Assembly: GCA_947629825.1 (NCBI GenBank)
Contig: CANRFF010000001.1
Coordinates: forward strand, 186,001 to 250,000
DNA length: 64,000 nt
Direction: 5' to 3'
DNA from: an uncultured Anaeroplasmataceae bacterium
GTDB lineage: Bacteria > Bacillota_I > Bacilli_A > Acholeplasmatales > Anaeroplasmataceae
Shown here: positions 1 to 64,000 of the stretch, piece after piece
How positions within the stretch are numbered: the first letter of the stretch is position 1
How the letters are laid out: each line of letters opens with the position of its first letter
Notes under the pieces: generated by a model
What the model saw: the letters and a program-made list of their open reading frames with translations, nothing else
Told to the model about the DNA's origin: nothing
The model's database searches: none
Made by a program: the position numbers and the translations under genes

Positions 1-1500
1 TTTTTCCGGATGTATCGGAAGTTATCGGGGATGACCGGTACGGCCAAAACCGAAGAAGAGGAATTCAGAAACATTTACAATATGTATGTTGTGGAAGTCC
101 CGACCAATAAACCGGTGATTCGGAAAGATGTTCCCGATTTGATTTTTTTGACCAAAGATGCGAAATTCAAAGCGTTGGTGGAAGAGATTAAAAATCTTTA
201 TGAAAAAGGACAACCGGTGCTTGTCGGTACGGCCAATGTGGAAACTTCGGAATATGTTTCTTCGATGTTGAATAAAATTCATATTCCGCATGAGGTTTTA
301 AATGCCAAGAATAATGAACGGGAAGCGGAAATCATTGCGAATGCCGGGCAAAAATATGCCGTAACGATTTCGACCAATATGGCGGGTCGTGGAACGGATA
401 TCAAACTCGGCGAAGGCGTCAAAGAGTTGGGCGGACTGGTGGTGCTGGGAACGGAGCGGCATGAGTCCAGAAGAATCGACAATCAGTTGCGCGGTCGTTC
501 CGGAAGACAAGGAGATCCGGGATTTTCGCAGTTTTATATTTCCACGGAAGATGATCTGATCGAACGCTTCGGCGGAGATACGTTTAAAAACCGTTTGGCG
601 ATGATTGTCAACCTGATCAATAAAAGCAATGGTCAAACCGATGCGCCGATTACCAACAAGATGGTATCCAGAGCGGTCACTTCGGCTCAGACCAGAGTGG
701 AAGGAAATAATTTCGATTCCAGAAAGAACGTATTGAAATACGACGATGTCATTCGCAGACAAAGAGAAGTGTTCTATGCCGAAAGAATGCAAGTGGTCAA
801 GGTGGAACGTTTGGAAGAATTGGTGCGGAATATGATGAGAAAGGCCGTTACGGAAGTGGCTTATTCGCATATGCGTCAGGTGTCTTCCAAAAAATTCGAA
901 ATCGATGACAATGCGATTGCTCAGGCGTTCAACGGAAAATTATTGATGCCGAATACGATTGACGTTTCCGTTTTGCAGACGCTGGATGACGAGGGAATTA
1001 TCGAATATATTTGTCAAAAAGCGTATGAAAGTATCGACAGAAACAAAAATGTGGCGGTAGAGGCCAAAGAAAAATACGGGTTGGATTTGCCGGATAATCT
1101 GTTCGATATGTATTTGAAAGATGTTTTGTTGCGGATTCTGGATCAATACTGGATGAAGCATATCGATGATATGCAGGGACTAAGACAAGGGGTTGTTTTG
1201 CAGTCTTATGCCCAAGCCAATCCTCTGGAGATTTACCAACAGGAAGGATATGCCCGTTTTGAGCAGTTGAACCGAAATATCAATGAAGAGGTTTTGCGAT
1301 ATATCGCTCATTCCCAACTGCAGATTCGTCCGAAAACCGAAGAGGCGGATCCGCTCAAAGGAACGACCACCAACGATGCGCAGGAGCCTTTGAAGAAAAA
1401 GCCGGATCAGAAAAAAAGTCATGTTGGCCCCAACGATCCGTGTCCTTGCGGAAGCGGCAAGAAATATAAGTTCTGTCACGGTGCCAAAACCTCAAAATGA
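1..1500 (+). CDS. secA: SecA, preprotein translocase ATPase (5'-truncated by window edge)
   Basis: The last 499 codons of SecA, the motor ATPase that pushes unfolded preproteins through SecYEG. Reading is open from base 1 (Phe-Phe-Arg before the first Met), so the Met at 10 is internal. Visible parts: the LSGMTGTAKTEEEEF segment, the second helicase half with TNMAGRGTDIKLG and the QLRGRSGRQGDPG arginine-finger motif, the scaffold/wing region, and a C-terminal zinc-binding tail (CPCGSGKKYKFCHG) that in the family binds SecB and/or the ribosome. The N-terminal DEAD half lies upstream. The ORF ends at a TGA followed by a hairpin and U-run, so it is the last gene of its operon. The identification is secure. 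Confidence 0.98.
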   Translation, partial: FFRMYRKLSGMTGTAKTEEEEFRNIYNMYVVEVPTNKPVIRKDVPDLIFLTKDAKFKALVEEIKNLYEKGQPVLVGTANVETSEYVSSMLNKIHIPHEVLNAKNNEREAEIIANAGQKYAVTISTNMAGRGTDIKLGEGVKELGGLVVLGTERHESRRIDNQLRGRSGRQGDPGFSQFYISTEDDLIERFGGDTFKNRLAMIVNLINKSNGQTDAPITNKMVSRAVTSAQTRVEGNNFDSRKNVLKYDDVIRRQREVFYAERMQVVKVERLEELVRNMMRKAVTEVAYSHMRQVSSKKFEIDDNAIAQAFNGKLLMPNTIDVSVLQTLDDEGIIEYICQKAYESIDRNKNVAVEAKEKYGLDLPDNLFDMYLKDVLLRILDQYWMKHIDDMQGLRQGVVLQSYAQANPLEIYQQEGYARFEQLNRNINEEVLRYIAHSQLQIRPKTEEADPLKGTTTNDAQEPLKKKPDQKKSHVGPNDPCPCGSGKKYKFCHGAKTSK

Positions 1501-1513
1501 AAATAAGAAGAAA

Positions 1514-1554
1514 GGTTTCGAAACGTTTTCTCGTTTTTGAAATCTTTTTTTTTT
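1514..1554 (+). terminator. Rho-independent terminator after secA
   Basis: GGTTTCGAAACG (1514-1525) pairs with CGTTTTTGAAATC (1532-1544), with two G-T wobbles and one bulged T. The loop is six bases and ten T follow (1545-1554). It separates secA from the uronate operon. Confidence 0.8.
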
Positions 1555-1584
1555 GTTTAAAATCAGGAATGTAAGGGTTTTCCG

Positions 1585-1613
1585 TTGACAAAAAATCCTT
1601 TTCATTTTATAAT
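1585..1613 (+). promoter_or_regulatory. Sigma-A promoter of the uronate (eda-kdu) operon
   Basis: Perfect -35 TTGACA (1585-1590), 17-bp spacer and perfect -10 TATAAT (1608-1613). Transcription would start near 1620, about 45 bases before the eda start. So strong a core suggests that control is by a repressor or catabolite control; no convincing operator was identified. Confidence 0.9.
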
Positions 1614-1665
1614 TAAAAATGAACATTTCATTTGAAAAATATGAAAAGAAAGAGGTATTAAAAAA

Positions 1666-2313
1666 ATGAAAAAATTTGATGTTTTAAATCGTATCGCAGC
1701 CGTCGGCGTTGTTGCGGTTGTTCGTGCGGAAAACGAAGAAAAAGCGACAAAAATCGCAGAGGCATGCATTAACGGCGGAGTTCCTGCGATTGAAATGACG
1801 TTTACCGTTCCGGGATGCGCCGATGTAATCAAGTCGTTGAAAGCAACGTTTCCTGCCGACAAACTGATCGTGGGTGCGGGAACCGTACTGGATTCCGAAA
1901 CGGCACGTGCCGCTATTTTGGCAGGCGCCGAATATATTGTTTCTCCGGGATTTGATGCGGAAACCGCCAGATTGTGCAACCGATATCAGGTTCCTTATAT
2001 GCCGGGATGTATGACCATTACCGAAATGGTTCATGCGATGGAAGCAGGATGCGACATTGTGAAATTATTCCCGGGTTCTTTACCTGGACCTTCTTATGTG
2101 AAAGCAGTCAAAGGACCGCTTCCTCAAGTGAACATTATGCCGACAGGCGGAGTTTCTCTTTCCAATGTAGCCGATTGGATCAAAGCCGGCGTTGTCGCAG
2201 TAGGTACCGGTTCGGATTTGACGGGACCTGCGAAAAAAGGAGATTATGCCGGAGTTACTGAGTTGGCAAAACAATTTGTCAAAGCGGTTGCGGATGCAAG
2301 AAGCGGAAAATAA
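1666..2313 (+). CDS. eda: KDPG aldolase (2-dehydro-3-deoxy-6-phosphogluconate aldolase)
   Basis: A class I aldolase of 215 residues, the usual length. It splits 2-keto-3-deoxy-6-phosphogluconate into pyruvate and glyceraldehyde 3-phosphate in the cytoplasm. The TIM-barrel motifs are present: Glu43 in AIEMTF (acid/base), the GAGTV phosphate loop near residue 70, and the Schiff-base Lys133 in IVKLFPG. The ATG at 1666 follows an AAGAAAGAGGT ribosome binding site. First gene of a seven-gene operon in which kduI and kduD make KDG, kdgK phosphorylates it and this enzyme finishes the path. Some family members also cleave 4-hydroxy-2-oxoglutarate, but the context favours KDPG. Confidence 0.95.
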   Translation: MKKFDVLNRIAAVGVVAVVRAENEEKATKIAEACINGGVPAIEMTFTVPGCADVIKSLKATFPADKLIVGAGTVLDSETARAAILAGAEYIVSPGFDAETARLCNRYQVPYMPGCMTITEMVHAMEAGCDIVKLFPGSLPGPSYVKAVKGPLPQVNIMPTGGVSLSNVADWIKAGVVAVGTGSDLTGPAKKGDYAGVTELAKQFVKAVADARSGK

Positions 2314-2342
2314 ATCATCAAATCAGAACCGAGAAAGACAAT

Positions 2343-3374
2343 ATGGAAAAAATTATTACATTCGGTGAAATTATGTTGAGATTGGCGACTCCGGATTATT
2401 CGACCATCAATCAGGCTCACTCTTTTCTGGTGAATTACGGTGGCGGGGAAGCCAATGTGGCAGTGGCTTTATCTCATATGGGACACAAAACGTATTTTCT
2501 TTCGAAATTGCCTCCGAATCAGTTGGGAGATGGGGCGATTACCCACCTTCTTTCTCATGGAGTCAATACCGATTATGTCGTTCGCGGATCTTCTACGATC
2601 GGAATCTATTTTTTGGAAACAGGCTTTGGCGGTCGTCCTTCCAAAGTCATCTATAACCGGAAACATTCGGCCATTACGAGAATTCAGGAAGACGAATTCG
2701 ATTGGGAAGATATCTTCAAAGATGCCACTTGGTTCCACTTGAGCGGAATCACTTTGGCGTTGGGAGAACGGGTTCGTGCCGTGGCGATGAGAGCGGTCAA
2801 AGAAGCCAAAAAGTATCATGTGACCATCAGTTTTGATTTCAATTACCGTTCGAAATTGTGGACGGTGGAAGAAGCAAGACCGGTCTATAAAGAATTTATG
2901 AATTATGTCGATGTCGTGTTTGCCAGTTTTTACGATGCGAACACCATTTTGGAAATTCCTTTGGATTCCGCATTGGAAAATGCGTCTTTGTCGGAAAAAC
3001 GGCGGAATGTTTTCCCGAAGATGATCAAGAAATATTCTTTGAAATACATTTTCGGAACGGATCGTGTGGTTTATTCCGCAACGGAAAATTCGTTGGCGGG
3101 ATACTATTTCCGCTTGGACGGAGATCGACTTTCCTGGGAATTGACGGAACCGATTCGCTTCAATATCTACGACCGGATCGGCGGTGGCGATGCGTTTGCG
3201 TCGGGAGTCATTCACGGATTACTGAAAAATTTCAATGACCCGGGATATGCCGTGCGCTACGGATTGAATACTTCTGTATTGAAACACACGATTTACGGAG
3301 ATGCGCTGGTTCTTTCCTGCGAAGACATCGAAAATTTTATGGCGGCCAACGGCAGTGCGGAAGTTGTCAGATAA
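2343..3374 (+). CDS. PfkB-family sugar kinase, KdgK-like, with altered metal-binding motif
   Basis: A 343-residue ribokinase-fold kinase, closely related to the second kinase at 3865. Seen: the N-terminal ITFGEIMLRL strand, the YGGGEANVAVAL glycine motif, PSKVIYNRKHSAI in the sugar/lid region, and the anion-hole/catalytic segment DRIGGGDAFASG. Relatives phosphorylate 2-keto-3-deoxygluconate. It is odd because the Asn-x-x-Glu (GNEEDAE) motif near residue 195, kept in the neighbouring paralogue and known in PfkB kinases to position Mg and phosphate, is replaced by ASFYDAN. It may have a different substrate, weak activity, or a regulatory role. Its start lies 29 bases after eda in the same operon. 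Confidence 0.8.
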   Translation: MEKIITFGEIMLRLATPDYSTINQAHSFLVNYGGGEANVAVALSHMGHKTYFLSKLPPNQLGDGAITHLLSHGVNTDYVVRGSSTIGIYFLETGFGGRPSKVIYNRKHSAITRIQEDEFDWEDIFKDATWFHLSGITLALGERVRAVAMRAVKEAKKYHVTISFDFNYRSKLWTVEEARPVYKEFMNYVDVVFASFYDANTILEIPLDSALENASLSEKRRNVFPKMIKKYSLKYIFGTDRVVYSATENSLAGYYFRLDGDRLSWELTEPIRFNIYDRIGGGDAFASGVIHGLLKNFNDPGYAVRYGLNTSVLKHTIYGDALVLSCEDIENFMAANGSAEVVR

Positions 3375-3384
3375 GAGGTAAAAT

Positions 3385-3843
3385 ATGATTGTTGGAAAAT
3401 TAAGAGATATCAAAAGATACAAAGGACTCAGTAAAAATATCGATACGGCGATCGATTTCATTTTAAATCATGATTTATTGGCTTTGCCGAAAGGAAAAAC
3501 ACTGATTGACGGAAATGATGTTTATGTCAATCGTGATACTTATGTGGCACGCCCTTTGGAAGAATGCTTTTTTGAAAATCATGAGCATTACCTGGATTTG
3601 CAAATCGTATTGAAAGGGCAGGAACTTTTCGGATATACGGATATCACGAATCCTTCCATTCGGGTAACGACACCTTATAATACCGAAAAAGATGTCACCA
3701 AATATTCTGCGGAAAACGGCGTATATTTTGTGTTGGAAGAAGGATTTGCGCTTGTTTTTCATGAAGATATCCATTTGGCCAAAGCGAAAGTCAATGACGA
3801 ACTTGTGGAAAAGGCAGTAATTAAAATTAAAATAGAAGAATAG
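3385..3843 (+). CDS. YhcH/YjgK/YiaL (TabA-like) family cupin-fold protein
   Basis: A 152-residue protein that fits the DUF386/YhcH-YjgK-YiaL family, small double-stranded beta-helix proteins found in sugar-acid, sialic acid and pectin operons. Characteristic pieces are the start MIVGKLRDIKRYKGLS, the FENHEHYLDLQIVLKG segment with metal-ligand-like His and Asp, and FALVFHEDIHLAK near the C-terminus. The family is thought to act on sugar anomers or isomers, but the reaction is poorly defined. The GAGGT ribosome binding site lies directly behind the kinase stop, so the gene belongs to the operon. Confidence 0.85.
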   Translation: MIVGKLRDIKRYKGLSKNIDTAIDFILNHDLLALPKGKTLIDGNDVYVNRDTYVARPLEECFFENHEHYLDLQIVLKGQELFGYTDITNPSIRVTTPYNTEKDVTKYSAENGVYFVLEEGFALVFHEDIHLAKAKVNDELVEKAVIKIKIEE

Positions 3844-3864
3844 GAAAAAGGAGAATAGTTAATT

Positions 3865-4890
3865 ATGGCAAAAGTAGTAACATTAGGCGAAATTATGTTG
3901 AGATTATCCACTCCGGGTAATTCACGTTTCGTACAATCGGATTCATTTGATGTCGTTTATGGAGGAGGAGAAGCCAACGTGGCCGTTTCTTGTGCAAACT
4001 ACGGACACGAAGCTTATTTCGTAACGAAACTTCCGACTCATGAAATCGGACAATCTGCGGTGAACGCTTTGAGAAAATACGGGGTTCATACGGAATTCAT
4101 CGCAAGAGGGGGAGACCGTGTGGGAATTTATTATTTGGAAACCGGTGCTTCCATGCGTCCTTCCAAAGTCATTTATGACCGTGCTCATTCCGCCATTGCC
4201 GAAGCAGATCCGAAAGATTTCGACTTCGATAAGATCATGGAAGGAGCGGATTGGTTCCACTGGTCCGGAATTACTCCGGCCATTTCCGACAAGGCTGCGG
4301 AACTGACGAAATTGGCCTGCGAAGCCGCTAAACGTCATGGCGTTACGGTTTCGGTGGATTTGAATTTCCGTAAAAAATTGTGGACTTCGGAAAAAGCAAT
4401 TTCCATTATGAAACCTTTGATGAAGTATGTGGATGTATGTATCGGAAATGAAGAGGATGCCGAACTTTGTCTGGGATTCAAGCCGGAAGCCGATGTGGAA
4501 GGCGGAAAGACCGATGCTTCGGGATATGAAGGAATTTTTAAAGCCATGGCCAAAGAATTCGGCTTCAAATATGTGGTTTCGACACTTCGTGAATCTTTCT
4601 CGGCAACTCACAACGGCTGGAAAGCATTGATTTATAACGGAAAAGAATTCTATCAGTCCAAAAGATATGATATCAACCCGATTATCGACCGTGTCGGTGG
4701 TGGAGATTCGTTCTCCGGTGGGTTGATTCACGGATTGTTGACTTATCCGAACGATCAGGGAAAAGCTTTGGAATTTGCCGTTGCGGCATCTGCGTTAAAG
4801 CATACGATTCCGGGAGATTTCAATTTAGTGGATCGAAAAGAAGTTGAAAACTTAGCCGGTGGCGATGCTTCCGGACGGGTTCAGCGGTAA
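3865..4890 (+). CDS. kdgK: 2-keto-3-deoxygluconate kinase (PfkB family)
   Basis: A 341-residue kinase that phosphorylates 2-keto-3-deoxygluconate to KDPG, the substrate of the first gene in the operon. It keeps the whole PfkB motif set: the YGGGEANVAVSC glycine motif, RPSKVIYDRAHSAI, the Mg/phosphate motif GNEEDAE, and the catalytic loop DRVGGGDSFSGG with the base Asp. The AAAAGGAGAATAG ribosome binding site supports the ATG at 3865. Side by side with a paralogue lacking GNEEDAE, this copy is the more likely working KDG kinase. Confidence 0.9.
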   Translation: MAKVVTLGEIMLRLSTPGNSRFVQSDSFDVVYGGGEANVAVSCANYGHEAYFVTKLPTHEIGQSAVNALRKYGVHTEFIARGGDRVGIYYLETGASMRPSKVIYDRAHSAIAEADPKDFDFDKIMEGADWFHWSGITPAISDKAAELTKLACEAAKRHGVTVSVDLNFRKKLWTSEKAISIMKPLMKYVDVCIGNEEDAELCLGFKPEADVEGGKTDASGYEGIFKAMAKEFGFKYVVSTLRESFSATHNGWKALIYNGKEFYQSKRYDINPIIDRVGGGDSFSGGLIHGLLTYPNDQGKALEFAVAASALKHTIPGDFNLVDRKEVENLAGGDASGRVQR

Positions 4891-4907
4891 AATATCGAAA
4901 ATAACAT

Positions 4908-4933
4908 AGTGTGCTACCTTTGTGTAGCACGCT
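4908..4933 (+). terminator. Intra-operon hairpin (leaky terminator or mRNA-processing site)
   Basis: AGTGTGCTAC (4908-4917) pairs with GTAGCACGCT (4924-4933), ten base pairs with one wobble and a six-base loop, in the gap before the isomerase gene. The T-run behind it is broken (TTGTTGTTATT), so full termination is unlikely. It could dose or stabilise the upstream mRNA relative to isomerase-kduI-kduD. Confidence 0.6.
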
Positions 4934-4961
4934 TGTTGTTATTCACTTTACGGAGGTCAGG

Positions 4962-5795
4962 ATGAAAATCGGTGTAAGAGTACATGATTTCGGTAAGAGC
5001 AATCCGAAAACTTTGGCATCTCAGGCCAAAAAAGTCGGTTTTGACGGCGTTCAGTTGGTTTTGAATAAAGCGTTGGAAAACGAAACCGGACTTCCCGGAA
5101 CTTTATCCAAAGAAAAGGCGGAAAAAATTGCCGCAGAGTTTCATCAACAGGGATTGGATATCTGCATGCTGGGTGCCTATTTCAATCCCGTCCATTCCAA
5201 TAAGGAATTGGTTCAAACCAATATCGCCAAATTCAAAGAGCATTTGAAATACGCTCCAAACTTTCAGGCGGGATATGTCGGAACGGAAACGGGTTCTTAT
5301 AACGACGATAAATGGACGTATCATCCGCAGAATCGGACGGAAGAAGCGTATCGGGAGGTCAAAAACATTTTTGAGGATCTGGCACAATATGCTCAAAAAG
5401 TCCATGCGAGAATTGCGTTGGAAGGTGCTTACGGGCACTGTATGTACGAACCGAAAGTTTTAAAAAGACTGATTGATGAAATCGATTCCCCATCGGTTTA
5501 TGTCACGGTTGACCTTTATAATTATCTTTCTGCGGAAAATTATCGGAATTATAAAGAGATATTCGAGGAATGTTTACAACTCTTTGCGGGTAAAATCGTG
5601 ATTTTTCATTTGAAAGATTTCATCATCGAAGATGGCAAATTGAAACAGGTGGCGATTGGAAAAGGTTGGTTTGATTACGACTATCTGATGGATCGGATAA
5701 TGGCAACCAATCCGGAAGCCTACCTTGTTTTCGAAGGCTCGAAACCCGAAGATATGGAAGAAAGTTTCCGTTTTATCAAAAGTAAATGTAGATAA
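4962..5795 (+). CDS. Sugar phosphate isomerase/epimerase-like TIM-barrel protein (AP endonuclease 2 fold)
   Basis: A 277-residue TIM-barrel protein of the xylose-isomerase-like/AP endonuclease family 2. Likely metal ligands are the Glu in RIALEGAYG, Asp in VTVDLYNYL, His in IFHLKDF and Glu in VFEGSKPED. The start was set at the ATG at 4962 because of the GGAGG at 4952-4956; the longer open frame from 4911 begins inside the hairpin at 4908-4933 and has no ribosome binding site. In the uronate operon it may interconvert keto-sugar acids, but the exact substrate cannot be read from sequence. Confidence 0.82.
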   Translation: MKIGVRVHDFGKSNPKTLASQAKKVGFDGVQLVLNKALENETGLPGTLSKEKAEKIAAEFHQQGLDICMLGAYFNPVHSNKELVQTNIAKFKEHLKYAPNFQAGYVGTETGSYNDDKWTYHPQNRTEEAYREVKNIFEDLAQYAQKVHARIALEGAYGHCMYEPKVLKRLIDEIDSPSVYVTVDLYNYLSAENYRNYKEIFEECLQLFAGKIVIFHLKDFIIEDGKLKQVAIGKGWFDYDYLMDRIMATNPEAYLVFEGSKPEDMEESFRFIKSKCR

Positions 5796-5804
5796 GGAGA
5801 ATTT

Positions 5805-6641
5805 ATGAAATTACAAGTGAGATATGCCAATCATCCGGAGGATTCCAAGCATTATACGACGGATGAATTGAGAAAACATTATTTAATGGAAAAAGTATTT
5901 GAAGAAGATGAGATTCTGCTGGTGTATTCTCATCAGGACAGAATTATTTCCGGAGGAGTTATGCCGGTAAATAAAGCACTTCCTTTGGAAACGTCCGATG
6001 AGTTGCGTGCCGCATATTTTTTGGAAAGAAGAGAATTGGGAATCATCAATATCGGCGGTGCGGGAACCGTGACGTTGGATGGGAAAGTTTATCAGGTCAA
6101 ATCCAGAGACGGAATGTATGTCGGTATGGGAACCAAAGAAGTCGTTTTTGCTTCGGCGGATCCGAAACATCCTGCGAAATTTTATATTTCTTCCTGTCCG
6201 GCACATCAAAGTTATCCGACCTATTATATTGATTTTGAAAAAGCCAATCATCGTCCTTGCGGGGAAGCAAAGACGCTGAATCAACGGGTCATCAATCAAT
6301 ATATTCATCCGGATGTGTGCAAAAGTTGCCAGTTGGCAATGGGAATGACGGAACTTGCGGAAGGTTCCGGCTGGAATACGATGCCGTCTCATACTCATGA
6401 ACGGAGAATGGAAGTTTATTTCTATTTCGATATTCCGAAGGACAATGTCGTATTTCATATGATGGGACAACCGCAGGAAACCAGACATATTGTCATCAAT
6501 AACGAACAATTGGTTATTTCTCCGAGTTGGAGTATTCATTCCGGTATCGGTACGTCCAATTACAGTTTTATTTGGGCAATGTGCGGTGAGAATCAAGAAT
6601 TTGATGATATGGATAATATCAAGACAACTGATTTAAAATAA
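5805..6641 (+). CDS. kduI: 5-keto-4-deoxyuronate isomerase
   Basis: A 278-residue cupin enzyme that isomerises 5-keto-4-deoxyuronate (from unsaturated galacturonate or glucuronate released by pectate and other lyases) to 2,5-diketo-3-deoxygluconate. The zinc ligands known from the E. coli enzyme are present at the same positions: His196, His198, Glu203 (SHTHERRMEVY) and His245 (WSIHSG). Length is as in the family. The AAGGAGAATTT ribosome binding site follows the preceding stop closely. It is the most diagnostic gene for pectin or glycosaminoglycan breakdown here. Confidence 0.97.
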   Translation: MKLQVRYANHPEDSKHYTTDELRKHYLMEKVFEEDEILLVYSHQDRIISGGVMPVNKALPLETSDELRAAYFLERRELGIINIGGAGTVTLDGKVYQVKSRDGMYVGMGTKEVVFASADPKHPAKFYISSCPAHQSYPTYYIDFEKANHRPCGEAKTLNQRVINQYIHPDVCKSCQLAMGMTELAEGSGWNTMPSHTHERRMEVYFYFDIPKDNVVFHMMGQPQETRHIVINNEQLVISPSWSIHSGIGTSNYSFIWAMCGENQEFDDMDNIKTTDLK

Positions 6642-6662
6642 AAATATAAGGAGGAAAAGAAT

Positions 6663-7463
6663 ATGGAAATGAAAGATTTTAGATTAGATGGTAAAATTGC
6701 GTTGGTAACGGGGGCATCTTACGGAATCGGTTTTGCGATTGCGTCCGGGTTTGCCAAAGCGGGCGCAACGATTGTGTTCAACGATATCAATCAGGACTTG
6801 GTCAACAAAGGACTTGCGGCATATCAGGCAGCGGGAATTTCCGCTCACGGATATGTCTGCGACGTGACGAATGAAGATCAGGTTGCGGAATTGATTGCGA
6901 AAATCGAAAAAGAAGTCGGCGTCATCGACATTTTGGTCAACAATGCCGGAATCATCAAAAGAATTCCGATGTGTGAAATGACGGCGGCTCAATTCCGTCA
7001 AGTGGTGGATATTGATTTGAACGGACCGTTTATTATGGCAAAAGCAGTCATTCCTTCCATGATCAAAAAAGGACACGGAAAGATCATCAATATCTGTTCG
7101 ATGATGTCCGAACTGGGACGGGAGACGGTTTCCGCTTATGCGGCCGCCAAAGGTGGTTTAAAGATGTTGACGAAGAATATTTGTTCCGAATACGGAGAAT
7201 ACAATATCCAATGTAATGGTATCGGACCGGGGTATATCGCTACTCCTCAGACCGCTCCGTTAAGAGAACTGCAACCGGACGGAAGTCGTCATCCGTTCGA
7301 TCAATTCATCATTTCGAAAACTCCGGCAGCTCGTTGGGGAGAAGCCGAAGATTTGCAGGGACCGGCAGTGTTCTTGGCATCGGATGCTTCGAATTTCGTC
7401 AATGGTCATATCTTATATGTTGACGGCGGAATTTTGGCTTATATCGGCAAACAGCCGAAATAA
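6663..7463 (+). CDS. kduD: 2-dehydro-3-deoxy-D-gluconate 5-dehydrogenase (SDR family)
   Basis: A 266-residue short-chain dehydrogenase, probably the KduD that reduces 2,5-diketo-3-deoxygluconate (the KduI product) to 2-keto-3-deoxygluconate. It shows the cofactor motif TGASYGIG (residues 16-23), NNAG at 93-96, catalytic Ser146, and Tyr159/Lys163 in YAAAK. KduI next door fixes the substrate; by sequence alone it could also be a gluconate 5-dehydrogenase. AAGGAGG precedes the ATG. Last gene of the operon, followed by a strong terminator. Confidence 0.9.
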   Translation: MEMKDFRLDGKIALVTGASYGIGFAIASGFAKAGATIVFNDINQDLVNKGLAAYQAAGISAHGYVCDVTNEDQVAELIAKIEKEVGVIDILVNNAGIIKRIPMCEMTAAQFRQVVDIDLNGPFIMAKAVIPSMIKKGHGKIINICSMMSELGRETVSAYAAAKGGLKMLTKNICSEYGEYNIQCNGIGPGYIATPQTAPLRELQPDGSRHPFDQFIISKTPAARWGEAEDLQGPAVFLASDASNFVNGHILYVDGGILAYIGKQPK

Positions 7464-7504
7464 TCGGAAAAACTTCGGTTTTTCTTCAATATCGGCAAAC
7501 ATTT

Positions 7505-7537
7505 GGCATGATGGTTCAAAAATCATGCCTTTTTTTT
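7505..7537 (+). terminator. Rho-independent terminator of the uronate operon
   Basis: Perfect 8-bp stem GGCATGAT (7505-7512) / ATCATGCC (7522-7529) with nine-base loop and eight T. A smaller hairpin GAAAAAC-TTCG-GTTTTTC sits just upstream at 7467-7484. Confidence 0.92.
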
Positions 7538-7548
7538 CTTGGAAACAG

Positions 7549-7577
7549 TGGAAAAACGTTTTCAAATTTAGTATAAT
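7549..7577 (+). promoter_or_regulatory. Probable promoter of the phosphoglucomutase gene
   Basis: Perfect -10 TATAAT at 7572-7577, 21 bases before the start codon; the -35 region around 7549-7554 (TGGAAA) is weak. A palindromic AAAACGTTTT core lies in the spacer and distantly resembles a CcpA site, but this is not claimed. Confidence 0.6.
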
Positions 7578-7598
7578 GAAACAAAGGAGCGTTAATAT

Positions 7599-9287
7599 AT
7601 GAACTATTTAGAAAAAGCAGAACAATGGAAAAAGAATCCGAATTTGGATCCGACTTTGAAAAAAGAATTGGATGGAATGGACGATAAGGCATTACAGGAA
7701 GCCTTCACGACGGATTTGGAATTCGGTACCGGAGGATTGAGAGGAATTCTGGGTGCCGGAACGAATCGGATGAATATCTATATCGTTTCGAAAGCGACGT
7801 TGGGCTTCGGTCGGTATTTATCCCGCTTTCCGAACGCTTTAAATCGCGGCGTTGCGATTTCTCATGACAATCGTCATCAATCCAAAGAATTTGCGAGAAT
7901 TTCGGCAGAAGTTTTATCGACATTGGGATTTCATGTCTATCTGTTTGAATCCTTAAGACCGACTCCGGAATTATCTTTTGCGGTTCGGCACTTCGGTTGT
8001 GTCGGCGGAATTATGATTACGGCGTCTCACAATCCGAAAGAATACAACGGATATAAGATTTATGACGAAAGCGGTTGTCAGTTGGTTCCGAAAGATGCGG
8101 ATCAGGTCATTGAAGAAATCAATCGGATTGACGATTATTTTGCGATCGATCATTCGAAAAATCATGAAAAAATCCAATATATCGGCAAAGACGTCGACGA
8201 TGTTTACATTCAAGAAGTCAAAAAGATTATTTTACGGCCGAATCTGAAAAAAGATTTCAAATTGGTTTATACCCCGTTACACGGAACGGGACAAGTATTT
8301 GCTCCGCAGGTACTTCAGAGTGTGGGATATGACGTTTATCCGCTTGCTTGTCAGATGACGAACGATCCGGATTTTTCCGGAGTGAAAACGTCCAATCCGG
8401 AAAATAAAGAAGCCTATGATGAGGCGATTGCGTACGCCAAAGAAATCGGTGCGAAGATTGTGCTTGCGACCGATCCGGACGCCGATCGTTTGGGAATTGC
8501 CGTAGAACATGACGGAGAATATGTTTTGTTTACGGGAAACCAGACGGCTTCCTTGGTTTTGGATTATATTTTAAAGACGAGAAAAGAACTGAAAACTTTA
8601 CCGAAAGACGGATATGTGTTTACGACAAACGTATCTTCCACCTTACCGATTGCGATTGCCGAAAAGTACGGAATGAAAGTGGAAATTACGTTGACGGGCT
8701 TTAAATTCATCGGCGAGAAAGCAAGAGAAATGGAATCCGGAAAGGGAACGTATGTCTTCGGTTTTGAAGAGTCTTACGGCTGTCTGATTTCGGATTGTGT
8801 TCGTGATAAAGATTCCATTCAGGCGATTTTGATGTTGTGTGAAACGGCGGCCTATTATCGTGAAAAAGGAATGGATCTGGTAGACGCTTTGAATGCGATT
8901 TACGAAGAGTACGGTTATTATAAAGAAGGAATTACCAATATCGGTCTTCAGGGGTTGGAAGGCGCTGCCAAAATCAAACGGATTATGGAATATTTCAGAA
9001 CGACCGATATCGCTTTGAAAGGATTTGAAATTCTTGCGAAAGATGATGTTCGTTTGGGAATCCATTCTGACTTTGTCCACGATAAAGTTTCTCGGATTCA
9101 ACTTCCTTCCAGCAATGTGATCAAATATTATCTCAATGACAATATGTGGTTTGTTTTAAGACCTTCCGGAACGGAACCGAAATTGAAAGTTTATTACGGA
9201 GTTGTCGGTGCGACCAAAGAAGAATCTGAACGGAAATTGGAAGAATTATCGAAAGAAGTTTTGGAAATCGTTCATTTGATTAAGTAA
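7599..9287 (+). CDS. pgcA: Alpha-phosphoglucomutase / phosphomannomutase
   Basis: A 562-residue alpha-D-phosphohexomutase, length as in B. subtilis PgcA. It interconverts glucose 1-phosphate and 6-phosphate for UDP-glucose, glycolipid and wall polymer synthesis. All four signature loops are seen: phosphoserine Ser143 in TASHNPKEYNGYK, metal loop DPDADRLG, sugar loop GFEESYG, and phosphate loop RPSGTEPKLK near the C-terminus. The CAAAGGAG site supports the ATG at 7599. Monocistronic, with its own promoter and terminator. Confidence 0.95.
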   Translation: MNYLEKAEQWKKNPNLDPTLKKELDGMDDKALQEAFTTDLEFGTGGLRGILGAGTNRMNIYIVSKATLGFGRYLSRFPNALNRGVAISHDNRHQSKEFARISAEVLSTLGFHVYLFESLRPTPELSFAVRHFGCVGGIMITASHNPKEYNGYKIYDESGCQLVPKDADQVIEEINRIDDYFAIDHSKNHEKIQYIGKDVDDVYIQEVKKIILRPNLKKDFKLVYTPLHGTGQVFAPQVLQSVGYDVYPLACQMTNDPDFSGVKTSNPENKEAYDEAIAYAKEIGAKIVLATDPDADRLGIAVEHDGEYVLFTGNQTASLVLDYILKTRKELKTLPKDGYVFTTNVSSTLPIAIAEKYGMKVEITLTGFKFIGEKAREMESGKGTYVFGFEESYGCLISDCVRDKDSIQAILMLCETAAYYREKGMDLVDALNAIYEEYGYYKEGITNIGLQGLEGAAKIKRIMEYFRTTDIALKGFEILAKDDVRLGIHSDFVHDKVSRIQLPSSNVIKYYLNDNMWFVLRPSGTEPKLKVYYGVVGATKEESERKLEELSKEVLEIVHLIK

Positions 9288-9293
9288 ACAAAA

Positions 9294-9328
9294 CCGGCTT
9301 GTGTATCCAAAAACAAGCCGGGTTTTTT
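9294..9328 (+). terminator. Rho-independent terminator after pgcA
   Basis: Perfect 9-bp stem CCGGCTTGT (9294-9302) / ACAAGCCGG (9313-9321), then a six-T run. Confidence 0.95.
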
Positions 9329-9380
9329 ATTTGAAAAAATCTTTCTTGTTTTAAAGGAATCGAAGGGGACTGAAAAAGAG

Positions 9381-9389
9381 TTTGTCAAT
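9381..9389 (+). promoter_or_regulatory. Possible Spo0A box upstream of spoIIGA
   Basis: TTTGTCAAT matches the Spo0A consensus TTTGTCRAA at eight of nine bases. spoIIG is a classic Spo0A-activated operon in B. subtilis. One imperfect site about 100 bases upstream, on the far side of a hairpin, is only suggestive. Confidence 0.3.
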
Positions 9390-9399
9390 GCGTTGGAAT

Positions 9400-9428
9400 C
9401 CATGTAGAAATACATGGTTTTTTTTATT
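9400..9428 (+). terminator. Hairpin with GAAA loop and U-run upstream of spoIIGA
   Basis: CCATGTA (9400-9406), GAAA loop, TACATGG (9411-9417), then eight T. It has the full form of a terminator and would insulate the sporulation operon from upstream reading. It also argues against the longer spoIIGA start at 9382, which would have to be translated through it. Confidence 0.8.
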
Positions 9429-9444
9429 TTTGTTTTCCTCTTTT

Positions 9445-9477
9445 TCAACATTTTTTTGGATTGCTTTTTTTTATACT
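9445..9477 (+). promoter_or_regulatory. Probable spoIIG promoter with long spacer
   Basis: A -10 TATACT at 9472-9477 lies six bases before the ATG at 9484. No -35 is found at the normal 17-bp distance; the nearest is TCAACA (9445-9450), 21 bp away. The B. subtilis spoIIG promoter also has an over-long spacer and needs Spo0A. The predicted start point falls on or next to the ATG. Confidence 0.5.
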
Positions 9478-9483
9478 TGCATT

Positions 9484-10203
9484 ATGAAATATATAGAGCT
9501 GATTGTGTTAATCAATTTGGTGATTCATTGTTCTTTTATCTTTGTGGCTTATTATTTGCTGCGGATGAAATGTAATCGGATCACGATATTTATTTCATGT
9601 CTGTTGGATATGGGATATGTCCTGCTTTATCTGTTTTATCCATATTCTTTGGAACCGTATCGATATGTTTGTATTTTAGTCATTTCGATCGTTCCTTTTA
9701 TCACGAAAGGAGTTGTGCGTTGTCTGATGCTGTGCTTGGTATATCTGATGCTTAATTTTACGTTGGGAGGGAGTGCCGGAATTTTATTTCATATTATGAA
9801 TCATTTCGGTTCGGTTTTGCTTTCGTTGGGAATCATTTTGTTTTTGACGGGCATTTATTTGCTTTATAAAAAATTCCATTTTCGTCCGGATGTACTGGAG
9901 TATGAAATTCTGATCGAAGATGAAAATCGTAAGATTTATCTGAACGGATTTTGCGATACGGGGAATTTTTTATCCACAGATGACAATATTCCGATTGTTT
10001 TTCTGAAAAATAATTTGCGGATCGGCCACTATTACAAGACGATTCAGATGCAAAGTTTGTCTGTAACCAAGTCGATTCCGATTTTCGAGGTCAAAAGTTT
10101 CAAAATCAAAATCAAAAATAAATATGTTTCCAAAGATGTTTATATTGCCTATGGCGATATTGCGTTCAATGTGATGTTCGGTTCGAATTTATTGGGAGGA
10201 TAG
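9484..10203 (+). CDS. spoIIGA: SpoIIGA-like sporulation sigma-E-activating protease
   Basis: A 239-residue membrane protein matching SpoIIGA, the mother-cell protease that cleaves pro-sigma-E. About five hydrophobic helices fill residues 1-128, followed by a compact aspartic-protease-like domain with the catalytic Asp158 in FCDTGN (DSGN in B. subtilis). It is shorter than the 309-residue B. subtilis protein, mostly in the C-terminal domain. The start at 9484 (MKYIELIVLINL) was chosen because SpoIIGA proteins begin with such a helix; the longer frame from 9382 crosses a terminator hairpin. No ribosome binding site is visible, so translation may be leaderless. sigE follows one base after the stop. 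Confidence 0.85.
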   Translation: MKYIELIVLINLVIHCSFIFVAYYLLRMKCNRITIFISCLLDMGYVLLYLFYPYSLEPYRYVCILVISIVPFITKGVVRCLMLCLVYLMLNFTLGGSAGILFHIMNHFGSVLLSLGIILFLTGIYLLYKKFHFRPDVLEYEILIEDENRKIYLNGFCDTGNFLSTDDNIPIVFLKNNLRIGHYYKTIQMQSLSVTKSIPIFEVKSFKIKIKNKYVSKDVYIAYGDIAFNVMFGSNLLGG

Positions 10204-10204
10204 A

Positions 10205-10912
10205 ATGCTTTTATTTAAACTGATTGCCAAATTGTTTTCCAAAAAAGATGAAGTTTGTTACTTGTTCAATCAATTATCTTTGCCGGAACCTCTTTCGGAA
10301 GAAGAGGAACGGGAGTGTATTTCCAAATGGCTGAATCATGATTTGGAAGCCCGAAACAAATTGATTGAGCATAATATGCGATTGGTGGTGTTTATCGCAA
10401 AGCGCTTTGAATCACCGAAAGTGTTGTTGGAAGATTTGATCTCGATTGGATCGATGGGCTTGATTAAGGGGGTGGAAACGTTCAAATCAGACAAAAATAT
10501 CAAATTGGCAACGTATGCTTCCCGTTGTATCGAAAACGAAATTTTAATGTTTCTGCGGAAAGTCAGCAAGCAAAAGAATGAAGTTTCTTTGGATGAGGCT
10601 CTTAATGTCGACGGCGATGGGAACGAACTTTTACTCGCAGATGTCATTCCGACCAATCAGGTGTTGGCGTTGGATGAGGCGATTACCAATGAGCAGGAGC
10701 GGTTGATGTATGAGGCGGTGGAGTCTCTTCGCCCTCGGGAAAAAGAAATCATCATTATGCGATTCGGGTTGTATAAGACGACGGAATATACGCAAAAAGA
10801 GGTGGCGGAAAAGTTGGGAATCTCCCAAAGTTATATTTCCAGACTGGAAAAAAAGATTATCGATAAACTGAAAATCGAGATGGAGAAAAAGTTGACAATT
10901 GCTTCCAAGTAG
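10205..10912 (+). CDS. sigE: RNA polymerase sporulation sigma factor, pro-sigma-E
   Basis: A 235-residue sigma-70-family factor matching the mother-cell sigma-E. Region 2 holds RLVVFIAKRFES, EDLISIGSMGLIKGVETF and IKLATYASRCIENEILMFLR; region 4 ends with TQKEVAEKLGISQSYISRLEKKI. The DEALNVDGDGNELLLADV linker is highly typical of SigE. The N-terminal pro-sequence is only about 18 residues (FKLIAKLFSKKDEVCY) against about 27 in B. subtilis, keeping the DEV-x-Y processing context. It starts one base after the spoIIGA stop, so activating protease and precursor are made together. Confidence 0.95.
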   Translation: MLLFKLIAKLFSKKDEVCYLFNQLSLPEPLSEEEERECISKWLNHDLEARNKLIEHNMRLVVFIAKRFESPKVLLEDLISIGSMGLIKGVETFKSDKNIKLATYASRCIENEILMFLRKVSKQKNEVSLDEALNVDGDGNELLLADVIPTNQVLALDEAITNEQERLMYEAVESLRPREKEIIIMRFGLYKTTEYTQKEVAEKLGISQSYISRLEKKIIDKLKIEMEKKLTIASK

Positions 10913-10913
10913 T

Positions 10914-10943
10914 GAATAAACCACGTAAAAGTCTTCCATATTA
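10914..10943 (+). promoter_or_regulatory. Sigma-G/sigma-F-type forespore promoter of sigG
   Basis: GAATA (10914-10918), an 18-bp spacer, and CATATTA (10937-10943). These fit the sigma-G consensus gHATr-N18-cATnhTA, which overlaps that of sigma-F. It begins two bases after the sigE stop codon, and transcription would start near 10950, 13 bases before the sigG ATG. In B. subtilis sigG is transcribed by sigma-F and by sigma-G itself. Confidence 0.75.
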
Positions 10944-10962
10944 AAATTGAAAGGAAGATTTT

Positions 10963-11733
10963 ATGCACAAAGTTGAAATTACGGGTGTAGATACTTCTAA
11001 GCTGAAAACACTGTCCAATGCGGAACAACAGGAACTACTTCAAAAAATCAAAGACGGTGATATGAAGGCGAGAGAAAAGATGATTCAGGGAAACTTGAAA
11101 TTGGTGTTGTCGGTGTTAAAACGATTCAATGATCGAAGAGAAAATTTAGATGATTTATTTCAAGTGGGTTGTATCGGTCTGATGAAGGCCATTGACAATT
11201 TTGATTTGTCACATAACGTGCGGTTTTCAACCTATGCCTGTCCTATGATTATCGGTGAAGTTCGAAGACATTTACGTGATAACGGTTCTATCAGAGTATC
11301 GAGGAGTTATAAAGACATTGCTTACAAAGCCATTGCCTTTAAAGACAGATATACTCAGGAACACCATAAAGAACCGTCGATTAACGAAATTGCGGAAGCA
11401 ATCAATGCGGATAGTGTCGATATCGTTTTGGCTTTGGAGGCCATTCAGGATACCATCAGTATGTCTACGCCGATTTATGACAACGGCGGAGATGTGATCG
11501 AATTGGAAGATCAACTGGGCGGAAATGACTATATAACGGAAAATTGGATGCGCAGTAATATGATCAAAGAAGCCTTTGCGAAATTATCCAAACGGGAACA
11601 GGCGATCATTTACGATCGCTATTATCTGGATAAAACACAAATGGAGATTGCCGAGGAATTGGATATTTCGCAGGCACAGGTTTCCCGTCTGGAAAAGACA
11701 GCGCTCAAAACGATGTATGACTATATGAAATAA
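10963..11733 (+). CDS. sigG: RNA polymerase sporulation sigma factor sigma-G
   Basis: A 256-residue sigma factor matching the late forespore sigma-G. The start HKVEITGVDTSKL closely follows the SigG-specific N-terminus, and LDDLFQVGCIGLMKAIDNFDLSHNVRFSTYA in region 2 is nearly family-invariant. IRVSRSYKDIAYKA (region 3) and QMEIAEELDISQAQVSRLEK (region 4 helix-turn-helix) complete it. GAAAGGAAG precedes the ATG. The spoIIGA-sigE-sigG order is that of endospore-forming Firmicutes and shows that this genome encodes both compartment programmes. Confidence 0.96.
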   Translation: MHKVEITGVDTSKLKTLSNAEQQELLQKIKDGDMKAREKMIQGNLKLVLSVLKRFNDRRENLDDLFQVGCIGLMKAIDNFDLSHNVRFSTYACPMIIGEVRRHLRDNGSIRVSRSYKDIAYKAIAFKDRYTQEHHKEPSINEIAEAINADSVDIVLALEAIQDTISMSTPIYDNGGDVIELEDQLGGNDYITENWMRSNMIKEAFAKLSKREQAIIYDRYYLDKTQMEIAEELDISQAQVSRLEKTALKTMYDYMK

Positions 11734-11758
11734 AAACCGATTTCGGTTTTTATTTTTT
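11732..11758 (+). terminator. Rho-independent terminator after sigG
   Basis: AAAAACCG (11732-11739), ATTT loop, CGGTTTTT (11744-11751), then a T-rich tail. The stem overlaps the sigG stop codon. Confidence 0.85.
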
Positions 11759-11782
11759 TATGAACGGCAATCGATTGTATGG

Positions 11783-11811
11783 TTGAGTTTTTTTTTATTT
11801 TGTGATAAGAT
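11783..11811 (+). promoter_or_regulatory. Probable promoter of ppa-ychF
   Basis: TTGAGT (11783-11788), 17-bp spacer and TAAGAT (11806-11811) with an extended -10 TGA in front. A TATAAT at 11822-11827 also exists, but it would start transcription inside the ribosome binding site. Confidence 0.5.
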
Positions 11812-11841
11812 TATTAAAGAATATAATTAGAGGTGAATGAA

Positions 11842-12372
11842 ATGAATATCTGGCATGATGTTGACAACGATCGTATCAAAGCGTCCGATTTCCTCGCTTG
11901 TATCGAGATTCCCAAGGGAAGCAAGAAAAAATATGAGTTGGATAAAGAAACCGGAATGATTATTCTGGATCGGATTTTATATACGTCTACTCACTATCCG
12001 GCAAATTACGGCTTTATTCCGAGAACCTATTCTCAGGACAAAGACCCGCTGGATGTTTTGGTTCTTTGTAATGAGGCGTTTGATCCGTTGGTTCTGGTGA
12101 AATGTTTTCCGATTGGCGTCGTCCGGATGGTCGATCAATCCGAAGCCGATGAAAAGATTATTGCGGTCTGTCAAAACGATCCGTCGATGAACGGGTATAA
12201 AGATATCAGCGAACTTCCGCAACATTATTTTGACGAAATCTGTCACTTTTTCAGCGTATATAAATCATTGGAAGGAAAACAGACGGTGGTTACGGAAGTA
12301 TTGGGAGCAGAAGAAGCTCGGGAAACAATTCAAGAGGCCATCGATGCCTATAATCAGTTGTATTTGAAATAA
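11842..12372 (+). CDS. ppa: Inorganic pyrophosphatase, family I
   Basis: A 176-residue soluble pyrophosphatase that hydrolyses PPi from biosynthesis to phosphate. The family I signature is seen in DKDPLDVLVL, with further active-site pieces KYELDKETG, YPANYGFIPRTY and DEKIIAV. The ATG at 11842 (MNIWHDV) agrees with close homologues and sits well behind TAGAGGTGA; the open frame extends to a GTG at 11833 inside that ribosome binding site and is not used. ychF follows after 13 bases, probably on the same mRNA. Confidence 0.95.
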   Translation: MNIWHDVDNDRIKASDFLACIEIPKGSKKKYELDKETGMIILDRILYTSTHYPANYGFIPRTYSQDKDPLDVLVLCNEAFDPLVLVKCFPIGVVRMVDQSEADEKIIAVCQNDPSMNGYKDISELPQHYFDEICHFFSVYKSLEGKQTVVTEVLGAEEARETIQEAIDAYNQLYLK

Positions 12373-12385
12373 GGGAGATTGAACA

Positions 12386-13486
12386 ATGGCATTAACTGCA
12401 GGAATTATCGGACTTCCCAATGTCGGTAAGTCCACTTTGTTCAATGCGATTACAAAGGCAGGGGCTTTGGCGGCCAATTATCCGTTTGCGACCATTGAAC
12501 CGAATGTGGGGATTGTTGCCGTACCGGACGAAAGACTGACGGTATTGACGGAAATGTATCACCCGAAAAAATCCACTCCGGCTTCTTGTGAATTTACCGA
12601 CATTGCCGGTTTGGTCAAAGGAGCGTCCAAAGGCGAGGGTTTGGGAAATCAATTTCTCGGAAATATCCGGAATTGCGATGCGATCATCGAAGTGGTACGC
12701 TGTTTCGAAAACGGGAATATCACCCATGTCGAAGGAAGTGTCGATCCGGTTCGGGACGTGGAAATCATCCATACGGAATTGGTTCTGGCGGATCTGGATG
12801 CGGTATTGAAAAGAATTCAGAAAGTGGAAAAAAAGGCTCAGTCCAAAGTTGACGATGCCCCTTTGGAATATGCATTATTGAAAAAAATCGAAGAGCATTT
12901 GTTGAAAGAACAACCGGTTCGGACATTGTCCTTATCCGATCAGGAACAAAAGTATTTGAAAACGTACGGATTTTTGACGGCCAAACCGTTTATGTTGGTC
13001 GCAAATATCAAAGAGTCGTCGATTTCTCATCTGGAAGAAGATCCGCACTACCAAAAACTATATGCTTACGGAAAAGAACATCACTTGAAAGTGGTACCGA
13101 TTTCGGCACAGATCGAATCGGAGTTGGCCTTGTTGTCCAAAGAAGACCAGCAGTTGTTTTTGGAAGATTTACAGTTGGAAGAACCCGGATTGAATCGTTT
13201 GATCAAAGAAACCTATGCTCTTTTGGGCTATGCGACGTTTTTTACCACCGGTCCCGATGAGGTTCGGGCATGGACATTTAAAAAAGGAATGCTTGCTCCG
13301 CAATGTGCCGGAATCATTCATTCCGATTTTGAAAGAGGATTCATTCGGGCGGAAACCGTTTCTTATCGGGATTTGATTTCTTCGAAAACGATGATCAAAG
13401 CCAAAGAAGCGGGACTGGTTCGTCAAGAAGGCAAAGATTATGCGGTTCAGGACGGAGATATCCTCCTTTTCAAATTCAATGTATAA
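12386..13486 (+). CDS. ychF: Ribosome-associated ATPase YchF/OLA1
   Basis: A 366-residue TRAFAC P-loop protein of the Obg group that prefers ATP. It has G1 GLPNVGKS (residues 9-16), G3 [20 protein letters not shown], and the non-canonical G4 VANIKE in place of NKxD, which is the basis of ATP use in the family. A coiled-coil insert at about 130-200 and a C-terminal TGS domain ([28 protein letters not shown]) complete it. It binds ribosomes and is linked to stress responses. Usual length, GGGAGATTG ribosome binding site. Confidence 0.96.
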
Positions 13487-13510
13487 GAGAAAATTCATAG
13501 GAAATCAGCA

Positions 13511-13536
13511 AAAGAGGAAGAACTTCCTCTTTTTTT
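13511..13536 (+). terminator. Rho-independent terminator after ychF
   Basis: AGAGGAA (13513-13519), GAAC loop, TTCCTCT (13524-13530), seven T. Flanking A-T pairs extend the stem. Confidence 0.9.
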
Positions 13537-13545
13537 CTGTCAAAA

Positions 13546-13553
13546 TTCGACAA
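13546..13553 (-). promoter_or_regulatory. Spo0A-box match in the surface-protein promoter region
   Basis: On the minus strand this reads TTGTCGAA (TTTTGTCGAATT in context), a full match to the Spo0A consensus, eight bases before the -35. It could let the sporulation master regulator act on the surface gene. One short match can occur by chance. Confidence 0.35.
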
Positions 13554-13560
13554 AATTTGA

Positions 13561-13590
13561 TTGACAAAATCATAGGGGGGGGGGTATAAT
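13561..13590 (+). promoter_or_regulatory. Promoter with poly-G spacer, candidate phase-variable switch
   Basis: Perfect -35 TTGACA (13561-13566) and perfect -10 TATAAT (13585-13590). The 18-bp spacer ends in a run of ten G (13575-13584) directly against the -10. Loss of one G would give the ideal 17-bp spacer; gain or further loss would weaken the promoter. The layout matches the known poly-G promoter switch of Neisseria porA. Confidence 0.85.
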
Positions 13591-13645
13591 AAAATCAATC
13601 AGTCGGTATTTTAAGAAAATTTGATAATTATAAGAGGTGGAAAAT

Positions 13646-16600
13646 ATGAAAAAAATTGCTTTTTATAGAAAACCATGGTTTATTGTCGGAGGTTTCCTTG
13701 TTTTCTTTCTTGTTTTGACAAGTATCCCCATTCTTTTGAGAAATGAAGGAAAAGAAGAACCGACACATACACAAATGAAATATTCACAGCAAGTGGAAAG
13801 CCCAGATTATCCGGATTTAATTTTCCGAAAAATTCCGACTTGTGAGTATTCTTATTCCGATTGTGCCAATTATGCAGTTTCGGTGAGTGTCAAAGACTCC
13901 GAGATTTCTGGAGAGGGTGGAGTTTTGGAAATTCCTTCTGTGATTGACACTTTGGATGATGGTAAACGCGTTTATGTAGAAGCGGTTGACGACTATGCTT
14001 TTGCCAATTGTACCAATATTACGGAAATTGTTTTGCCGGACAGCGTATGGAGTATCGGGGATTTTGCATTTGCAAATGATTATCAACTCACACGATTGGT
14101 TATACCTTCCAGTATTCATTATTTTGGTGACGGAAATTTCTTTCAAAATGGTTCTTGGAATGAGGAACTTTTTTATAATGATGGTGGAATTTATTATTTA
14201 AAGGATCAGGCTGACCAACCGGTTGCGATGGTTGGAGCGGAATACGTTGGTGCATATCTGGATTTGGGGGGAGCAACGTATCAGGTACCATATTCTTGTC
14301 GGGTTGTTCTTTCACAAGCATTTAAGCAAGTACAAATAAACGGAACGTTGAATTTTTCTTCCGCATCTATTTATCATTATGGAAGTGAAGCATTTTATGA
14401 TGCACATTTTTCTGACTCGCTGTATTTGACTTATTTATGGTATGTGGCGATGCGACAGGGAGGTATCGGAGAACGTATTTTTAATCCGAGTAATTGGCAG
14501 TATAACGGATATGATGAAATTTTATCTTTGGATGATCAAGGTAATCTCATCGCGACAATCCCCGACTATAACGGCCGTGACAGTTATAAAATTTTAATTG
14601 CTGCTTCGGATCGAGAAGAGGTTACTTTTCCGTCAGGTTATATTGTGGCAGATGGTGCGCTGATTGATACACACCCTAAAAAATTGTTGGTAAGTCCGGA
14701 TGTAATGGATATCGGAGAAAATCTGTTTGGACGTTCTGCGGAATATTCTTTGGAGTATTATATGGATAGCTTCGCCGACGCACCGAATACTTTGGAATCC
14801 ATTGAAACTTTTGGCAATGCTACTGTACGTTATGCGGCATGCAATAATATTTTATATGATCTTTTACCACCGATAGGATCTTCATCATCTTATGATGAAG
14901 AATTGATGCCGAATTATCACGAAATCGTATTGGGATGTAAAAATTCCGAATTTGTGGAACATTTCCCTGAGATTGAAGATCCCAACCTCGAATCAAATGG
15001 GGACTATTTAGTACGAATGGAAGAGTATGGTCAATGGTTGCATGACGTAATAGAGTCGGGAGAATCGTACCTTCATGGTTATTATCTGACGATTGGTGCC
15101 GGTGCTTTTTCGGGAATTGATTGGGCAGGGAAAGACCTTGTCTTGCCGGATGAAATCGCAGGAATCGGACGGTGGGCCTTTTTCGGAAGTAGATCTAATG
15201 GATCAATCCGGGTCGGTGCCGATTGCGAATATATCGGATATGGTGCTTTTTCAGATAGTTCAGTGCAATATGTTTTCTTGGATAGTGAGGTCAGTCCGGT
15301 AATCGCTCCTTATGCTTTTTACTTTTTGGAGGCAACCTGTGTTTTTTTCCCGGAAACCGTAACTTATATAGGCGATGATTGTTTCAGTAGTGCCAGTGTT
15401 GATGCGATTTATTTACCGAAAGAAAATCGTTCATATCCTTATGATACTTCATTTATAGGTGAAATATATGGTCATGTGAATGACGGTAGTAAGGAGTTAT
15501 TATTATTTGTTGAACCAGATCAATATGATTCGTATTTTCAAAATGCCGATGAAACAAATAGAAAATATTTAACGTATGAAGTGGAATTGACCTTGGAAAT
15601 TCAAAGTTTGAATCGTTCGTGGGAATATACCAAGTTATACAATAAAAGTATTCAATATGATGTAGAACACATTGAGACTTTGAGCGAGCATACCTTTTAC
15701 GTGTGGACAAAAAGTGCTACTTGGTATAATCTGCATCACGACTTCCCAAATTATTTCACGATTTCCAAAGTGGACGGATTGGATATCCACGACGGAAATA
15801 TCAGACTTACGAATACGCATTATAATATCAGCGAAATCACATTGAAATCCGATAGTTTTAATTTAATGAATAAAACTTATGACGGCAGTGTTTATCAACC
15901 ATCATTCAGTGGTTTTTATGTATCGAAAGATCTTTTTGACTTCAAGTATTATGGTGAGGCTCCGACTGTTCATGAAAACGAACTGGTTGCTCCGACGGTA
16001 GCGGGGACTTATACGGCCAATTTGACATTTAAGGATAGTTTGAAAACGACATACCATGAGGTTTGGTCATGGGATTCTTCGGTAACAGGAGATATCGTTA
16101 CGAAAAAATTTACAATTTCGCCGAGGGCTGTCGAAATTAAAATTCTTAATGTGGAGCAAACGTATGGAAATCAGGCGAAAAATTATACTCTCGGTGGAAA
16201 AGATGTTGGTTGGAAATATGTTTCTTCCAATCATCTGATTGGGGATGATGTTGAACGTTCCGTCATACTTTCCACTGATGCAACAAATGGATATCAATCG
16301 GTCGGAAAATATCCGATTACGGCTACTTTTTCGAATCCGAATTATACGGTGACCTTTACCGGTGATTTTGATGGTTCCGATGGTTATACGAGTTTAAAAG
16401 GCAAAGCGGGGATCTTTGAAATTACTCCTGCGGAGATTGGTGTCACTTTGGGACATTCTTATGTATATCAATATGGCTTGAATGTAAGTCATGAATTGAA
16501 AATCAAAGAAGAACATCTGACGTTCCAAGGTGATGTGGCTTTTGCGAGTGCTCAAGTCAAATATACGGTTTTGGCGGAATATCATTCGGGTGATGAAGAA

Positions 16601-19600
16601 AATGTTCCACCGTTGGAAAGATTTGATGAAAAAGTTCAGTCGGTCAGCGAACTGGGGACGTATATCCTTTTCTATTGTATTACCGCTCCGAACCATAAGC
16701 AGAAAATAGATTATGCGATTGTTCAGGTGGTAAATGAAGTCATTGAAATCTCTGTGGATTCGGAAAAAATGTTGGAATTTGTATATGGTTCTCAAGGAAT
16801 TGAAAGCGATGCCTTGATTGATTTATTGTATGAAAAAGGGATTATTCTCGAAGTGTTTGTGGAAAGAAAAGATACTTCCGATGGGGATACTTTGGGTAGT
16901 GTAATCAAAGAAGAGGTTGCGGATGCGCAAAACAAATTAAAACAATATGCGATTTTTGCGATTCATGACGGAGCCAAAGATATGACGAATCAGACGTTAT
17001 TATGGTCTTCCAATTATGTTGTCGATGTTAAGTCGAAGAGTGAAAGTAATGGAATGGATTTCGATTTTTACGAAGATAAGAATCCGAAAATCAAGATAAC
17101 GCCGAAAGAACTCAAACTTTCGGATATCGATTGGCAGGAAACGGCAGATGGCAATAATCCGTATGAACAAACCTATAACAAAGGAATAGATACTTACGGG
17201 CATCATCATCCGAATCCGATTGTGACTCAAAAGGTATTACCGGATGATCAGGTGTTGTTGAGTATTCAAATTTATGTTCGCGCGGATCATTCTTTGGTGA
17301 ATGACGGTCATGCGGTTGATGTCGGAGAATACGAAGTAAAAATCGAAGGTTTGACGGGAAGTGCGGCTGAACGTTATACGTTGTCAACGGAACTGAAAGA
17401 AGCATCGAAAGAGTTGAATATTCATCCTCGTACCGTTCAGATGACTTGGACTGTGAAGAATGCGCTTTATGACGGAAATTATCACAAACCGGAAGGAAAT
17501 TATAATCCTTCGGATATTCTTCCGGGAGATGAGTCAAGTGTCATTTTACTGATTACCAGTGATGGTGACAATAATGGCGGAATGGGACATATCAATGTCG
17601 GAAAATACAACTATCAGGCGACGTTACAAAATAAAAATTATGTATTGAGTGAACCGACGATTGTTTTTGAGATTTTAACGAGATCTGTCGAAATCAGAAT
17701 TCTTAATGTGCAAAAAGCGTATGGAGATGAGGCGAAAAATTATACGTTCGGCGGAATCAATGTCAGCTGGGAGTATGCTTCTTCCAATCATCTGCTCAGT
17801 TCCGATCTGGAACGTTCTATCACCTTTTCCACCGAGGCAAAAAATGGATATCAATCGGTAGGAAAATATCCGATTACGGCGAATTTTTCCGATTCGAATT
17901 ATACGGTGACCTTTATCGGTGATTTCGAGGGCGGTTCTGCGGATGTGAACGGACATGCGGGAATCTTTGAAATTGTTCCTGCGGAGATTGGTGTCACTTT
18001 GGGACATTCTTATGTATATCAATATGGGCTGAATGTAAGTCACGATTTGGAAATCAAAGAAGAACATCTGACGTTCCAAGGAGATGTGGCTTTTGCGAGT
18101 GCTCAAGTCAAATATACGGCTTTGGCGGAATATCATTCGGGCGATGAAGAAAAAATTCCACCGTTGGAAAATTTTACGGCCGGCGTTCAGACGGTCAGCG
18201 AACTGGGAACGTATATCCTTTTCTACTGCATTACCGCACCGAACCATGAGCAGAAAATTGATTATGCGATGGTTCAGGTGGTAGATGAAGTCATTGAAAT
18301 CAAAGTGGATTCGGATAAAATGTTGGAATTTGTATATGGTTCTCAAGGAATTACAAGCGATGCCCTGATTGATTTATTGTATGAAAAAGGGATTATTCTC
18401 GAAGTGTTTGTGGAAAGACAAAATACTTCCGATGAGCATACTTTGGGTAGTGTGACCAAAGAAGAGGTTGTGGATGCGCAAAACAAATTAAAACAATATG
18501 CGATTTTTGCGATTCATGACGGAGTCAAAGATATGACGAATCAGACGTTATTGTGGTCTTCCAATTATGTTATCGATGTCACTTCAAATGGGGATGACAA
18601 TGGAATGGTTTTCGATTTTTACGAAGATAAGAATCCGAAAATCAAGATAACGCCGAAAGAACTCAACCTTTCGGATATCGATTGGCAGGAAACGGAAGAT
18701 GAGAATAATCCATACGAACAAATCTATAATAAGGGATTGGATGAATATGGACATCATCATCCGAATCCGATTGTGACTCAAAAGGTATCGCCGGATGATC
18801 AGGTGTTGTTGAGTATTAAAATTTATGTTCGCGCGGGTCATTCTTTGGTAAGTGGAGATTGTGCGATTGATGTCGGAGAATATGAAGTGAAAATCGAAGG
18901 GTTAACGGGAAGTGCGGCCGAACGTTATACGTTGTCAACGGAACTGAAAGAAGCATCGAAAGAGTTGAATATTCTTCCTCGTACCGTTCAGATGACTTGG
19001 AGCGGGAAAAATGCGCTTTATGATGGTTCTTATCACTTCCCGACAGGAGATTATAACCGGTCGGATATTCTTCCGGGAGATGAGGGAAGTATCAATTTCT
19101 CGATTACCAGTCTCATTGACGATCAAGGAGGACTGGGACATATCAATGTCGGAAAATATAACTATCAGGCAACGTTAAATAATAAAAATTATGTGTTGAG
19201 TGAACCGTCGATTATTTTCGAAATTTCCAAAGGCTTGCAGGAATTTGAATTGCATCAGGACGGAACGATTTACGGAACTCCGCTTCCTTCGGCAAGTTTT
19301 ACCGGAGATCAAACGGGTGGTGTAACGTATCTTTACGAACGAATCGATGGTTCGGAAACGTATCAAAGTTCTGTGGCTCCGACCGATGCGGGAAATTACC
19401 GTTTGACCGTAACTTTAGGAGAAACGGAATTGTATCAGGCTTCCAGTCAATCGGTAACCTTTACGATTTCAAAGGCTCAAGCGGACGGTTCTGTGGAAAT
19501 CAGTTCATGGACATATGGAGCGGTTTCCTCTACTCCGCAAGCAACGACCAATTTCGGACAGGTAACGATTTTGTATTCTGCGGACGGAACGACTTATACC

Positions 19601-20266
19601 GAAGAAAAACCGCAAAATGCCGGACATTATTATATCAAGGCCGTGGTGGCAGGGACTTCCAATTATATCGGATTTGAAAAGATAGAGGAATTCGATATTT
19701 ATAAAGCTTGTTATCTTGAAAATGAAGTGGAAGAACCGGATTTTCCGGAAACCTTGACTTATACCAAGGGATTGTCGCTTGAAAATATTTCTTTGGCGGA
19801 AAATTATCGGTTTGCGGATCCGAATCAAGTTTTATTTGCCGGTACACAGGAAATTACCATTTACTATAATGCCGATCCGACGAATTATGAAAATTTCGCA
19901 ATCACCAAGACGATTACGATTGCGAAAGGCAATTATGAAAATATGAGTTATGAGACCATTACGGTTACGTATAAGGAAGGAATGACGCTTGCGGATGTCG
20001 GGTTGAGTCAGGGCTTCCGTTGGGAAGACGATACGACCGGACTGGATATCGGCGACGGCCAGATTTTCCGTGCAATATACAACGATGACAGTAAGAATTT
20101 CAACGATTATCATTTGGAAATTGTCTTGAATGTCAGAGGAGAAATTGCCAGAAATCCGTTGGAGGGAATGGAAATGGGTGCTTTCGTGTTGATTGCTTCC
20201 GTGGAAGTTCTTGCGATGATAACGATGATTGTGTTAGTCATCAGAAGGAGAAAGAGAAATGATTAG
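13646..20266 (+). CDS. Very large surface protein: BspA-like leucine-rich region plus MBG/Ig-like repeats, membrane-anchored
   Basis: A 2206-residue exported protein. Residues about 12-34 form one uncleaved-looking membrane or signal segment. Residues about 95-560 contain BspA/LRR_5-type motifs such as DDYAFANCTNITEIVLPDSVWSI and GAFSDSSVQYVFL. From about 740 on there are MBG/YDG-type beta modules (NKTYDGSVYQPSF, ALYDGNYHKPEG, VGKYNYQATLQNKNYVL), including two tandem copies of a module of about 518 residues. A transmembrane helix near the end (FVLIASVEVLAMITMIVLVI) is followed by RRRKRND; no LPxTG motif is seen. The ATG at 13646 has AAGAGGTGG in front; a GTG at 13637 lies inside that site. 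It is likely an adhesin or glycan-binding protein, but the ligand is unknown. Confidence 0.88.
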   Translation: MKKIAFYRKPWFIVGGFLVFFLVLTSIPILLRNEGKEEPTHTQMKYSQQVESPDYPDLIFRKIPTCEYSYSDCANYAVSVSVKDSEISGEGGVLEIPSVIDTLDDGKRVYVEAVDDYAFANCTNITEIVLPDSVWSIGDFAFANDYQLTRLVIPSSIHYFGDGNFFQNGSWNEELFYNDGGIYYLKDQADQPVAMVGAEYVGAYLDLGGATYQVPYSCRVVLSQAFKQVQINGTLNFSSASIYHYGSEAFYDAHFSDSLYLTYLWYVAMRQGGIGERIFNPSNWQYNGYDEILSLDDQGNLIATIPDYNGRDSYKILIAASDREEVTFPSGYIVADGALIDTHPKKLLVSPDVMDIGENLFGRSAEYSLEYYMDSFADAPNTLESIETFGNATVRYAACNNILYDLLPPIGSSSSYDEELMPNYHEIVLGCKNSEFVEHFPEIEDPNLESNGDYLVRMEEYGQWLHDVIESGESYLHGYYLTIGAGAFSGIDWAGKDLVLPDEIAGIGRWAFFGSRSNGSIRVGADCEYIGYGAFSDSSVQYVFLDSEVSPVIAPYAFYFLEATCVFFPETVTYIGDDCFSSASVDAIYLPKENRSYPYDTSFIGEIYGHVNDGSKELLLFVEPDQYDSYFQNADETNRKYLTYEVELTLEIQSLNRSWEYTKLYNKSIQYDVEHIETLSEHTFYVWTKSATWYNLHHDFPNYFTISKVDGLDIHDGNIRLTNTHYNISEITLKSDSFNLMNKTYDGSVYQPSFSGFYVSKDLFDFKYYGEAPTVHENELVAPTVAGTYTANLTFKDSLKTTYHEVWSWDSSVTGDIVTKKFTISPRAVEIKILNVEQTYGNQAKNYTLGGKDVGWKYVSSNHLIGDDVERSVILSTDATNGYQSVGKYPITATFSNPNYTVTFTGDFDGSDGYTSLKGKAGIFEITPAEIGVTLGHSYVYQYGLNVSHELKIKEEHLTFQGDVAFASAQVKYTVLAEYHSGDEENVPPLERFDEKVQSVSELGTYILFYCITAPNHKQKIDYAIVQVVNEVIEISVDSEKMLEFVYGSQGIESDALIDLLYEKGIILEVFVERKDTSDGDTLGSVIKEEVADAQNKLKQYAIFAIHDGAKDMTNQTLLWSSNYVVDVKSKSESNGMDFDFYEDKNPKIKITPKELKLSDIDWQETADGNNPYEQTYNKGIDTYGHHHPNPIVTQKVLPDDQVLLSIQIYVRADHSLVNDGHAVDVGEYEVKIEGLTGSAAERYTLSTELKEASKELNIHPRTVQMTWTVKNALYDGNYHKPEGNYNPSDILPGDESSVILLITSDGDNNGGMGHINVGKYNYQATLQNKNYVLSEPTIVFEILTRSVEIRILNVQKAYGDEAKNYTFGGINVSWEYASSNHLLSSDLERSITFSTEAKNGYQSVGKYPITANFSDSNYTVTFIGDFEGGSADVNGHAGIFEIVPAEIGVTLGHSYVYQYGLNVSHDLEIKEEHLTFQGDVAFASAQVKYTALAEYHSGDEEKIPPLENFTAGVQTVSELGTYILFYCITAPNHEQKIDYAMVQVVDEVIEIKVDSDKMLEFVYGSQGITSDALIDLLYEKGIILEVFVERQNTSDEHTLGSVTKEEVVDAQNKLKQYAIFAIHDGVKDMTNQTLLWSSNYVIDVTSNGDDNGMVFDFYEDKNPKIKITPKELNLSDIDWQETEDENNPYEQIYNKGLDEYGHHHPNPIVTQKVSPDDQVLLSIKIYVRAGHSLVSGDCAIDVGEYEVKIEGLTGSAAERYTLSTELKEASKELNILPRTVQMTWSGKNALYDGSYHFPTGDYNRSDILPGDEGSINFSITSLIDDQGGLGHINVGKYNYQATLNNKNYVLSEPSIIFEISKGLQEFELHQDGTIYGTPLPSASFTGDQTGGVTYLYERIDGSETYQSSVAPTDAGNYRLTVTLGETELYQASSQSVTFTISKAQADGSVEISSWTYGAVSSTPQATTNFGQVTILYSADGTTYTEEKPQNAGHYYIKAVVAGTSNYIGFEKIEEFDIYKACYLENEVEEPDFPETLTYTKGLSLENISLAENYRFADPNQVLFAGTQEITIYYNADPTNYENFAITKTITIAKGNYENMSYETITVTYKEGMTLADVGLSQGFRWEDDTTGLDIGDGQIFRAIYNDDSKNFNDYHLEIVLNVRGEIARNPLEGMEMGAFVLIASVEVLAMITMIVLVIRRRKRND
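16131..17680 (+). repeat. Large intragenic tandem repeat, copy 1 (about 1.55 kb)
   Basis: Runs from TCGAAATTAAAATTCTTAATG to the segment GAACCGACGATTGTTTTTGAG. It corresponds to copy 2 at an offset of 1551-1557 bases, with long stretches near-identical at the DNA level (for example 16431-16560). Confidence 0.9.
17688..19230 (+). repeat. Large intragenic tandem repeat, copy 2 (about 1.55 kb)
   Basis: Second copy of the module, from TCGAAATCAGAATTCTTAATG to GAACCGTCGATTATTTTCG. Several short blocks differ (for example NHKQKIDYA versus NHEQKIDYA), so the duplication is not brand new. Confidence 0.9.
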
Positions 20267-20966
20267 GATGATTCGGCTTTTCGGTATGGAATTTCAGTTG
20301 AACAGTACGCTGATCTTTGTGGTTTCCGTCTTTTTGATCGCATTGCTTCTGGGCGTTTTGATTACTTTGATCGTTTTATATGCGATGGATAAGAAAAAAT
20401 ACGAAAAAGAACTCGAAGAAGATTCGTTGGAAGAAGATGAGAAAACCGAAGAAATCGAGGTTCCGAAAGAGGATGAAGAATCGTATCATGCCGGAAAATT
20501 GACGTACAATATGAGTTTTGAGGCACGATATATTCGCTTGGAAGAAGAAAGCAAAAGAAGATATGTGGTTTTGAAAAATGAGTTGAAATCCTATAAAAAA
20601 GTAAAAGATAACTTGAGTTGGCGAAGAGAAAGTTATCATATCGGTCGTAAGGTAGTGGCAAGAATGTCGATTCGCGGAAAGACGTTGTGTCTGTATTTAC
20701 CGCTTGATGCGAAAGAATACGAGGAAAGCAAATACAAGGTGGAGGATATATCGAAAATCAGTTACTATGAAGATACGCCTTGTTTGTATAGAATCAGCAA
20801 TGAACGCAGACTCACTTATGCCATCGAATTGATCGGTGAAGTGATGAAAAGAATGGGTGTTGAAAAAGGTCCTACGCTCGATGAAGATTATTATTTGCCG
20901 TATGAAGGGATTGTGGAACTCATTGAAAAAGGCCTGATCAAAAGAGTAATCAGAAAAGAGGAATGA
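20259..20966 (+). CDS. Membrane-anchored protein of unknown function, coupled to the surface-protein gene
   Basis: A 235-residue protein with one N-terminal transmembrane helix (FVVSVFLIALLLGVLITLIVLY, about residues 20-41) and a highly acidic linker (about 50-77). A conserved soluble part follows, with RYVVLKNELKSYKKVKDNLSWRRESY and RGKTLCLYLPLDAKEYEESKYKVEDIS. This module recurs in Firmicutes membrane proteins of unknown role; no enzyme motif is recognised. Its ATG overlaps the last eight bases of the giant gene and has AAGGAGAAAGAG inside that gene's end, so it is translationally coupled and would share any phase switching. Confidence 0.8.
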   Translation: MIRMIRLFGMEFQLNSTLIFVVSVFLIALLLGVLITLIVLYAMDKKKYEKELEEDSLEEDEKTEEIEVPKEDEESYHAGKLTYNMSFEARYIRLEEESKRRYVVLKNELKSYKKVKDNLSWRRESYHIGRKVVARMSIRGKTLCLYLPLDAKEYEESKYKVEDISKISYYEDTPCLYRISNERRLTYAIELIGEVMKRMGVEKGPTLDEDYYLPYEGIVELIEKGLIKRVIRKEE

Positions 20967-20980
20967 TTTCCTCTTTTTTT
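20954..20980 (+). terminator. Rho-independent terminator after the surface-protein operon
   Basis: AAAAGAGGAA (20954-20963), TGAT loop containing the stop codon, TTCCTCTTTT (20968-20977), then T-run. Confidence 0.92.
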
Positions 20981-21013
20981 CTGCGGAAAAAATTTGACAA
21001 TATTTCTGTTTTA

Positions 21014-21046
21014 TTGATTGATAAATCAACATTTTTTTGATAAAAT
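21014..21046 (+). promoter_or_regulatory. Promoter of the jetABC-sepF operon with overlapping inverted repeat
   Basis: TTGATA (21018-21023), 17-bp spacer, TAAAAT (21041-21046). A short inverted repeat TTGATT-GATA-AATCAA (21014-21029) covers the -35 and could be an operator. The first gene has a strong GGGAGGAGGG ribosome binding site. Confidence 0.7.
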
Positions 21047-21083
21047 AAAACCATAGCGTCAAAACAGGGAGGAGGGCAAAAAA

Positions 21084-22502
21084 ATGGATTTTTTCAATAT
21101 CATTCCCGAACATTTTTTTTCTTTGCTTTCCGGCAAAAACAAAAGAATCTATCTGGCCTCTATTTTACAGAGTTTTAAGACTTATGAGACGGGGTCGATT
21201 TTGGGAATCGAAAAGAAAGTGATTGTCGATGATCTGATACACTTTTTGGAAACGAATCATTTTTTATACGATATCGAAAACGAAGAAGATGAAGAAGCCA
21301 ATCCGCAATCCAAAAGAGATCTGGCCAATTATATTTTGAGAAGAATGGAAGAATGCGGTTGGATTGACGTGGATGTAACGCACGATTACGAAGAAATTCT
21401 CAATTTTTCGGATGTGGCGATTATTCTTTGCGAAGCGTTGGTTTCCGCCTATCCTTCTTATGAGGATATGTATGGAGAAGAGGCCGAAGATTACGAAGTT
21501 CATGCGAATGAATATCAAGGATATATTTTTACGATTTATTCTTTGTTGGTCAATCCCGAAAATGCAGACTATGCGATGACGTTTGATTTGGTTTACAATT
21601 ATACCAAGCAACTGATTCGGGCTTTGCGCCGGTTGGACAGCCGGTTAAAAGAATATATTGCTTCCGTGGTGGACTCGACGGAAATCAAAGATCTGATGGA
21701 TCGGTTAATGCATTTCCAAACGGAAATCTATGATCGCAGTTATTTGAAAATGAAAACGTCGGATAATATCAACCGGTATCGATTGACGATTGTTTCGAAA
21801 TTGGAGGAATTGTCCAATAACGAATTGGCAATGCAGATGATCATCAATGATTATCGAAGAAGAACTCCGTCGATGGAAGTGGCGACTCAGCGAGCGACCA
21901 AGGCCATTGATGAAGTGATCGATGTTTTTAATTCGATTGATGCGTTTGTCGAGGAAATCGATAACAAGAATCGCAACTATATCAATTCGACGATTGGAAA
22001 AATCAAATTTTTGTTGAGCGAAGATGACAATGTCATCGGTAAACTTTCGACGATTTTAAGATATGTGAAAACTTCCGCCGAGAAGAATAAATTGGATAAA
22101 TCTTTAAAACTGGTGGAAGAACTTTATACGCTTCACCAGCTGAAAATGTTTCAGTCGGAAAACTCTCTTTATTCTCCGAGAGGAAGTTACAGTCGCAATT
22201 ACAATCAGTTTTTGGACAGTATCGGGTTAGAGGGATTCGAACTGACTACCGAATTTCTGGAGCAATTCAAATCGACTTACAATGAGGTGGAAATTGCGAA
22301 GTTTTTGGAGGCGCATTTGGAAAACAATCAATTACGTGCGAGTCGCTGGATTGATTACGATACGGATAATATCACGGTTTTGATGGTGGTTTATTCATTG
22401 ATGTTTGCCTCCAATCAGAATTATCGGATTACGATTTTCGATACCATCATTCAACATCGGAAATATCGGATGAAAGACTTTTTAATAGAGAGGGGTGCTT
22501 GA
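21084..22502 (+). CDS. jetA: JetA-like (Wadjet / MukF-type kleisin) subunit
   Basis: A 472-residue, mostly alpha-helical protein that fits the JetA/DUF5716-type kleisin of Wadjet condensins. The N-terminal part looks like winged-helix modules (MDFFNIIPEHFFSLLSGKNKRIYLASILQSF), and long helices fill the middle and C-terminal half. In characterised complexes JetA bridges the JetC heads and binds JetB. Assignment rests on the protein itself plus the order of a small DUF4194-like gene and an SMC-like ATPase behind it. Stop and next start are separated by two bases. Confidence 0.85.
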   Translation: MDFFNIIPEHFFSLLSGKNKRIYLASILQSFKTYETGSILGIEKKVIVDDLIHFLETNHFLYDIENEEDEEANPQSKRDLANYILRRMEECGWIDVDVTHDYEEILNFSDVAIILCEALVSAYPSYEDMYGEEAEDYEVHANEYQGYIFTIYSLLVNPENADYAMTFDLVYNYTKQLIRALRRLDSRLKEYIASVVDSTEIKDLMDRLMHFQTEIYDRSYLKMKTSDNINRYRLTIVSKLEELSNNELAMQMIINDYRRRTPSMEVATQRATKAIDEVIDVFNSIDAFVEEIDNKNRNYINSTIGKIKFLLSEDDNVIGKLSTILRYVKTSAEKNKLDKSLKLVEELYTLHQLKMFQSENSLYSPRGSYSRNYNQFLDSIGLEGFELTTEFLEQFKSTYNEVEIAKFLEAHLENNQLRASRWIDYDTDNITVLMVVYSLMFASNQNYRITIFDTIIQHRKYRMKDFLIERGA

Positions 22503-22504
22503 TA

Positions 22505-23092
22505 ATGTTGGAAGCCTATGCGAATATGAATGTGACACAACAAACACAATTTAAGGATACGGCAAATAAACTGCTGGCGAATACTTTTTTGTGTCGGGAT
22601 AAAAAGGACAATAAGGAAAATTATTATTTTTTCATCAGTTTTAAGGAAGTCTTTGATGAGTTTTTTCAAATTTTGGGGTACGAAATCACTTTGGATTCCA
22701 ATACCGGTTCGGTGATGCTTTCCGGTGCCAGTGCCTCCAATACTTTGAAATTGAAAAGAGACGAATCTTTGATTTTATTGATTTTGCGACTGTTGTATCA
22801 TGAGAAAATGAAAGATACGTCTTTGAATGAAAATATCGTTTGTACCATCGGCGACATTCATACCAAATACGATTATCTGGAAATCAAGAAAAAACTGAAT
22901 AAAACGGATTTGATTTCGGCGATTCGTTTATTGCGCAGATATAATTTGATAGAAGTTACCGGAGATGTGACCACTTCGACGTGTCGGATTGTGATTTTAC
23001 CGACCATATTATTGGCGATTCGAAGTGAAGACATCAATGAAGTATATCAGACAATTCAGCATATCAATCAGGAGGATGTGAAAAGCGAATGA
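22505..23092 (+). CDS. jetB: JetB-like (MukE-type, DUF4194) subunit
   Basis: A 195-residue protein matching the DUF4194/JetB group, the MukE-like KITE dimer of Wadjet-type condensins. Typical stretches are TLKLKRDESLILLILRLLYHEKMKD, the winged-helix section KKKLNKTDLISAIRLLRRYNLIEV and the final strand CRIVILPTILLAI. The ATG at 22505 was chosen because GAGAGGGG ends nine bases upstream; the TTG at 22499 lies too close to it. The gene ends in an ATGA overlap with jetC, which implies coupled, stoichiometric translation. Confidence 0.85.
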   Translation: MLEAYANMNVTQQTQFKDTANKLLANTFLCRDKKDNKENYYFFISFKEVFDEFFQILGYEITLDSNTGSVMLSGASASNTLKLKRDESLILLILRLLYHEKMKDTSLNENIVCTIGDIHTKYDYLEIKKKLNKTDLISAIRLLRRYNLIEVTGDVTTSTCRIVILPTILLAIRSEDINEVYQTIQHINQEDVKSE

Positions 23093-26000
23093 AGAAATTA
23101 GTGAAAATACGGCTGATCAATTGGCACTATCTTTCCAATGAAACGATTGAATTGGATGGAAATGTATTGTTGTCCGGTCCGAATGCTTCCGGAAAGTCCA
23201 CGTTGATGGATGCGATCACCTATATTATGACGGCGGGAGATACGATGTTCAATTTGGCCGCAAACGAAAAGGGAAAGCGTGATTTACGGGGATATGTCAA
23301 ATGCAAACTCGGAATGGACGATAAAGAATATTTACGTAACGGAGATGTTTCGGGGCATGTGGCGTTGGAATTTTTTGATGAAAAAACGGAAAATTCTTTT
23401 GTCGTCGGAGCGGTCATTGATGCGTTTGGGGAATTGTTGCCGGTCAAAACATTGTTTTACAGAACGTATGAACCGTTGAATGATTCGATGTTCGTTTCGG
23501 AAAATCATGAGATTTACGGGACGGTGGAATTCCGGAAACACAATCCGAATTTCGAATATTTTTTGACTAAAAAAGAGGCCAAAAGAGGATTTCGAACCGC
23601 TTTCGGGTCGATTAACGAAGATTTTTACCGGTTGATTCCGAAAGCATTGGCGTTTAAACCGATTGCGGATGTCAAAGATTTCATTTACCAGAATATTCTC
23701 GAAGAAAAAGAAATCGACGTCACCGCCATCAAAGATTCGATTCGTTCTTATAAAGAACTGGAAAACACTTTGAAATTGATCAATAAAAAGATTGCGGATC
23801 TGAAAGAAATCGATTCGATTTATCAGGAATTGAAAGGAATTCAGGAGCAGAAAGATTATATTGATTATCTGATGCATCTGTTTGATGTCGAAGCTGTTCG
23901 TTCGGAAATGAACGATGCGTCGAAGCAAATTGAAAAACAGGAAATTCTGAGAGTATCGAAAGAAAAGGAAATCAACGATTTGGATCATGAACTTCTTTCT
24001 TTGAATGAACGTTCCAAAGAATTATATATCGCTTTAAGCAACAACGATACGTTCAAGGCGGAAGAATATCTGAATCGGGAGATTCTGAGGACACAGACCA
24101 ATATTACGGCACTGGAGGCCAATCAACAGTCTTTTTTGAAACGTTGCGGAAAATACAAAGAATCCGTCGATCAGATCCGGAAGATCTGCAGTGACAAATT
24201 ATTTAACGAAATGGCCAATCTTCCGTTGGTGCAAATCAATTCGATGGACGTTGCTTCAACGAAAATCAGGCTTCAGGATTTTTCCGAACGGCTGAAGACT
24301 TTCCAGAATCATCTTCTTCAGGAATTGGGCGCACTCAATACGAAAAAGAAGGCGTTGGTTTCCGAAATCAATGAAATTTCCATTTCTTTGAAATCCGTCG
24401 AACAAAACCATGTCAATTTCCCGAATGCGTTGATTCAAATGAGAAATGAAATCGAAGAGGGACTGAAACGGATTTACAATTATGATATCAAAGTGCATAT
24501 TTTTGCGGAACTTTGTGAGATTACGGACAGTCATTGGGCCGATGTGGTTGAAGTGTTCTTGGGAAATCGTCGGTTTTATTTCATCGTGGAACCGAGATAT
24601 TATGATCAGGCGCTGTTGATTTACGATCGGATCAAGGGACGGTATCGGCTATATGGCGTCGGGTTGGTCAATACCAAACAGATCTCCAAATTCAATACGT
24701 ATGAGCCGAATTCTTTGGCGTCGATTCTGACCAGTGAAAATCAGGATGCACAACGGTATATCAATTACACTTGCGGAAATGTCATTATGTGTAAAGAAGC
24801 ATCGGAACTTGAAAACTATCAGACGGCCGTTACCGATGATATGCTGATTTATCGGGGCTATGCCGTCACTTCGCTCAATCCGAATGTGGAAAGACCTTTT
24901 ATCGGGCGGAATGCCGCTTCAAAACAGGTGGAACAGTGGAGAGAAAAAGCCAATATCACCAAAAACGAATATGTGGAATTGGACCGTCAGATTCAGAATT
25001 TGACTCAGATCGCCACCTATATCCAGCAAATCGATATCCGGCCGATCATGGAAGATCTGGACAAGGCGATTACGTTGGAAAAAGAGAAGAATGCTTTGGT
25101 GGATCTTACCAAGCAGGCGGCTCGCCGGAAAAACGCGACTCCTTCCGAATTACAGGACGATTATGACAAAGTATTGTCGACGATCAAATCCTGTGATACG
25201 AGAAAAATGACGCTCGGAAAAGAAATCGGTGGAATCGACAATGCGATTGACGCTTTGAATGCGGTGATTTATACCAAGAAAAATCAGTTGGCGGAATTGG
25301 AAAAAGAACTGAAAAATCTGTCCAATGGTTCGGTAGTGGTCGAACAGCGGGCGTTGGAAGAATATCAGGCGTTGGTTTCTACGAAAAATTTCAAACAGGC
25401 TTTTGCCGAATATCAGGAAAAATATCGAAGCGAAGAGGGAAGTTATACTCTTTTGAACGATACGTTGATTGCGAAACAGTATGCGTATATCAATACTTAC
25501 AATTCGACATTTTCGATTGGGTTGACGGAAATCGATAAATTCGAGGCGGAACTGGTCAAATTAGAGAAGACGGAATTGATCAAATACGAAAGAAAAGTAA
25601 GATCCGCTCGGGAATCGGCGGAACTGGTTTTCAAAGAAGATTTCATTGCGAAGTTGAGAAATAATATTTTGACGGCGGAGCAGGAAATTTCCAAAATCAA
25701 CGAAACCCTTTCGAACATTACTTTCGGAAACGACCGCTATGAATTTATTTTCCCGAAGAGCAGTGAATACTCTCAATTCTATGAAATGGTCACTTCCGAT
25801 CTGGAAGATAACAACCAAGGGTTACTGACTTATGAATTCCAGCAGAAATACGATGAACAAATCCGGGAATTATTCGAAACTCTTTCGGTTGATGAAGTCA
25901 ACAGCAACGGGGCAATCAATAAATTTACGGATTATCGTACCTATATGGACTACGATATCCGGATCATCAACAATCACGGAGAAACGATGACCTATTCCAA

Positions 26001-26334
26001 AGTGTTCAAGGAAAAATCCGGTGGAGAAACTCAGGTACCGTTTTATGTGGCGATTATTGCTTCTTTCGTTCGGGTTTACACGAAGACGTCCGTTTTGGGC
26101 GGAGATCCGATCGGATTGGTTTTATTTGATGAAGTTTTCGATAAAATGGATGCGAATCGTATGCATTCCATGATGAATTTTATCAATTCCATGCCGTTGC
26201 AGGTCATCATTGCCTGCCCACCGCAGAGAATGGATATTTTACAGAAATTTGCGAAGACGACGTTGATTATGGTTCGTCAGGGAACAAAAGCGTCTGTTCT
26301 TCCGATGATTCAGAATGAAGAGGTGGAACAATGA
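23089..26334 (+). CDS. jetC: JetC-like (MukB/SMC-type) condensin ATPase
   Basis: A 1081-residue SMC-like ATPase. Walker A GPNASGKST is at residues 30-38. An ABC signature (EKSGGETQVPFYVAI) lies near 974 and Walker B with catalytic Glu (LVLFDEVFDKMD) near 1013. Long coiled coils run on both sides (about 220-450 and 620-920) of a central hinge-like region (about 470-600). This is the two-headed motor of a Wadjet/MukBEF-type complex that extrudes DNA loops. It overlaps jetB before it and sepF after it by four bases each. No jetD, the TOPRIM nuclease that makes Wadjet cut circular plasmids, lies beside it. Confidence 0.92.
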   Translation: MKKLVKIRLINWHYLSNETIELDGNVLLSGPNASGKSTLMDAITYIMTAGDTMFNLAANEKGKRDLRGYVKCKLGMDDKEYLRNGDVSGHVALEFFDEKTENSFVVGAVIDAFGELLPVKTLFYRTYEPLNDSMFVSENHEIYGTVEFRKHNPNFEYFLTKKEAKRGFRTAFGSINEDFYRLIPKALAFKPIADVKDFIYQNILEEKEIDVTAIKDSIRSYKELENTLKLINKKIADLKEIDSIYQELKGIQEQKDYIDYLMHLFDVEAVRSEMNDASKQIEKQEILRVSKEKEINDLDHELLSLNERSKELYIALSNNDTFKAEEYLNREILRTQTNITALEANQQSFLKRCGKYKESVDQIRKICSDKLFNEMANLPLVQINSMDVASTKIRLQDFSERLKTFQNHLLQELGALNTKKKALVSEINEISISLKSVEQNHVNFPNALIQMRNEIEEGLKRIYNYDIKVHIFAELCEITDSHWADVVEVFLGNRRFYFIVEPRYYDQALLIYDRIKGRYRLYGVGLVNTKQISKFNTYEPNSLASILTSENQDAQRYINYTCGNVIMCKEASELENYQTAVTDDMLIYRGYAVTSLNPNVERPFIGRNAASKQVEQWREKANITKNEYVELDRQIQNLTQIATYIQQIDIRPIMEDLDKAITLEKEKNALVDLTKQAARRKNATPSELQDDYDKVLSTIKSCDTRKMTLGKEIGGIDNAIDALNAVIYTKKNQLAELEKELKNLSNGSVVVEQRALEEYQALVSTKNFKQAFAEYQEKYRSEEGSYTLLNDTLIAKQYAYINTYNSTFSIGLTEIDKFEAELVKLEKTELIKYERKVRSARESAELVFKEDFIAKLRNNILTAEQEISKINETLSNITFGNDRYEFIFPKSSEYSQFYEMVTSDLEDNNQGLLTYEFQQKYDEQIRELFETLSVDEVNSNGAINKFTDYRTYMDYDIRIINNHGETMTYSKVFKEKSGGETQVPFYVAIIASFVRVYTKTSVLGGDPIGLVLFDEVFDKMDANRMHSMMNFINSMPLQVIIACPPQRMDILQKFAKTTLIMVRQGTKASVLPMIQNEEVEQ

Positions 26335-26675
26335 GTTTATTTGGAAAAAAGAAAAACGAATACGAAGAAGCGTCGAAAAATTTAAGTCAATCGACTTTGG
26401 CAAGCGATCGTCTGATTATCGAACAGCTTCAGGATAACGATCAAAAGGCGGCCGAGTTGGTTTCGTCGCTGAAACAGGGAAATCCTCTGATATTGAATTT
26501 CGAGGATCTCGATCCTCTTCCTGCGAATAAATTGTTGGCTTTTTTTGCGGGAGCCTGTTATGCGCTGGATGGAAAAAGTGTCAAGATCAACGACAAGACC
26601 TATTTATTTGCGAGAAAAGCAGAATTTATGGACGGCTCCTTGCAAAACTTTATCGACCATTTGCCGAAAGCATAA
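26331..26675 (+). CDS. sepF: SepF-like cell division protein
   Basis: A 114-residue protein with the SepF (DUF552) fold. A short N-terminal segment (MSLFGKKKNEYEE) may be the membrane-binding helix; it is followed by the core DNDQKAAELVSSLKQGNPLILNFEDLD and FFAGACYALDGKSVKIND. SepF anchors FtsZ to the membrane and arranges filaments at the septum. It is shorter than the 150-residue B. subtilis protein because the linker is reduced. Its ATG overlaps the jetC stop (ATGA), so it is made together with the condensin rather than with ftsZ, which is 20 kb away. The terminator behind it closes the operon. Confidence 0.88.
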   Translation: MSLFGKKKNEYEEASKNLSQSTLASDRLIIEQLQDNDQKAAELVSSLKQGNPLILNFEDLDPLPANKLLAFFAGACYALDGKSVKINDKTYLFARKAEFMDGSLQNFIDHLPKA

Positions 26676-26722
26676 AAAAACAAGAAGAATTCGTTTTGAA
26701 ATACATTTATTTTATCGAAAAG

Positions 26723-26757
26723 AAAAAGCCGGAAGGAAAATCCTACCGGCTTTTTTG
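26723..26757. terminator. Bidirectional terminator between sepF and the aminotransferase gene
   Basis: AAAAAGCCGG (26723-26732) pairs with CCGGCTTTTT (26746-26755), with an inner AGGA/TCCT helix after one A-A mismatch and a three-A loop. A-run on one side and T-run on the other let it work for both convergent genes. Confidence 0.93.
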
Positions 26758-26763
26758 TTGGAT

Positions 26764-27939
26764 TTAAAAATTTTTCAAAGCGGAATTGGTAAATGATTGT
26801 TCTTTCAATTTCCGAAGAAATTGTTCCAGGCGGTCGCAAGCGGTTTTGATGGTGTTCATATCGACGCAAAAACTCAGTCGGATAAAATCATCGGCTTCGA
26901 AACAATCTCCCGGAATAATGGCGACTTTGTATTCTGAAGCAAATCTTCGGCAAAATTCCGTAGAAGACAGATGAAACGGACGGATGGATGGAAAAATATA
27001 AAAAGCCCCTTGCGGTTTTTCGACTTCCAAGTTCATTTGTTTCAACCGCCGGTAGATGTAGTCCCGTCGTTTTTTGTAACTTTCGATCATTTGGCGATTA
27101 TCGTAGGAAAGCGCAACTTTCATGGCCGGTTGAATGAACGTATTTAACGCCACGATCATATATTGGTGAATTTTCATTGCTTGTTTGCAGAAATCCGCAT
27201 TGGCAATCATATATCCGCACCTCCAGCCCGGCATGGCATAGGATTTGGAAAAGGACTGACAGACAATAATCCGATCTTTCAGATCGTGAAACTGCACGAA
27301 TCCGATTTCCCGCTTTCCAAACACGATCTGATTGTAAACGTCATCGCAGATGATGAAGATGGGTAAATCTTTGACGGCCTCATAGATATGGTGTAAAGTT
27401 TCCTGAGTATAGATCGTTCCCGTCGGATTATTCGGCGATGTCAGAATGATGGCTTTGGTTTTGGGAGTAATCGCTTCTTCGAGTTGTTTTCTGGTGATTT
27501 GAAAATGGGTCGAAGTGGTATCGATCGTTACGACGACGCCCTGACAATATTCGATCATCTGCCGATACATCGGGTAGGCGGGAATCGGGACGATGACTTC
27601 ATCGTTGGGATTCAGCATGGTAAAAATGGCTGAAGTCAAGGCTTCGGTAGAACCGTGCGTAATTAAAATTTCATCCGGAGTACAGATAAAATGATTGAAT
27701 TTTTCTTCAAATTGACAGATTTCTTTTCTGAGATCCCAAAATCCCGGTGTCGGACCGTATTTGGTCTGATGATCTTCCAGTGCCGCAATCGCCGACTGCG
27801 TAATTTCTGTCGGAGTATTGAAATCCGGTTCACCGAGGGTCATAACGGTATCCACCCCGACGGATTTGGCATAGTCGTTGAACTGTCTGATTTTGGAAGT
27901 TTGTACTTTTAGTATATTCTCATTCAATTTGATTTCCAT
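26764..27939 (-). CDS. Pyridoxal-phosphate-dependent aminotransferase, class I/II
   Basis: A 391-residue fold type I aminotransferase of the aspartate/aromatic subgroup. It has the YGPTPGFWDLR substrate loop, SPNNPTGTIY, Asp200 in IICDDVY for the PLP nitrogen, the Schiff-base Lys232 in SFSKSYAMPGWRCGY and the carboxylate-binding Arg in FIRLSFC. The ATG at 27939 is eight bases behind AGGTGAGG; the TTG two codons earlier is less likely. Divergent from glutamate dehydrogenase, which supplies the glutamate such enzymes use. Aspartate, alanine or aromatic specificity cannot be settled by eye. Confidence 0.92.
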   Translation of the reverse strand: MEIKLNENILKVQTSKIRQFNDYAKSVGVDTVMTLGEPDFNTPTEITQSAIAALEDHQTKYGPTPGFWDLRKEICQFEEKFNHFICTPDEILITHGSTEALTSAIFTMLNPNDEVIVPIPAYPMYRQMIEYCQGVVVTIDTTSTHFQITRKQLEEAITPKTKAIILTSPNNPTGTIYTQETLHHIYEAVKDLPIFIICDDVYNQIVFGKREIGFVQFHDLKDRIIVCQSFSKSYAMPGWRCGYMIANADFCKQAMKIHQYMIVALNTFIQPAMKVALSYDNRQMIESYKKRRDYIYRRLKQMNLEVEKPQGAFYIFPSIRPFHLSSTEFCRRFASEYKVAIIPGDCFEADDFIRLSFCVDMNTIKTACDRLEQFLRKLKEQSFTNSALKNF

Positions 27940-27968
27940 TTTCAAAACCTCACCTGAAATTTCTTTTT

Positions 27969-27997
27969 ATTATATCATATCCTTCGACGTTTCGAAA
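27969..27997 (-). promoter_or_regulatory. Probable promoter of the aminotransferase gene
   Basis: Minus-strand TATAAT (27969-27974) about 30 bases before the start; the -35 17 bp away (TTTCGA, 27992-27997) is poor. Confidence 0.5.
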
Positions 27998-28039
27998 TAT
28001 TAAGAAATAAAAAAAAAGAATTTTCGAAAAAAAGGGGAG

Positions 28040-28074
28040 TTGATATCATAAAAATATGATATGATATATATAAA
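28040..28074 (+). promoter_or_regulatory. gdhA promoter region with inverted repeat
   Basis: TTGATA (28040-28045) and TATATA/TATAAA (28065-28074) at slightly long spacing. ATATCATA (28043-28050), AAAA, TATGATAT (28055-28062) form a perfect inverted repeat inside the spacer, in the position of a repressor operator. Confidence 0.55.
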
Positions 28075-28093
28075 ATGGTGGAGGAGATGGTAG

Positions 28094-29440
<1,347 letters not shown>

Positions 29441-29470
29441 AAAAATACTTTTTCGAAAGTATTTTTTTTT
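29441..29470 (+). terminator. Rho-independent terminator after gdhA
   Basis: Perfect 11-bp stem AAAAATACTTT / AAAGTATTTTT with TTCG tetraloop, then a long T-run. Confidence 0.93.
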
Positions 29471-29500
29471 GAAATGATTTTTTCATTTTGCGTGAAAGTA

Positions 29501-29509
29501 TGTTACAAT
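29501..29509 (+). promoter_or_regulatory. Extended -10 promoter of the NPCBM-M60 operon
   Basis: TGT-TACAAT, an extended -10 element, 26 bases before the first gene; no good -35 is seen. Confidence 0.5.
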
Positions 29510-29534
29510 AGAAACAGATGAAAGAGGTACTCAT

Positions 29535-30092
29535 ATGATCGGAGATAGTATTTTTAAAACCATCGGAATTTGGCTGCTTATCATTTTGGGAGGCTTTTTG
29601 ATTGTTTTCGGTGCTTTTGGATTGAATATGATTCCGTCACAGGAAGAGAAGAAACTGTATTTATCCGATTTGGAACCGGCCTATTCGGTTGTGGGATACG
29701 GACAGCTTCTTTCATATAACGAAACTTCCGAAACGTTTCCTTCTTTGAAATGGGAAGGACAAGAACGGAAGTTTGCCCATGGTTTTTTCGCACACGCTTA
29801 TTCTACGTTGGTATTTGATGTCCATTCTTATCAGCCGAAGAAATTCACCACTTATTTCGGGGTAAACGAAACGGCCAGGAACAATCAGAATACTTCGATG
29901 GTGTTTGTGATTTATTTCGATCATCAAGAAGTTTTCCGCTCGGATCTGATGAATGGGGCAAGCGAAGGAGAATATGTGGAATTGGCGCTTTCTTCCTCGG
30001 TAAACAGAATTACTTTGGTGATTGACAGTTTAGCTTCCAATGCCAATGATCACGGAGTATGGGCGGATTCTTTACTCTATTACACTTCCTAA
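29535..30092 (+). CDS. NPCBM/NEW2-domain membrane protein
   Basis: A 185-residue protein with one N-terminal transmembrane helix (about residues 10-32) and an extracellular domain matching NPCBM: LYLSDLEPAYSVVGYGQ, FAHGFFAHAYSTLVFDV, FTTYFGVNET, and NDHGVWADSLLYY at the end. NPCBM modules are galactose/glycan-binding beta-sandwiches usually attached to glycosidases; here one stands alone on the membrane. It lies 19 bases before the M60 lipoprotein gene, so both probably act on the same glycoprotein. No catalytic domain is present. Confidence 0.85.
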   Translation: MIGDSIFKTIGIWLLIILGGFLIVFGAFGLNMIPSQEEKKLYLSDLEPAYSVVGYGQLLSYNETSETFPSLKWEGQERKFAHGFFAHAYSTLVFDVHSYQPKKFTTYFGVNETARNNQNTSMVFVIYFDHQEVFRSDLMNGASEGEYVELALSSSVNRITLVIDSLASNANDHGVWADSLLYYTS

Positions 30093-30111
30093 AGAAAGGA
30101 CGATTCTGAAA

Positions 30112-33100
30112 ATGAAAAGAAGTTGTTTATTGGTTTTGGTGCTGATGATGTTATTGTTGTTTTCTTCTTGCGGAACGTCCGGATCGGAAAGCAAAAGATA
30201 TCAAAGCGACGGATATGTCGGTCAGACGATGGAAGATTTGAAAAAAACGAATCGGAAAAAACCGAAAGTTTCCAATGAAGGATTGGAAAAGTATCCCGTT
30301 TATAATGAAGTTTTCGATGGAGATGAAAATTTAAAACAAAAAATCTCGGCCGAAAACGAAAGTCTGGTTGCCTCTTCAAGTACGTATGATTCTATGGATC
30401 AAGACGGCAATTTGTTTTTGGAAGGAGTACCTACGGGCAAAAAACTTTATAAGCATACGGCCTCTTTCGGTTTGTATGGCGGTGATGTCAAAGACAGCGA
30501 ATCCGCTGTGGTTCGGAAAATCACGATTACGCCCCGATCGCTTGGAAACTATATTACGGGACTTTACGCTCCGGCAGGAGAAGTCATCGAAGTTTCCGTT
30601 TCAAAAGAAGATTTAAAGAAAACGGGTGGATTTTCCATCGAAATCGGAAATGTGTCGAATCGGGGACATCTGAATACGATTCCGCTCGATCGGGATTTTA
30701 CCAGAATGCCGAATATTATCAACAAGATGAAAATACAAGAAGAATCCGAAAAGACTTATGTCGGCAGTTTTTTCGGCGGACCGATCTATCTGGGAGAGCC
30801 GGCAAACAAAGGAAAAACCTATACGGTTACGATCAAAGGTGCCGTTCCTTACTCTTATTTCATTTTAGGGCAAACGACGGAAGAAGAATTCGATCGGTAT
30901 CGGACAAGCAGTGCTCCTTTTTTCGATTTGGAAGTCTGGGACGACGGAATTCGTCATTCGGGACCGCACAGTCAGGTTGCGGACTATTCGTATGAAGATT
31001 GTTATCAAGCCGCACGATTATGGGAAAAGATTGCCGATTTGTCCAATCGGGTTCCGAGTGCTTCTGCCAATACCGGTATTGCGATGCGTTACGATACTTA
31101 TGTTCCGGCCGGTGCCGCCGTTGCGTTTGTCGGAGCCAATTTTTGCGTACTGCCGGTCGATTGGATGAGAGGTTCTTTGAATTATGAAGAAATGGTTTCT
31201 TCGGGAATGTGGGGAACCATTCATGAATTCAATCATCATTTTCAGGGCTATGGGGCTCCGGACGGCGGGGAAGTGACGAACAACGCCGTCAGTCTTTTGG
31301 AGTATGTTTTATATACGGATATTTCTTCTTATCGTACGCTGGATGAGACGTCGTTAAGTTGGTGGAATCGCTATACCAATCCGCAATTTGCGTTAAAAGA
31401 AGTATTGAATGCTTCAGAAGACCAACCGAATTACACTCTGTCTTCCTATGCGGTTTTGATACATTGTTTCGGAGTGGATACTTTTTTAAAAGCGATTTCT
31501 TTACAAAAAAAATCGTCCGATGCGGATGAATGGTATCAAGCCTTTTGTCTGGCTTCGGGTTACGATTTGACTTATTTTTTCGAAACGCTTTGCCATTTTC
31601 CTTTGAAGGAGTCTTCCAAAGAAGCCATTCGTCTGAAAAATTTAAAGCCGTTTTTACCGATTGCGTCGGTTTTCCAAAGCAAATTGAATTATGTTTCCAT
31701 GGAAAAGACCGTTCGGCCGTTTCGGATTCCGTATCAATCGGCGTATTCGATGAATCTGGATGAGAATCTGATTCTTCCGCAAGGTTGTTCTTTTGAAATT
31801 CAATCGATTCTGCCTCCGAAAAACGGAACGGTGGATCTGGAAAACCACGTATTGACGTACCGGCCGAAAGGATATTGCAAAGAAGCGGATGATTTTGATG
31901 TGGTGCTTCGGATTTCCTCTCCTGTGGGAACGGTTTCCTGCAGTTTGACCTTTTCTTTGGTACAAACGGAAAATAAAGTGGAAGTGACGACATATTCTTA
32001 TTCGCCCGAAAAATTGTATCCGAATTTGGCGGTTGCCGAAGCCAATGAATTTTCGGGGTACGATCAAAAAGAAACCTCGGTTCAGACCGATACGCTTTTA
32101 AACAATCTTGAGGCAAATACCATCACTGTAGCAAATACCAAAGTTCATCTGGAAGAAGCCGGGAAATATCGGTTTTATCTGCGTGGACGGGATGCGATGG
32201 TATTTCTTCGGTTGGGAAGTGAAAAAAAAGATGTTCTTTCGATGTACACCAACGGAAGTTTCAATCAATTCAGCAATGTTACCGAAAGCAGTTATTATGA
32301 AATCGAAATTCGCCGTCCGACCGATGTTTATTTAAAAGAGCTGAGTCTGGCAAAATCCGATGGGGTTTTTGCGGAAGTGGGATATGCGAAAGAGTTCAAC
32401 GGTACGTTTACACCACAGCGGATTTCGGAACATCTTTTGGTTCCGGTATCCGAATCGTATGAAAAGACCATTTTCGAAACCGAAAATCACTATCCGAAAG
32501 AATATACGTTCGGTGGGACGGTTCTTGATTCCGATCTTTTTCAAGTCGTTCAGACGGAAAATTTTATTCCGTGGAGTACAGATTATCGCGAAGATAAAAT
32601 TTTCGATGGAAATTTATCGACCTATCTTCATACTCAAAATGCGGTCAATGAAAATTCTTCGGTTTCTCTTTTGGTGGATTTGAAGAAAACGGAAGTTTTC
32701 GATTATTTGAAAATTTACGGTCGCAATCAAAAACAGGAAAGCCACGTACCGATTTCTTTTGCGCTTTATCTCGGGACGGATCTGAACGATATGGAACTTT
32801 ATCAAGTCTATGAAAACTTACCGGTAGAGGAAACGTCCGTTACGGTGTGGTTTGAAAAAGAGGTGAAGGCCAGATATTACCGGTTGGTGATTACCGAAAC
32901 GCAATCTCAAAGATATCTGGCAATCGCTCAGATCGATGTGGGAATCTATTTTCCTTTTTCCGAACTTTTATCGATGAATCGGGAAGAAGTGGTCTTCGAC
33001 GGGAACTGGGACAGCAGTTGCAGAAACTTCAGTCCGTTCGGGTTTGTGAATTTTTCAAAAAAAGGAACGCTCACCTTTCATTTCAGCGGAACGGCGATCG

Positions 33101-33300
33101 GAATTTTGGGCTATGCGACGGCGGACAGCGAAATGACCATTCGTATCGACGATGGGAAAAAAGAAAAAATCCGTTTGAACAAGGAAGACGATTTGCAAGT
33201 ATTATTCCGACATCTCAATTTGGAAAACAAAGAACATCAGATAGAAATCGACATCGCCGATTCCCATGTGCTTTATGCGGGATTTGCGGTTCAACAATAA
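30112..33300 (+). CDS. M60-type (enhancin/mucin-peptidase-like) metalloprotease lipoprotein with discoidin/CBM32-like domain
   Basis: A 1062-residue exported lipoprotein with a short signal peptide and lipidation Cys20 (LLFSSC). An N-terminal beta domain (ITGLYAPAGEVIEVSV, FFGGPIYLG) precedes the gluzincin site H371-E-F-N-H375, with GEVTNN supplying a probable third ligand Glu387, as in M60-like peptidases that cut mucins. Residues about 820-945 resemble an F5/8C/CBM32 glycan-binding domain (IFDGNLSTYLHTQN, ARYYRLVITET). The start at 30112 was chosen for the signal peptide; the open frame runs in from 30040 inside the previous gene. Predicted to sit on the outer membrane face and cleave glycosylated host proteins. 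Confidence 0.88.
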   Translation: MKRSCLLVLVLMMLLLFSSCGTSGSESKRYQSDGYVGQTMEDLKKTNRKKPKVSNEGLEKYPVYNEVFDGDENLKQKISAENESLVASSSTYDSMDQDGNLFLEGVPTGKKLYKHTASFGLYGGDVKDSESAVVRKITITPRSLGNYITGLYAPAGEVIEVSVSKEDLKKTGGFSIEIGNVSNRGHLNTIPLDRDFTRMPNIINKMKIQEESEKTYVGSFFGGPIYLGEPANKGKTYTVTIKGAVPYSYFILGQTTEEEFDRYRTSSAPFFDLEVWDDGIRHSGPHSQVADYSYEDCYQAARLWEKIADLSNRVPSASANTGIAMRYDTYVPAGAAVAFVGANFCVLPVDWMRGSLNYEEMVSSGMWGTIHEFNHHFQGYGAPDGGEVTNNAVSLLEYVLYTDISSYRTLDETSLSWWNRYTNPQFALKEVLNASEDQPNYTLSSYAVLIHCFGVDTFLKAISLQKKSSDADEWYQAFCLASGYDLTYFFETLCHFPLKESSKEAIRLKNLKPFLPIASVFQSKLNYVSMEKTVRPFRIPYQSAYSMNLDENLILPQGCSFEIQSILPPKNGTVDLENHVLTYRPKGYCKEADDFDVVLRISSPVGTVSCSLTFSLVQTENKVEVTTYSYSPEKLYPNLAVAEANEFSGYDQKETSVQTDTLLNNLEANTITVANTKVHLEEAGKYRFYLRGRDAMVFLRLGSEKKDVLSMYTNGSFNQFSNVTESSYYEIEIRRPTDVYLKELSLAKSDGVFAEVGYAKEFNGTFTPQRISEHLLVPVSESYEKTIFETENHYPKEYTFGGTVLDSDLFQVVQTENFIPWSTDYREDKIFDGNLSTYLHTQNAVNENSSVSLLVDLKKTEVFDYLKIYGRNQKQESHVPISFALYLGTDLNDMELYQVYENLPVEETSVTVWFEKEVKARYYRLVITETQSQRYLAIAQIDVGIYFPFSELLSMNREEVVFDGNWDSSCRNFSPFGFVNFSKKGTLTFHFSGTAIGILGYATADSEMTIRIDDGKKEKIRLNKEDDLQVLFRHLNLENKEHQIEIDIADSHVLYAGFAVQQ

Positions 33301-33316
33301 AAAAGGAGAATAAGTT

Positions 33317-34273
33317 ATGATTCAAAAATTATGGAAAGCCATCGAAGCGTATGAGACGATTATCATTCATCGTCACAAAAGACCGGATCTGGATGCGCTC
33401 GGAAGTCAAAGGGGATTGGCACTTTGCCTTCGGAACAAATATCCCCGAAAAAAAATCCGTATCGTCGGAGATATGAATGAAAAATATGCATTTTTGGGAA
33501 AAATGGATCTGGTTTCGGATGAAGAATACCAAGACGCACTATGTATTATTACCGATGTGGCGGTTTCTTCGATGGTCAGTGACGACCGATATCGTCTTGC
33601 GAAAGAAATTTTTGTGATCGATCATCATAAAAATCTGTCGGATATTACCGATCAGGTGATTATCGATCCGACGAAAGTGGCGGTTTGCGAGTGGATTGTT
33701 TGCTTGCTTGCCGACCGAAACATCGCCATTCCCAAAGATGCGGCAACCGCTTTTTATGGTGGAATTGTTACCGACAGCGGTCGGTTTCAATACGGAGAAA
33801 CCTCCGCATCCACCCTGCGAGTGGCGGCCGATCTGTTGGAATGCGGTGCGGATAAAGAATTTATTTACCAAAATCTTTATACGGAATCTTTGGCCGAACG
33901 GCAAATGAAGAATTGGTTTGCTTCCCGATTCGAAATCACCGCTTCGGGAGTTGCCTATTTGAAAAACGGAAAAGAAGTCTTTGAAAAATTTCCGGTGGAT
34001 TTTTTTACGATTTCCAGAGGAATGGTTTCTTTGATGGCGGGAATCAAAGAAATTCCGATCTGGTGCAATTTCACTCTGGATTTACAGACGAACAAAGTAG
34101 TAGGCGAATTTCGCAGCCGTTCGATTTCCATTGTGGATATTGCGAAAAAATACGGTGGCGGAGGTCATGATCTGGCTTGCGGTGCGACCTTATCCGATTT
34201 TGAAGAGGCCGATTTGATTCTTCGGGATTTCGATCAAAGAATTCGGGAAGCCGAATCGCAAAGTTTGAAATGA
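33317..34273 (+). CDS. nrnA: DHH/DHHA1 phosphoesterase, NrnA-like
   Basis: A 318-residue DHH-family phosphodiesterase. It has the metal motifs HRHKRPDLDALGS, TDVAV, DHHKN and YGGIVTDSG, and the DHHA1 substrate-binding GGGGHDLACGA near the C-terminus. NrnA enzymes degrade nano-RNA and linear dinucleotides such as pApA from c-di-AMP turnover, and dephosphorylate pAp. The first motif reads RPDLDALGS instead of the common RPDGDALGS, a mild change. AAAAAGGAG precedes the ATG. A terminator closes the unit. Confidence 0.9.
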   Translation: MIQKLWKAIEAYETIIIHRHKRPDLDALGSQRGLALCLRNKYPRKKIRIVGDMNEKYAFLGKMDLVSDEEYQDALCIITDVAVSSMVSDDRYRLAKEIFVIDHHKNLSDITDQVIIDPTKVAVCEWIVCLLADRNIAIPKDAATAFYGGIVTDSGRFQYGETSASTLRVAADLLECGADKEFIYQNLYTESLAERQMKNWFASRFEITASGVAYLKNGKEVFEKFPVDFFTISRGMVSLMAGIKEIPIWCNFTLDLQTNKVVGEFRSRSISIVDIAKKYGGGGHDLACGATLSDFEEADLILRDFDQRIREAESQSLK

Positions 34274-34277
34274 GACT

Positions 34278-34310
34278 ACTCTCGGATTTTTTCCGGGAGT
34301 TTTTGTTTTT
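34278..34310 (+). terminator. Rho-independent terminator after nrnA
   Basis: ACTCTCGGA (34278-34286) pairs with TCCGGGAGT (34292-34300), one wobble, followed by T5-G-T6. Confidence 0.9.
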
Positions 34311-34332
34311 TCCTCAAAATCGGCGGGTTTTA

Positions 34333-34361
34333 TTGAAATTTTTATGATTTTATTATATATT
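34333..34361 (+). promoter_or_regulatory. Promoter before the SAP-like protein-mutS-mutL run
   Basis: TTGAAA (34333-34338), 17-bp spacer, TATATT (34356-34361). A second TATAAT at 34362-34367 is close by but badly spaced. Confidence 0.6.
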
Positions 34362-34399
34362 TATAATAGATGTTTTTCGGATAAAGGACGTGTTGAAGA

Positions 34400-35860
34400 A
34401 TGGAATTTTTGGAAGATAAGAAAATGGTGGTATTTTTTTCGAAAAGAATGAAATTGGAAACGGTGATTCATAAATTGTCGGCTTTGAGCAGTGAACAGAT
34501 CGTCGGCTTTTTTGAAAATCGCGGATTGCGGTTGCCTCGCAGACTTCATTGTCTGGCACTGGTCGATACGCTCAATCAGAGTATCCCGAAATTGAATTCT
34601 TTATCGATGAGCAAAGATGCGTTTGAAAAACTGGCTTATTATCCGAATTATACGGAATTTCAACTGCAGAATTTATTCGGAAAAATCGGCGATTTGCAGG
34701 ATTTCATCTATTATAAAGAAAGTTTATGGACAATTATTATCAAAAATTATTCGGCGATCAATCTGACCGACGGGGAATTACAGTATCTTTTAACCATCAA
34801 AAAGTTACCGATGGAAGATTTTGCGACGTACAGTTTGAATGTATCAAAGATTTGTGCGGATTTGGTCGATGAATACGACGGCTGTCCGATTTCGAAAATC
34901 GAAAAGAATCTGATGAATTCCTATACGATCGAAGAGATTCGGTTGTTGGCTCAAAAATACGACTTTACGATTCCGGAACGATTGAAAAAAGAAGAGTTGG
35001 TTTCTTATACGAAAGAGATTTTGAAAAACAAACGCAAATTGACGAAGACGCTGGAAAAAGAAATCGATCAGATGACGCTTTTACAGTTGAGTTCTTTCTG
35101 TTCGTTTCACAAGATTTTATTATCTCCGAACTTGAAAAAAGAAGAGGCCATTTATCTGTTTCTGTTTTTGATGAAAAAGAATTCCCATCCGCTTTTGGAT
35201 GTGAAAAAATTATATGGCTTGGATGAAGTTGTTCCGCTCAAATTCCAAGTGGATTTGGATGCGATTCAACCATTTGGGAAAGGTGAGGCAAGAAAGGTTA
35301 TCTATTTGGAAGGAGAAACCATTCCGAAAGAGAAAGTGGCGTTGGATCCGCTTGCGGAAATGACGGTATCGGATGAAGAACTCGAAACGGATCAAACCGT
35401 TTTGAAAGATTCGGAAGTACCGGCCGAAGTGTCTACAGAAGAAACACCTTCTTCTGAAACGGAGGAGGCACCGGTGTCTTCGGAAGAAGAATTGATTTCT
35501 AAAGAAACGATAGAACCGGATTCGTCTTCAAAAGAGCCTTCTATGGAACGTACGGAACCGAAAGAAGAAACGCCTGTGGAAGAAACAGTTGAGGAACCGG
35601 CGGAAGAAACTCCTGTGGAAGAAGCAGTTGAGGAACCGGCGGAAGAAACTCCTGTGGAAGAAACAGTTGAGGAACCGGCGAAAGAAACTCCTATGGAAGA
35701 AGAGGAGACTTCTTTGGAAAATTCATTGGAAGAAAGTCCGTACTTTAAAAACAAAAAGATGATTTCGAAAAAGAAAACCATTTTATTAAGCGTTTTGGGA
35801 ATCGGCGGTGTCATAGTCGTCATCGCTTTGGTATGGATGGTAATGAAACACTTTGGATAA
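34400..35860 (+). CDS. Tail-anchored protein with SAP-like helical motifs and acidic repeats
   Basis: A 486-residue protein of no recognised family. The N-terminal 300 residues are helical and contain at least three SAP/HeH-like elements (SSEQIVGFFENRGLRLP, TIEEIRLLAQKYDFTIPERLKKEEL, LLQLSSFCSFHKILLSPNLKKEE), a fold often used to bind DNA or RNA. Residues about 320-450 are extremely acidic and hold the 13-residue repeat EETPVEETVEEPA. The end is one transmembrane helix (TILLSVLGIGGVIVVIALVWMVM) with a tiny tail, so most of the protein should face the cytoplasm. It sits 16 bases before mutS. No function is claimed. Confidence 0.8.
   Translation: MEFLEDKKMVVFFSKRMKLETVIHKLSALSSEQIVGFFENRGLRLPRRLHCLALVDTLNQSIPKLNSLSMSKDAFEKLAYYPNYTEFQLQNLFGKIGDLQDFIYYKESLWTIIIKNYSAINLTDGELQYLLTIKKLPMEDFATYSLNVSKICADLVDEYDGCPISKIEKNLMNSYTIEEIRLLAQKYDFTIPERLKKEELVSYTKEILKNKRKLTKTLEKEIDQMTLLQLSSFCSFHKILLSPNLKKEEAIYLFLFLMKKNSHPLLDVKKLYGLDEVVPLKFQVDLDAIQPFGKGEARKVIYLEGETIPKEKVALDPLAEMTVSDEELETDQTVLKDSEVPAEVSTEETPSSETEEAPVSSEEELISKETIEPDSSSKEPSMERTEPKEETPVEETVEEPAEETPVEEAVEEPAEETPVEETVEEPAKETPMEEEETSLENSLEESPYFKNKKMISKKKTILLSVLGIGGVIVVIALVWMVMKHFG
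35564..35700 (+). repeat. 39-bp tandem repeat in the acidic region (three copies plus a partial)
   Basis: Units start at 35564, 35603 and 35642, with a diverged half unit from 35681. Each encodes EETPVEE(T/A)VEEPA. Being a multiple of three and nearly identical, copy number can change without frameshift. Confidence 0.92.
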
Positions 35861-35876
35861 ACAGGTGGTGAGCAGT

Positions 35877-38426
35877 ATGAAAGAAAAAGAACTCAAATAT
35901 ACGCCGATGATAGAGCAATATCTCGAAATTAAAAAATCTTATCCGGATACGATTCTTTTTTATCGTGTCGGCGATTTTTACGAAATGTTTTTTGAAGATG
36001 CCCATCTCGGTGCGAAAGAATTGGAGTTGGCTTTAACGGGCAAGGATGCCGGTGTGGAAGAACGGGTACCGATGTGCGGTGTTCCGTTTCACGCTTATGA
36101 AACTTATGCGGAACGGCTGATTTCCAAAGGATACAAAGTGGCGATTGTGGAACAGATTGAAGATCCGAAATCGGCTCAGGGTCTTGTCAAGCGCGGAGTG
36201 GTTCAGATTATTACTCCCGGGACCATTGAATCGGGTCTGGATTCGAAAGTAAGCAACTATATCGCAAGTATCATTTATGTTGAAAAAGAATATGTTTTGT
36301 GTTACGGAGATCTGACGACGGGAGAAAGTTTTTTAACGAAATTCAAGCGTCTGGAAATGTTGGAAAATGAGATTTTGTCTTTGCATATCAAAGAAGTGAT
36401 CCTTTCCGAAGATGCTTTTTTGGCCAAAGCGGAAGATTTTTTCCGTCGCAATCGCATTTTGATTTCCAAAATCCAAGACGTTTCCGTTCCGGCGGAACTT
36501 TCTTCGATTGTGGAAGAAATCGATCCGGTTTATTACGGGGCGATCGGTTTGTTGATTCACTATTACGAAGAGACGAAAAAACAATTTCCGAAGCATTTGA
36601 AAAAAGTTCAGAATTATACGACTCGGGATTATTTGCGTTTGGATGCGTTCACGAAGAAAAATTTGGAGATTTGCGAAACGCTTCGATTGAATCAGAAAAA
36701 CGGAAGTCTTTTGTGGCATTTGGATCGCTGTGAGACGGCAATGGGTTCCCGGATGCTTCATAAATGGTTGGATAAACCATTGGTGGATATCGAAGAAATC
36801 GAACATCGTCTGGATTTTGTTCAGGCGCTGAATGAGAATTTTTTGGTCAGAGAACAGTTGAAAAATTATTTTAAAGATGTTTATGATTTGGAACGGATTA
36901 TCGGAAGAATCACTTCGGGAGGAGCCAACGCCAAAGATCTGGTTTGGCTCAGAAGATCGCTTTTTCATATTCCGGAAATGAAAGAATTGATTTCTTCTTT
37001 GGGAGATTTCGGTCAAAAATTTTCGCAGAAAATGCCAAATCATCGCTCACTTTATCAATTGTTGGAACAATCTCTTGTGGAAAATCCTCCTTTGTCCATC
37101 AAAGAAGGCGGAATGATTTTGGACGGGTACAGTAAAAAACTGGATGAAGTGAAAGAAATTTCCAATCATAGTAAAAAATGGATTCTGGATTATGAGGCGA
37201 AACAAAAAGAATTGACCGGAATCAAAACGTTGAAAGTCGGATACAATCGGGTTACCGGATATTATATCGAAGTATCCAAAGGGGCGGTTGCGAATCTGCC
37301 GGAAGATATTTTATACGAACGGAGAGCCACTTTGGCGAATGCGGAACGGTTTATTACTCCGGAATTAAAGGAATACGAAGATATTGTGTTACATGCGACC
37401 GATCAGATCGAATCGCTGGAATATGAAATTTTTTTGGAGTTACGGAAAACTTGCGCCACTTATATCACGAGTTTGCAGGAACTGGCGGATTCTCTTGCGA
37501 CAATGGATTGTTATATCGCACTTTCGACGGTGGCGGTGGAGCAAAATTATACCCGACCGACGTTTAATACGAAAAGAGAAGTTCATATTGTCGACGGAAG
37601 ACATCCGGTGTTGGAAGCCATTTTGAAAACGGGATATATTGTCAATGACGTGGAAATCAATCAATTCAATATGATGTTGATTACCGGTCCGAATATGAGC
37701 GGAAAATCGACGTATATGCGGATGTTGGCAACCATTGTCATTTTGGCTCAGATTGGTTCTTTTGTTCCGGCGAAAGTGGCGGATCTCATGGTTTTTGATG
37801 CGATTTTCACAAGAATCGGCGCTTCCGACGATTTGGTTTCCGGACAATCTACTTTTATGGTGGAAATGATGGAGGCCAATTATGCCATTACGAATGCGAC
37901 CAAGAACAGTTTGATTTTATTCGATGAAATCGGTCGTGGAACGGCGACTTACGACGGAATGGCGCTCGCTCAGGCCATTTTGGAATATATTCACGAACGG
38001 ATCGGCTGTGTTACGTTGTTTTCGACGCACTACCACGAATTGACCCGATTGGATCAAAAGTTGAAGCGATTGAAAAATGTTCATGTCGAGGCGAAAGAAA
38101 CCAAAGAAGGAGTGGCTTTTTTGCATAAGGTTTTGGATGGACCGACCGACAAGAGTTACGGGATCAATGTGGCTTCTTTGGCGGGGCTTCCCAAATCTTT
38201 GTTGGCCAGAAGCAAACAGATTCTGGATTCACTCGAAGAAGAAAATTCGACGCATAAATCGGTAACTTTGGATTTGTTTAATTTCGAATCTTTCGAACAA
38301 CAACCGGAAATCGTCGAGGAAAACCAAGCGGAACAAATCAAAAAGCGTTTGGATGAAGTGGATGTGAATCGCCTGAGTCCTTTGGAGGCGTTACAGTTGT
38401 TGTATGAATTGAAGGAGGTTCGATAA
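35877..38426 (+). CDS. mutS: DNA mismatch repair protein MutS
   Basis: An 849-residue mismatch sensor. The mismatch-wedge motif GDFYEMF (residues 32-38) with the Phe-x-Glu pair is intact. Connector, lever and clamp regions follow, and the ATPase has Walker A TGPNMSGKST near residue 603, the Walker B segment LFDEIGRGTATYDG and STHYHEL. The ATG at 35877 is right behind AGGTGGTGAG; the frame opens earlier at a TTG inside the previous gene's end. It recognises base mismatches and recruits MutL, encoded one base further on. Confidence 0.98.
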   Translation: MKEKELKYTPMIEQYLEIKKSYPDTILFYRVGDFYEMFFEDAHLGAKELELALTGKDAGVEERVPMCGVPFHAYETYAERLISKGYKVAIVEQIEDPKSAQGLVKRGVVQIITPGTIESGLDSKVSNYIASIIYVEKEYVLCYGDLTTGESFLTKFKRLEMLENEILSLHIKEVILSEDAFLAKAEDFFRRNRILISKIQDVSVPAELSSIVEEIDPVYYGAIGLLIHYYEETKKQFPKHLKKVQNYTTRDYLRLDAFTKKNLEICETLRLNQKNGSLLWHLDRCETAMGSRMLHKWLDKPLVDIEEIEHRLDFVQALNENFLVREQLKNYFKDVYDLERIIGRITSGGANAKDLVWLRRSLFHIPEMKELISSLGDFGQKFSQKMPNHRSLYQLLEQSLVENPPLSIKEGGMILDGYSKKLDEVKEISNHSKKWILDYEAKQKELTGIKTLKVGYNRVTGYYIEVSKGAVANLPEDILYERRATLANAERFITPELKEYEDIVLHATDQIESLEYEIFLELRKTCATYITSLQELADSLATMDCYIALSTVAVEQNYTRPTFNTKREVHIVDGRHPVLEAILKTGYIVNDVEINQFNMMLITGPNMSGKSTYMRMLATIVILAQIGSFVPAKVADLMVFDAIFTRIGASDDLVSGQSTFMVEMMEANYAITNATKNSLILFDEIGRGTATYDGMALAQAILEYIHERIGCVTLFSTHYHELTRLDQKLKRLKNVHVEAKETKEGVAFLHKVLDGPTDKSYGINVASLAGLPKSLLARSKQILDSLEEENSTHKSVTLDLFNFESFEQQPEIVEENQAEQIKKRLDEVDVNRLSPLEALQLLYELKEVR

Positions 38427-38427
38427 G

Positions 38428-40164
38428 ATGTCTAAAATTATGAAACTTCCTTCGAAACTGGCAAATCTGATTGCGGCCGGGGAAGTGGTGGAACGTCCGG
38501 CTTCCGTCATCAAAGAACTGGTGGAAAATGCGATTGATGCGCATGCCACCGTCATTCAGGTCTTTTTGGAAGACGGCGGACTTCGGCAAATGAAAGTCGT
38601 CGATAACGGAGAAGGAATGGATGAAGAAGATTTGAAACTGGCGTTTTTGCCTCATGCGACTTCGAAAATCCGCACGGAATATGATCTTTTTCGGATTTCC
38701 ACTTTGGGGTTTCGCGGGGAAGCGATTGCCTCGATTGCGGCGGTTTCGACGATGCAGATCATTTCCAGTCAGGACGGTACCGGCGGATATCAGGTGACCT
38801 ATAAAGCCGGCGTGTTCCAAAAAGAAGGTCCGATCCATTCCAATCGGGGAACGACGGTGATTGTCGACGGTTTGTTTTTCAATACACCTGCCCGTTTGAA
38901 ACATCTGAAATCGGCCAAAAACGAATTGGCTTCGATTTCTTATCTGATGGATCGATTGGCTTTGGCTCATCCCGAAATTCGGTTTCAGTTGATTCACGAT
39001 CAGAAGAAAATTCTTTCGACCTCTGCTTCCGGGAAAACCGAGGATCTGATGGGAGAAATTTATGGGTTGGAAGTTGCCGGAAATTTTTCGGAAGAAGAAT
39101 ATCTGTCCAAAGATTATCGTTGTAAATTGATTTTGGTTCAACCGTCGGTGTATCGTTCCAACAAATTGGAGATGACGTTGATTGTCAATGGAAGATATGT
39201 CCGGAATTATGCGGTTTATAAGGCGATTACGGAAGGATATTCGACCTATTTGCCGATTGGGAAATATCCGATTGCGGTGATTTATCTGACGATAGATCCT
39301 CAGCGAATCGATGTGAATGTTCATCCTGCGAAAACGGAAATTAAAATTTCTTTGGAAGAAGAATTTTGCGAAGAATTGAAAAATAAGATTCAAGAAGTTT
39401 TGGGAAGAACGACTTATATTCCGAACCGAAAGATTCCTTCTTTGAAAGAATCTTATCTGAAAGAAAATATTTTCGACTTTCCGCAATCGGCCCCAGAGCC
39501 TTCTTTGAAGCAAGAAGTGCCATCAAAAGAAGAAATTCCGGAATCGGATTCGCTATTTTCTTTTGAAGATCCGACCGAACGGATTCCTTATATGGAATAT
39601 ATCGGGCAAGCGTTTGGGAAATATCTGTTGTTTCAAAACGATTCCGGATTATATCTTTTGGATCAGCATGCGGCAGCAGAGAGAATCAATTACGAAAAAT
39701 ATTATGAATTATTGGGAAAAAACGATCAACCTTCCAGTGAACTGTTGGTTCCTTTGATGATGAGTTTTACCAAAAGCGAAGCGTCTTATGTGGAAGAACA
39801 CCTTTCGGAATTCGAAAAAATCGGGTTTACGTTGGAAGCCATTTCGGCGCAGGATTTTCTCGTCCGGCGGGTACCTCTTTGGATTCAACCGGAGGATATC
39901 GAACAAAGAGTCGAAGAAATTTTGTCTTTGTTGATTGAAAATAAAAAAATCGAGATCATCGCTTTCCGGGATCAGATTGCCAAGCAAATCAGTTGTAAGG
40001 CTTCCGTCAAAGCCAATCACGCTTTAAGTTCGTTGGAAGTAAGTGCGCTTTTGGAACAACTTTCCCATTGTAAAAAACCATTTACTTGCCCGCACGGACG
40101 ACCGGTTTTCATTCATTTTTCTCTTACGGATTTGGATAAGATGTTTGAAAGGATTCAAAAATGA
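38428..40164 (+). CDS. mutL: DNA mismatch repair protein MutL (nicking type)
   Basis: A 578-residue GHKL ATPase: AAGEVVERPASVIKELVENAIDA, DNGEGM, and TLGFRGEAIASI. The C-terminal half keeps the endonuclease motif DQHAAAERINYE (from residue about 412) and CPHGRPVF, which bind the metal in MutL proteins of bacteria without MutH. It should therefore nick the strand itself. It is separated by one base from mutS and overlaps miaA by four bases (ATGA). Confidence 0.98.
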   Translation: MSKIMKLPSKLANLIAAGEVVERPASVIKELVENAIDAHATVIQVFLEDGGLRQMKVVDNGEGMDEEDLKLAFLPHATSKIRTEYDLFRISTLGFRGEAIASIAAVSTMQIISSQDGTGGYQVTYKAGVFQKEGPIHSNRGTTVIVDGLFFNTPARLKHLKSAKNELASISYLMDRLALAHPEIRFQLIHDQKKILSTSASGKTEDLMGEIYGLEVAGNFSEEEYLSKDYRCKLILVQPSVYRSNKLEMTLIVNGRYVRNYAVYKAITEGYSTYLPIGKYPIAVIYLTIDPQRIDVNVHPAKTEIKISLEEEFCEELKNKIQEVLGRTTYIPNRKIPSLKESYLKENIFDFPQSAPEPSLKQEVPSKEEIPESDSLFSFEDPTERIPYMEYIGQAFGKYLLFQNDSGLYLLDQHAAAERINYEKYYELLGKNDQPSSELLVPLMMSFTKSEASYVEEHLSEFEKIGFTLEAISAQDFLVRRVPLWIQPEDIEQRVEEILSLLIENKKIEIIAFRDQIAKQISCKASVKANHALSSLEVSALLEQLSHCKKPFTCPHGRPVFIHFSLTDLDKMFERIQK

Positions 40165-41057
40165 AACCGAAAGTTTTGGTGATTGTCGGCCCGACGGCGG
40201 TCGGAAAAACTCAAATTGCGATCCGTCTTGCCCAAAAATATCAATGTGAGATTATCAGCGGAGACAGTGTGGCGGTCTATCGGGGATTGGATATCGGTTC
40301 TGCCAAACCTTCCAAAGAAGAACAGGAACTGGTCAAACATCATCTGATTGATGTGGCAGACCCTCAATATCAATATAGCGTTGCGGATTTTCAAAAAGAA
40401 GCGCAGGCGATTATCAATACCAAAGAACGCATCATCATTTGCGGAGGGACGGGTTTATATATTCAGTCCGTTTTGTTTGATTACGAATTTGTCGCTGCCA
40501 AACGAGATCGTTCTTTTGATCAAAAGTATGCCGATTGGCAGACGGAAGATCTGTACCGACTGCTTTTGTCTTCAGATGCACAGTTGGATTCGGATAAGAT
40601 TCATCCGCATAATCGAAGAAGAATTCTGAGAGCCTTGGAAGTTTTGGAAAAAAGCGGTTCGTCCATTCATTCGTTTCATCACGGCAAAAATCCGAAATAT
40701 GATTTTTATATCGTCTATTTGACATTGCCCAGACATATTCTTTATGAACGGATCGATCGTCGGGTGGATGAAATGTTTCGGCAGGGTCTGGAACGGGAAG
40801 TTTTCGATCTTTACCAAAACAACGTTTCTCTTCATGCGATCGGGTATAAAGAATTCATTCCCTATTTTGAACAAAAATGTACTTTGGACGAAGTCAAGGA
40901 AAATATCAAAAAGAATACCCGACATCTTGCGAAACGGCAGGAAACGTGGTTTAAAAATCAGTTGCCTTCTCATTTTTACGAAGTTTCTTTGCAGAATGTC
41001 GATCAGACAGTAGAACAAATCGAAAATGATATAAAGACTTGGATGGTGACGAAATGA
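40161..41057 (+). CDS. miaA: tRNA dimethylallyltransferase
   Basis: A 298-residue enzyme that adds dimethylallyl to N6 of A37 in tRNAs reading UNN codons. P-loop GPTAVGKTQ at the start, ISGDSVAVYRGLDIGSAKPS (the family usually has DSMQVYRGMDIGTAK, so Met-Gln is replaced by Val-Ala), HHLIDVADP, and GGTGLYIQSV. AIGYKEF and the helical C-terminus are also typical. Coupled to mutL in front and aroK behind by ATGA overlaps. Confidence 0.96.
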   Translation: MKPKVLVIVGPTAVGKTQIAIRLAQKYQCEIISGDSVAVYRGLDIGSAKPSKEEQELVKHHLIDVADPQYQYSVADFQKEAQAIINTKERIIICGGTGLYIQSVLFDYEFVAAKRDRSFDQKYADWQTEDLYRLLLSSDAQLDSDKIHPHNRRRILRALEVLEKSGSSIHSFHHGKNPKYDFYIVYLTLPRHILYERIDRRVDEMFRQGLEREVFDLYQNNVSLHAIGYKEFIPYFEQKCTLDEVKENIKKNTRHLAKRQETWFKNQLPSHFYEVSLQNVDQTVEQIENDIKTWMVTK

Positions 41058-41533
41058 AAATTTATTTGGTTGGTCTTCCGGGAAGCGGGAAAACCACTGT
41101 CGGAAAAGCTCTGGCGCAAAGTTTGGGACTTGGTTTTATCGACTTGGATCAAAAAATCGAACAGGAAGCGACGATGTTTATCGATGAAATTTTCGCATCC
41201 TACGGAGAAAAATTTTTTCGGGCGCTCGAAACCAATGTTTTAAAAGAAGTAAAGACGGAAGACAATGTGGTGATTTCCACCGGAGGCGGAATCGTCTGTA
41301 ATAAGAAGAACAAAGAATATATGAACGGAGTCGTCATCTATCTGACTTGTCCGTTACCGGTGATTGAAAATCGTTTGAAAGAAGATCCGGCGATTCGGCC
41401 TTTGATGAAAAAGAATTCCATTGAAGCGTTATTTGCCGAACGGGACGAACTTTATCGATATTTTATGGATGTTTCGGTCGAAAATGTCGATTTGTCTCAA
41501 TGCGTTAAAAAAATTGCGGAGGTATTGAAATGA
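41054..41533 (+). CDS. aroK: Shikimate kinase
   Basis: A 159-residue nucleotide monophosphate kinase-like enzyme that phosphorylates shikimate in the aromatic pathway. Walker A GLPGSGKTTVGK, the shikimate-binding Asp in FIDLDQKIE, Arg in FFRALE, STGGGIV and the lid Arg in DPAIRPLM are all seen. The ATG at 41054 overlaps the miaA stop; the open frame from 41039 uses a TTG with no ribosome binding site. With aroQ behind it, it forms a small aromatic-pathway pair. Confidence 0.95.
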   Translation: MKIYLVGLPGSGKTTVGKALAQSLGLGFIDLDQKIEQEATMFIDEIFASYGEKFFRALETNVLKEVKTEDNVVISTGGGIVCNKKNKEYMNGVVIYLTCPLPVIENRLKEDPAIRPLMKKNSIEALFAERDELYRYFMDVSVENVDLSQCVKKIAEVLK

Positions 41534-41952
41534 AAAAGATATTGGTCATTCACGGTCCCAATCTCAATCTGTTGGGGCTTCGTCCGAAAGAACACTACGG
41601 AACGATGACGTTGGCGGAAATCAATCGTCAAATGCAGATTCATGCCGCCCCTTCTTGGGAATTGGAATTTTTTCAAAGCAATTCCGAAGGAGAAATCGTG
41701 ACTAAAATTCAACAGTCTCTGTCGGCCGATGCGATCATCATCAATCCGGCGGCATATACCCATACGAGCGTGGCGATTCGGGACGCTTTGGAAATTTTTC
41801 CGAAAACGAAAATCGAAGTTCATCTTTCCAATGTCGACCAACGGGAGGATTTCAGAAGAATCAACTATATCCGGGACGTCTGCGATGTTTGTTTCAGCGG
41901 GAAATTGGCGGAAAGTTATCTGGATGCGATTGAGTATTTGAAAAAGAATTGA
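41530..41952 (+). CDS. aroQ: 3-dehydroquinate dehydratase, type II
   Basis: A 140-residue type II dehydroquinase that makes 3-dehydroshikimate. The family start IHGPNLNLLGLRPKEHYG includes the catalytic Tyr and flexible-loop Arg; INPAAYTHTSVAIRDAL and the catalytic His in EVHLSNVDQREDFR are present. It overlaps aroK by ATGA. Its last codons contain the -35 of the efp promoter. Confidence 0.96.
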   Translation: MKKILVIHGPNLNLLGLRPKEHYGTMTLAEINRQMQIHAAPSWELEFFQSNSEGEIVTKIQQSLSADAIIINPAAYTHTSVAIRDALEIFPKTKIEVHLSNVDQREDFRRINYIRDVCDVCFSGKLAESYLDAIEYLKKN

Positions 41953-41966
41953 GAATATGATATAAT
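41938..41966 (+). promoter_or_regulatory. Promoter of efp
   Basis: TTGAAA (41938-41943), exactly 17 bp, perfect TATAAT (41961-41966). The -35 lies inside the end of aroQ. Confidence 0.85.
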
Positions 41967-41998
41967 ACATATTAGTTTATAATTATAAGGAGATTTTT

Positions 41999-42556
41999 AT
42001 GGTTTCAAGTAATGATTTTAAAAATGGTATGACGATTCTGTATGACGGTCATATGTATAAAATTTTATGGTTTATGCATGTAAAACCGGGCAAGGGTGGA
42101 GCATTTGTCAAAACAAAACTTCGGGATTTGCGTTCCGGTGCCGTTGTAGACGTCACTTTCAATGCGGCTGAAAAAGTGGAAAAAGCAATGATTGAAAAAG
42201 TGAATATGCAATATTTGTATGATTCGGGTCAGTCATTGGTCTTTATGGATACGAACACTTACGAACAAGTGGAATTGCCGTACTCTTTGGTAGAATACGA
42301 AAAGCAGTTCTTGGTTGAAAATACGGAAGTGAATATCGAAAAATTCGGTGAGGAAGTACTTGGGGTCAATTTGCCCGATAAAGTGACGCTGAAAGTTACC
42401 AAATGCGATCCTGCCGTACGTGGAGATACCAAAACCAACGCTTTGAAAGATGCTTATGTGGAAACGGGTTTATTGGTAAAGGTACCGATGTTTATTGAGG
42501 AAGGAGACGAAATTATCGTTTCTACGGAAACCGGGAAGTATTCCAGTAGAGCGTAA
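41999..42556 (+). CDS. efp: Translation elongation factor P
   Basis: A 185-residue, three-domain factor that rescues ribosomes stalled at polyproline stretches. The tip loop HVKPGKGGAF has Lys32 at the position of the modified residue; B. subtilis carries 5-aminopentanol there, while E. coli uses beta-lysyl-lysine on Lys34. C-terminal domain VKVPMFIEEGDEIIVSTETGKYSSRA is standard. A clear ATAAGGAGA and its own promoter suggest strong expression. The modification enzyme is not in this window. Confidence 0.97.
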   Translation: MVSSNDFKNGMTILYDGHMYKILWFMHVKPGKGGAFVKTKLRDLRSGAVVDVTFNAAEKVEKAMIEKVNMQYLYDSGQSLVFMDTNTYEQVELPYSLVEYEKQFLVENTEVNIEKFGEEVLGVNLPDKVTLKVTKCDPAVRGDTKTNALKDAYVETGLLVKVPMFIEEGDEIIVSTETGKYSSRA

Positions 42557-42574
42557 TTTTAGGAGTGAAAAAAA

Positions 42575-43966
42575 TTGGACATACAAAGGTCGATTTTGTT
42601 AGTTTTTTATGCAGAAGGAGCAAAATTTAATACGGGCATCTTTATTTTGATGTTGGTATTTATTGTTTTATCGGCGTTTTTTTCCATGTCGGAAACCGCT
42701 TTTTCGAGCGTGAATATCGTCAAATTGCGTTCGGCGGTCGAAGATCGGAAAAGAGGTGCCAAAAAAGCACTGGAATTGGCGGAAAATTTTGAAAAAACCG
42801 TGACTTGTCTTTTGATTGGAAATAATATTGTCAATGTGGCCTTATCCACCATTGCGGTTGGTTTTTTCGCCCAATTGATCATTTTCAATCAGTGGTTGGA
42901 TCTGGCGTCTACGTTAATTATCACTTTGGTATTGTTGATTTTCGGTGAAGTGTTGCCGAAAACGTTCGCTAAAAATAATCCGGAAGCCATTGCGATTAAG
43001 GTTTCTTACATCATCTATGTTTTATCGATTTTGTTTTATCCGTTCATTTTGTTTTTTCAGGGATTGCAAAAATTGGTTCGCAGAAAACCGACAGACAACA
43101 CGATGATGGACGAAGATGAACTGTCTATTTTGATTGATGATATGGAAGAACAAGGAACGATTGAAACCGATGAGGCGGAAATTATCCGGAACGTTTTCGA
43201 TTTGAAAGATCGTTGCGTAGAAGATATCATGGTTCCGCGAATCGAGATGCAGGCGTTGGACTATAACTCTACATTGGATGAGGTCAAACAGTTTTTTTTA
43301 GAACAATCTTATTCGAGAATTCCGGTATATAAAACCGATAAAGATCATATCGTCGGAATTTTGTATGAACGTGATTTTTATCCGGCACTTTTGAAAAATT
43401 CGAAAATGTCTTGGAAAAAACTTCTTCGCCCGGTATTGTTTGTCTCCGGACAGATGAAAGTAGACGATTTGATTGTCCAGTTTCAGACTTCCAAAAATCA
43501 CTTGGCAATCGTCAGTGGAGAATACGGAGATGTCTTGGGACTGGTTACGATGGAAGATGCGCTGGAAGAACTGGTCGGTGAAATTTACGATGAACATGAT
43601 ATTGCCGGTCAGGATGATTTGTTCTTCGAGCAACAACCGGACGGCTCTTATATGATTGATGCCGAAATGTATGTGGATGATTTATTCGAACGTTTGGGAA
43701 TCGGAGATATTCCCGAAGATGTTCCTTCGAAATTATCCGGCTGGTTGTTCGCCAAATGCGAAAGTATTCCGGAAGTCGGGTTTACCATGAAGTATGTCGC
43801 TTGTTATACCAAACTGAACGAAGAGACCGAAAATTATGATGATTATGCCAAAACGTTGATCTTTTCCATTGCGGAAGTCGATGGTCGGAGAATTCACCGG
43901 GTCAAACTGGAAATTACCGATGCGACGGAAGAAGAAATCGAACAGTGGAAAGATGAAGAAGAATAA
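42575..43966 (+). CDS. CNNM / CorC_HlyC family membrane protein with CBS domains
   Basis: A 463-residue integral membrane protein. An N-terminal DUF21/CNNM domain with three to four transmembrane helices has the marker FFSMSETAFSSVN. A CBS pair follows (DIMVPRIEMQALDYN, YSRIPVYKTDKDHIVGILYERD, LVTMEDALEELVGEIYDEHD), then a CorC_HlyC C-terminal domain from about residue 360. Relatives are Mg2+ or other divalent-cation transporters or efflux regulators, often misnamed hemolysins. The start is the TTG at 42575, six bases after AGGAGTG. Confidence 0.92.
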   Translation: MDIQRSILLVFYAEGAKFNTGIFILMLVFIVLSAFFSMSETAFSSVNIVKLRSAVEDRKRGAKKALELAENFEKTVTCLLIGNNIVNVALSTIAVGFFAQLIIFNQWLDLASTLIITLVLLIFGEVLPKTFAKNNPEAIAIKVSYIIYVLSILFYPFILFFQGLQKLVRRKPTDNTMMDEDELSILIDDMEEQGTIETDEAEIIRNVFDLKDRCVEDIMVPRIEMQALDYNSTLDEVKQFFLEQSYSRIPVYKTDKDHIVGILYERDFYPALLKNSKMSWKKLLRPVLFVSGQMKVDDLIVQFQTSKNHLAIVSGEYGDVLGLVTMEDALEELVGEIYDEHDIAGQDDLFFEQQPDGSYMIDAEMYVDDLFERLGIGDIPEDVPSKLSGWLFAKCESIPEVGFTMKYVACYTKLNEETENYDDYAKTLIFSIAEVDGRRIHRVKLEITDATEEEIEQWKDEEE

Positions 43967-43984
43967 CGATTTCAAATTTATATG

Positions 43985-44035
43985 AAAATCGAAAATGACA
44001 CTGATTTTGATCGGTGGTTGTTTTCGATTTTTTTG
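43985..44035 (+). terminator. Long two-part terminator after the CNNM gene
   Basis: Outer stem AAAATCGAAAA (43985-43995) / TTTTCGATTTT (44021-44031), inner stem CACTGAT / ATCGGTG with a TTTG loop, then T-run. Confidence 0.9.
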
Positions 44036-44057
44036 TCTTTTTCATTCCTTTTTTGCA

Positions 44058-44063
44058 TAAAAT
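44058..44063 (+). promoter_or_regulatory. Possible -10 element upstream of murG
   Basis: TAAAAT only 17 bases before the start codon; no clear -35 (TTTTTTGC region). Weak, but a promoter is needed after the terminator. Confidence 0.3.
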
Positions 44064-44079
44064 GGGATAGGTGATGTTT

Positions 44080-45042
44080 ATGATTGCGTTGACAGGCGGG
44101 AAAACCGGCGGACATGTGACACCGTTACTTTCGGTTTGCGAACAATTGACGGAAGATGTTCTTTATGTGGGAAATGAGAATTCTTTGGAAGAAAGGTGCT
44201 GTCAAAAAGAAAACATTCCGTTTTTTCCGATACATTTTCCGAAAATGAATCTGTTTCGGGCGGTTTGGGAATCTTTCCGCCTTTTTCAAAAACTTCCCCA
44301 AAAACCGAAAGCGATTTTTTCCACCGGCGGATTTGTCAGTGTGCCTTTGTTGTTGTATGGTATTTTTCATCATGTCCCGATTTATCTTCTGGAAGAAAAC
44401 GTCGTGATGGGAAACTCCAATCGTTTTTTTTCTTTTTGGGCAGAAAAGGTATTTCTTTCTTACCCCGTTTCGAAAATGAAAAAAAAGTATCAGGTGGTGG
44501 GTCAACCGCTGCGGAAGATCGAATATTCTTATGGTAAATATGCCTCTTTTGCCATGGATATTCTGGTTTTGGGAGGAAGTCTCGGATCGCTTCCGCTTTG
44601 TGATTTGGCAGTACAACTTTCCGACAGGTGGAAAGTGGGGCTGATTGCCGGAAGATATTTCGAAAAGTTTAAAAACAATCCGAATTTATACGTATTTGAG
44701 TATGTTCCGGATTTGCCGAATTTAATGCTTCAGGCTCGCTGGATCATATCCCGGGCGGGTGCGGCAACGAGTAGCGAAATTTTTTTCTTGCGAAAACCCT
44801 GTATTTTAATTCCGAGTTTGCATACGAAAAAGAATCATCAATACCAAAATGCACTCTACTTCCAAAAGAAACAAGCGGCAATTTTACTTTCGGAAGGAGT
44901 CAAAGCCGAAGAAGTCACGGATACGATTTTGCGCTATCAGGCGGATGAAGCGATGATGGTAAATATGAAAGAGGCACAAAAAAAACTGACCGGTAATTCT
45001 GCCGCTCGGATCATTGCCGAAATATTGGAGGGAAAACAATGA
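44080..45042 (+). CDS. murG: MurG-type UDP-GlcNAc: lipid I N-acetylglucosaminyltransferase
   Basis: A 320-residue GT-B glycosyltransferase that makes lipid II at the inner membrane face. The first loop TGGKTGGHVTPLL, FSTGGFVSVPLLL, VVGQPLR, VLGGSLGSLPL, and the UDP-GlcNAc site ISRAGAATSSEIFFLRKPCILIPSL support MurG. It is about 40 residues shorter than E. coli MurG. Of three near start codons, the ATG at 44080 is best spaced from GATAGGTG. It overlaps murB by ATGA, which supports a wall-precursor role. Confidence 0.87.
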   Translation: MIALTGGKTGGHVTPLLSVCEQLTEDVLYVGNENSLEERCCQKENIPFFPIHFPKMNLFRAVWESFRLFQKLPQKPKAIFSTGGFVSVPLLLYGIFHHVPIYLLEENVVMGNSNRFFSFWAEKVFLSYPVSKMKKKYQVVGQPLRKIEYSYGKYASFAMDILVLGGSLGSLPLCDLAVQLSDRWKVGLIAGRYFEKFKNNPNLYVFEYVPDLPNLMLQARWIISRAGAATSSEIFFLRKPCILIPSLHTKKNHQYQNALYFQKKQAAILLSEGVKAEEVTDTILRYQADEAMMVNMKEAQKKLTGNSAARIIAEILEGKQ

Positions 45043-45923
45043 AATTTGTGGATTTTGTTCGGGAAAATCAATTGGGAGACGTCGTTTTTCATCAGAAATT
45101 CAAAGAATTGACGACGATCGGTTGCGGTGGAGAGATCCGGGTTTGTTATTACCCGAAGGATGTGGAGTCTTTGAAAAAAGCATTCGTTTATCTGATTAAA
45201 AACGAACTTCGCTATTTTGTCATCGGCAACGGAAGTAATGTTTTGGCGCAAGACGATTTTTACGACGGAGTTGTCATTGTGTTGAAAAAAATGCCCTATG
45301 ACTATACGCTTGAAGGAAATATTTTGAGCGTCAGTGCGTTTTATCCGACTAGTAAATTGGCCTACGACTTGGCCAAAGAAGAAATCGGAGATTTATCTTT
45401 TTTGGGTGGAATTCCGGGATTGATGGGAGGAGCGGTCTATAACAACAGCGGAGCATATCAGGAAGATATTTCCCGACATCTGACGGAAGTAACTTATCTT
45501 TCCTCTTCCGGAACCATCGAAACGATTTCGCAAAAAGATTGTCATTTCGGCTATCGGAGAAGTGTTTTTCACGGATTGAATGCCATTATTTTATCTGCCA
45601 AATTTCAAGTGTGTCATAAATCTACCTTGGACTTGTTGGAACAACGGAAAAAGAAAAGAATGCTGACTCAACCGCTGGAAAGTAAAAGTATGGGTTCCGT
45701 TTTCAAAAACAACGCTTTAATTTCCGCATGGAAAGTGGTAGACGCTTTGGGACTGAGAGGATTTGAAATCGGTGGCGCCGCCGTCAGTTGCAAGCATTCC
45801 AATTTCATCATCAATCTGAATGATGCCACATCCAGTGAAATCGAAACGTTGATCGACCTGATTCAAAAACGAGCGGAATTGGAATTCGGAATCCGTTTGG
45901 TTTGCGAAATTACGAGAGTATAA
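45039..45923 (+). CDS. murB: UDP-N-acetylenolpyruvoylglucosamine reductase
   Basis: A 294-residue FAD enzyme that reduces UDP-GlcNAc-enolpyruvate to UDP-MurNAc. FAD-binding pieces FVIGNGSNVLAQDD and FLGGIPGLMGGAVYNNSGAYQ, the substrate Arg in FGYRRSVF, the proton-donor Ser in KSMGSVFKNN, and VSCKHSNFIIN identify a type II MurB. Start overlaps the murG stop, so the two wall-precursor steps are co-translated. Confidence 0.95.
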   Translation: MKFVDFVRENQLGDVVFHQKFKELTTIGCGGEIRVCYYPKDVESLKKAFVYLIKNELRYFVIGNGSNVLAQDDFYDGVVIVLKKMPYDYTLEGNILSVSAFYPTSKLAYDLAKEEIGDLSFLGGIPGLMGGAVYNNSGAYQEDISRHLTEVTYLSSSGTIETISQKDCHFGYRRSVFHGLNAIILSAKFQVCHKSTLDLLEQRKKKRMLTQPLESKSMGSVFKNNALISAWKVVDALGLRGFEIGGAAVSCKHSNFIINLNDATSSEIETLIDLIQKRAELEFGIRLVCEITRV

Positions 45924-45950
45924 AAATCTGAGATTTCCTCCATTTCCGTA

Positions 45951-45979
45951 TTGAAAAAAAATGCAATTTAATGTAAAAT
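45951..45979 (+). promoter_or_regulatory. Promoter of ftsZ
   Basis: TTGAAA (45951-45956), 17-bp spacer, TAAAAT (45974-45979) preceded by TG. It gives ftsZ a start about 34 bases upstream of its codon. Confidence 0.75.
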
Positions 45980-46019
45980 ATTAAAAGCAGTAGAATTGCG
46001 ATGAATCAGGAGGGATTGT

Positions 46020-47240
46020 ATGATTTTTGATGAATATGACGGTTTGGAAGCCAGTAAGACCAAAATCAAAGTCATCGGTGTCGGCGGTGCCGGAAAAAAT
46101 GCCATTGACCATATGATTGAAAATGAAGTTCAGGGTGTTGAATTTATTGCGGTCAATACCGATGCCCAGGACTTGAAATATTCCAAAGCACGCAATCGAC
46201 TTTTGATCGGTCGCAGCACTACCCATGGGCAAGGTGCCGGGGCCAATCCGGAAGTCGGTCGGATGGCTGCGATTGAAAGCGAAGATGCGATTCGGGAAAT
46301 GGTTCATGATGCGGATATGGTGTTTATCACTTGCGGTATGGGCGGTGGAACGGGAACCGGAGCGGCTCCGATTATTGCGAAAATCGCTCGGGAAAATAAT
46401 TGTTTGACTGTGGGAATTTGTACGAAACCGTTCTTGTTTGAAGGACCGGAACGAATGAATAATGCGGTTGCGGGACTGACGGAATTGCGTGATTACGTTG
46501 ACACTTTGATTGTCATTCCGAATCAAAGATTGTTGCAGATTGTCGATCCGTCCACACCTTTGCTGGATGCGTTTCGGGAAGCGGACAATGTTTTACGAAA
46601 AGGTGTTCAGGGGATTGCGGAAATCATTTCCATTCCGGGAATGATCAATATCGACTTTGCGGATGTCCGTCATGTCATGGCCAATTCCGGTACGGCGTTG
46701 ATGGGTATCGGTGCGGCTACCGGACCGGATCGGGCGTTGAAAGCGGCAAGAAAAGCCATTCATTCTCCGTTATTGGAAGTGACGATTGACGGTGCGACGG
46801 ATGCGATTGTCAATATCACGTCTTCCGAACGCCTGACGGCCAAAGAAATCGAAATTGCCATTGCCGAAATCCGAAATAATTGCGATAAAGATTTGAACAT
46901 CATTTACGGAACGGCCTACAATAACGATTTGGGCGATGAAATGGTCGTTACGGTCATTGCGACCGGATATGAATTGAAGGCTCAAAGTAACGGTTTTGAT
47001 GAATTGGCCAGTGAAATTTATAAAAATGTTTCCGAACAGAATATCAAATATGACGGTTTGAATGAACATGAAGAACCGGAAGAAGAAGCTCCTGCCGAAA
47101 AAGTGGAGGAAGTATTCGATATCAGAGGAACTCGTCGGGCCGAAAAAATTCGTTTGAAGGAAGCCAAAAAACAAAAGAAAGCGGAAACCGAGTCGGAACC
47201 GAAAAACAGTAAAGAATTACCTTCCTGGTTGAGAAAGTAA
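46020..47240 (+). CDS. ftsZ: Cell division GTPase FtsZ
   Basis: A 406-residue tubulin-like GTPase that forms the Z-ring. GVGGAGKNAIDHM, the tubulin signature GMGGGTGTGAAP near residue 105, and GAGANPEVG are standard; the T7 loop INIDFADVRHVM completes the catalytic site. A charged linker from about 335 leads to the C-terminal peptide ELPSWLRK, the anchor-binding tail for SepF or FtsA. CAGGAGGGA precedes the ATG. No ftsA or ftsQ is next to it. Confidence 0.98.
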   Translation: MIFDEYDGLEASKTKIKVIGVGGAGKNAIDHMIENEVQGVEFIAVNTDAQDLKYSKARNRLLIGRSTTHGQGAGANPEVGRMAAIESEDAIREMVHDADMVFITCGMGGGTGTGAAPIIAKIARENNCLTVGICTKPFLFEGPERMNNAVAGLTELRDYVDTLIVIPNQRLLQIVDPSTPLLDAFREADNVLRKGVQGIAEIISIPGMINIDFADVRHVMANSGTALMGIGAATGPDRALKAARKAIHSPLLEVTIDGATDAIVNITSSERLTAKEIEIAIAEIRNNCDKDLNIIYGTAYNNDLGDEMVVTVIATGYELKAQSNGFDELASEIYKNVSEQNIKYDGLNEHEEPEEEAPAEKVEEVFDIRGTRRAEKIRLKEAKKQKKAETESEPKNSKELPSWLRK

Positions 47241-47264
47241 AAAGGGGAAATGATTCCCCTTTTT
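47239..47264. terminator. Bidirectional terminator between ftsZ and the coiled-coil gene
   Basis: Perfect 11-bp stem AAAAAGGGGAA / TTCCCCTTTTT with loop ATGA; serves both convergent genes and overlaps both stop codons. Confidence 0.93.
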
Positions 47265-50200
47265 ATAATGCGATTTTGATGTTTTTCAAAGATTTTTTCA
47301 AATGAATCCGATCGTCTCTTTTTTCGGTCTTTAAATTTTTTTCTTGATTGAGATCGTTGGTCAATTTACTTTGTCGCAGTTGAACTTGCAGTAAAACCAT
47401 CCGGTGCTGGATGTTTTTATGTTCTGAATTGAATTTGATCTTGGCTTGCCGGATAGAAGTATGCAAATCGGCATTCTTTTTCTTGGTTTCGTTATTCAAA
47501 AGATGAGTATTGTATTTGTAAGCGATCGGTAAATGTTCAATTTCTTCGTTTTTGGTTTTGATGAAACCGGATAATTTTTCATTTAATTGTCTTTTTTCTT
47601 CCAGATTCTTTTCAATACTCTTGTTTTTCTGCATTTTAAAACGGCTTTCGTCTTGAAATTCAATTCGTTGATGATATTTACAGATGATTTTATGATTGTC
47701 CATCAAGGCTTCGTGTGAAAGGAAGAATTGATTGGTGATTTCTTCATACATCTGCATAAGATGATTGGCTCTGTCCTGATGTTGTTGTTCCAACAGTCTT
47801 TCTTTGAAAACAAAATCGTTTTCCGTCTTTTTCAGAATTTGTTCCTGATGTGCAATGTCTGTGTTGATTTCTTTCAAGGCATTGCTTTTTTCATTTCGAT
47901 GACGTTCGAAAATTTTGTCTTCGTCTTCCTGATAGTCCGTTAAGATACGACTGTATCGGCTTTCCAATTCCAGCCGTTGAATTTTTCGGTCTTCGTGAAG
48001 TTTTTTTCCGAAATTCGTCAAATCATATTGATAAAGAACATCGGTTTTGTTCAGAAGATGTTCGAATTTTTTCTGAATTCCTCTTAAAACGAAAATGTCC
48101 GGCTTTTTTTCAATGGTTTCCGGAAGAACGGAGCGGAAGAGTTCTTTGGCTTTCTCCTCATAATGTTCTTTGAAAGAAGAGATGACTTTTTTGTAATGTA
48201 AATACGTTTTGGAATCTTCGTATTGTAATTTTTGGATTCCCCGTAACTCATTTTCATAAGCAAAATGATTCTTTTGAATTTTTTTCGTACAGTCATCGAG
48301 ATCTTCCTGATTCATTTGAATGATTTTGGTAAAGTTTTCCATTTTCTCCCGATATTCCGTAATTTTCAATTCGTTTTCTTTGTAAATCGTATATTTCTTT
48401 TCGTCTTGTTTCAATTTTTTGAAGTTTTTGTTTTCGGAAAGCATCGCATTGTCGTTGACAATGGTAAAAATCTTTTGTTTGAAATTGTCGACGGTCTTGG
48501 TGTAACTGTCGATCTGGTCCAACAATTGATTGCTTTTTTCTTTGACGACAAATTGATCGGCATCGTATTTTTCTTTTAAGTCGTTATATCGTTCCTGATA
48601 TTTGAACTCTTCGATAAATTTCAGCCGGTCGTTGATGATTTTCAAAACCCGGTCGGTAATGCTCTGCAAAGAATCTTGGTACAGAGTGATAAAAATTTCG
48701 AAAACAGAAGATAAGAAACTCCGAAAATAGTGGATGTTTTTTTCATTGACATTGACATCTTTTAAAATCATATCGATGAATTTTTGGAATAAATGGCTGA
48801 CGTTCCGTAAATATTTGTGGTATCCGCCGTAAATATCCTGAAGAAATTCGGCATCGTTTTCAAATAAAGACTGACAGTAATCTTCTTTGGCCAGTTCGGT
48901 ATTTTTTTCGAAATTGATCGTTTCTTTTTGGCGGATATATTGTTCATTCAATTCCTCTTTTTTCATCGAATAAATGGCCGTTGCGCTATTCTTGTTCAGC
49001 AATTTTTTGTAATAGTCGGTTTTCAGTTCCTTTAATTTTTCGAATCGTTCGTTATCCAATTCGATTTTTTTGATGTCCGTGGAAAGTTTTTCCTCCCAAA
49101 AAGCGATGTTATGCTTGTAAGAAGATTCGTTGTATTCTTTCAGAAGTTTGTTTTTTTCAATCTCCAAAAGATTCAACACCTCTTCCAAATGAAGAGAATC
49201 CAGATATTTTTTCTCCTGATAATTGACGACGGCTTCATGCGTTTCGTTGGCCAAAGCGATTTCCAATTTGTAATTGTTGATTTTATTTTGAATGGTTTCT
49301 ATTTTTTTGTAGTAATTCGTTTCGATACTGTCGAAATTTCTTTCCAAAAGTTTCGTTCTGATTTGCGATTGACAGCGGAGTAAATTGGCCTTTTGGGAAA
49401 ATTGATAGTTGGCAGTACTGATAATATAGTTATTTTCGTTTTCGAAAATACTGTTTTTTTCCTGGTAATATTTGTTGTCGAATTGTTCTTGATCGGCGAT
49501 ATTTTTCAACGCATAGTTCTTATCGATTTCCAAATAACTTTTATTATTTTTTCCTTCTTCGAATGCTTTGGTATAATTTTTGGTAATGCTTTTCAGTTCC
49601 GCTTCCGTATTTTGTTTTAAATCGTTCAAAGCCATTTGAAACTGCTTGTCTTTGTATTTGATGAGTCTTAAAGTATATTTGTCATAACTCTGTTTGACGA
49701 AATGGTATTTCTGATAAACTTTTTCCAGTTCTTTATGAAAATCATCGGTAATTTGAAAGGCGGAGAAGTAGTATTTTCTTTTGATCTGATCGACTTTGTC
49801 GTCGTATTCTTTTTTGAATTTGTTCAAAGATTCGTCGATTTCATTGATCTTCGTAACGAATTCTTTCAATAAAATCTGTGATTTGGCCTGATAACTCTGT
49901 TTTTGATTTTCTTTTTCGATATTGGCGTTGCTTTGGGCTTTCGAATATTCGCTTTTGGCTTGATCGATGATCAGGTTTCTTTCTTCGGCGATTTTTTTGA
50001 TGTTGTTGTTTAAAAGCACACTTTCCTGCCGATATTTTTCTTTGATGTTGTTTCGTTCGTTTTCCAAAAGAGAAAGAAGAGAATTCAATTCATGTTCACT
50101 GCTTTCGATTTTCAGTTCCAATTGACGAATCAAACTGGAGTAATCTTGTTCGTAAGATTTCTTTTGAGAGGTAAATTCCTCTTCCAATTCGGCTTTTTTT

Positions 50201-50721
50201 CGGTCCAAAAGATGATTGTATTTTTGAACGATTGCCAGATAAGAAAGTTTGGCTTCCTCTTTTTGATAATCCAGTTTTTCTTTTTTGGCGTCGAATTCTT
50301 TTTTGAGAACCAATTCTTTCTGCTCGGAAGTTTTTTTGAAATAGTGAGCATCCAACTTCAATTGCTTAATGGCGTCATTGGTCTGTTTGGTGGCCGAAGA
50401 AATGTCTTTTTTCAGATTTTTGGAAATTTGTTCTTTGAAAAGAGTCGCTTCTTTGATGTTTTTGGAATAGTTCTTTTTCAAAGTATCCAGTTGCTGACGA
50501 TAGATTTTGGTTGAATTCTGATTTTTTTTGGTAAAATCCCGATCTTCTTTTTGACATTCGTTGAAAAAAGGAAGAAGATCTTCACTCCAATGACTCAAGA
50601 AAAGTTGTATCTGCTGAATTTTTTCGAAAGAGATCGGATCGTTGTCGTTTTTAATGGAAAAACGGGACAAATATTCTTTCATGCTTTTTTGAAATTTTTC
50701 AATGGTATGAAATAAATCCAT
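47263..50721 (-). CDS. Very long coiled-coil protein of unknown function
   Basis: An 1152-residue, Lys/Glu/Asn-rich protein that is almost wholly predicted coiled coil. There is no signal peptide, transmembrane segment, Walker A or ABC signature, so it is not an SMC or Rad50. One break with more hydrophobic, possibly globular sequence lies around residues 640-740 (YGGYHKYLRNVSHLFQKFIDMI). A cytoskeletal or scaffold-like structural role is possible, and its position tail-to-tail with ftsZ is suggestive only. The ATG at 50721 lies six bases after AAGGGGGAA; an upstream TTG at 50745 is less likely. Confidence 0.85.
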   Translation of the reverse strand: MDLFHTIEKFQKSMKEYLSRFSIKNDNDPISFEKIQQIQLFLSHWSEDLLPFFNECQKEDRDFTKKNQNSTKIYRQQLDTLKKNYSKNIKEATLFKEQISKNLKKDISSATKQTNDAIKQLKLDAHYFKKTSEQKELVLKKEFDAKKEKLDYQKEEAKLSYLAIVQKYNHLLDRKKAELEEEFTSQKKSYEQDYSSLIRQLELKIESSEHELNSLLSLLENERNNIKEKYRQESVLLNNNIKKIAEERNLIIDQAKSEYSKAQSNANIEKENQKQSYQAKSQILLKEFVTKINEIDESLNKFKKEYDDKVDQIKRKYYFSAFQITDDFHKELEKVYQKYHFVKQSYDKYTLRLIKYKDKQFQMALNDLKQNTEAELKSITKNYTKAFEEGKNNKSYLEIDKNYALKNIADQEQFDNKYYQEKNSIFENENNYIISTANYQFSQKANLLRCQSQIRTKLLERNFDSIETNYYKKIETIQNKINNYKLEIALANETHEAVVNYQEKKYLDSLHLEEVLNLLEIEKNKLLKEYNESSYKHNIAFWEEKLSTDIKKIELDNERFEKLKELKTDYYKKLLNKNSATAIYSMKKEELNEQYIRQKETINFEKNTELAKEDYCQSLFENDAEFLQDIYGGYHKYLRNVSHLFQKFIDMILKDVNVNEKNIHYFRSFLSSVFEIFITLYQDSLQSITDRVLKIINDRLKFIEEFKYQERYNDLKEKYDADQFVVKEKSNQLLDQIDSYTKTVDNFKQKIFTIVNDNAMLSENKNFKKLKQDEKKYTIYKENELKITEYREKMENFTKIIQMNQEDLDDCTKKIQKNHFAYENELRGIQKLQYEDSKTYLHYKKVISSFKEHYEEKAKELFRSVLPETIEKKPDIFVLRGIQKKFEHLLNKTDVLYQYDLTNFGKKLHEDRKIQRLELESRYSRILTDYQEDEDKIFERHRNEKSNALKEINTDIAHQEQILKKTENDFVFKERLLEQQHQDRANHLMQMYEEITNQFFLSHEALMDNHKIICKYHQRIEFQDESRFKMQKNKSIEKNLEEKRQLNEKLSGFIKTKNEEIEHLPIAYKYNTHLLNNETKKKNADLHTSIRQAKIKFNSEHKNIQHRMVLLQVQLRQSKLTNDLNQEKNLKTEKRDDRIHLKKSLKNIKIAL

Positions 50722-50735
50722 GCTCGCTTCCCCCT

Positions 50736-50764
50736 TTGCAACCAAGTTAATAATATTATATAAT
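50736..50764 (+). promoter_or_regulatory. Promoter of the methyltransferase-LysM genes (divergent)
   Basis: TTGCAA (50736-50741), 17-bp spacer, TATAAT (50759-50764). With the minus-strand -10 it forms the perfect palindrome ATTATATAAT (50755-50764). Confidence 0.75.
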
Positions 50765-50783
50765 TAAAATAAACAATAGTCAA
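50755..50783 (-). promoter_or_regulatory. Promoter of the coiled-coil gene (divergent)
   Basis: Minus strand TTGACT (50778-50783), 17-bp spacer, TATAAT (50755-50760). The -10 overlaps that of the opposite promoter. Confidence 0.82.
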
Positions 50784-50799
50784 AACAAAAGGTGAGGAA

Positions 50800-51402
50800 A
50801 TGGAATGTTTTTATGATCACTTTCCAATGGAAAAAAAGGTTTATCAGGGACGGAGTTTTTATTGGTGTCCCCACTGTGCGTTTTTGAGAAAAGAACAAAT
50901 TTTATCCCCAAAAGAACAAAAAAACAGATATGATTATCATCAAGTGGATGAAAATTATCTCAAATATATGAATAGGATTGTCCAAAAAATCCGTCCGTTA
51001 TTAGTCGGAAAGAAAATTTTGGATTTCGGGTGCGGGAAACTTCCGGCGCTGGCCAACCTTTTGAAACAAGAAGGATATGAAACTTTTTATTACGATTTGT
51101 TTTATTTTCCGAAAAAAATCCAAGAGCAGATGGATACGATTGTGATGATTGAAGTGTTCGAGCATTTGGAAGATCCTTGGGAAACGCTGAAAACCTGTAT
51201 CGGACAATTGAATTCGCACGGGAAAATCCTGATAAAAACCCAACCGTATGAAAAAGACAATTTGGATTCTTGGTGGTATTTGCGGGATGATACGCATCTG
51301 AATTTTGTTTTACCGTCTACATTGAGACAGTGGTGTTCGCAACTGGGGTTGGATTTTCATCAGGCAGATGAGGATATTTTTGTCCTCAGTCGCATATCTT
51401 AA
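50800..51402 (+). CDS. Class I SAM-dependent methyltransferase with N-terminal Cys/His motif
   Basis: A 200-residue methyltransferase: motif I ILDFGCGKLPALANLL, IVMIEVFEHLEDPWETL as the post-II segment, and ILIKTQPY. Residues 1-35 hold C3, H7 and WCPHC, possibly half of a zinc ribbon, as in Methyltransf_23-type proteins acting on sugars or small molecules. The substrate is unknown. GGTGAGG lies before the ATG. The LysM gene follows after 12 bases, a possible link to spore or envelope work. Confidence 0.8.
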   Translation: MECFYDHFPMEKKVYQGRSFYWCPHCAFLRKEQILSPKEQKNRYDYHQVDENYLKYMNRIVQKIRPLLVGKKILDFGCGKLPALANLLKQEGYETFYYDLFYFPKKIQEQMDTIVMIEVFEHLEDPWETLKTCIGQLNSHGKILIKTQPYEKDNLDSWWYLRDDTHLNFVLPSTLRQWCSQLGLDFHQADEDIFVLSRIS

Positions 51403-51414
51403 AATGGTGATGAG

Positions 51415-51798
51415 ATGTTAGAACATATCGTAAAAAACGGGGAAACCCTTCAGGAAATTTTATCGATGTATCACTTGGAAATGGAAGAATTGAGGAGCAG
51501 TAATTTGCATTTGACGGATCTGGAGCATTTACAGGTCGGAAGCAAAATCAAAATTCCTTTACTGAATAATGAAGTGGAACAGATTTTGGAAAAAACGGAA
51601 AGTTTTGTGATGGAATATTATCCGAAGATCACGGAGACGATTTCCGAAGAAGAACGGCGTACCGTTTCCGAAGAGCCGAAACCGTTCCTTTCCGCAGAAC
51701 CGAAACCGGTTGAAACATCGGAACCGGCCCGTCCGCCGTTAAGAGGAAAGGCGTATCCCGGAATTTTGCCTCCGAAGAATCAATATAAAGGCATTTAA
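51415..51798 (+). CDS. Small LysM-domain protein without signal peptide (SafA/SpoVID-like candidate)
   Basis: A 127-residue protein. Residues 1-48 form one LysM domain (LEHIVKNGETLQEILSMYHLEMEEL and VGSKIKIPLL). The rest is an acidic, Pro-rich low-complexity tail ending in LRGKAYPGILPPKNQYKGI. There is no export signal, so the LysM would stay in the cytoplasm, which is the pattern of spore-coat morphogenetic proteins such as SafA that bind the forespore surface from the mother cell. That role is inference. Confidence 0.75.
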   Translation: MLEHIVKNGETLQEILSMYHLEMEELRSSNLHLTDLEHLQVGSKIKIPLLNNEVEQILEKTESFVMEYYPKITETISEEERRTVSEEPKPFLSAEPKPVETSEPARPPLRGKAYPGILPPKNQYKGI

Positions 51799-51807
51799 TC
51801 GAAAAGT

Positions 51808-51832
51808 GGAAAGGCTTTTCCCTTTTTTTTTT
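51808..51832 (+). terminator. Short terminator after the LysM gene
   Basis: GGAAA (51808-51812), GGCT loop, TTTCC (51817-51821), then C-T10. The stem is short but the T-run is long. Confidence 0.6.
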
Positions 51833-51869
51833 GGTTGGATTATGATATGATTATAAAGTAGGTGATATG

Positions 51870-52424
51870 ATGTATGGTTATATTCGCGGAGTTGTGACGA
51901 AGATTACTCCGAAAAATATTATTGTCGAAAATAACGGAATCGGATATTTGCTGATTGTCAGCAATCCGTATAATTTCCAAAAAAATAAAGAATATCTGGT
52001 TTATGTGTATCAATATGTCCGGGAAGATACCTTGGATCTGTATGGGTTTATGAGCGAAGAGGAAAAAGAGTTGTTTTTGAAATTGATTTCGGTCAACGGA
52101 ATCGGTCCCAAGAGCGCCTTATCGATTTTGGCTTCCGGTACGGTTTCGGAGATTATGACGGCGATTGAAACGAGAAATGATGCATATCTGAGAAAATTTC
52201 CGGGAATCGGTGCCAAGTCCAGCCAACAGATTATTTTGGATTTGCGGGGAAAGTTGAATTTCGAAGAGAATGTGTCGGTTTCCAATTCGAAACTTTCGGA
52301 TGTGGAAGCGGCTTTGATTGCCTTGGGATATTCCAAAAAGGAAATTTCAAAAGTACTTGGGAAATTGGATGTCTCTCAGGATGTGGGCGTTTTAATCAAA
52401 CAAGCCCTGCAAAAAATGATGTGA
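51870..52424 (+). CDS. ruvA: Holliday junction DNA helicase subunit RuvA
   Basis: A 184-residue junction-binding protein. OB-fold start [28 protein letters not shown], the acidic-pin region [30 protein letters not shown] with helix-hairpin-helix motifs, [21 protein letters not shown], and the RuvB-binding C-terminal domain from about residue 138. Two ATG codons are adjacent; the second (51870) matches the usual RuvA start and is better spaced from AGGTG. First of ruvA-ruvB-queA-ppi-tgt. Confidence 0.96.
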
Positions 52425-52437
52425 GGATGGTGGAAAT

Positions 52438-53448
52438 ATGTCGGAAGAGTTTCGTTTGACGGATCCCGCAGAGGTTGAAGAAGAAGATTTGTTGTCGGTC
52501 CGTCCGGCTTCTTTAAATGAATATATCGGACAAGATGGTGTCAAAGAAGTTTTGAGCGTTTATATTCAGGCGGCTTTGAAACGGCAGGAATCTTTGGATC
52601 ATGTATTGCTTTATGGTCCTCCCGGACTCGGGAAGACGACTCTTGCCCAAATTATTGCGAATGAATTGGGAACCCATTTGAAAGTGATGTCCGGTCCTTC
52701 GATTGAACGAAGCGGGGATTTGGCGGCCGTTTTATCGACGCTTTCGGAAGGAGACGTTTTGTTTATCGATGAGATTCATCGTTTGCCGAGATATGTCGAA
52801 GAAGTTTTGTATTCTGCGATGGAAGATTATGTCATCGATATTATGGTCGGCAAAGAGAATTCCGCCAAAAGCATTCGTTTGGATTTGCCTCCGTTTACTC
52901 TGGTGGGGGCGACAACCCGGTTCGGTGATTTATCCGCTCCTTTGAGAGATCGGTTCGGAGTGGTTTTGCGCTTGGATTATTATAAAGAAGAAGAATTGAA
53001 ATCGATTGTTCTTCGGACGGCAATGGTTTTCAATACACATATCGAAGAAGATGCGGCGTTGGAACTGGCCAGAAGAAGTCGCGGAACTCCCCGGATTGCC
53101 AATCGTTTATTCCGAAGAGTCCGTGATTTTGCGGATGTGAAAAACGACGGGACCATTACAATAAAATTATGCGATGAGGCTCTTTTGAAATTGGGAATTG
53201 ACAAAAACGGTTTGGATGAAACGGACTATCGGTATCTCAAAGCGATTATCCAGACATTTCAGGGAGGTCCGGTCGGAGTGGAATCGATTGCCGCTACCAT
53301 TTCCGAGGAAGTAACGACCATCGAGGATGTTTATGAACCGTATCTGCTTCAGGAAGGCTATATTCAACGTTCCAGTCGGGGAAGAATTGCCACCCGAAAG
53401 GCCTATGATGCGCTGGGAATTTCTTATCTGAAAGGACTATTTGAATGA
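52438..53448 (+). CDS. ruvB: Holliday junction branch migration ATPase RuvB
   Basis: A 336-residue AAA+ motor. Walker [12 protein letters not shown] near residue 60, Walker [12 protein letters not shown], sensor 1 [18 protein letters not shown] with arginine finger, sensor 2 [16 protein letters not shown], and a winged helix ending in [11 protein letters not shown]. It forms hexamers on both sides of the RuvA-bound junction. ATG overlap with queA. Confidence 0.98.
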
Positions 53449-54470
53449 TAAAGACATCTGATTTTGACTATGAACTTCCCCAAGAACTGATTGCCCAGAC
53501 CCCTTTGAAAGATCGGAGCGGTTCCCGATTGATGGTGGTTCATCGGAATACCGGACAAATCGAACATAAGACTTTTAAAGATATTGTCGATTATCTGAGG
53601 CCGAATGATGTTTTGGTATTGAATGATACCAAAGTTTTACCGGCTCGGCTGATCGGGATCAAAGAAGATACTCAGGCCGTGATCGAAGTTCTTTTGTTGA
53701 AAGATACCGGCAATTCCGTTTGGATGTGTCTTTCCAAACCGCAACGAAGAGTGAAAGTCGGTTCGACGATTGTTTTCGGAAATCGGGAATTGAAGGCACA
53801 TTGCTTGTCCAAAGAAGACGGCGGAATCTGTTATTTTCGGTTTGAATATGAAGGCATCTTTGTCGAGATATTGGAAAAATTGGGTCAAATGCCGCTTCCG
53901 CCTTATATCCATGAGCATCTTGAAGACGCATCCCGATATCAGACGGTTTATGCGAAAAATCCCGGCAGTGCCGCCGCTCCGACGGCAGGATTGCATTTTA
54001 CCCCCGAAATTTTAAAACAGTTGGAAGAAAAGCAGGTGGAACTGGTATATATTACGCTTCATGTCGGACTGGGAACGTTCCGACCGGTCGAAGAAGAGGA
54101 TATTCAAAAGCACCGAATGCATGAGGAATTTTATGAGATTTCTCCCCAAGCGGCATTTCGATTGAATGAAGCGAAAAAAAACGGCAAAAGAATCGTTGCG
54201 GTCGGAACAACTTCCACCCGGACGTTGGAAGCGGCGTGTCGCCATGGAAAAATCGAGGCGGGGTGTGCCTCGACGGATATTTTTATTTATCCGGGATATC
54301 ATTTTCAAATGGTGGATGCGCAAATTACCAATTTTCATTTGCCGAAATCCACGTTGATTATGCTGGTGAGTGCATTTGCCGGAAAAGATTTGATTTTTAA
54401 GGCTTATCGTGAAGCCGTTTTGCAAAAATATCGCTTCTTTTCGTTTGGTGATGCGATGTTGATAGAGTAA
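53445..54470 (+). CDS. queA: S-adenosylmethionine:tRNA ribosyltransferase-isomerase
   Basis: A 341-residue enzyme that transfers the ribosyl part of SAM to preQ1 in tRNA to give epoxyqueuosine. Family pieces: [68 protein letters not shown] and [17 protein letters not shown]. Coupled to ruvB by ATGA overlap and followed by ppi and tgt, the second queuosine enzyme. Confidence 0.97.
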
Positions 54471-54484
54471 AGAGAGGAAAAAAT

Positions 54485-54973
54485 ATGAATGAAAAACATC
54501 CGACGGTTCAATTGAAAATCGTCAATGACGACGTGATCGAAATAGAATTATATCCCGAATTTGCGCCGATCACGGTTCGAAATTTCATAAAGTTGGTTCA
54601 AGAAGGATTTTACGACGGACTGACGTTTCACCGAATTATTTCGGGTTTTATGATTCAGGGAGGAGATCCTTTAAAAACGGGAATGGGTGGTTCTTCCGAA
54701 AAAATCAAAGGCGAATTTGCCGCCAACGGAATTGCCAATCCGCTAAAGCATACTCGAGGAGTCATTTCCATGGCCAGAAGCAATCTGCCCGATTCGGCCA
54801 GTTCGCAGTTTTTTATCATGCATCAAGACGCACCGCATCTGGACGGACATTATGCGGCTTTCGGTAAAGTGATTCGCGGAATGGATGTGGTGGATCGGAT
54901 TGCCTCCGTTTCCACGGATCTTCGGGATCGTCCGCTTCAAGATGTCGTTATTGAAAAGGCTTGGTGCGAATAA
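54485..54973 (+). CDS. Cyclophilin-type peptidyl-prolyl cis-trans isomerase
   Basis: A 162-residue cytoplasmic cyclophilin: FHRIISGFMIQGGDP with catalytic Arg, GVISMARSNLPDSASSQFFIM, and LDGHYAAFGKVIRGMDVVD. No signal peptide. It speeds proline isomerisation during folding. It is inserted between queA and tgt, which are neighbours in many bacteria; the next ATG follows the stop directly. Confidence 0.95.
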   Translation: MNEKHPTVQLKIVNDDVIEIELYPEFAPITVRNFIKLVQEGFYDGLTFHRIISGFMIQGGDPLKTGMGGSSEKIKGEFAANGIANPLKHTRGVISMARSNLPDSASSQFFIMHQDAPHLDGHYAAFGKVIRGMDVVDRIASVSTDLRDRPLQDVVIEKAWCE

Positions 54974-56093
<1,120 letters not shown>

Positions 56094-56095
<2 letters not shown>

Positions 56096-56118
56096 GGAGA
56101 AATGTTTCTCCTTTTTTT
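56094..56118 (+). terminator. Terminator after tgt
   Basis: AGGGAGAA / TTCTCCTT-type hairpin (GGAGAA 56096-56101, loop ATGT, TTCTCC 56106-56111) plus seven T. It overlaps the end of the convergent coat gene. Confidence 0.82.
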
Positions 56119-56524
56119 ATTCTGGTTCAGATGCTCCACATACAGCAACTGTGATTGGTCCGAAACATTGAATGGTTACAACTTTGTCTAAGTCTAAAAT
56201 AATGGTATAGTCTGTACCAGTAAGAGAACCCTCTGTACCTTCTAATAATCTTAGAGTAACAAATCGTCCACAACGTACTGATTCGATTCTAAAGAACGGA
56301 GTTTTTGTTTCTGTAGCGCCGATTCTGCCGAGAACAGGGTTACTGCAACTGGTGGTAAAAGCCACCGGGATGGTGTTGTTTGCGGATGTGAATAGGGAGG
56401 TTTCACAACTGATACAACGTCCGATACTGTCAGAAACAACCTCTTTTTGAAGTTTATCGATTTTTACAACGGTTTCTTTAATGAAGTTACAATCTAGATC
56501 ATTGACTGCTAGAGTATTCGTCAT
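56117..56524 (-). CDS. CotY/CotZ/ExsY-like spore coat protein
   Basis: A 135-residue, Cys-containing protein resembling the CotY/CotZ/ExsY group that crosslinks the spore outer layer. Matching pieces are FFRIESVRCGRFVTLRLLE (FFRVEKLYDCCATLSILR in CotY), the SIGRCISCETS region, and IILDLDKVVTIQCFGP (EVDLGCFCAIQCL). The ATG at 56524 has GGGAGGTG before it; longer starts are not supported. Codons are unlike those of all neighbours (CTA, ACA, GTA, CCA instead of TTG, ACG, GTG, CCG), which suggests recent arrival or special expression. Confidence 0.82.
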   Translation of the reverse strand: MTNTLAVNDLDCNFIKETVVKIDKLQKEVVSDSIGRCISCETSLFTSANNTIPVAFTTSCSNPVLGRIGATETKTPFFRIESVRCGRFVTLRLLEGTEGSLTGTDYTIILDLDKVVTIQCFGPITVAVCGASEPE

Positions 56525-56541
56525 TTTTTCACCTCCCATCA

Positions 56542-56550
56542 TAACATATG
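56542..56550 (-). promoter_or_regulatory. Possible sigma-K-type -10 of the coat gene
   Basis: Minus strand CATATGTTA fits the sigma-K -10 consensus CATAnnnTA, 17 bases before the ATG. The expected AC at -35 was not found, so only half the promoter is seen. Confidence 0.3.
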
Positions 56551-56611
56551 AAAAAGAAGGGAAAAAGGCATAGACAATTGTCGTTTTTCTTTAAAAAAAC
56601 GCCTGTTTGCC

Positions 56612-56640
56612 TTGATTAAATTGACAAAAATCCTTATAAT
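56612..56640 (+). promoter_or_regulatory. Promoter of the EIIB-like/HPr operon
   Basis: TTGATT (56612-56617), 17-bp spacer, perfect TATAAT (56635-56640). A TTGACA at 56621 also exists but is badly spaced. Confidence 0.75.
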
Positions 56641-56662
56641 GTATTATAAGGATGTGTATTTT

Positions 56663-57004
56663 ATGAAAATAGAAATCGGAATTGCCATAGCGATTGTCGG
56701 ATTGATTTTACTGTTGGGATGTCTTTTGTTGTTTTTGAGGTGGAAGAAGAAGTCTTCTTCGAAAACTCTGGTGGATACCGATTTTTTGAACCGGTTGTGG
56801 AATGCTCTCGGTTCGAAAGAAAATATTTCGGAAGCGAAAGTGGATCATGAACGATTGAAATTGACGGTCAAAGATCTGGAAGCGGTACAATTTGATGTTT
56901 TGAAAGAAATGTCTCCAAGCGGAGTATTCGTAACGGGAAATCAAATCAAAATCCGCCTGCAAATCGAAGCCGAAGTTTTGGTTCGGGAATTGAATTTGAA
57001 ATAG
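56663..57004 (+). CDS. Membrane-anchored PTS EIIB-like protein lacking the phosphorylated cysteine
   Basis: A 113-residue protein with one N-terminal transmembrane helix (IGIAIAIVGLILLLGCLLLFLRW) and a cytosolic domain resembling glucose-type EIIB: NALGSKENISEAKV, RLKLTVKDLEAV, PSGVFVTGNQIKIRLQIEAEVLVREL. Normal EIIB has a phosphorylated Cys in the ACITRLR motif; here that stretch reads KVDHERLKL, so there is no Cys. It cannot work as a standard phosphocarrier. The ATG at 56663 has AAGGATG upstream; the earlier start at 56612 lies in the promoter. HPr follows 11 bases later. Confidence 0.75.
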   Translation: MKIEIGIAIAIVGLILLLGCLLLFLRWKKKSSSKTLVDTDFLNRLWNALGSKENISEAKVDHERLKLTVKDLEAVQFDVLKEMSPSGVFVTGNQIKIRLQIEAEVLVRELNLK

Positions 57005-57015
57005 GAGTGGTAAAT

Positions 57016-57288
57016 ATGGTAAATCGAAAATTCAGAATTACAAATGATTCCGGAGTTCATGCAAGGCCGGCAACGTCTTTGGTCAATACCTGTATGCAAT
57101 TTGACTGCCAAATCACGTTGAAAGCATACAAAAAAAGCGTTGATTTCAAATCCATTATGGGAGTGATGTCGCTTGGGATTTACAGCGGTACGACCATCGA
57201 AGTGATTTGTAACGGAATCGATGAAGAAAAAGCAATGACGGCCATTACCCGAAAAATCGATGAGTTGTCTTTGGGAAAGGAAATTTAA
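57016..57288 (+). CDS. ptsH: HPr family phosphocarrier protein
   Basis: A 90-residue HPr. His15 in GVHARPAT accepts phosphate from enzyme I, and Ser46 in VDFKSIMGVMSLGI is the site used by HPr kinase in Firmicutes for catabolite control. The ATG at 57016 gives the canonical residue numbers; the frame opens three codons earlier with a GTG inside TAGGAGTGG. No enzyme I gene is next to it; instead the partner is the degenerate EIIB-like protein. Paralogues such as Crh lack His15; this one keeps both sites. Confidence 0.92.
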   Translation: MVNRKFRITNDSGVHARPATSLVNTCMQFDCQITLKAYKKSVDFKSIMGVMSLGIYSGTTIEVICNGIDEEKAMTAITRKIDELSLGKEI

Positions 57289-57289
57289 T

Positions 57290-58636
57290 ATGGATTTTAA
57301 AAAGGATATTTCCGATATTTTGATCGATGCGGAAACTCTTTTGAACCGGTTGATTTCTTATCCGACGATTTATCAAGAAAACGAAGAAAATACGCCGTTC
57401 GGTTTGGCCAATCAGCAGGCACTTTCCTTTTTGTTGAAGCAAGCCGAAAAAGACGGATTTTCTGTTTTTAATGACGAAAACTATGCCGGACATATCGAAT
57501 TCGGAAGCGGCGATGAAATTCTCGGAATTTTGGCTCATATGGATGTGGTACCGGCGCAGAAAGAAGAATGGAGTTCCGATCCGTTTGTCTTAACCTTTTA
57601 TCCCGACCGGATGGTCGCAAGAGGAGTCGTCGATGATAAAGGTCCTTTGGTAGCCTGTTATATGGCGATGAGGATCCTGCAAAAAAAAGGATTTGTACCG
57701 AAAAGGAAAATCCGCTTGATTGTCGGTTGTGACGAAGAATCCGGTTCCCGCTGCCTGAAACACTATTTTCAAACGCAAACCAAACCGGCGTTGGCCTTTT
57801 CTCCGGATGCGGATTTTCCGTTGATTTACGGAGAAAAAGCGTTGGCTGTTTTTCATTTTACCGGCAAACTCGGCGAAGAAGAACTGATCGAACAATTTCA
57901 TAGCGGAACCCGACATAATATCGTTCCTTCCGTTGCGATGATGACTTTGAAAAAAGATTTGTCCTCCGAGTTTTTGAACTTTTTGAACGTTCATCACTAT
58001 CGTGGGGAGATCATCAATCACCGGTATTATGCTTATGGTGTGGCTTCTCATGCGATGGTTCCGCAAAAAGGAGTCAATGCGGCATTTATTTTATTTGAAT
58101 TTTTGGAAGAGGTCTATCCCACTCCGCTATCTCATTTTTTTCATCGCTATCTGACGTTTGATCCGTTTGGGAAAAAACTCGGAATCGATACGGTGGATCC
58201 CGTAATGAAAGAATTGACGTTGAATGTGGGAATCGTAGAGATTCAAAACGGGGAAGTTTTCATCGGATTGGATGCGAGAGTACCGAAAAAAGATTATGAA
58301 AAAATTTTGAAAGACAAGTGTTCAAAGGCGCTTTCTTCGATTGGTTTTGATTTGAAAATTTCGTCTTTTGGGGGATATCACTATGTGAATCCGAAAGAAG
58401 AATTGGTCACTACGTTAATGAACGTTTACCGAACAGTGACTCAAGATTCTGCATCCGAACCGCTGACCATCGGCGGCGGTACTTATGCCAAACTGGTGGA
58501 AAATGCCGTGGCATTCGGCCCGCAGTTTCCCGGTAGAGAAGACGTCTGCCACATTGCCGATGAATATCTGCTTCGAAAGGATTTCAAATTGCTGATTGAA
58601 ATTTATGTCAATGCAATTTACGAACTGGCCAAATGA
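57290..58636 (+). CDS. pepV: Dipeptidase PepV-like (M20 family)
   Basis: A 448-residue zinc dipeptidase that splits a wide range of dipeptides in the cytoplasm. Metal and catalytic motifs: AHMDVVPA, the bridging Asp in VVDDKGPLVA, DEESGSRCL, and late GGTYAKLVENAVAFG. A lid domain inserts at about residue 190-320. The ATG at 57290 is one base after the HPr stop. It starts a tight run pepV-trmB-regulator-peptidase-pheA. Confidence 0.93.
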   Translation: MDFKKDISDILIDAETLLNRLISYPTIYQENEENTPFGLANQQALSFLLKQAEKDGFSVFNDENYAGHIEFGSGDEILGILAHMDVVPAQKEEWSSDPFVLTFYPDRMVARGVVDDKGPLVACYMAMRILQKKGFVPKRKIRLIVGCDEESGSRCLKHYFQTQTKPALAFSPDADFPLIYGEKALAVFHFTGKLGEEELIEQFHSGTRHNIVPSVAMMTLKKDLSSEFLNFLNVHHYRGEIINHRYYAYGVASHAMVPQKGVNAAFILFEFLEEVYPTPLSHFFHRYLTFDPFGKKLGIDTVDPVMKELTLNVGIVEIQNGEVFIGLDARVPKKDYEKILKDKCSKALSSIGFDLKISSFGGYHYVNPKEELVTTLMNVYRTVTQDSASEPLTIGGGTYAKLVENAVAFGPQFPGREDVCHIADEYLLRKDFKLLIEIYVNAIYELAK

Positions 58637-59280
58637 GACTGAGAAAAATCAAAAATGCCAAAGAACGTCTTCAGCAATCTTTTGGATATTATGTAGACCA
58701 ATCCGAAGAATATCAGGGGCGGTGGAGTGAACTTTTCGGAAACTTTGCCCCTATTCATTTGGAAATCGGTTGCGGAAAAGGAAAATTTATTGTGGAACTG
58801 GCAGAAAAATATCCCGAAATCAATTTTATTGCCATGGAAAAGTACGATTCCGTTTTGCTTCGTTGTTTACAAAAGGCACTTTCCTCAAACCTTCCGAATC
58901 TGAAATTGGTTTTGGCAGATGCCTGTGAACTGACAAAATATTTTGCCCCTTCCGAAGTGGAACGAATCTATCTGAATTTTTCGGATCCTTGGCCGAAAAA
59001 AGCCCATGAAAAAAGAAGATTGACGTATGTTCAATATCTGAATCAGTATGAGACGATTTTGAAAAACGATGGCCTTTTGATTCAGAAGACGGACAACCGG
59101 AAATTTTTCGAATATTCCTTGTCCTCTTTCAGCCAAAGCGGCTGGATCATTCAATCGGTCTGTTTGAATTTGCAAGAGGAACACCCAAGCGAAAACATCT
59201 TGACGGAATATGAACAGAAATGGCAAAATGCCGGTCCGATTTATTTATTGAAAGTACAACCGAAAAGAAAGGAGATATGA
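58633..59280 (+). CDS. trmB: tRNA (guanine-N7-)-methyltransferase
   Basis: A 215-residue SAM enzyme that makes m7G46 in tRNAs. Motif I HLEIGCGKGKFIVELA, FIAMEKYDSVLLR, and the diagnostic IYLNFSDPWPKKAHEKRRLT are present, with LIQKTDNRKFFEYSL following. Coupled to pepV by ATGA. Confidence 0.97.
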   Translation: MRLRKIKNAKERLQQSFGYYVDQSEEYQGRWSELFGNFAPIHLEIGCGKGKFIVELAEKYPEINFIAMEKYDSVLLRCLQKALSSNLPNLKLVLADACELTKYFAPSEVERIYLNFSDPWPKKAHEKRRLTYVQYLNQYETILKNDGLLIQKTDNRKFFEYSLSSFSQSGWIIQSVCLNLQEEHPSENILTEYEQKWQNAGPIYLLKVQPKRKEI

Positions 59281-59282
59281 AA

Positions 59283-59933
59283 ATGTTGATTTTAGTAGCA
59301 AATAATGAAGTAAAATTAAGAAAGAATGTCGTGGAACTGTTGAAAGCGGAAGGATATCAGACGTTAGAAGCTACCAATGGTTTTTCCGCATGGGAAGTCG
59401 TTTCGAAATATCCAATCGATCTTGCGATTTTAGATGTGGAAATGACGAAATTGACGGGACTTGAGGTTTGTCAAAAGATCAAAGAAACCCGGAAAATTCC
59501 GGTGATTTTGATTTCGTTTGCTTCCTCCGAAGAAGACCGATTGAACGGATTTGCCGCCGGAGCCGAAGATTATATCGTCAAACCGTATTATGTTCGTGAA
59601 CTGGTTGCTCGTGTCAACGTGATATTGAAAAGAAATACGCAGGCGGTTTTACAGTTCAAAGGAATCGAGTTGGATACGAAAGCTCATATTGTGAAAGTCG
59701 ACGGCGTGGAAATCAGCGCCAATCGCAAAGAATTTTCTTTGATGAAACTGTTTTTCGAAAATGTAAATAAGACTCTGTCCCGAGATGATTTGATCAAAAA
59801 TATTTGGGGATGGGAAACGCAGAATGTCGATCGGACGATTGACACCCATATCAAAATGCTGAGAACCAAAATGGGACCTTATGGTTCCGATTTGAAGACG
59901 ATTCGCGGTGTGGGGTATAAACTGGAGGAATAA
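59283..59933 (+). CDS. OmpR-family response regulator with altered acidic pocket
   Basis: A 216-residue protein with a receiver domain (1-115) and an OmpR-type winged-helix DNA-binding domain (about 120-216: NRKEFSLMKLFFENVN, DRTIDTHIKMLRTKMG, IRGVGYKLEE). Phosphoacceptor Asp51 (AILDVEMTKLTG), Ser78 and Lys100 (VKPY) are kept, but the Mg-binding acidic pair normally in VDDE is Asn7-Asn8 (VANNE). No histidine kinase is adjacent. The ATG at 59283 is eight bases after GGAG; one at 59277 overlaps the trmB stop but is too close to it. Target genes are unknown. Confidence 0.88.
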   Translation: MLILVANNEVKLRKNVVELLKAEGYQTLEATNGFSAWEVVSKYPIDLAILDVEMTKLTGLEVCQKIKETRKIPVILISFASSEEDRLNGFAAGAEDYIVKPYYVRELVARVNVILKRNTQAVLQFKGIELDTKAHIVKVDGVEISANRKEFSLMKLFFENVNKTLSRDDLIKNIWGWETQNVDRTIDTHIKMLRTKMGPYGSDLKTIRGVGYKLEE

Positions 59934-59940
59934 TCCTGAA

Positions 59941-60621
59941 ATGGCAACCTTTGTTTGTTTGGGAGGAACTTTGGATGCAAATTCCGATGCCTTGGAACAA
60001 AAAATATTCCGTTTTTTCCATTTGCGTTCTTTTCGTTTATTGTTTTTTCCGCTGGCCGAAGAACAGATGGATACAGCGGTTTCAAAGTTTTTAAAAAGGA
60101 TGCATTTGGAAGAGCCCATCGATGTCGTTACGGAAGATACCGATGTGATTTCTTTGCGAAAGAAAATCGAAAAAGCCGATGTGCTTTATTTCGGAGGCGG
60201 TCATGTATTGACGTTACTGAATCGGATTCGGTTTTTCAATTATCTTCCGGTATTAGAAGAATTTTTAACGTCCGATAAAATTTTTATGGGCATCTCGGCC
60301 GGAGCGATTTTGTTTTCTTATGCCGGGCTTGCGGATCATCACGCTTATCGGGACGCTTTTCGGGTTTATCGGCTGGAAATGGTGGAAGGATTACACTGGA
60401 TTCCTTATACGATCTGTCCGCACTATGACCATGAAGGCCGGATTTCTTACAATGATGAAGTTGCCGGATATCCCGTAAGCGGAATCGCACTGGAAGACGG
60501 TACTGCCGTAATTTTCGAAGCAGATACCGTTAAAGTGATGAAGGCATCTTCCCAAAAAAGCGTCTATTTATTCGACTTGGAAAAGAATTTTCAAATGCTT
60601 CCGCTTTATGAGGAGGGGTAG
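59941..60621 (+). CDS. Peptidase S51 (dipeptidase E / cyanophycinase-like) family protein
   Basis: A 226-residue class I glutamine-amidotransferase-like fold. YFGGGHVLTLLNRI and the nucleophile elbow MGISAGAILFSYAG mark peptidase S51, and CPHYDHEGR resembles the segment with the catalytic His. E. coli PepE cuts Asp-X dipeptides; other relatives cut cyanophycin. GGAGGAATAATCC before the ATG. Together with pepV upstream it points to peptide recycling; the exact substrate is open. Confidence 0.85.
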   Translation: MATFVCLGGTLDANSDALEQKIFRFFHLRSFRLLFFPLAEEQMDTAVSKFLKRMHLEEPIDVVTEDTDVISLRKKIEKADVLYFGGGHVLTLLNRIRFFNYLPVLEEFLTSDKIFMGISAGAILFSYAGLADHHAYRDAFRVYRLEMVEGLHWIPYTICPHYDHEGRISYNDEVAGYPVSGIALEDGTAVIFEADTVKVMKASSQKSVYLFDLEKNFQMLPLYEEG

Positions 60622-60623
60622 GA

Positions 60624-61436
60624 ATGAAAAAAATTGCGGTATTGGGTCCGAAAGGAACTTACTGTGAAGATGCGGCACTTCGATTTTCAAAGGAAAATCC
60701 GGCCGTACTGAAATATTATCCGAGTATTTTGAAAACGGCAATGGCCATAGATGAAGATGTCGATGTCGTTTTACCGTTTGAAAATACGTTGGATGGTTTT
60801 GTGATCGAAAGTTTGGATGCGATCATTCAGAATCGTTGTTTTATTCAAAGACAAGTGAAAATTCCGATTGCGTTTGCGTTTGTCGGAAATGCGACTTCGA
60901 TCAAAGAGATTCAAAAAGTTTATGTTCAGTTCAAAGCATTCGGTCAGTGTCTGGAATTTTTCAAATCTCATTCATTTGAAATCTGTTATACCCAAAGCAA
61001 TATGGAAAGTTTTGAAAAAATGAAAGAAGAACAAAATAGCGGAGCGATTGTTCCGACTTCGGTTCTGAAAAAAGAAACGTTTCCGATTGTCTTCGAAGAT
61101 GTAACGGATTCCAAATGCAATGAAACACGCTTTTTTTACCTGACGTTGAAAGAATCACATTCTTTTTTGAAAGAAGACCTTTGCGCTTCGGTGGTGATTA
61201 CTTCTTTGGAAGATCGGGCGGGAATTCTTTTTGAAATTTTAAAACAGTTCAATGAGTATCATTTCAATTTGAAAGGGATTCTTTCCCGACCTCAAAAAGA
61301 TCAGATGGGACATTATATTTTTTATATTGAATTCGAATTGAAAAAAAAGGATGTTTCGAGAATGCAAAAACTCTTAAAGGAATTGAATTCTTCTTTTTTG
61401 AAAATTCGCCTGTTGGGAGTTTACGATGCAGTATAA
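60624..61436 (+). CDS. pheA: Prephenate dehydratase with ACT domain
   Basis: A 270-residue enzyme that makes phenylpyruvate for phenylalanine synthesis. GPKGTYCEDAAL at the start, PFENTLDGFVIESLDAI, and the catalytic NETRFFYL motif are seen. A C-terminal ACT domain (EDRAGILFEILKQFN, ILSRPQKDQMGHYIFYIEF) should bind phenylalanine for feedback; the usual ESRP reads LSRP. No chorismate mutase domain is fused. Two bases separate it from the previous stop. Confidence 0.95.
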   Translation: MKKIAVLGPKGTYCEDAALRFSKENPAVLKYYPSILKTAMAIDEDVDVVLPFENTLDGFVIESLDAIIQNRCFIQRQVKIPIAFAFVGNATSIKEIQKVYVQFKAFGQCLEFFKSHSFEICYTQSNMESFEKMKEEQNSGAIVPTSVLKKETFPIVFEDVTDSKCNETRFFYLTLKESHSFLKEDLCASVVITSLEDRAGILFEILKQFNEYHFNLKGILSRPQKDQMGHYIFYIEFELKKKDVSRMQKLLKELNSSFLKIRLLGVYDAV

Positions 61437-61468
61437 AAATTGAAAAAAAGGAATAAGGAGAAAAAAAT

Positions 61469-62767
61469 ATGAGAACACTGGATTTGATTATTAAAAAAAG
61501 AAGCAAAGAAAGGCTAAGCAAAGAAGAAATTCGTTTTTTGGTTGACGGATATACCAAAGGAGAAGTACCGGATTATCAGATGTCTGCCTTTTTAATGGCG
61601 GTTTATTTTCAGGGAATGGATGAACAAGAGGCTTCCGATCTGACCGAAGCGATGCTTTACAGCGGAGATGTTCTGGATTTATCGCAAATCAAAGGAATCA
61701 AAATCGACAAACATTCCACCGGTGGTGTCGGCGATAAGACTTCTTTGGTGGTTGGACCGCTTCTTGCTTCGCTTGGAATCAAAGTTGCCAAAATGTCCGG
61801 AAGAGGTTTGGGACACACCGGTGGGACGCTGGATAAACTCGAGTCGATTCCGGGATATCGGATTCAATTGGATGAAACATCTTTTATCCGGCAAGTCAAT
61901 GAAATCGGTATTGCTCTTGTCGGGCAGACACAGGAATTGGTTCCGGCCGATAAAAAATTGTATGCGTTGCGGGATGTAACGGGAACAGTGGAATCGATTC
62001 CGCTGATTGCTTCTTCGATTATGTCCAAAAAATTGGCCAGTGGTGCCGATGTCATTTCTCTGGATGTGAAAGTCGGAAGCGGTGCTTTTATGAAAAATGT
62101 GGAAAGCGCAACGAAACTGGCTGAATTGATGGTTCAAATCGGCAAACGGTTCGGTAAAAAAATCAGTGCGGTTTTGACAAATATGGATGAACCTTTGGGC
62201 TTTGCGGTAGGAAATTCTTTGGAAGTAATCGAAGCCATTCAGACCTTAAACGGTCATGGTCCGAAAGATTTCACGGAACTTTGTCTGGAACTGGCGGGTC
62301 ATACGCTCGTTGATGCTCAGATAGCCGGAAATCTGGAAGAAGCCAAAAAGATGTTACTGGCGCAAATTGCGAATAAAGAAGGATTGTATACTTTGAAAAA
62401 ATTGGTGGAAGCCCAAGGAGGCGACGGGGATTATATTTTGCATCCGGACCGATTCACACCTGCGAAATATCAAAAACAAATCCTTTCCGGAAGTACCGGA
62501 TATGTGCATCATATCGATGCCTTGGCGATCGGCAATGCCGCCATGCTTCTGGGGGCCGGAAGAGCGAAGATGGGAGACGAAATCGATCACAGTGTCGGGA
62601 TTGTTTTGTCTTGTAAAGTAGGAGATTTCGTTCAAAAGAATGATGTGATCGCAACGATTTACAGCAACCGAGAAGATGTGTTTGCGGAAGAAAAAATGAT
62701 TGCGGAAGCATTTTGTTTTCAAAAAGATCCGACGTCTTCCAAGCTCATTTTAAAAGTTGTGAAATAG
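61469..62767 (+). CDS. pdp: Pyrimidine-nucleoside phosphorylase
   Basis: A 432-residue phosphorylase that splits uridine, deoxyuridine or thymidine with phosphate. Phosphate-binding KHSTGGVGDKTSLVV, the family signature SGRGLGHTGGTLDKLESIPG, and VTGTVESIPLIASSIMSKKLASGAD with base-binding residues are complete; a C-terminal PYNP domain follows. AATAAGGAG before the ATG. The product deoxyribose or ribose 1-phosphate may feed the phosphomutase route. Confidence 0.95.
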   Translation: MRTLDLIIKKRSKERLSKEEIRFLVDGYTKGEVPDYQMSAFLMAVYFQGMDEQEASDLTEAMLYSGDVLDLSQIKGIKIDKHSTGGVGDKTSLVVGPLLASLGIKVAKMSGRGLGHTGGTLDKLESIPGYRIQLDETSFIRQVNEIGIALVGQTQELVPADKKLYALRDVTGTVESIPLIASSIMSKKLASGADVISLDVKVGSGAFMKNVESATKLAELMVQIGKRFGKKISAVLTNMDEPLGFAVGNSLEVIEAIQTLNGHGPKDFTELCLELAGHTLVDAQIAGNLEEAKKMLLAQIANKEGLYTLKKLVEAQGGDGDYILHPDRFTPAKYQKQILSGSTGYVHHIDALAIGNAAMLLGAGRAKMGDEIDHSVGIVLSCKVGDFVQKNDVIATIYSNREDVFAEEKMIAEAFCFQKDPTSSKLILKVVK

Positions 62768-62769
62768 TC

Positions 62770-62798
62770 TTGATTATTTGTTGAAATAATGTTATACT
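62770..62798 (+). promoter_or_regulatory. Promoter of secG
   Basis: TTGATT (62770-62775), 17-bp spacer, extended TGT-TATACT (-10 62793-62798). The -35 begins two bases after the pdp stop codon. Confidence 0.8.
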
Positions 62799-62827
62799 CA
62801 AAAAAGAAAGTAAAGGAGTGATATCCT

Positions 62828-63052
62828 GTGTTGTGGATTGACTATATTGTTTTGGTGATTTCACTTTTATTGATTATTATTGTAATGATGCAAGATTCCA
62901 AAGATGATATCAACGATGCCTTTAACGGCAGCAAATCGGAATTGTTCAAAAATCAAAAAACCCGTGGGGTTGAGTTGTTTTTACAGAGGACAACAGCGGT
63001 GATCGGAGTTCTGTTCATTGCGGCTGTGATTACATCGGTTGCATTACACTAA
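62828..63052 (+). CDS. secG: Protein translocase subunit SecG
   Basis: A 74-residue protein with two transmembrane helices (IDYIVLVISLLLIIIVMM and AVIGVLFIAAVITSVAL) around a cytosolic loop (QDSKDDINDAFNGSKSELFKNQKTRGVELFLQR), the SecG layout. The start is the GTG at 62828, nine bases after AAAGGAG. It helps SecA-driven export; secG followed by rnr is a common Firmicutes order. Confidence 0.92.
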   Translation: MLWIDYIVLVISLLLIIIVMMQDSKDDINDAFNGSKSELFKNQKTRGVELFLQRTTAVIGVLFIAAVITSVALH

Positions 63053-63064
63053 CGAAAGTAAAAG

Positions 63065-63094
63065 ATGAGATTTCTCGGAAATCTCATTTTTTTT
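63065..63094 (+). terminator. Terminator or attenuator between secG and rnr
   Basis: Perfect 9-bp stem ATGAGATTT (63065-63073) / AAATCTCAT (63079-63087), CTCGG loop, eight T. No promoter is visible between it and rnr. Confidence 0.9.
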
Positions 63095-63120
63095 CAGATA
63101 AAGAAAGGAGGTTTTGTCAG

Positions 63121-64000
63121 ATGGAAGAAGAGATTTTCAAATGTTTGGAAGAAGAAATTCACTTTGTTCCGTCGATTCGGAAACGACTACATTGGACCAA
63201 AAAGAAAATGGATATGGAAATCAAACATCTTCAACAAGCCGGAAAAGTTTTCTTGGAAAAAGATACCAACAAACTTTTTTTCGTGAAAGCGGGAACCATC
63301 GATTTGACCAAAAACGGTTATGGATTTATTGTGCCCGAAGACGAAGAGGAAGACTATTTTTTACCGAAAACGGAACTGAATTTCTTATTTGAAGGGGACT
63401 TGGTTTCTTTTTATTCCAAAGAACGTGGGAAAAGATTAAAAATCGCCAAAGTGATTTCCGTTTTGAAACGAAGTCATCAAACAGTGATCGGCGAATATCG
63501 CTTTTTGATGAAAAAAGGAAAAAGAATCGGCTATCTTCTTTCTTCCGATCCGAAATTTTCCGTTCAAATGCGGGTAAAAAATGATAGTGAAAATTGGGTG
63601 GAAGGTTCCATTGTATCGGCAAATGTCATCTATTCCGAAAAAGATATCTTTGCCCATATTACCAAAGTTTTGGGGCATCGAAGCGATCCGGGAATCGAAA
63701 TTACGAAAATTGCCCTTTCTTATGGTTTTTCTTTAGACTTTCCCAAAGAAGTGGTGGAAGAGTTGAAAAAAATCGGTTCCGATGTGACGGAAGAAGAAAA
63801 AACGGAAAGAGAAGATTTTACGGATCGGGTGATTTTTACGATTGACGGGTCCGACTCCAAAGATTTCGATGATGCGGTAGAAGTGGTCGAAAATGAAGAT
63901 GGTTCTTTTCGGTTGGGCGTTTATATTGCCGACGTTTCCGAATATGTGAAAGAAGGAAGTGCTTTGGATTCGGAAGCCTTTCGAAGAGGGACGTCACTCT
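63121..64000 (+). CDS. rnr: Ribonuclease R (3'-truncated by window edge)
   Basis: The first 293 codons of the 3'-5' exoribonuclease RNase R; the frame is open to the window end. An N-terminal winged helix (MEEEIFKCLEEEI to about 60) is followed by a cold-shock domain (LTKNGYGFIVPEDEEEDYFLPK), GHRSDPGIEI, and the start of the RNB catalytic domain IDGSDSKDFDDAV with its metal-binding Asp residues, then GVYIADVSEYV. AAAGGAGG lies before the ATG. It degrades structured RNA and, with SmpB/tmRNA, faulty mRNAs. Confidence 0.96.
   Translation, partial: MEEEIFKCLEEEIHFVPSIRKRLHWTKKKMDMEIKHLQQAGKVFLEKDTNKLFFVKAGTIDLTKNGYGFIVPEDEEEDYFLPKTELNFLFEGDLVSFYSKERGKRLKIAKVISVLKRSHQTVIGEYRFLMKKGKRIGYLLSSDPKFSVQMRVKNDSENWVEGSIVSANVIYSEKDIFAHITKVLGHRSDPGIEITKIALSYGFSLDFPKEVVEELKKIGSDVTEEEKTEREDFTDRVIFTIDGSDSKDFDDAVEVVENEDGSFRLGVYIADVSEYVKEGSALDSEAFRRGTSL

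Follow-up and report, generated by a model that had tools for sequence, protein, structure and literature searches.

A poly-G tract in a promoter spacer as a likely phase-variation switch of surface-protein genes in an uncultured Anaeroplasmataceae bacterium

We propose that a run of ten G residues in the spacer of a sigma-A promoter is likely to be a phase-variation switch that works by replication slippage, and that it is one element of a multi-gene system similar to those of Neisseria porA and the Mycoplasma vlp genes. Switching has not been observed, and the effect on transcription is inferred. The promoter lies in a 64,000-nt stretch of DNA from an uncultured member of the Anaeroplasmataceae (hereafter "the window"). 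What the data establish is the layout of the promoter, its recurrence, the bias of its targets, the variation of tract length between genomes and between paralogues, and the lack of compensation elsewhere in the spacer; slippage within a population, its effect on transcription and its biological benefit are inferred only. In the proposed mechanism, slippage in replication would add or remove one or two G, altering the -35 to -10 spacing (now 18 bp) and turning transcription up or down. A 2206-aa LRR surface protein and an overlapping membrane-protein gene would then vary together, and the promoter, being one of at least seven in the genome and part of a family-wide repertoire, would contribute to a heterogeneous cell surface. 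The benefit may be evasion of the host's immunity or of phages, or a choice between modes of adhesion. The number of G in the ON state is not known here (G9 would make a 17-bp spacer), and the data fit a dimmer as well as an on/off switch for the cell surface. The stepwise change in promoter strength envisaged in the initial annotation thus remains an inference, since neither graded output nor within-population variation has been seen.

The promoter, like all features of the window given below, is on the forward strand. Positions 13561-13590 read TTGACA-AAATCATA-GGGGGGGGGG-TATAAT, and the claim of two perfect boxes separated by 18 bp, the last ten of them G, held exactly. Direct reading, a promoter scan and a shuffle test agree on the consensus -35 box (13561..13566) and -10 box (13585..13590). 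The fixed non-G part of the spacer, AAATCATA (13567..13574), was delimited by direct reading and family comparison, and its 8 nt compare with 9 nt as the commonest length in the family. The G10 tract, the proposed slippage element (13575..13584), abuts the -10 box and has its G residues on the non-template strand. An SD-like ribosome-binding site, AGAGGTGG (13633..13640, direct reading), precedes the ATG at 13646 that opens the 2206-codon frame (13646..20266). Pfam assigns LRR_5 repeats of the BspA type together with an MBG domain to the product, whose N-terminus has a hydrophobic segment and whose C-terminus has a TM segment plus the basic tail RRRKR. The annotated surface protein therefore held as regards domain content and TM termini; that it is driven by this promoter is inferred. 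Two features of a porA-type switch, a homopolymer between recognisable -35 and -10 boxes and a target at the surface or involved in host interaction (here the LRR_5/MBG protein with terminal TM segments), are met at this site, so that the proposed porA-like layout also held.

The end of the long frame overlaps the gene of a 235-aa membrane protein (20259..20966), for which no Pfam family was matched. Because the two frames overlap and a terminator-like stem-loop (20952..20979; fold -13.5 kcal/mol, z -3.65) comes after the second gene, they probably form a two-gene unit on one transcript, in line with the earlier suggestion that the gene at 20259 would switch too. On the upstream side, the intrinsic terminator of the ychF gene (13510..13533; terminator scan, fold -12.7 kcal/mol) is predicted to isolate the poly-G promoter. 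The two stem-loops bracket the unit and thus leave outside it the Wadjet genes that begin at 21084; read-through into them is unlikely in view of the second stem-loop (20952-20979) and of a separate site resembling a promoter further on, at 21018-21046. The Wadjet locus itself, behind the terminator, comprises JetA, JetB and JetC genes (21084-26675) and a fourth ORF of 114 aa without a match to any JetD model, and the system may be incomplete.

The tract at 13575-13584 is the sole G run longer than 6 in the whole window. Dinucleotide shuffles give an expectation of 0.06 G10 runs per window (5 of 100 shuffles hold one somewhere) and of 0.02 for the exact TTGACA-N18-TATAAT, and 13561-13590 is the only 12/12 sigma-70 match within 13400-21200. 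The coincidence of the G10 with a perfect promoter is not due to chance.

The genome of the window (1.42 Mb, 12 contigs) contains 14 tracts of G>=8, seven of which are in clear promoters of the TTGAC..Gn..TATAAT/TAAAAT type (as contig:position, C1:199575, which is the window tract, C2:8777, C3:34684, C3:37083, C3:52501, C3:124724 and C5:37746). Two more, at C4:77715 and C4:87341, abut TATAAT or TATTAT and are doubtful on account of poor -35 boxes. Three targets are LRR_5 proteins (the window gene and those at C3:34684 and C5:37746); the others include a 12-TM PMT_2-type glycosyltransferase (C3:52501), an exported 650-aa protein and a protein that we take, from our reading of its N-terminal motif, to resemble CDP-glucose dehydratases. 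The targets are several, unrelated or of the LRR type, and the surroundings of the window gene do not show the vlp-type pattern, in which every member of a paralogous surface-gene family has a tract promoter. The tract at C6:71226 was rejected as a promoter, as it lies in frame within an mnmA-like gene (SGGVDSS), and those at C3:14112, C4:72133 and C5:35711 are not promoters either, their nature being unclear. The remaining tract, a G9 at C2:184638-184646 (locus L010:4001-4009), lies within coding sequence: a 734-codon frame stops directly after it, whereas the +1 frame stays open for another ~300 codons, the last of which encode a C-terminal TM anchor, and one extra G would join the two. It is possible that this is a frame-type phase switch of a surface ORF caught in the OFF state; it may also be an assembly error.

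The layout recurs across the family, whose identity as Anaeroplasmataceae follows from loci of G006 and G009 that are identical to database records under the names Anaeroplasma bactoclasticum and Anaeroplasmataceae. The pattern GGGGGGGGTATAAT occurs 39 times in Anaeroplasmataceae genomes and has no match in the further families examined within the order; the reversed pattern was also without any match. A wider pattern finds about 50 poly-G promoters in 18 of the 55 family genomes, with zero matches to the reversed control in the same 55. A poly-C counterpart in the spacer is essentially absent (one match, spurious), and therefore the strand bias is real: in the family the G residues lie on the non-template strand in every case, and the tract usually abuts the -10 box. 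Run lengths are bimodal (6:9, 7:2, 8:17, 9:18, 10:15, 11:7), with the caveat that the loci were picked for G>=8; the same threshold biases the searches against interrupted or shortened tracts. Among the 32 strict TTGACA/TATAAT tract promoters (G 8-11), the non-G part is 9 nt in 22, the total spacer ranges from 14 to 20 bp with a mode of 18, and the length of the non-G part does not compensate for the G count (rho -0.16, p 0.39). Such compensation would be expected of a static promoter selected for its spacing.

Of the 51 tract genes, 38 encode exported products, whereas the background has 87 such ORFs among 395 (OR 10.3, p 2e-13); a lipobox is found in 17 tract genes and in 36 background ORFs. 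The export call rests on a simple rule of N-terminal hydrophobicity plus lipobox. It is therefore likely, although inferred from sequence alone, that the poly-G promoters mainly control genes for surface or exported proteins. An exception is the orthologous pair L210 and L236 (39% identity), which have poly-G promoters with G8 and G11, respectively, but encode cytoplasmic proteins of ~1500 aa whose function is unknown.

A porA-type switch should also vary in length between similar copies, and this is seen in relatives, from which, rather than from the window site itself, the evidence comes. Two genomes (G026 and G030) are about 98-99% identical over 3.5 kb around one such promoter, yet carry G6 and G8. 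Orthologues L225, L221 and L230 have G10, G10 and G12, and further ortholog groups read 10/9, 9/8, 8/11, 9/8, 8/9/8/8 and 13/13/11, so that length differs in seven of eight groups, the remaining one being invariant at 8/8/8. Paralogous promoters within G213 (8/9) and within G418 (8/9) differ only, or nearly only, in G number. Taken together, paralogues or orthologues show G8/G9, G10/G9, G10/G11 and G10/G12 differences, and the G6/G8 and G8/G9 cases are found at 96-99% flanking identity. Alignment of eight pairs gave a G tract of altered length in four and an interrupted one in none, compared with 6 and 10, respectively, of 45 A/T runs of >=6; the absence of interruptions is biased, because the tracts had been found by a search for G>=8. 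On the other hand, the sister species G007 and G009 have equal lengths at four of four tracts, which speaks against fast switching. Loss of mismatch repair as the driver is rejected: MutS1-family matches are present in 55 of 55 genomes, and in 50 of these, that of the window among them, they exceed the curated cut-off. Intact repair would hold slippage back, and its rates may accordingly be moderate. The notion of a phase switch, speculative from one site alone, is supported by recurrence, surface targets and differences in G number.

Tracts are also retained over longer distances. The window protein has a single good homologue, at 31% identity and from another genus (g6, genome G021), and its gene is likewise behind a poly-G promoter; no orthologue from the same genus was found beyond weak LRR similarity. 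Orthologues with 39-62% protein identity keep their tract promoters although the other spacer bases differ, which indicates that selection, not drift, has kept the tract. Of the 64 tracts, 11 are no more than 150 bp away from the end of a contig, where 1.2 would be expected. This clustering possibly reflects mixed lengths in the sampled population, but it would also fit sequencing dropout at G runs and is merely suggestive; it must also be noted that assembled homopolymer lengths can be wrong. Contigs break near poly-G promoters in G006, G007, G009, G030, G021, G158, G213 and G298.

Outside the family, the strict layout is found in 20 of 395 genomes of the class, with zero control matches. One of them, from another order (G418), contains seven tandem paralogous surface-protein genes spaced ~2 kb apart, each preceded by TTGACAAATYGAATAC-G8/9-TATAAT (one tract is G8, the others G9). 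This array (loci L246-L248; C6:8343-27066 and C41:6217), whose paralogues, at least seven in number, share the start MKNLKMFAI... and a C-terminal anchor, meets the vlp-type arrangement. Among 84,980 species representatives at least 117 loci have the layout, mostly in gut Bacilli and Clostridia MAGs, with some in Saccharibacteria, Spirochaetes and Streptobacillus, and 86 of 115 downstream products look exported; 2.9 million viral contigs (IMG/VR) yielded one match only. In this survey (L049-L165) a spacer of 17 bp is the rarest of those from 16 to 20 bp (9 of 125, compared with 21 of 16 bp, 31 of 18 bp and 36 of 19 bp), and the non-G part has a bimodal length, by eye 7 nt in Clostridia and 9-10 nt in Bacilli.

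The initial annotation had regarded such a switch in a sporulating Firmicute as unusual. The sporulating character held in gene content: SigE- and SigG-like sigma factors are encoded at 10205-11733 of the window and SpoIVA elsewhere in the genome (C9:6081-7526). SpoIVA is found in 17 of 55 family genomes, which is unexpected for a family that NCBI places in Mollicutes. "Unusual" was only half right, since many MAGs of gut Bacilli and Clostridia share the layout.

Among alternative explanations, the one that survives best, though we consider it unlikely, is a fixed structural or regulatory promoter element (stiff or A-form-like DNA, a regulator site or G-rich tuning) whose length drifts slowly without any switch. 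In its favour are the constant strand of the tract and its usual contact with the -10 box, the identical lengths at all four tracts of G007 and G009, and the presence of MutS. However, the spacer is not kept at one length while the G count changes, G6/G8 and G8/G9 differences arise despite 96-99% flank identity, the targets are typical of phase variation, and a protein site needs no pure homopolymer. Still less probable is a relic, i.e. former contingency tracts now mostly locked, with mismatch repair keeping slippage at a negligible rate. It is favoured by the intact MutS and by the equal lengths in one sister pair, but pure G tracts persist in divergent orthologues with changed spacer bases, and length differences build up even between near-identical genomes. 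A chance homopolymer or assembly artefact at a single promoter, conceivable for a MAG assembly with error-prone homopolymers and a G10 in 5 of 100 shuffles, is all but excluded by about 50 recurrences in the family and many in other genomes with zero control matches, by the conservation of the tract in orthologues, and by the single match in 2.9 million viral contigs.

If the slippage switch is accepted, a large uncultured group of gut bacteria varies its surface by promoter slippage and not by DNA inversion, on which surveys of phase variation in the gut usually concentrate. Such switches could be read from existing metagenomes by counting G-run lengths, and therefore heterogeneity, selection by host or phage, and switching rates would become testable without culture. 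The poly-G promoters also represent a natural series differing only in spacer length. It is tempting to go further, and on balance we lean towards a bolder reading, in which poly-G spacer switches are widespread in uncultured gut monoderms (Anaeroplasmataceae, other Bacilli and Clostridia) and occasional in other phyla, with a shared geometry of 7 or 9-10 non-G nt and G8-12 at the -10 box, a genome-wide promoter phasome, and vlp-like tandem antigen arrays in some lineages.

The class of mechanism is known. The open-access literature searched yielded no paper on phase variation in Anaeroplasma, and there appears to be no earlier report in it of this lineage, of so many promoters or of the apparent breadth among uncultured gut bacteria. 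In Neisseria meningitidis porA, a poly-G between the -35 and -10 boxes alters transcription by one-base changes (van der Ende 1995, PMC3899988). The Anaeroplasmataceae promoters likewise place poly-G in this spacer before a surface-protein gene, where a one-base change shifts the spacing. However, porA is a case from a Gram-negative with a proven effect on transcription, whereas here a family-wide set of promoters has perfect hexamers and the effect is only inferred. In Mycoplasma hyorhinis, every vlp promoter contains a homopolymeric A tract through which the gene is switched (Citti and Wise 1995, PMC10502178). As in that system, where the products are lipoproteins, several surface genes here have their own homopolymer promoters, and the G418 array is arranged similarly; the tract is poly-G instead of poly-A, and vlp switching, in contrast, has been demonstrated. 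In the sortase-pilus system of Bifidobacterium breve, a gut commensal, G-tract slippage has been described together with in vivo selection (PMC9187656). As proposed here, G-tract slippage there controls a surface structure of a Gram-positive gut commensal, but the B. breve tract is intragenic and switches the reading frame rather than the promoter spacer, so that its closer parallel in the present genome is the coding G9 at C2:184638.
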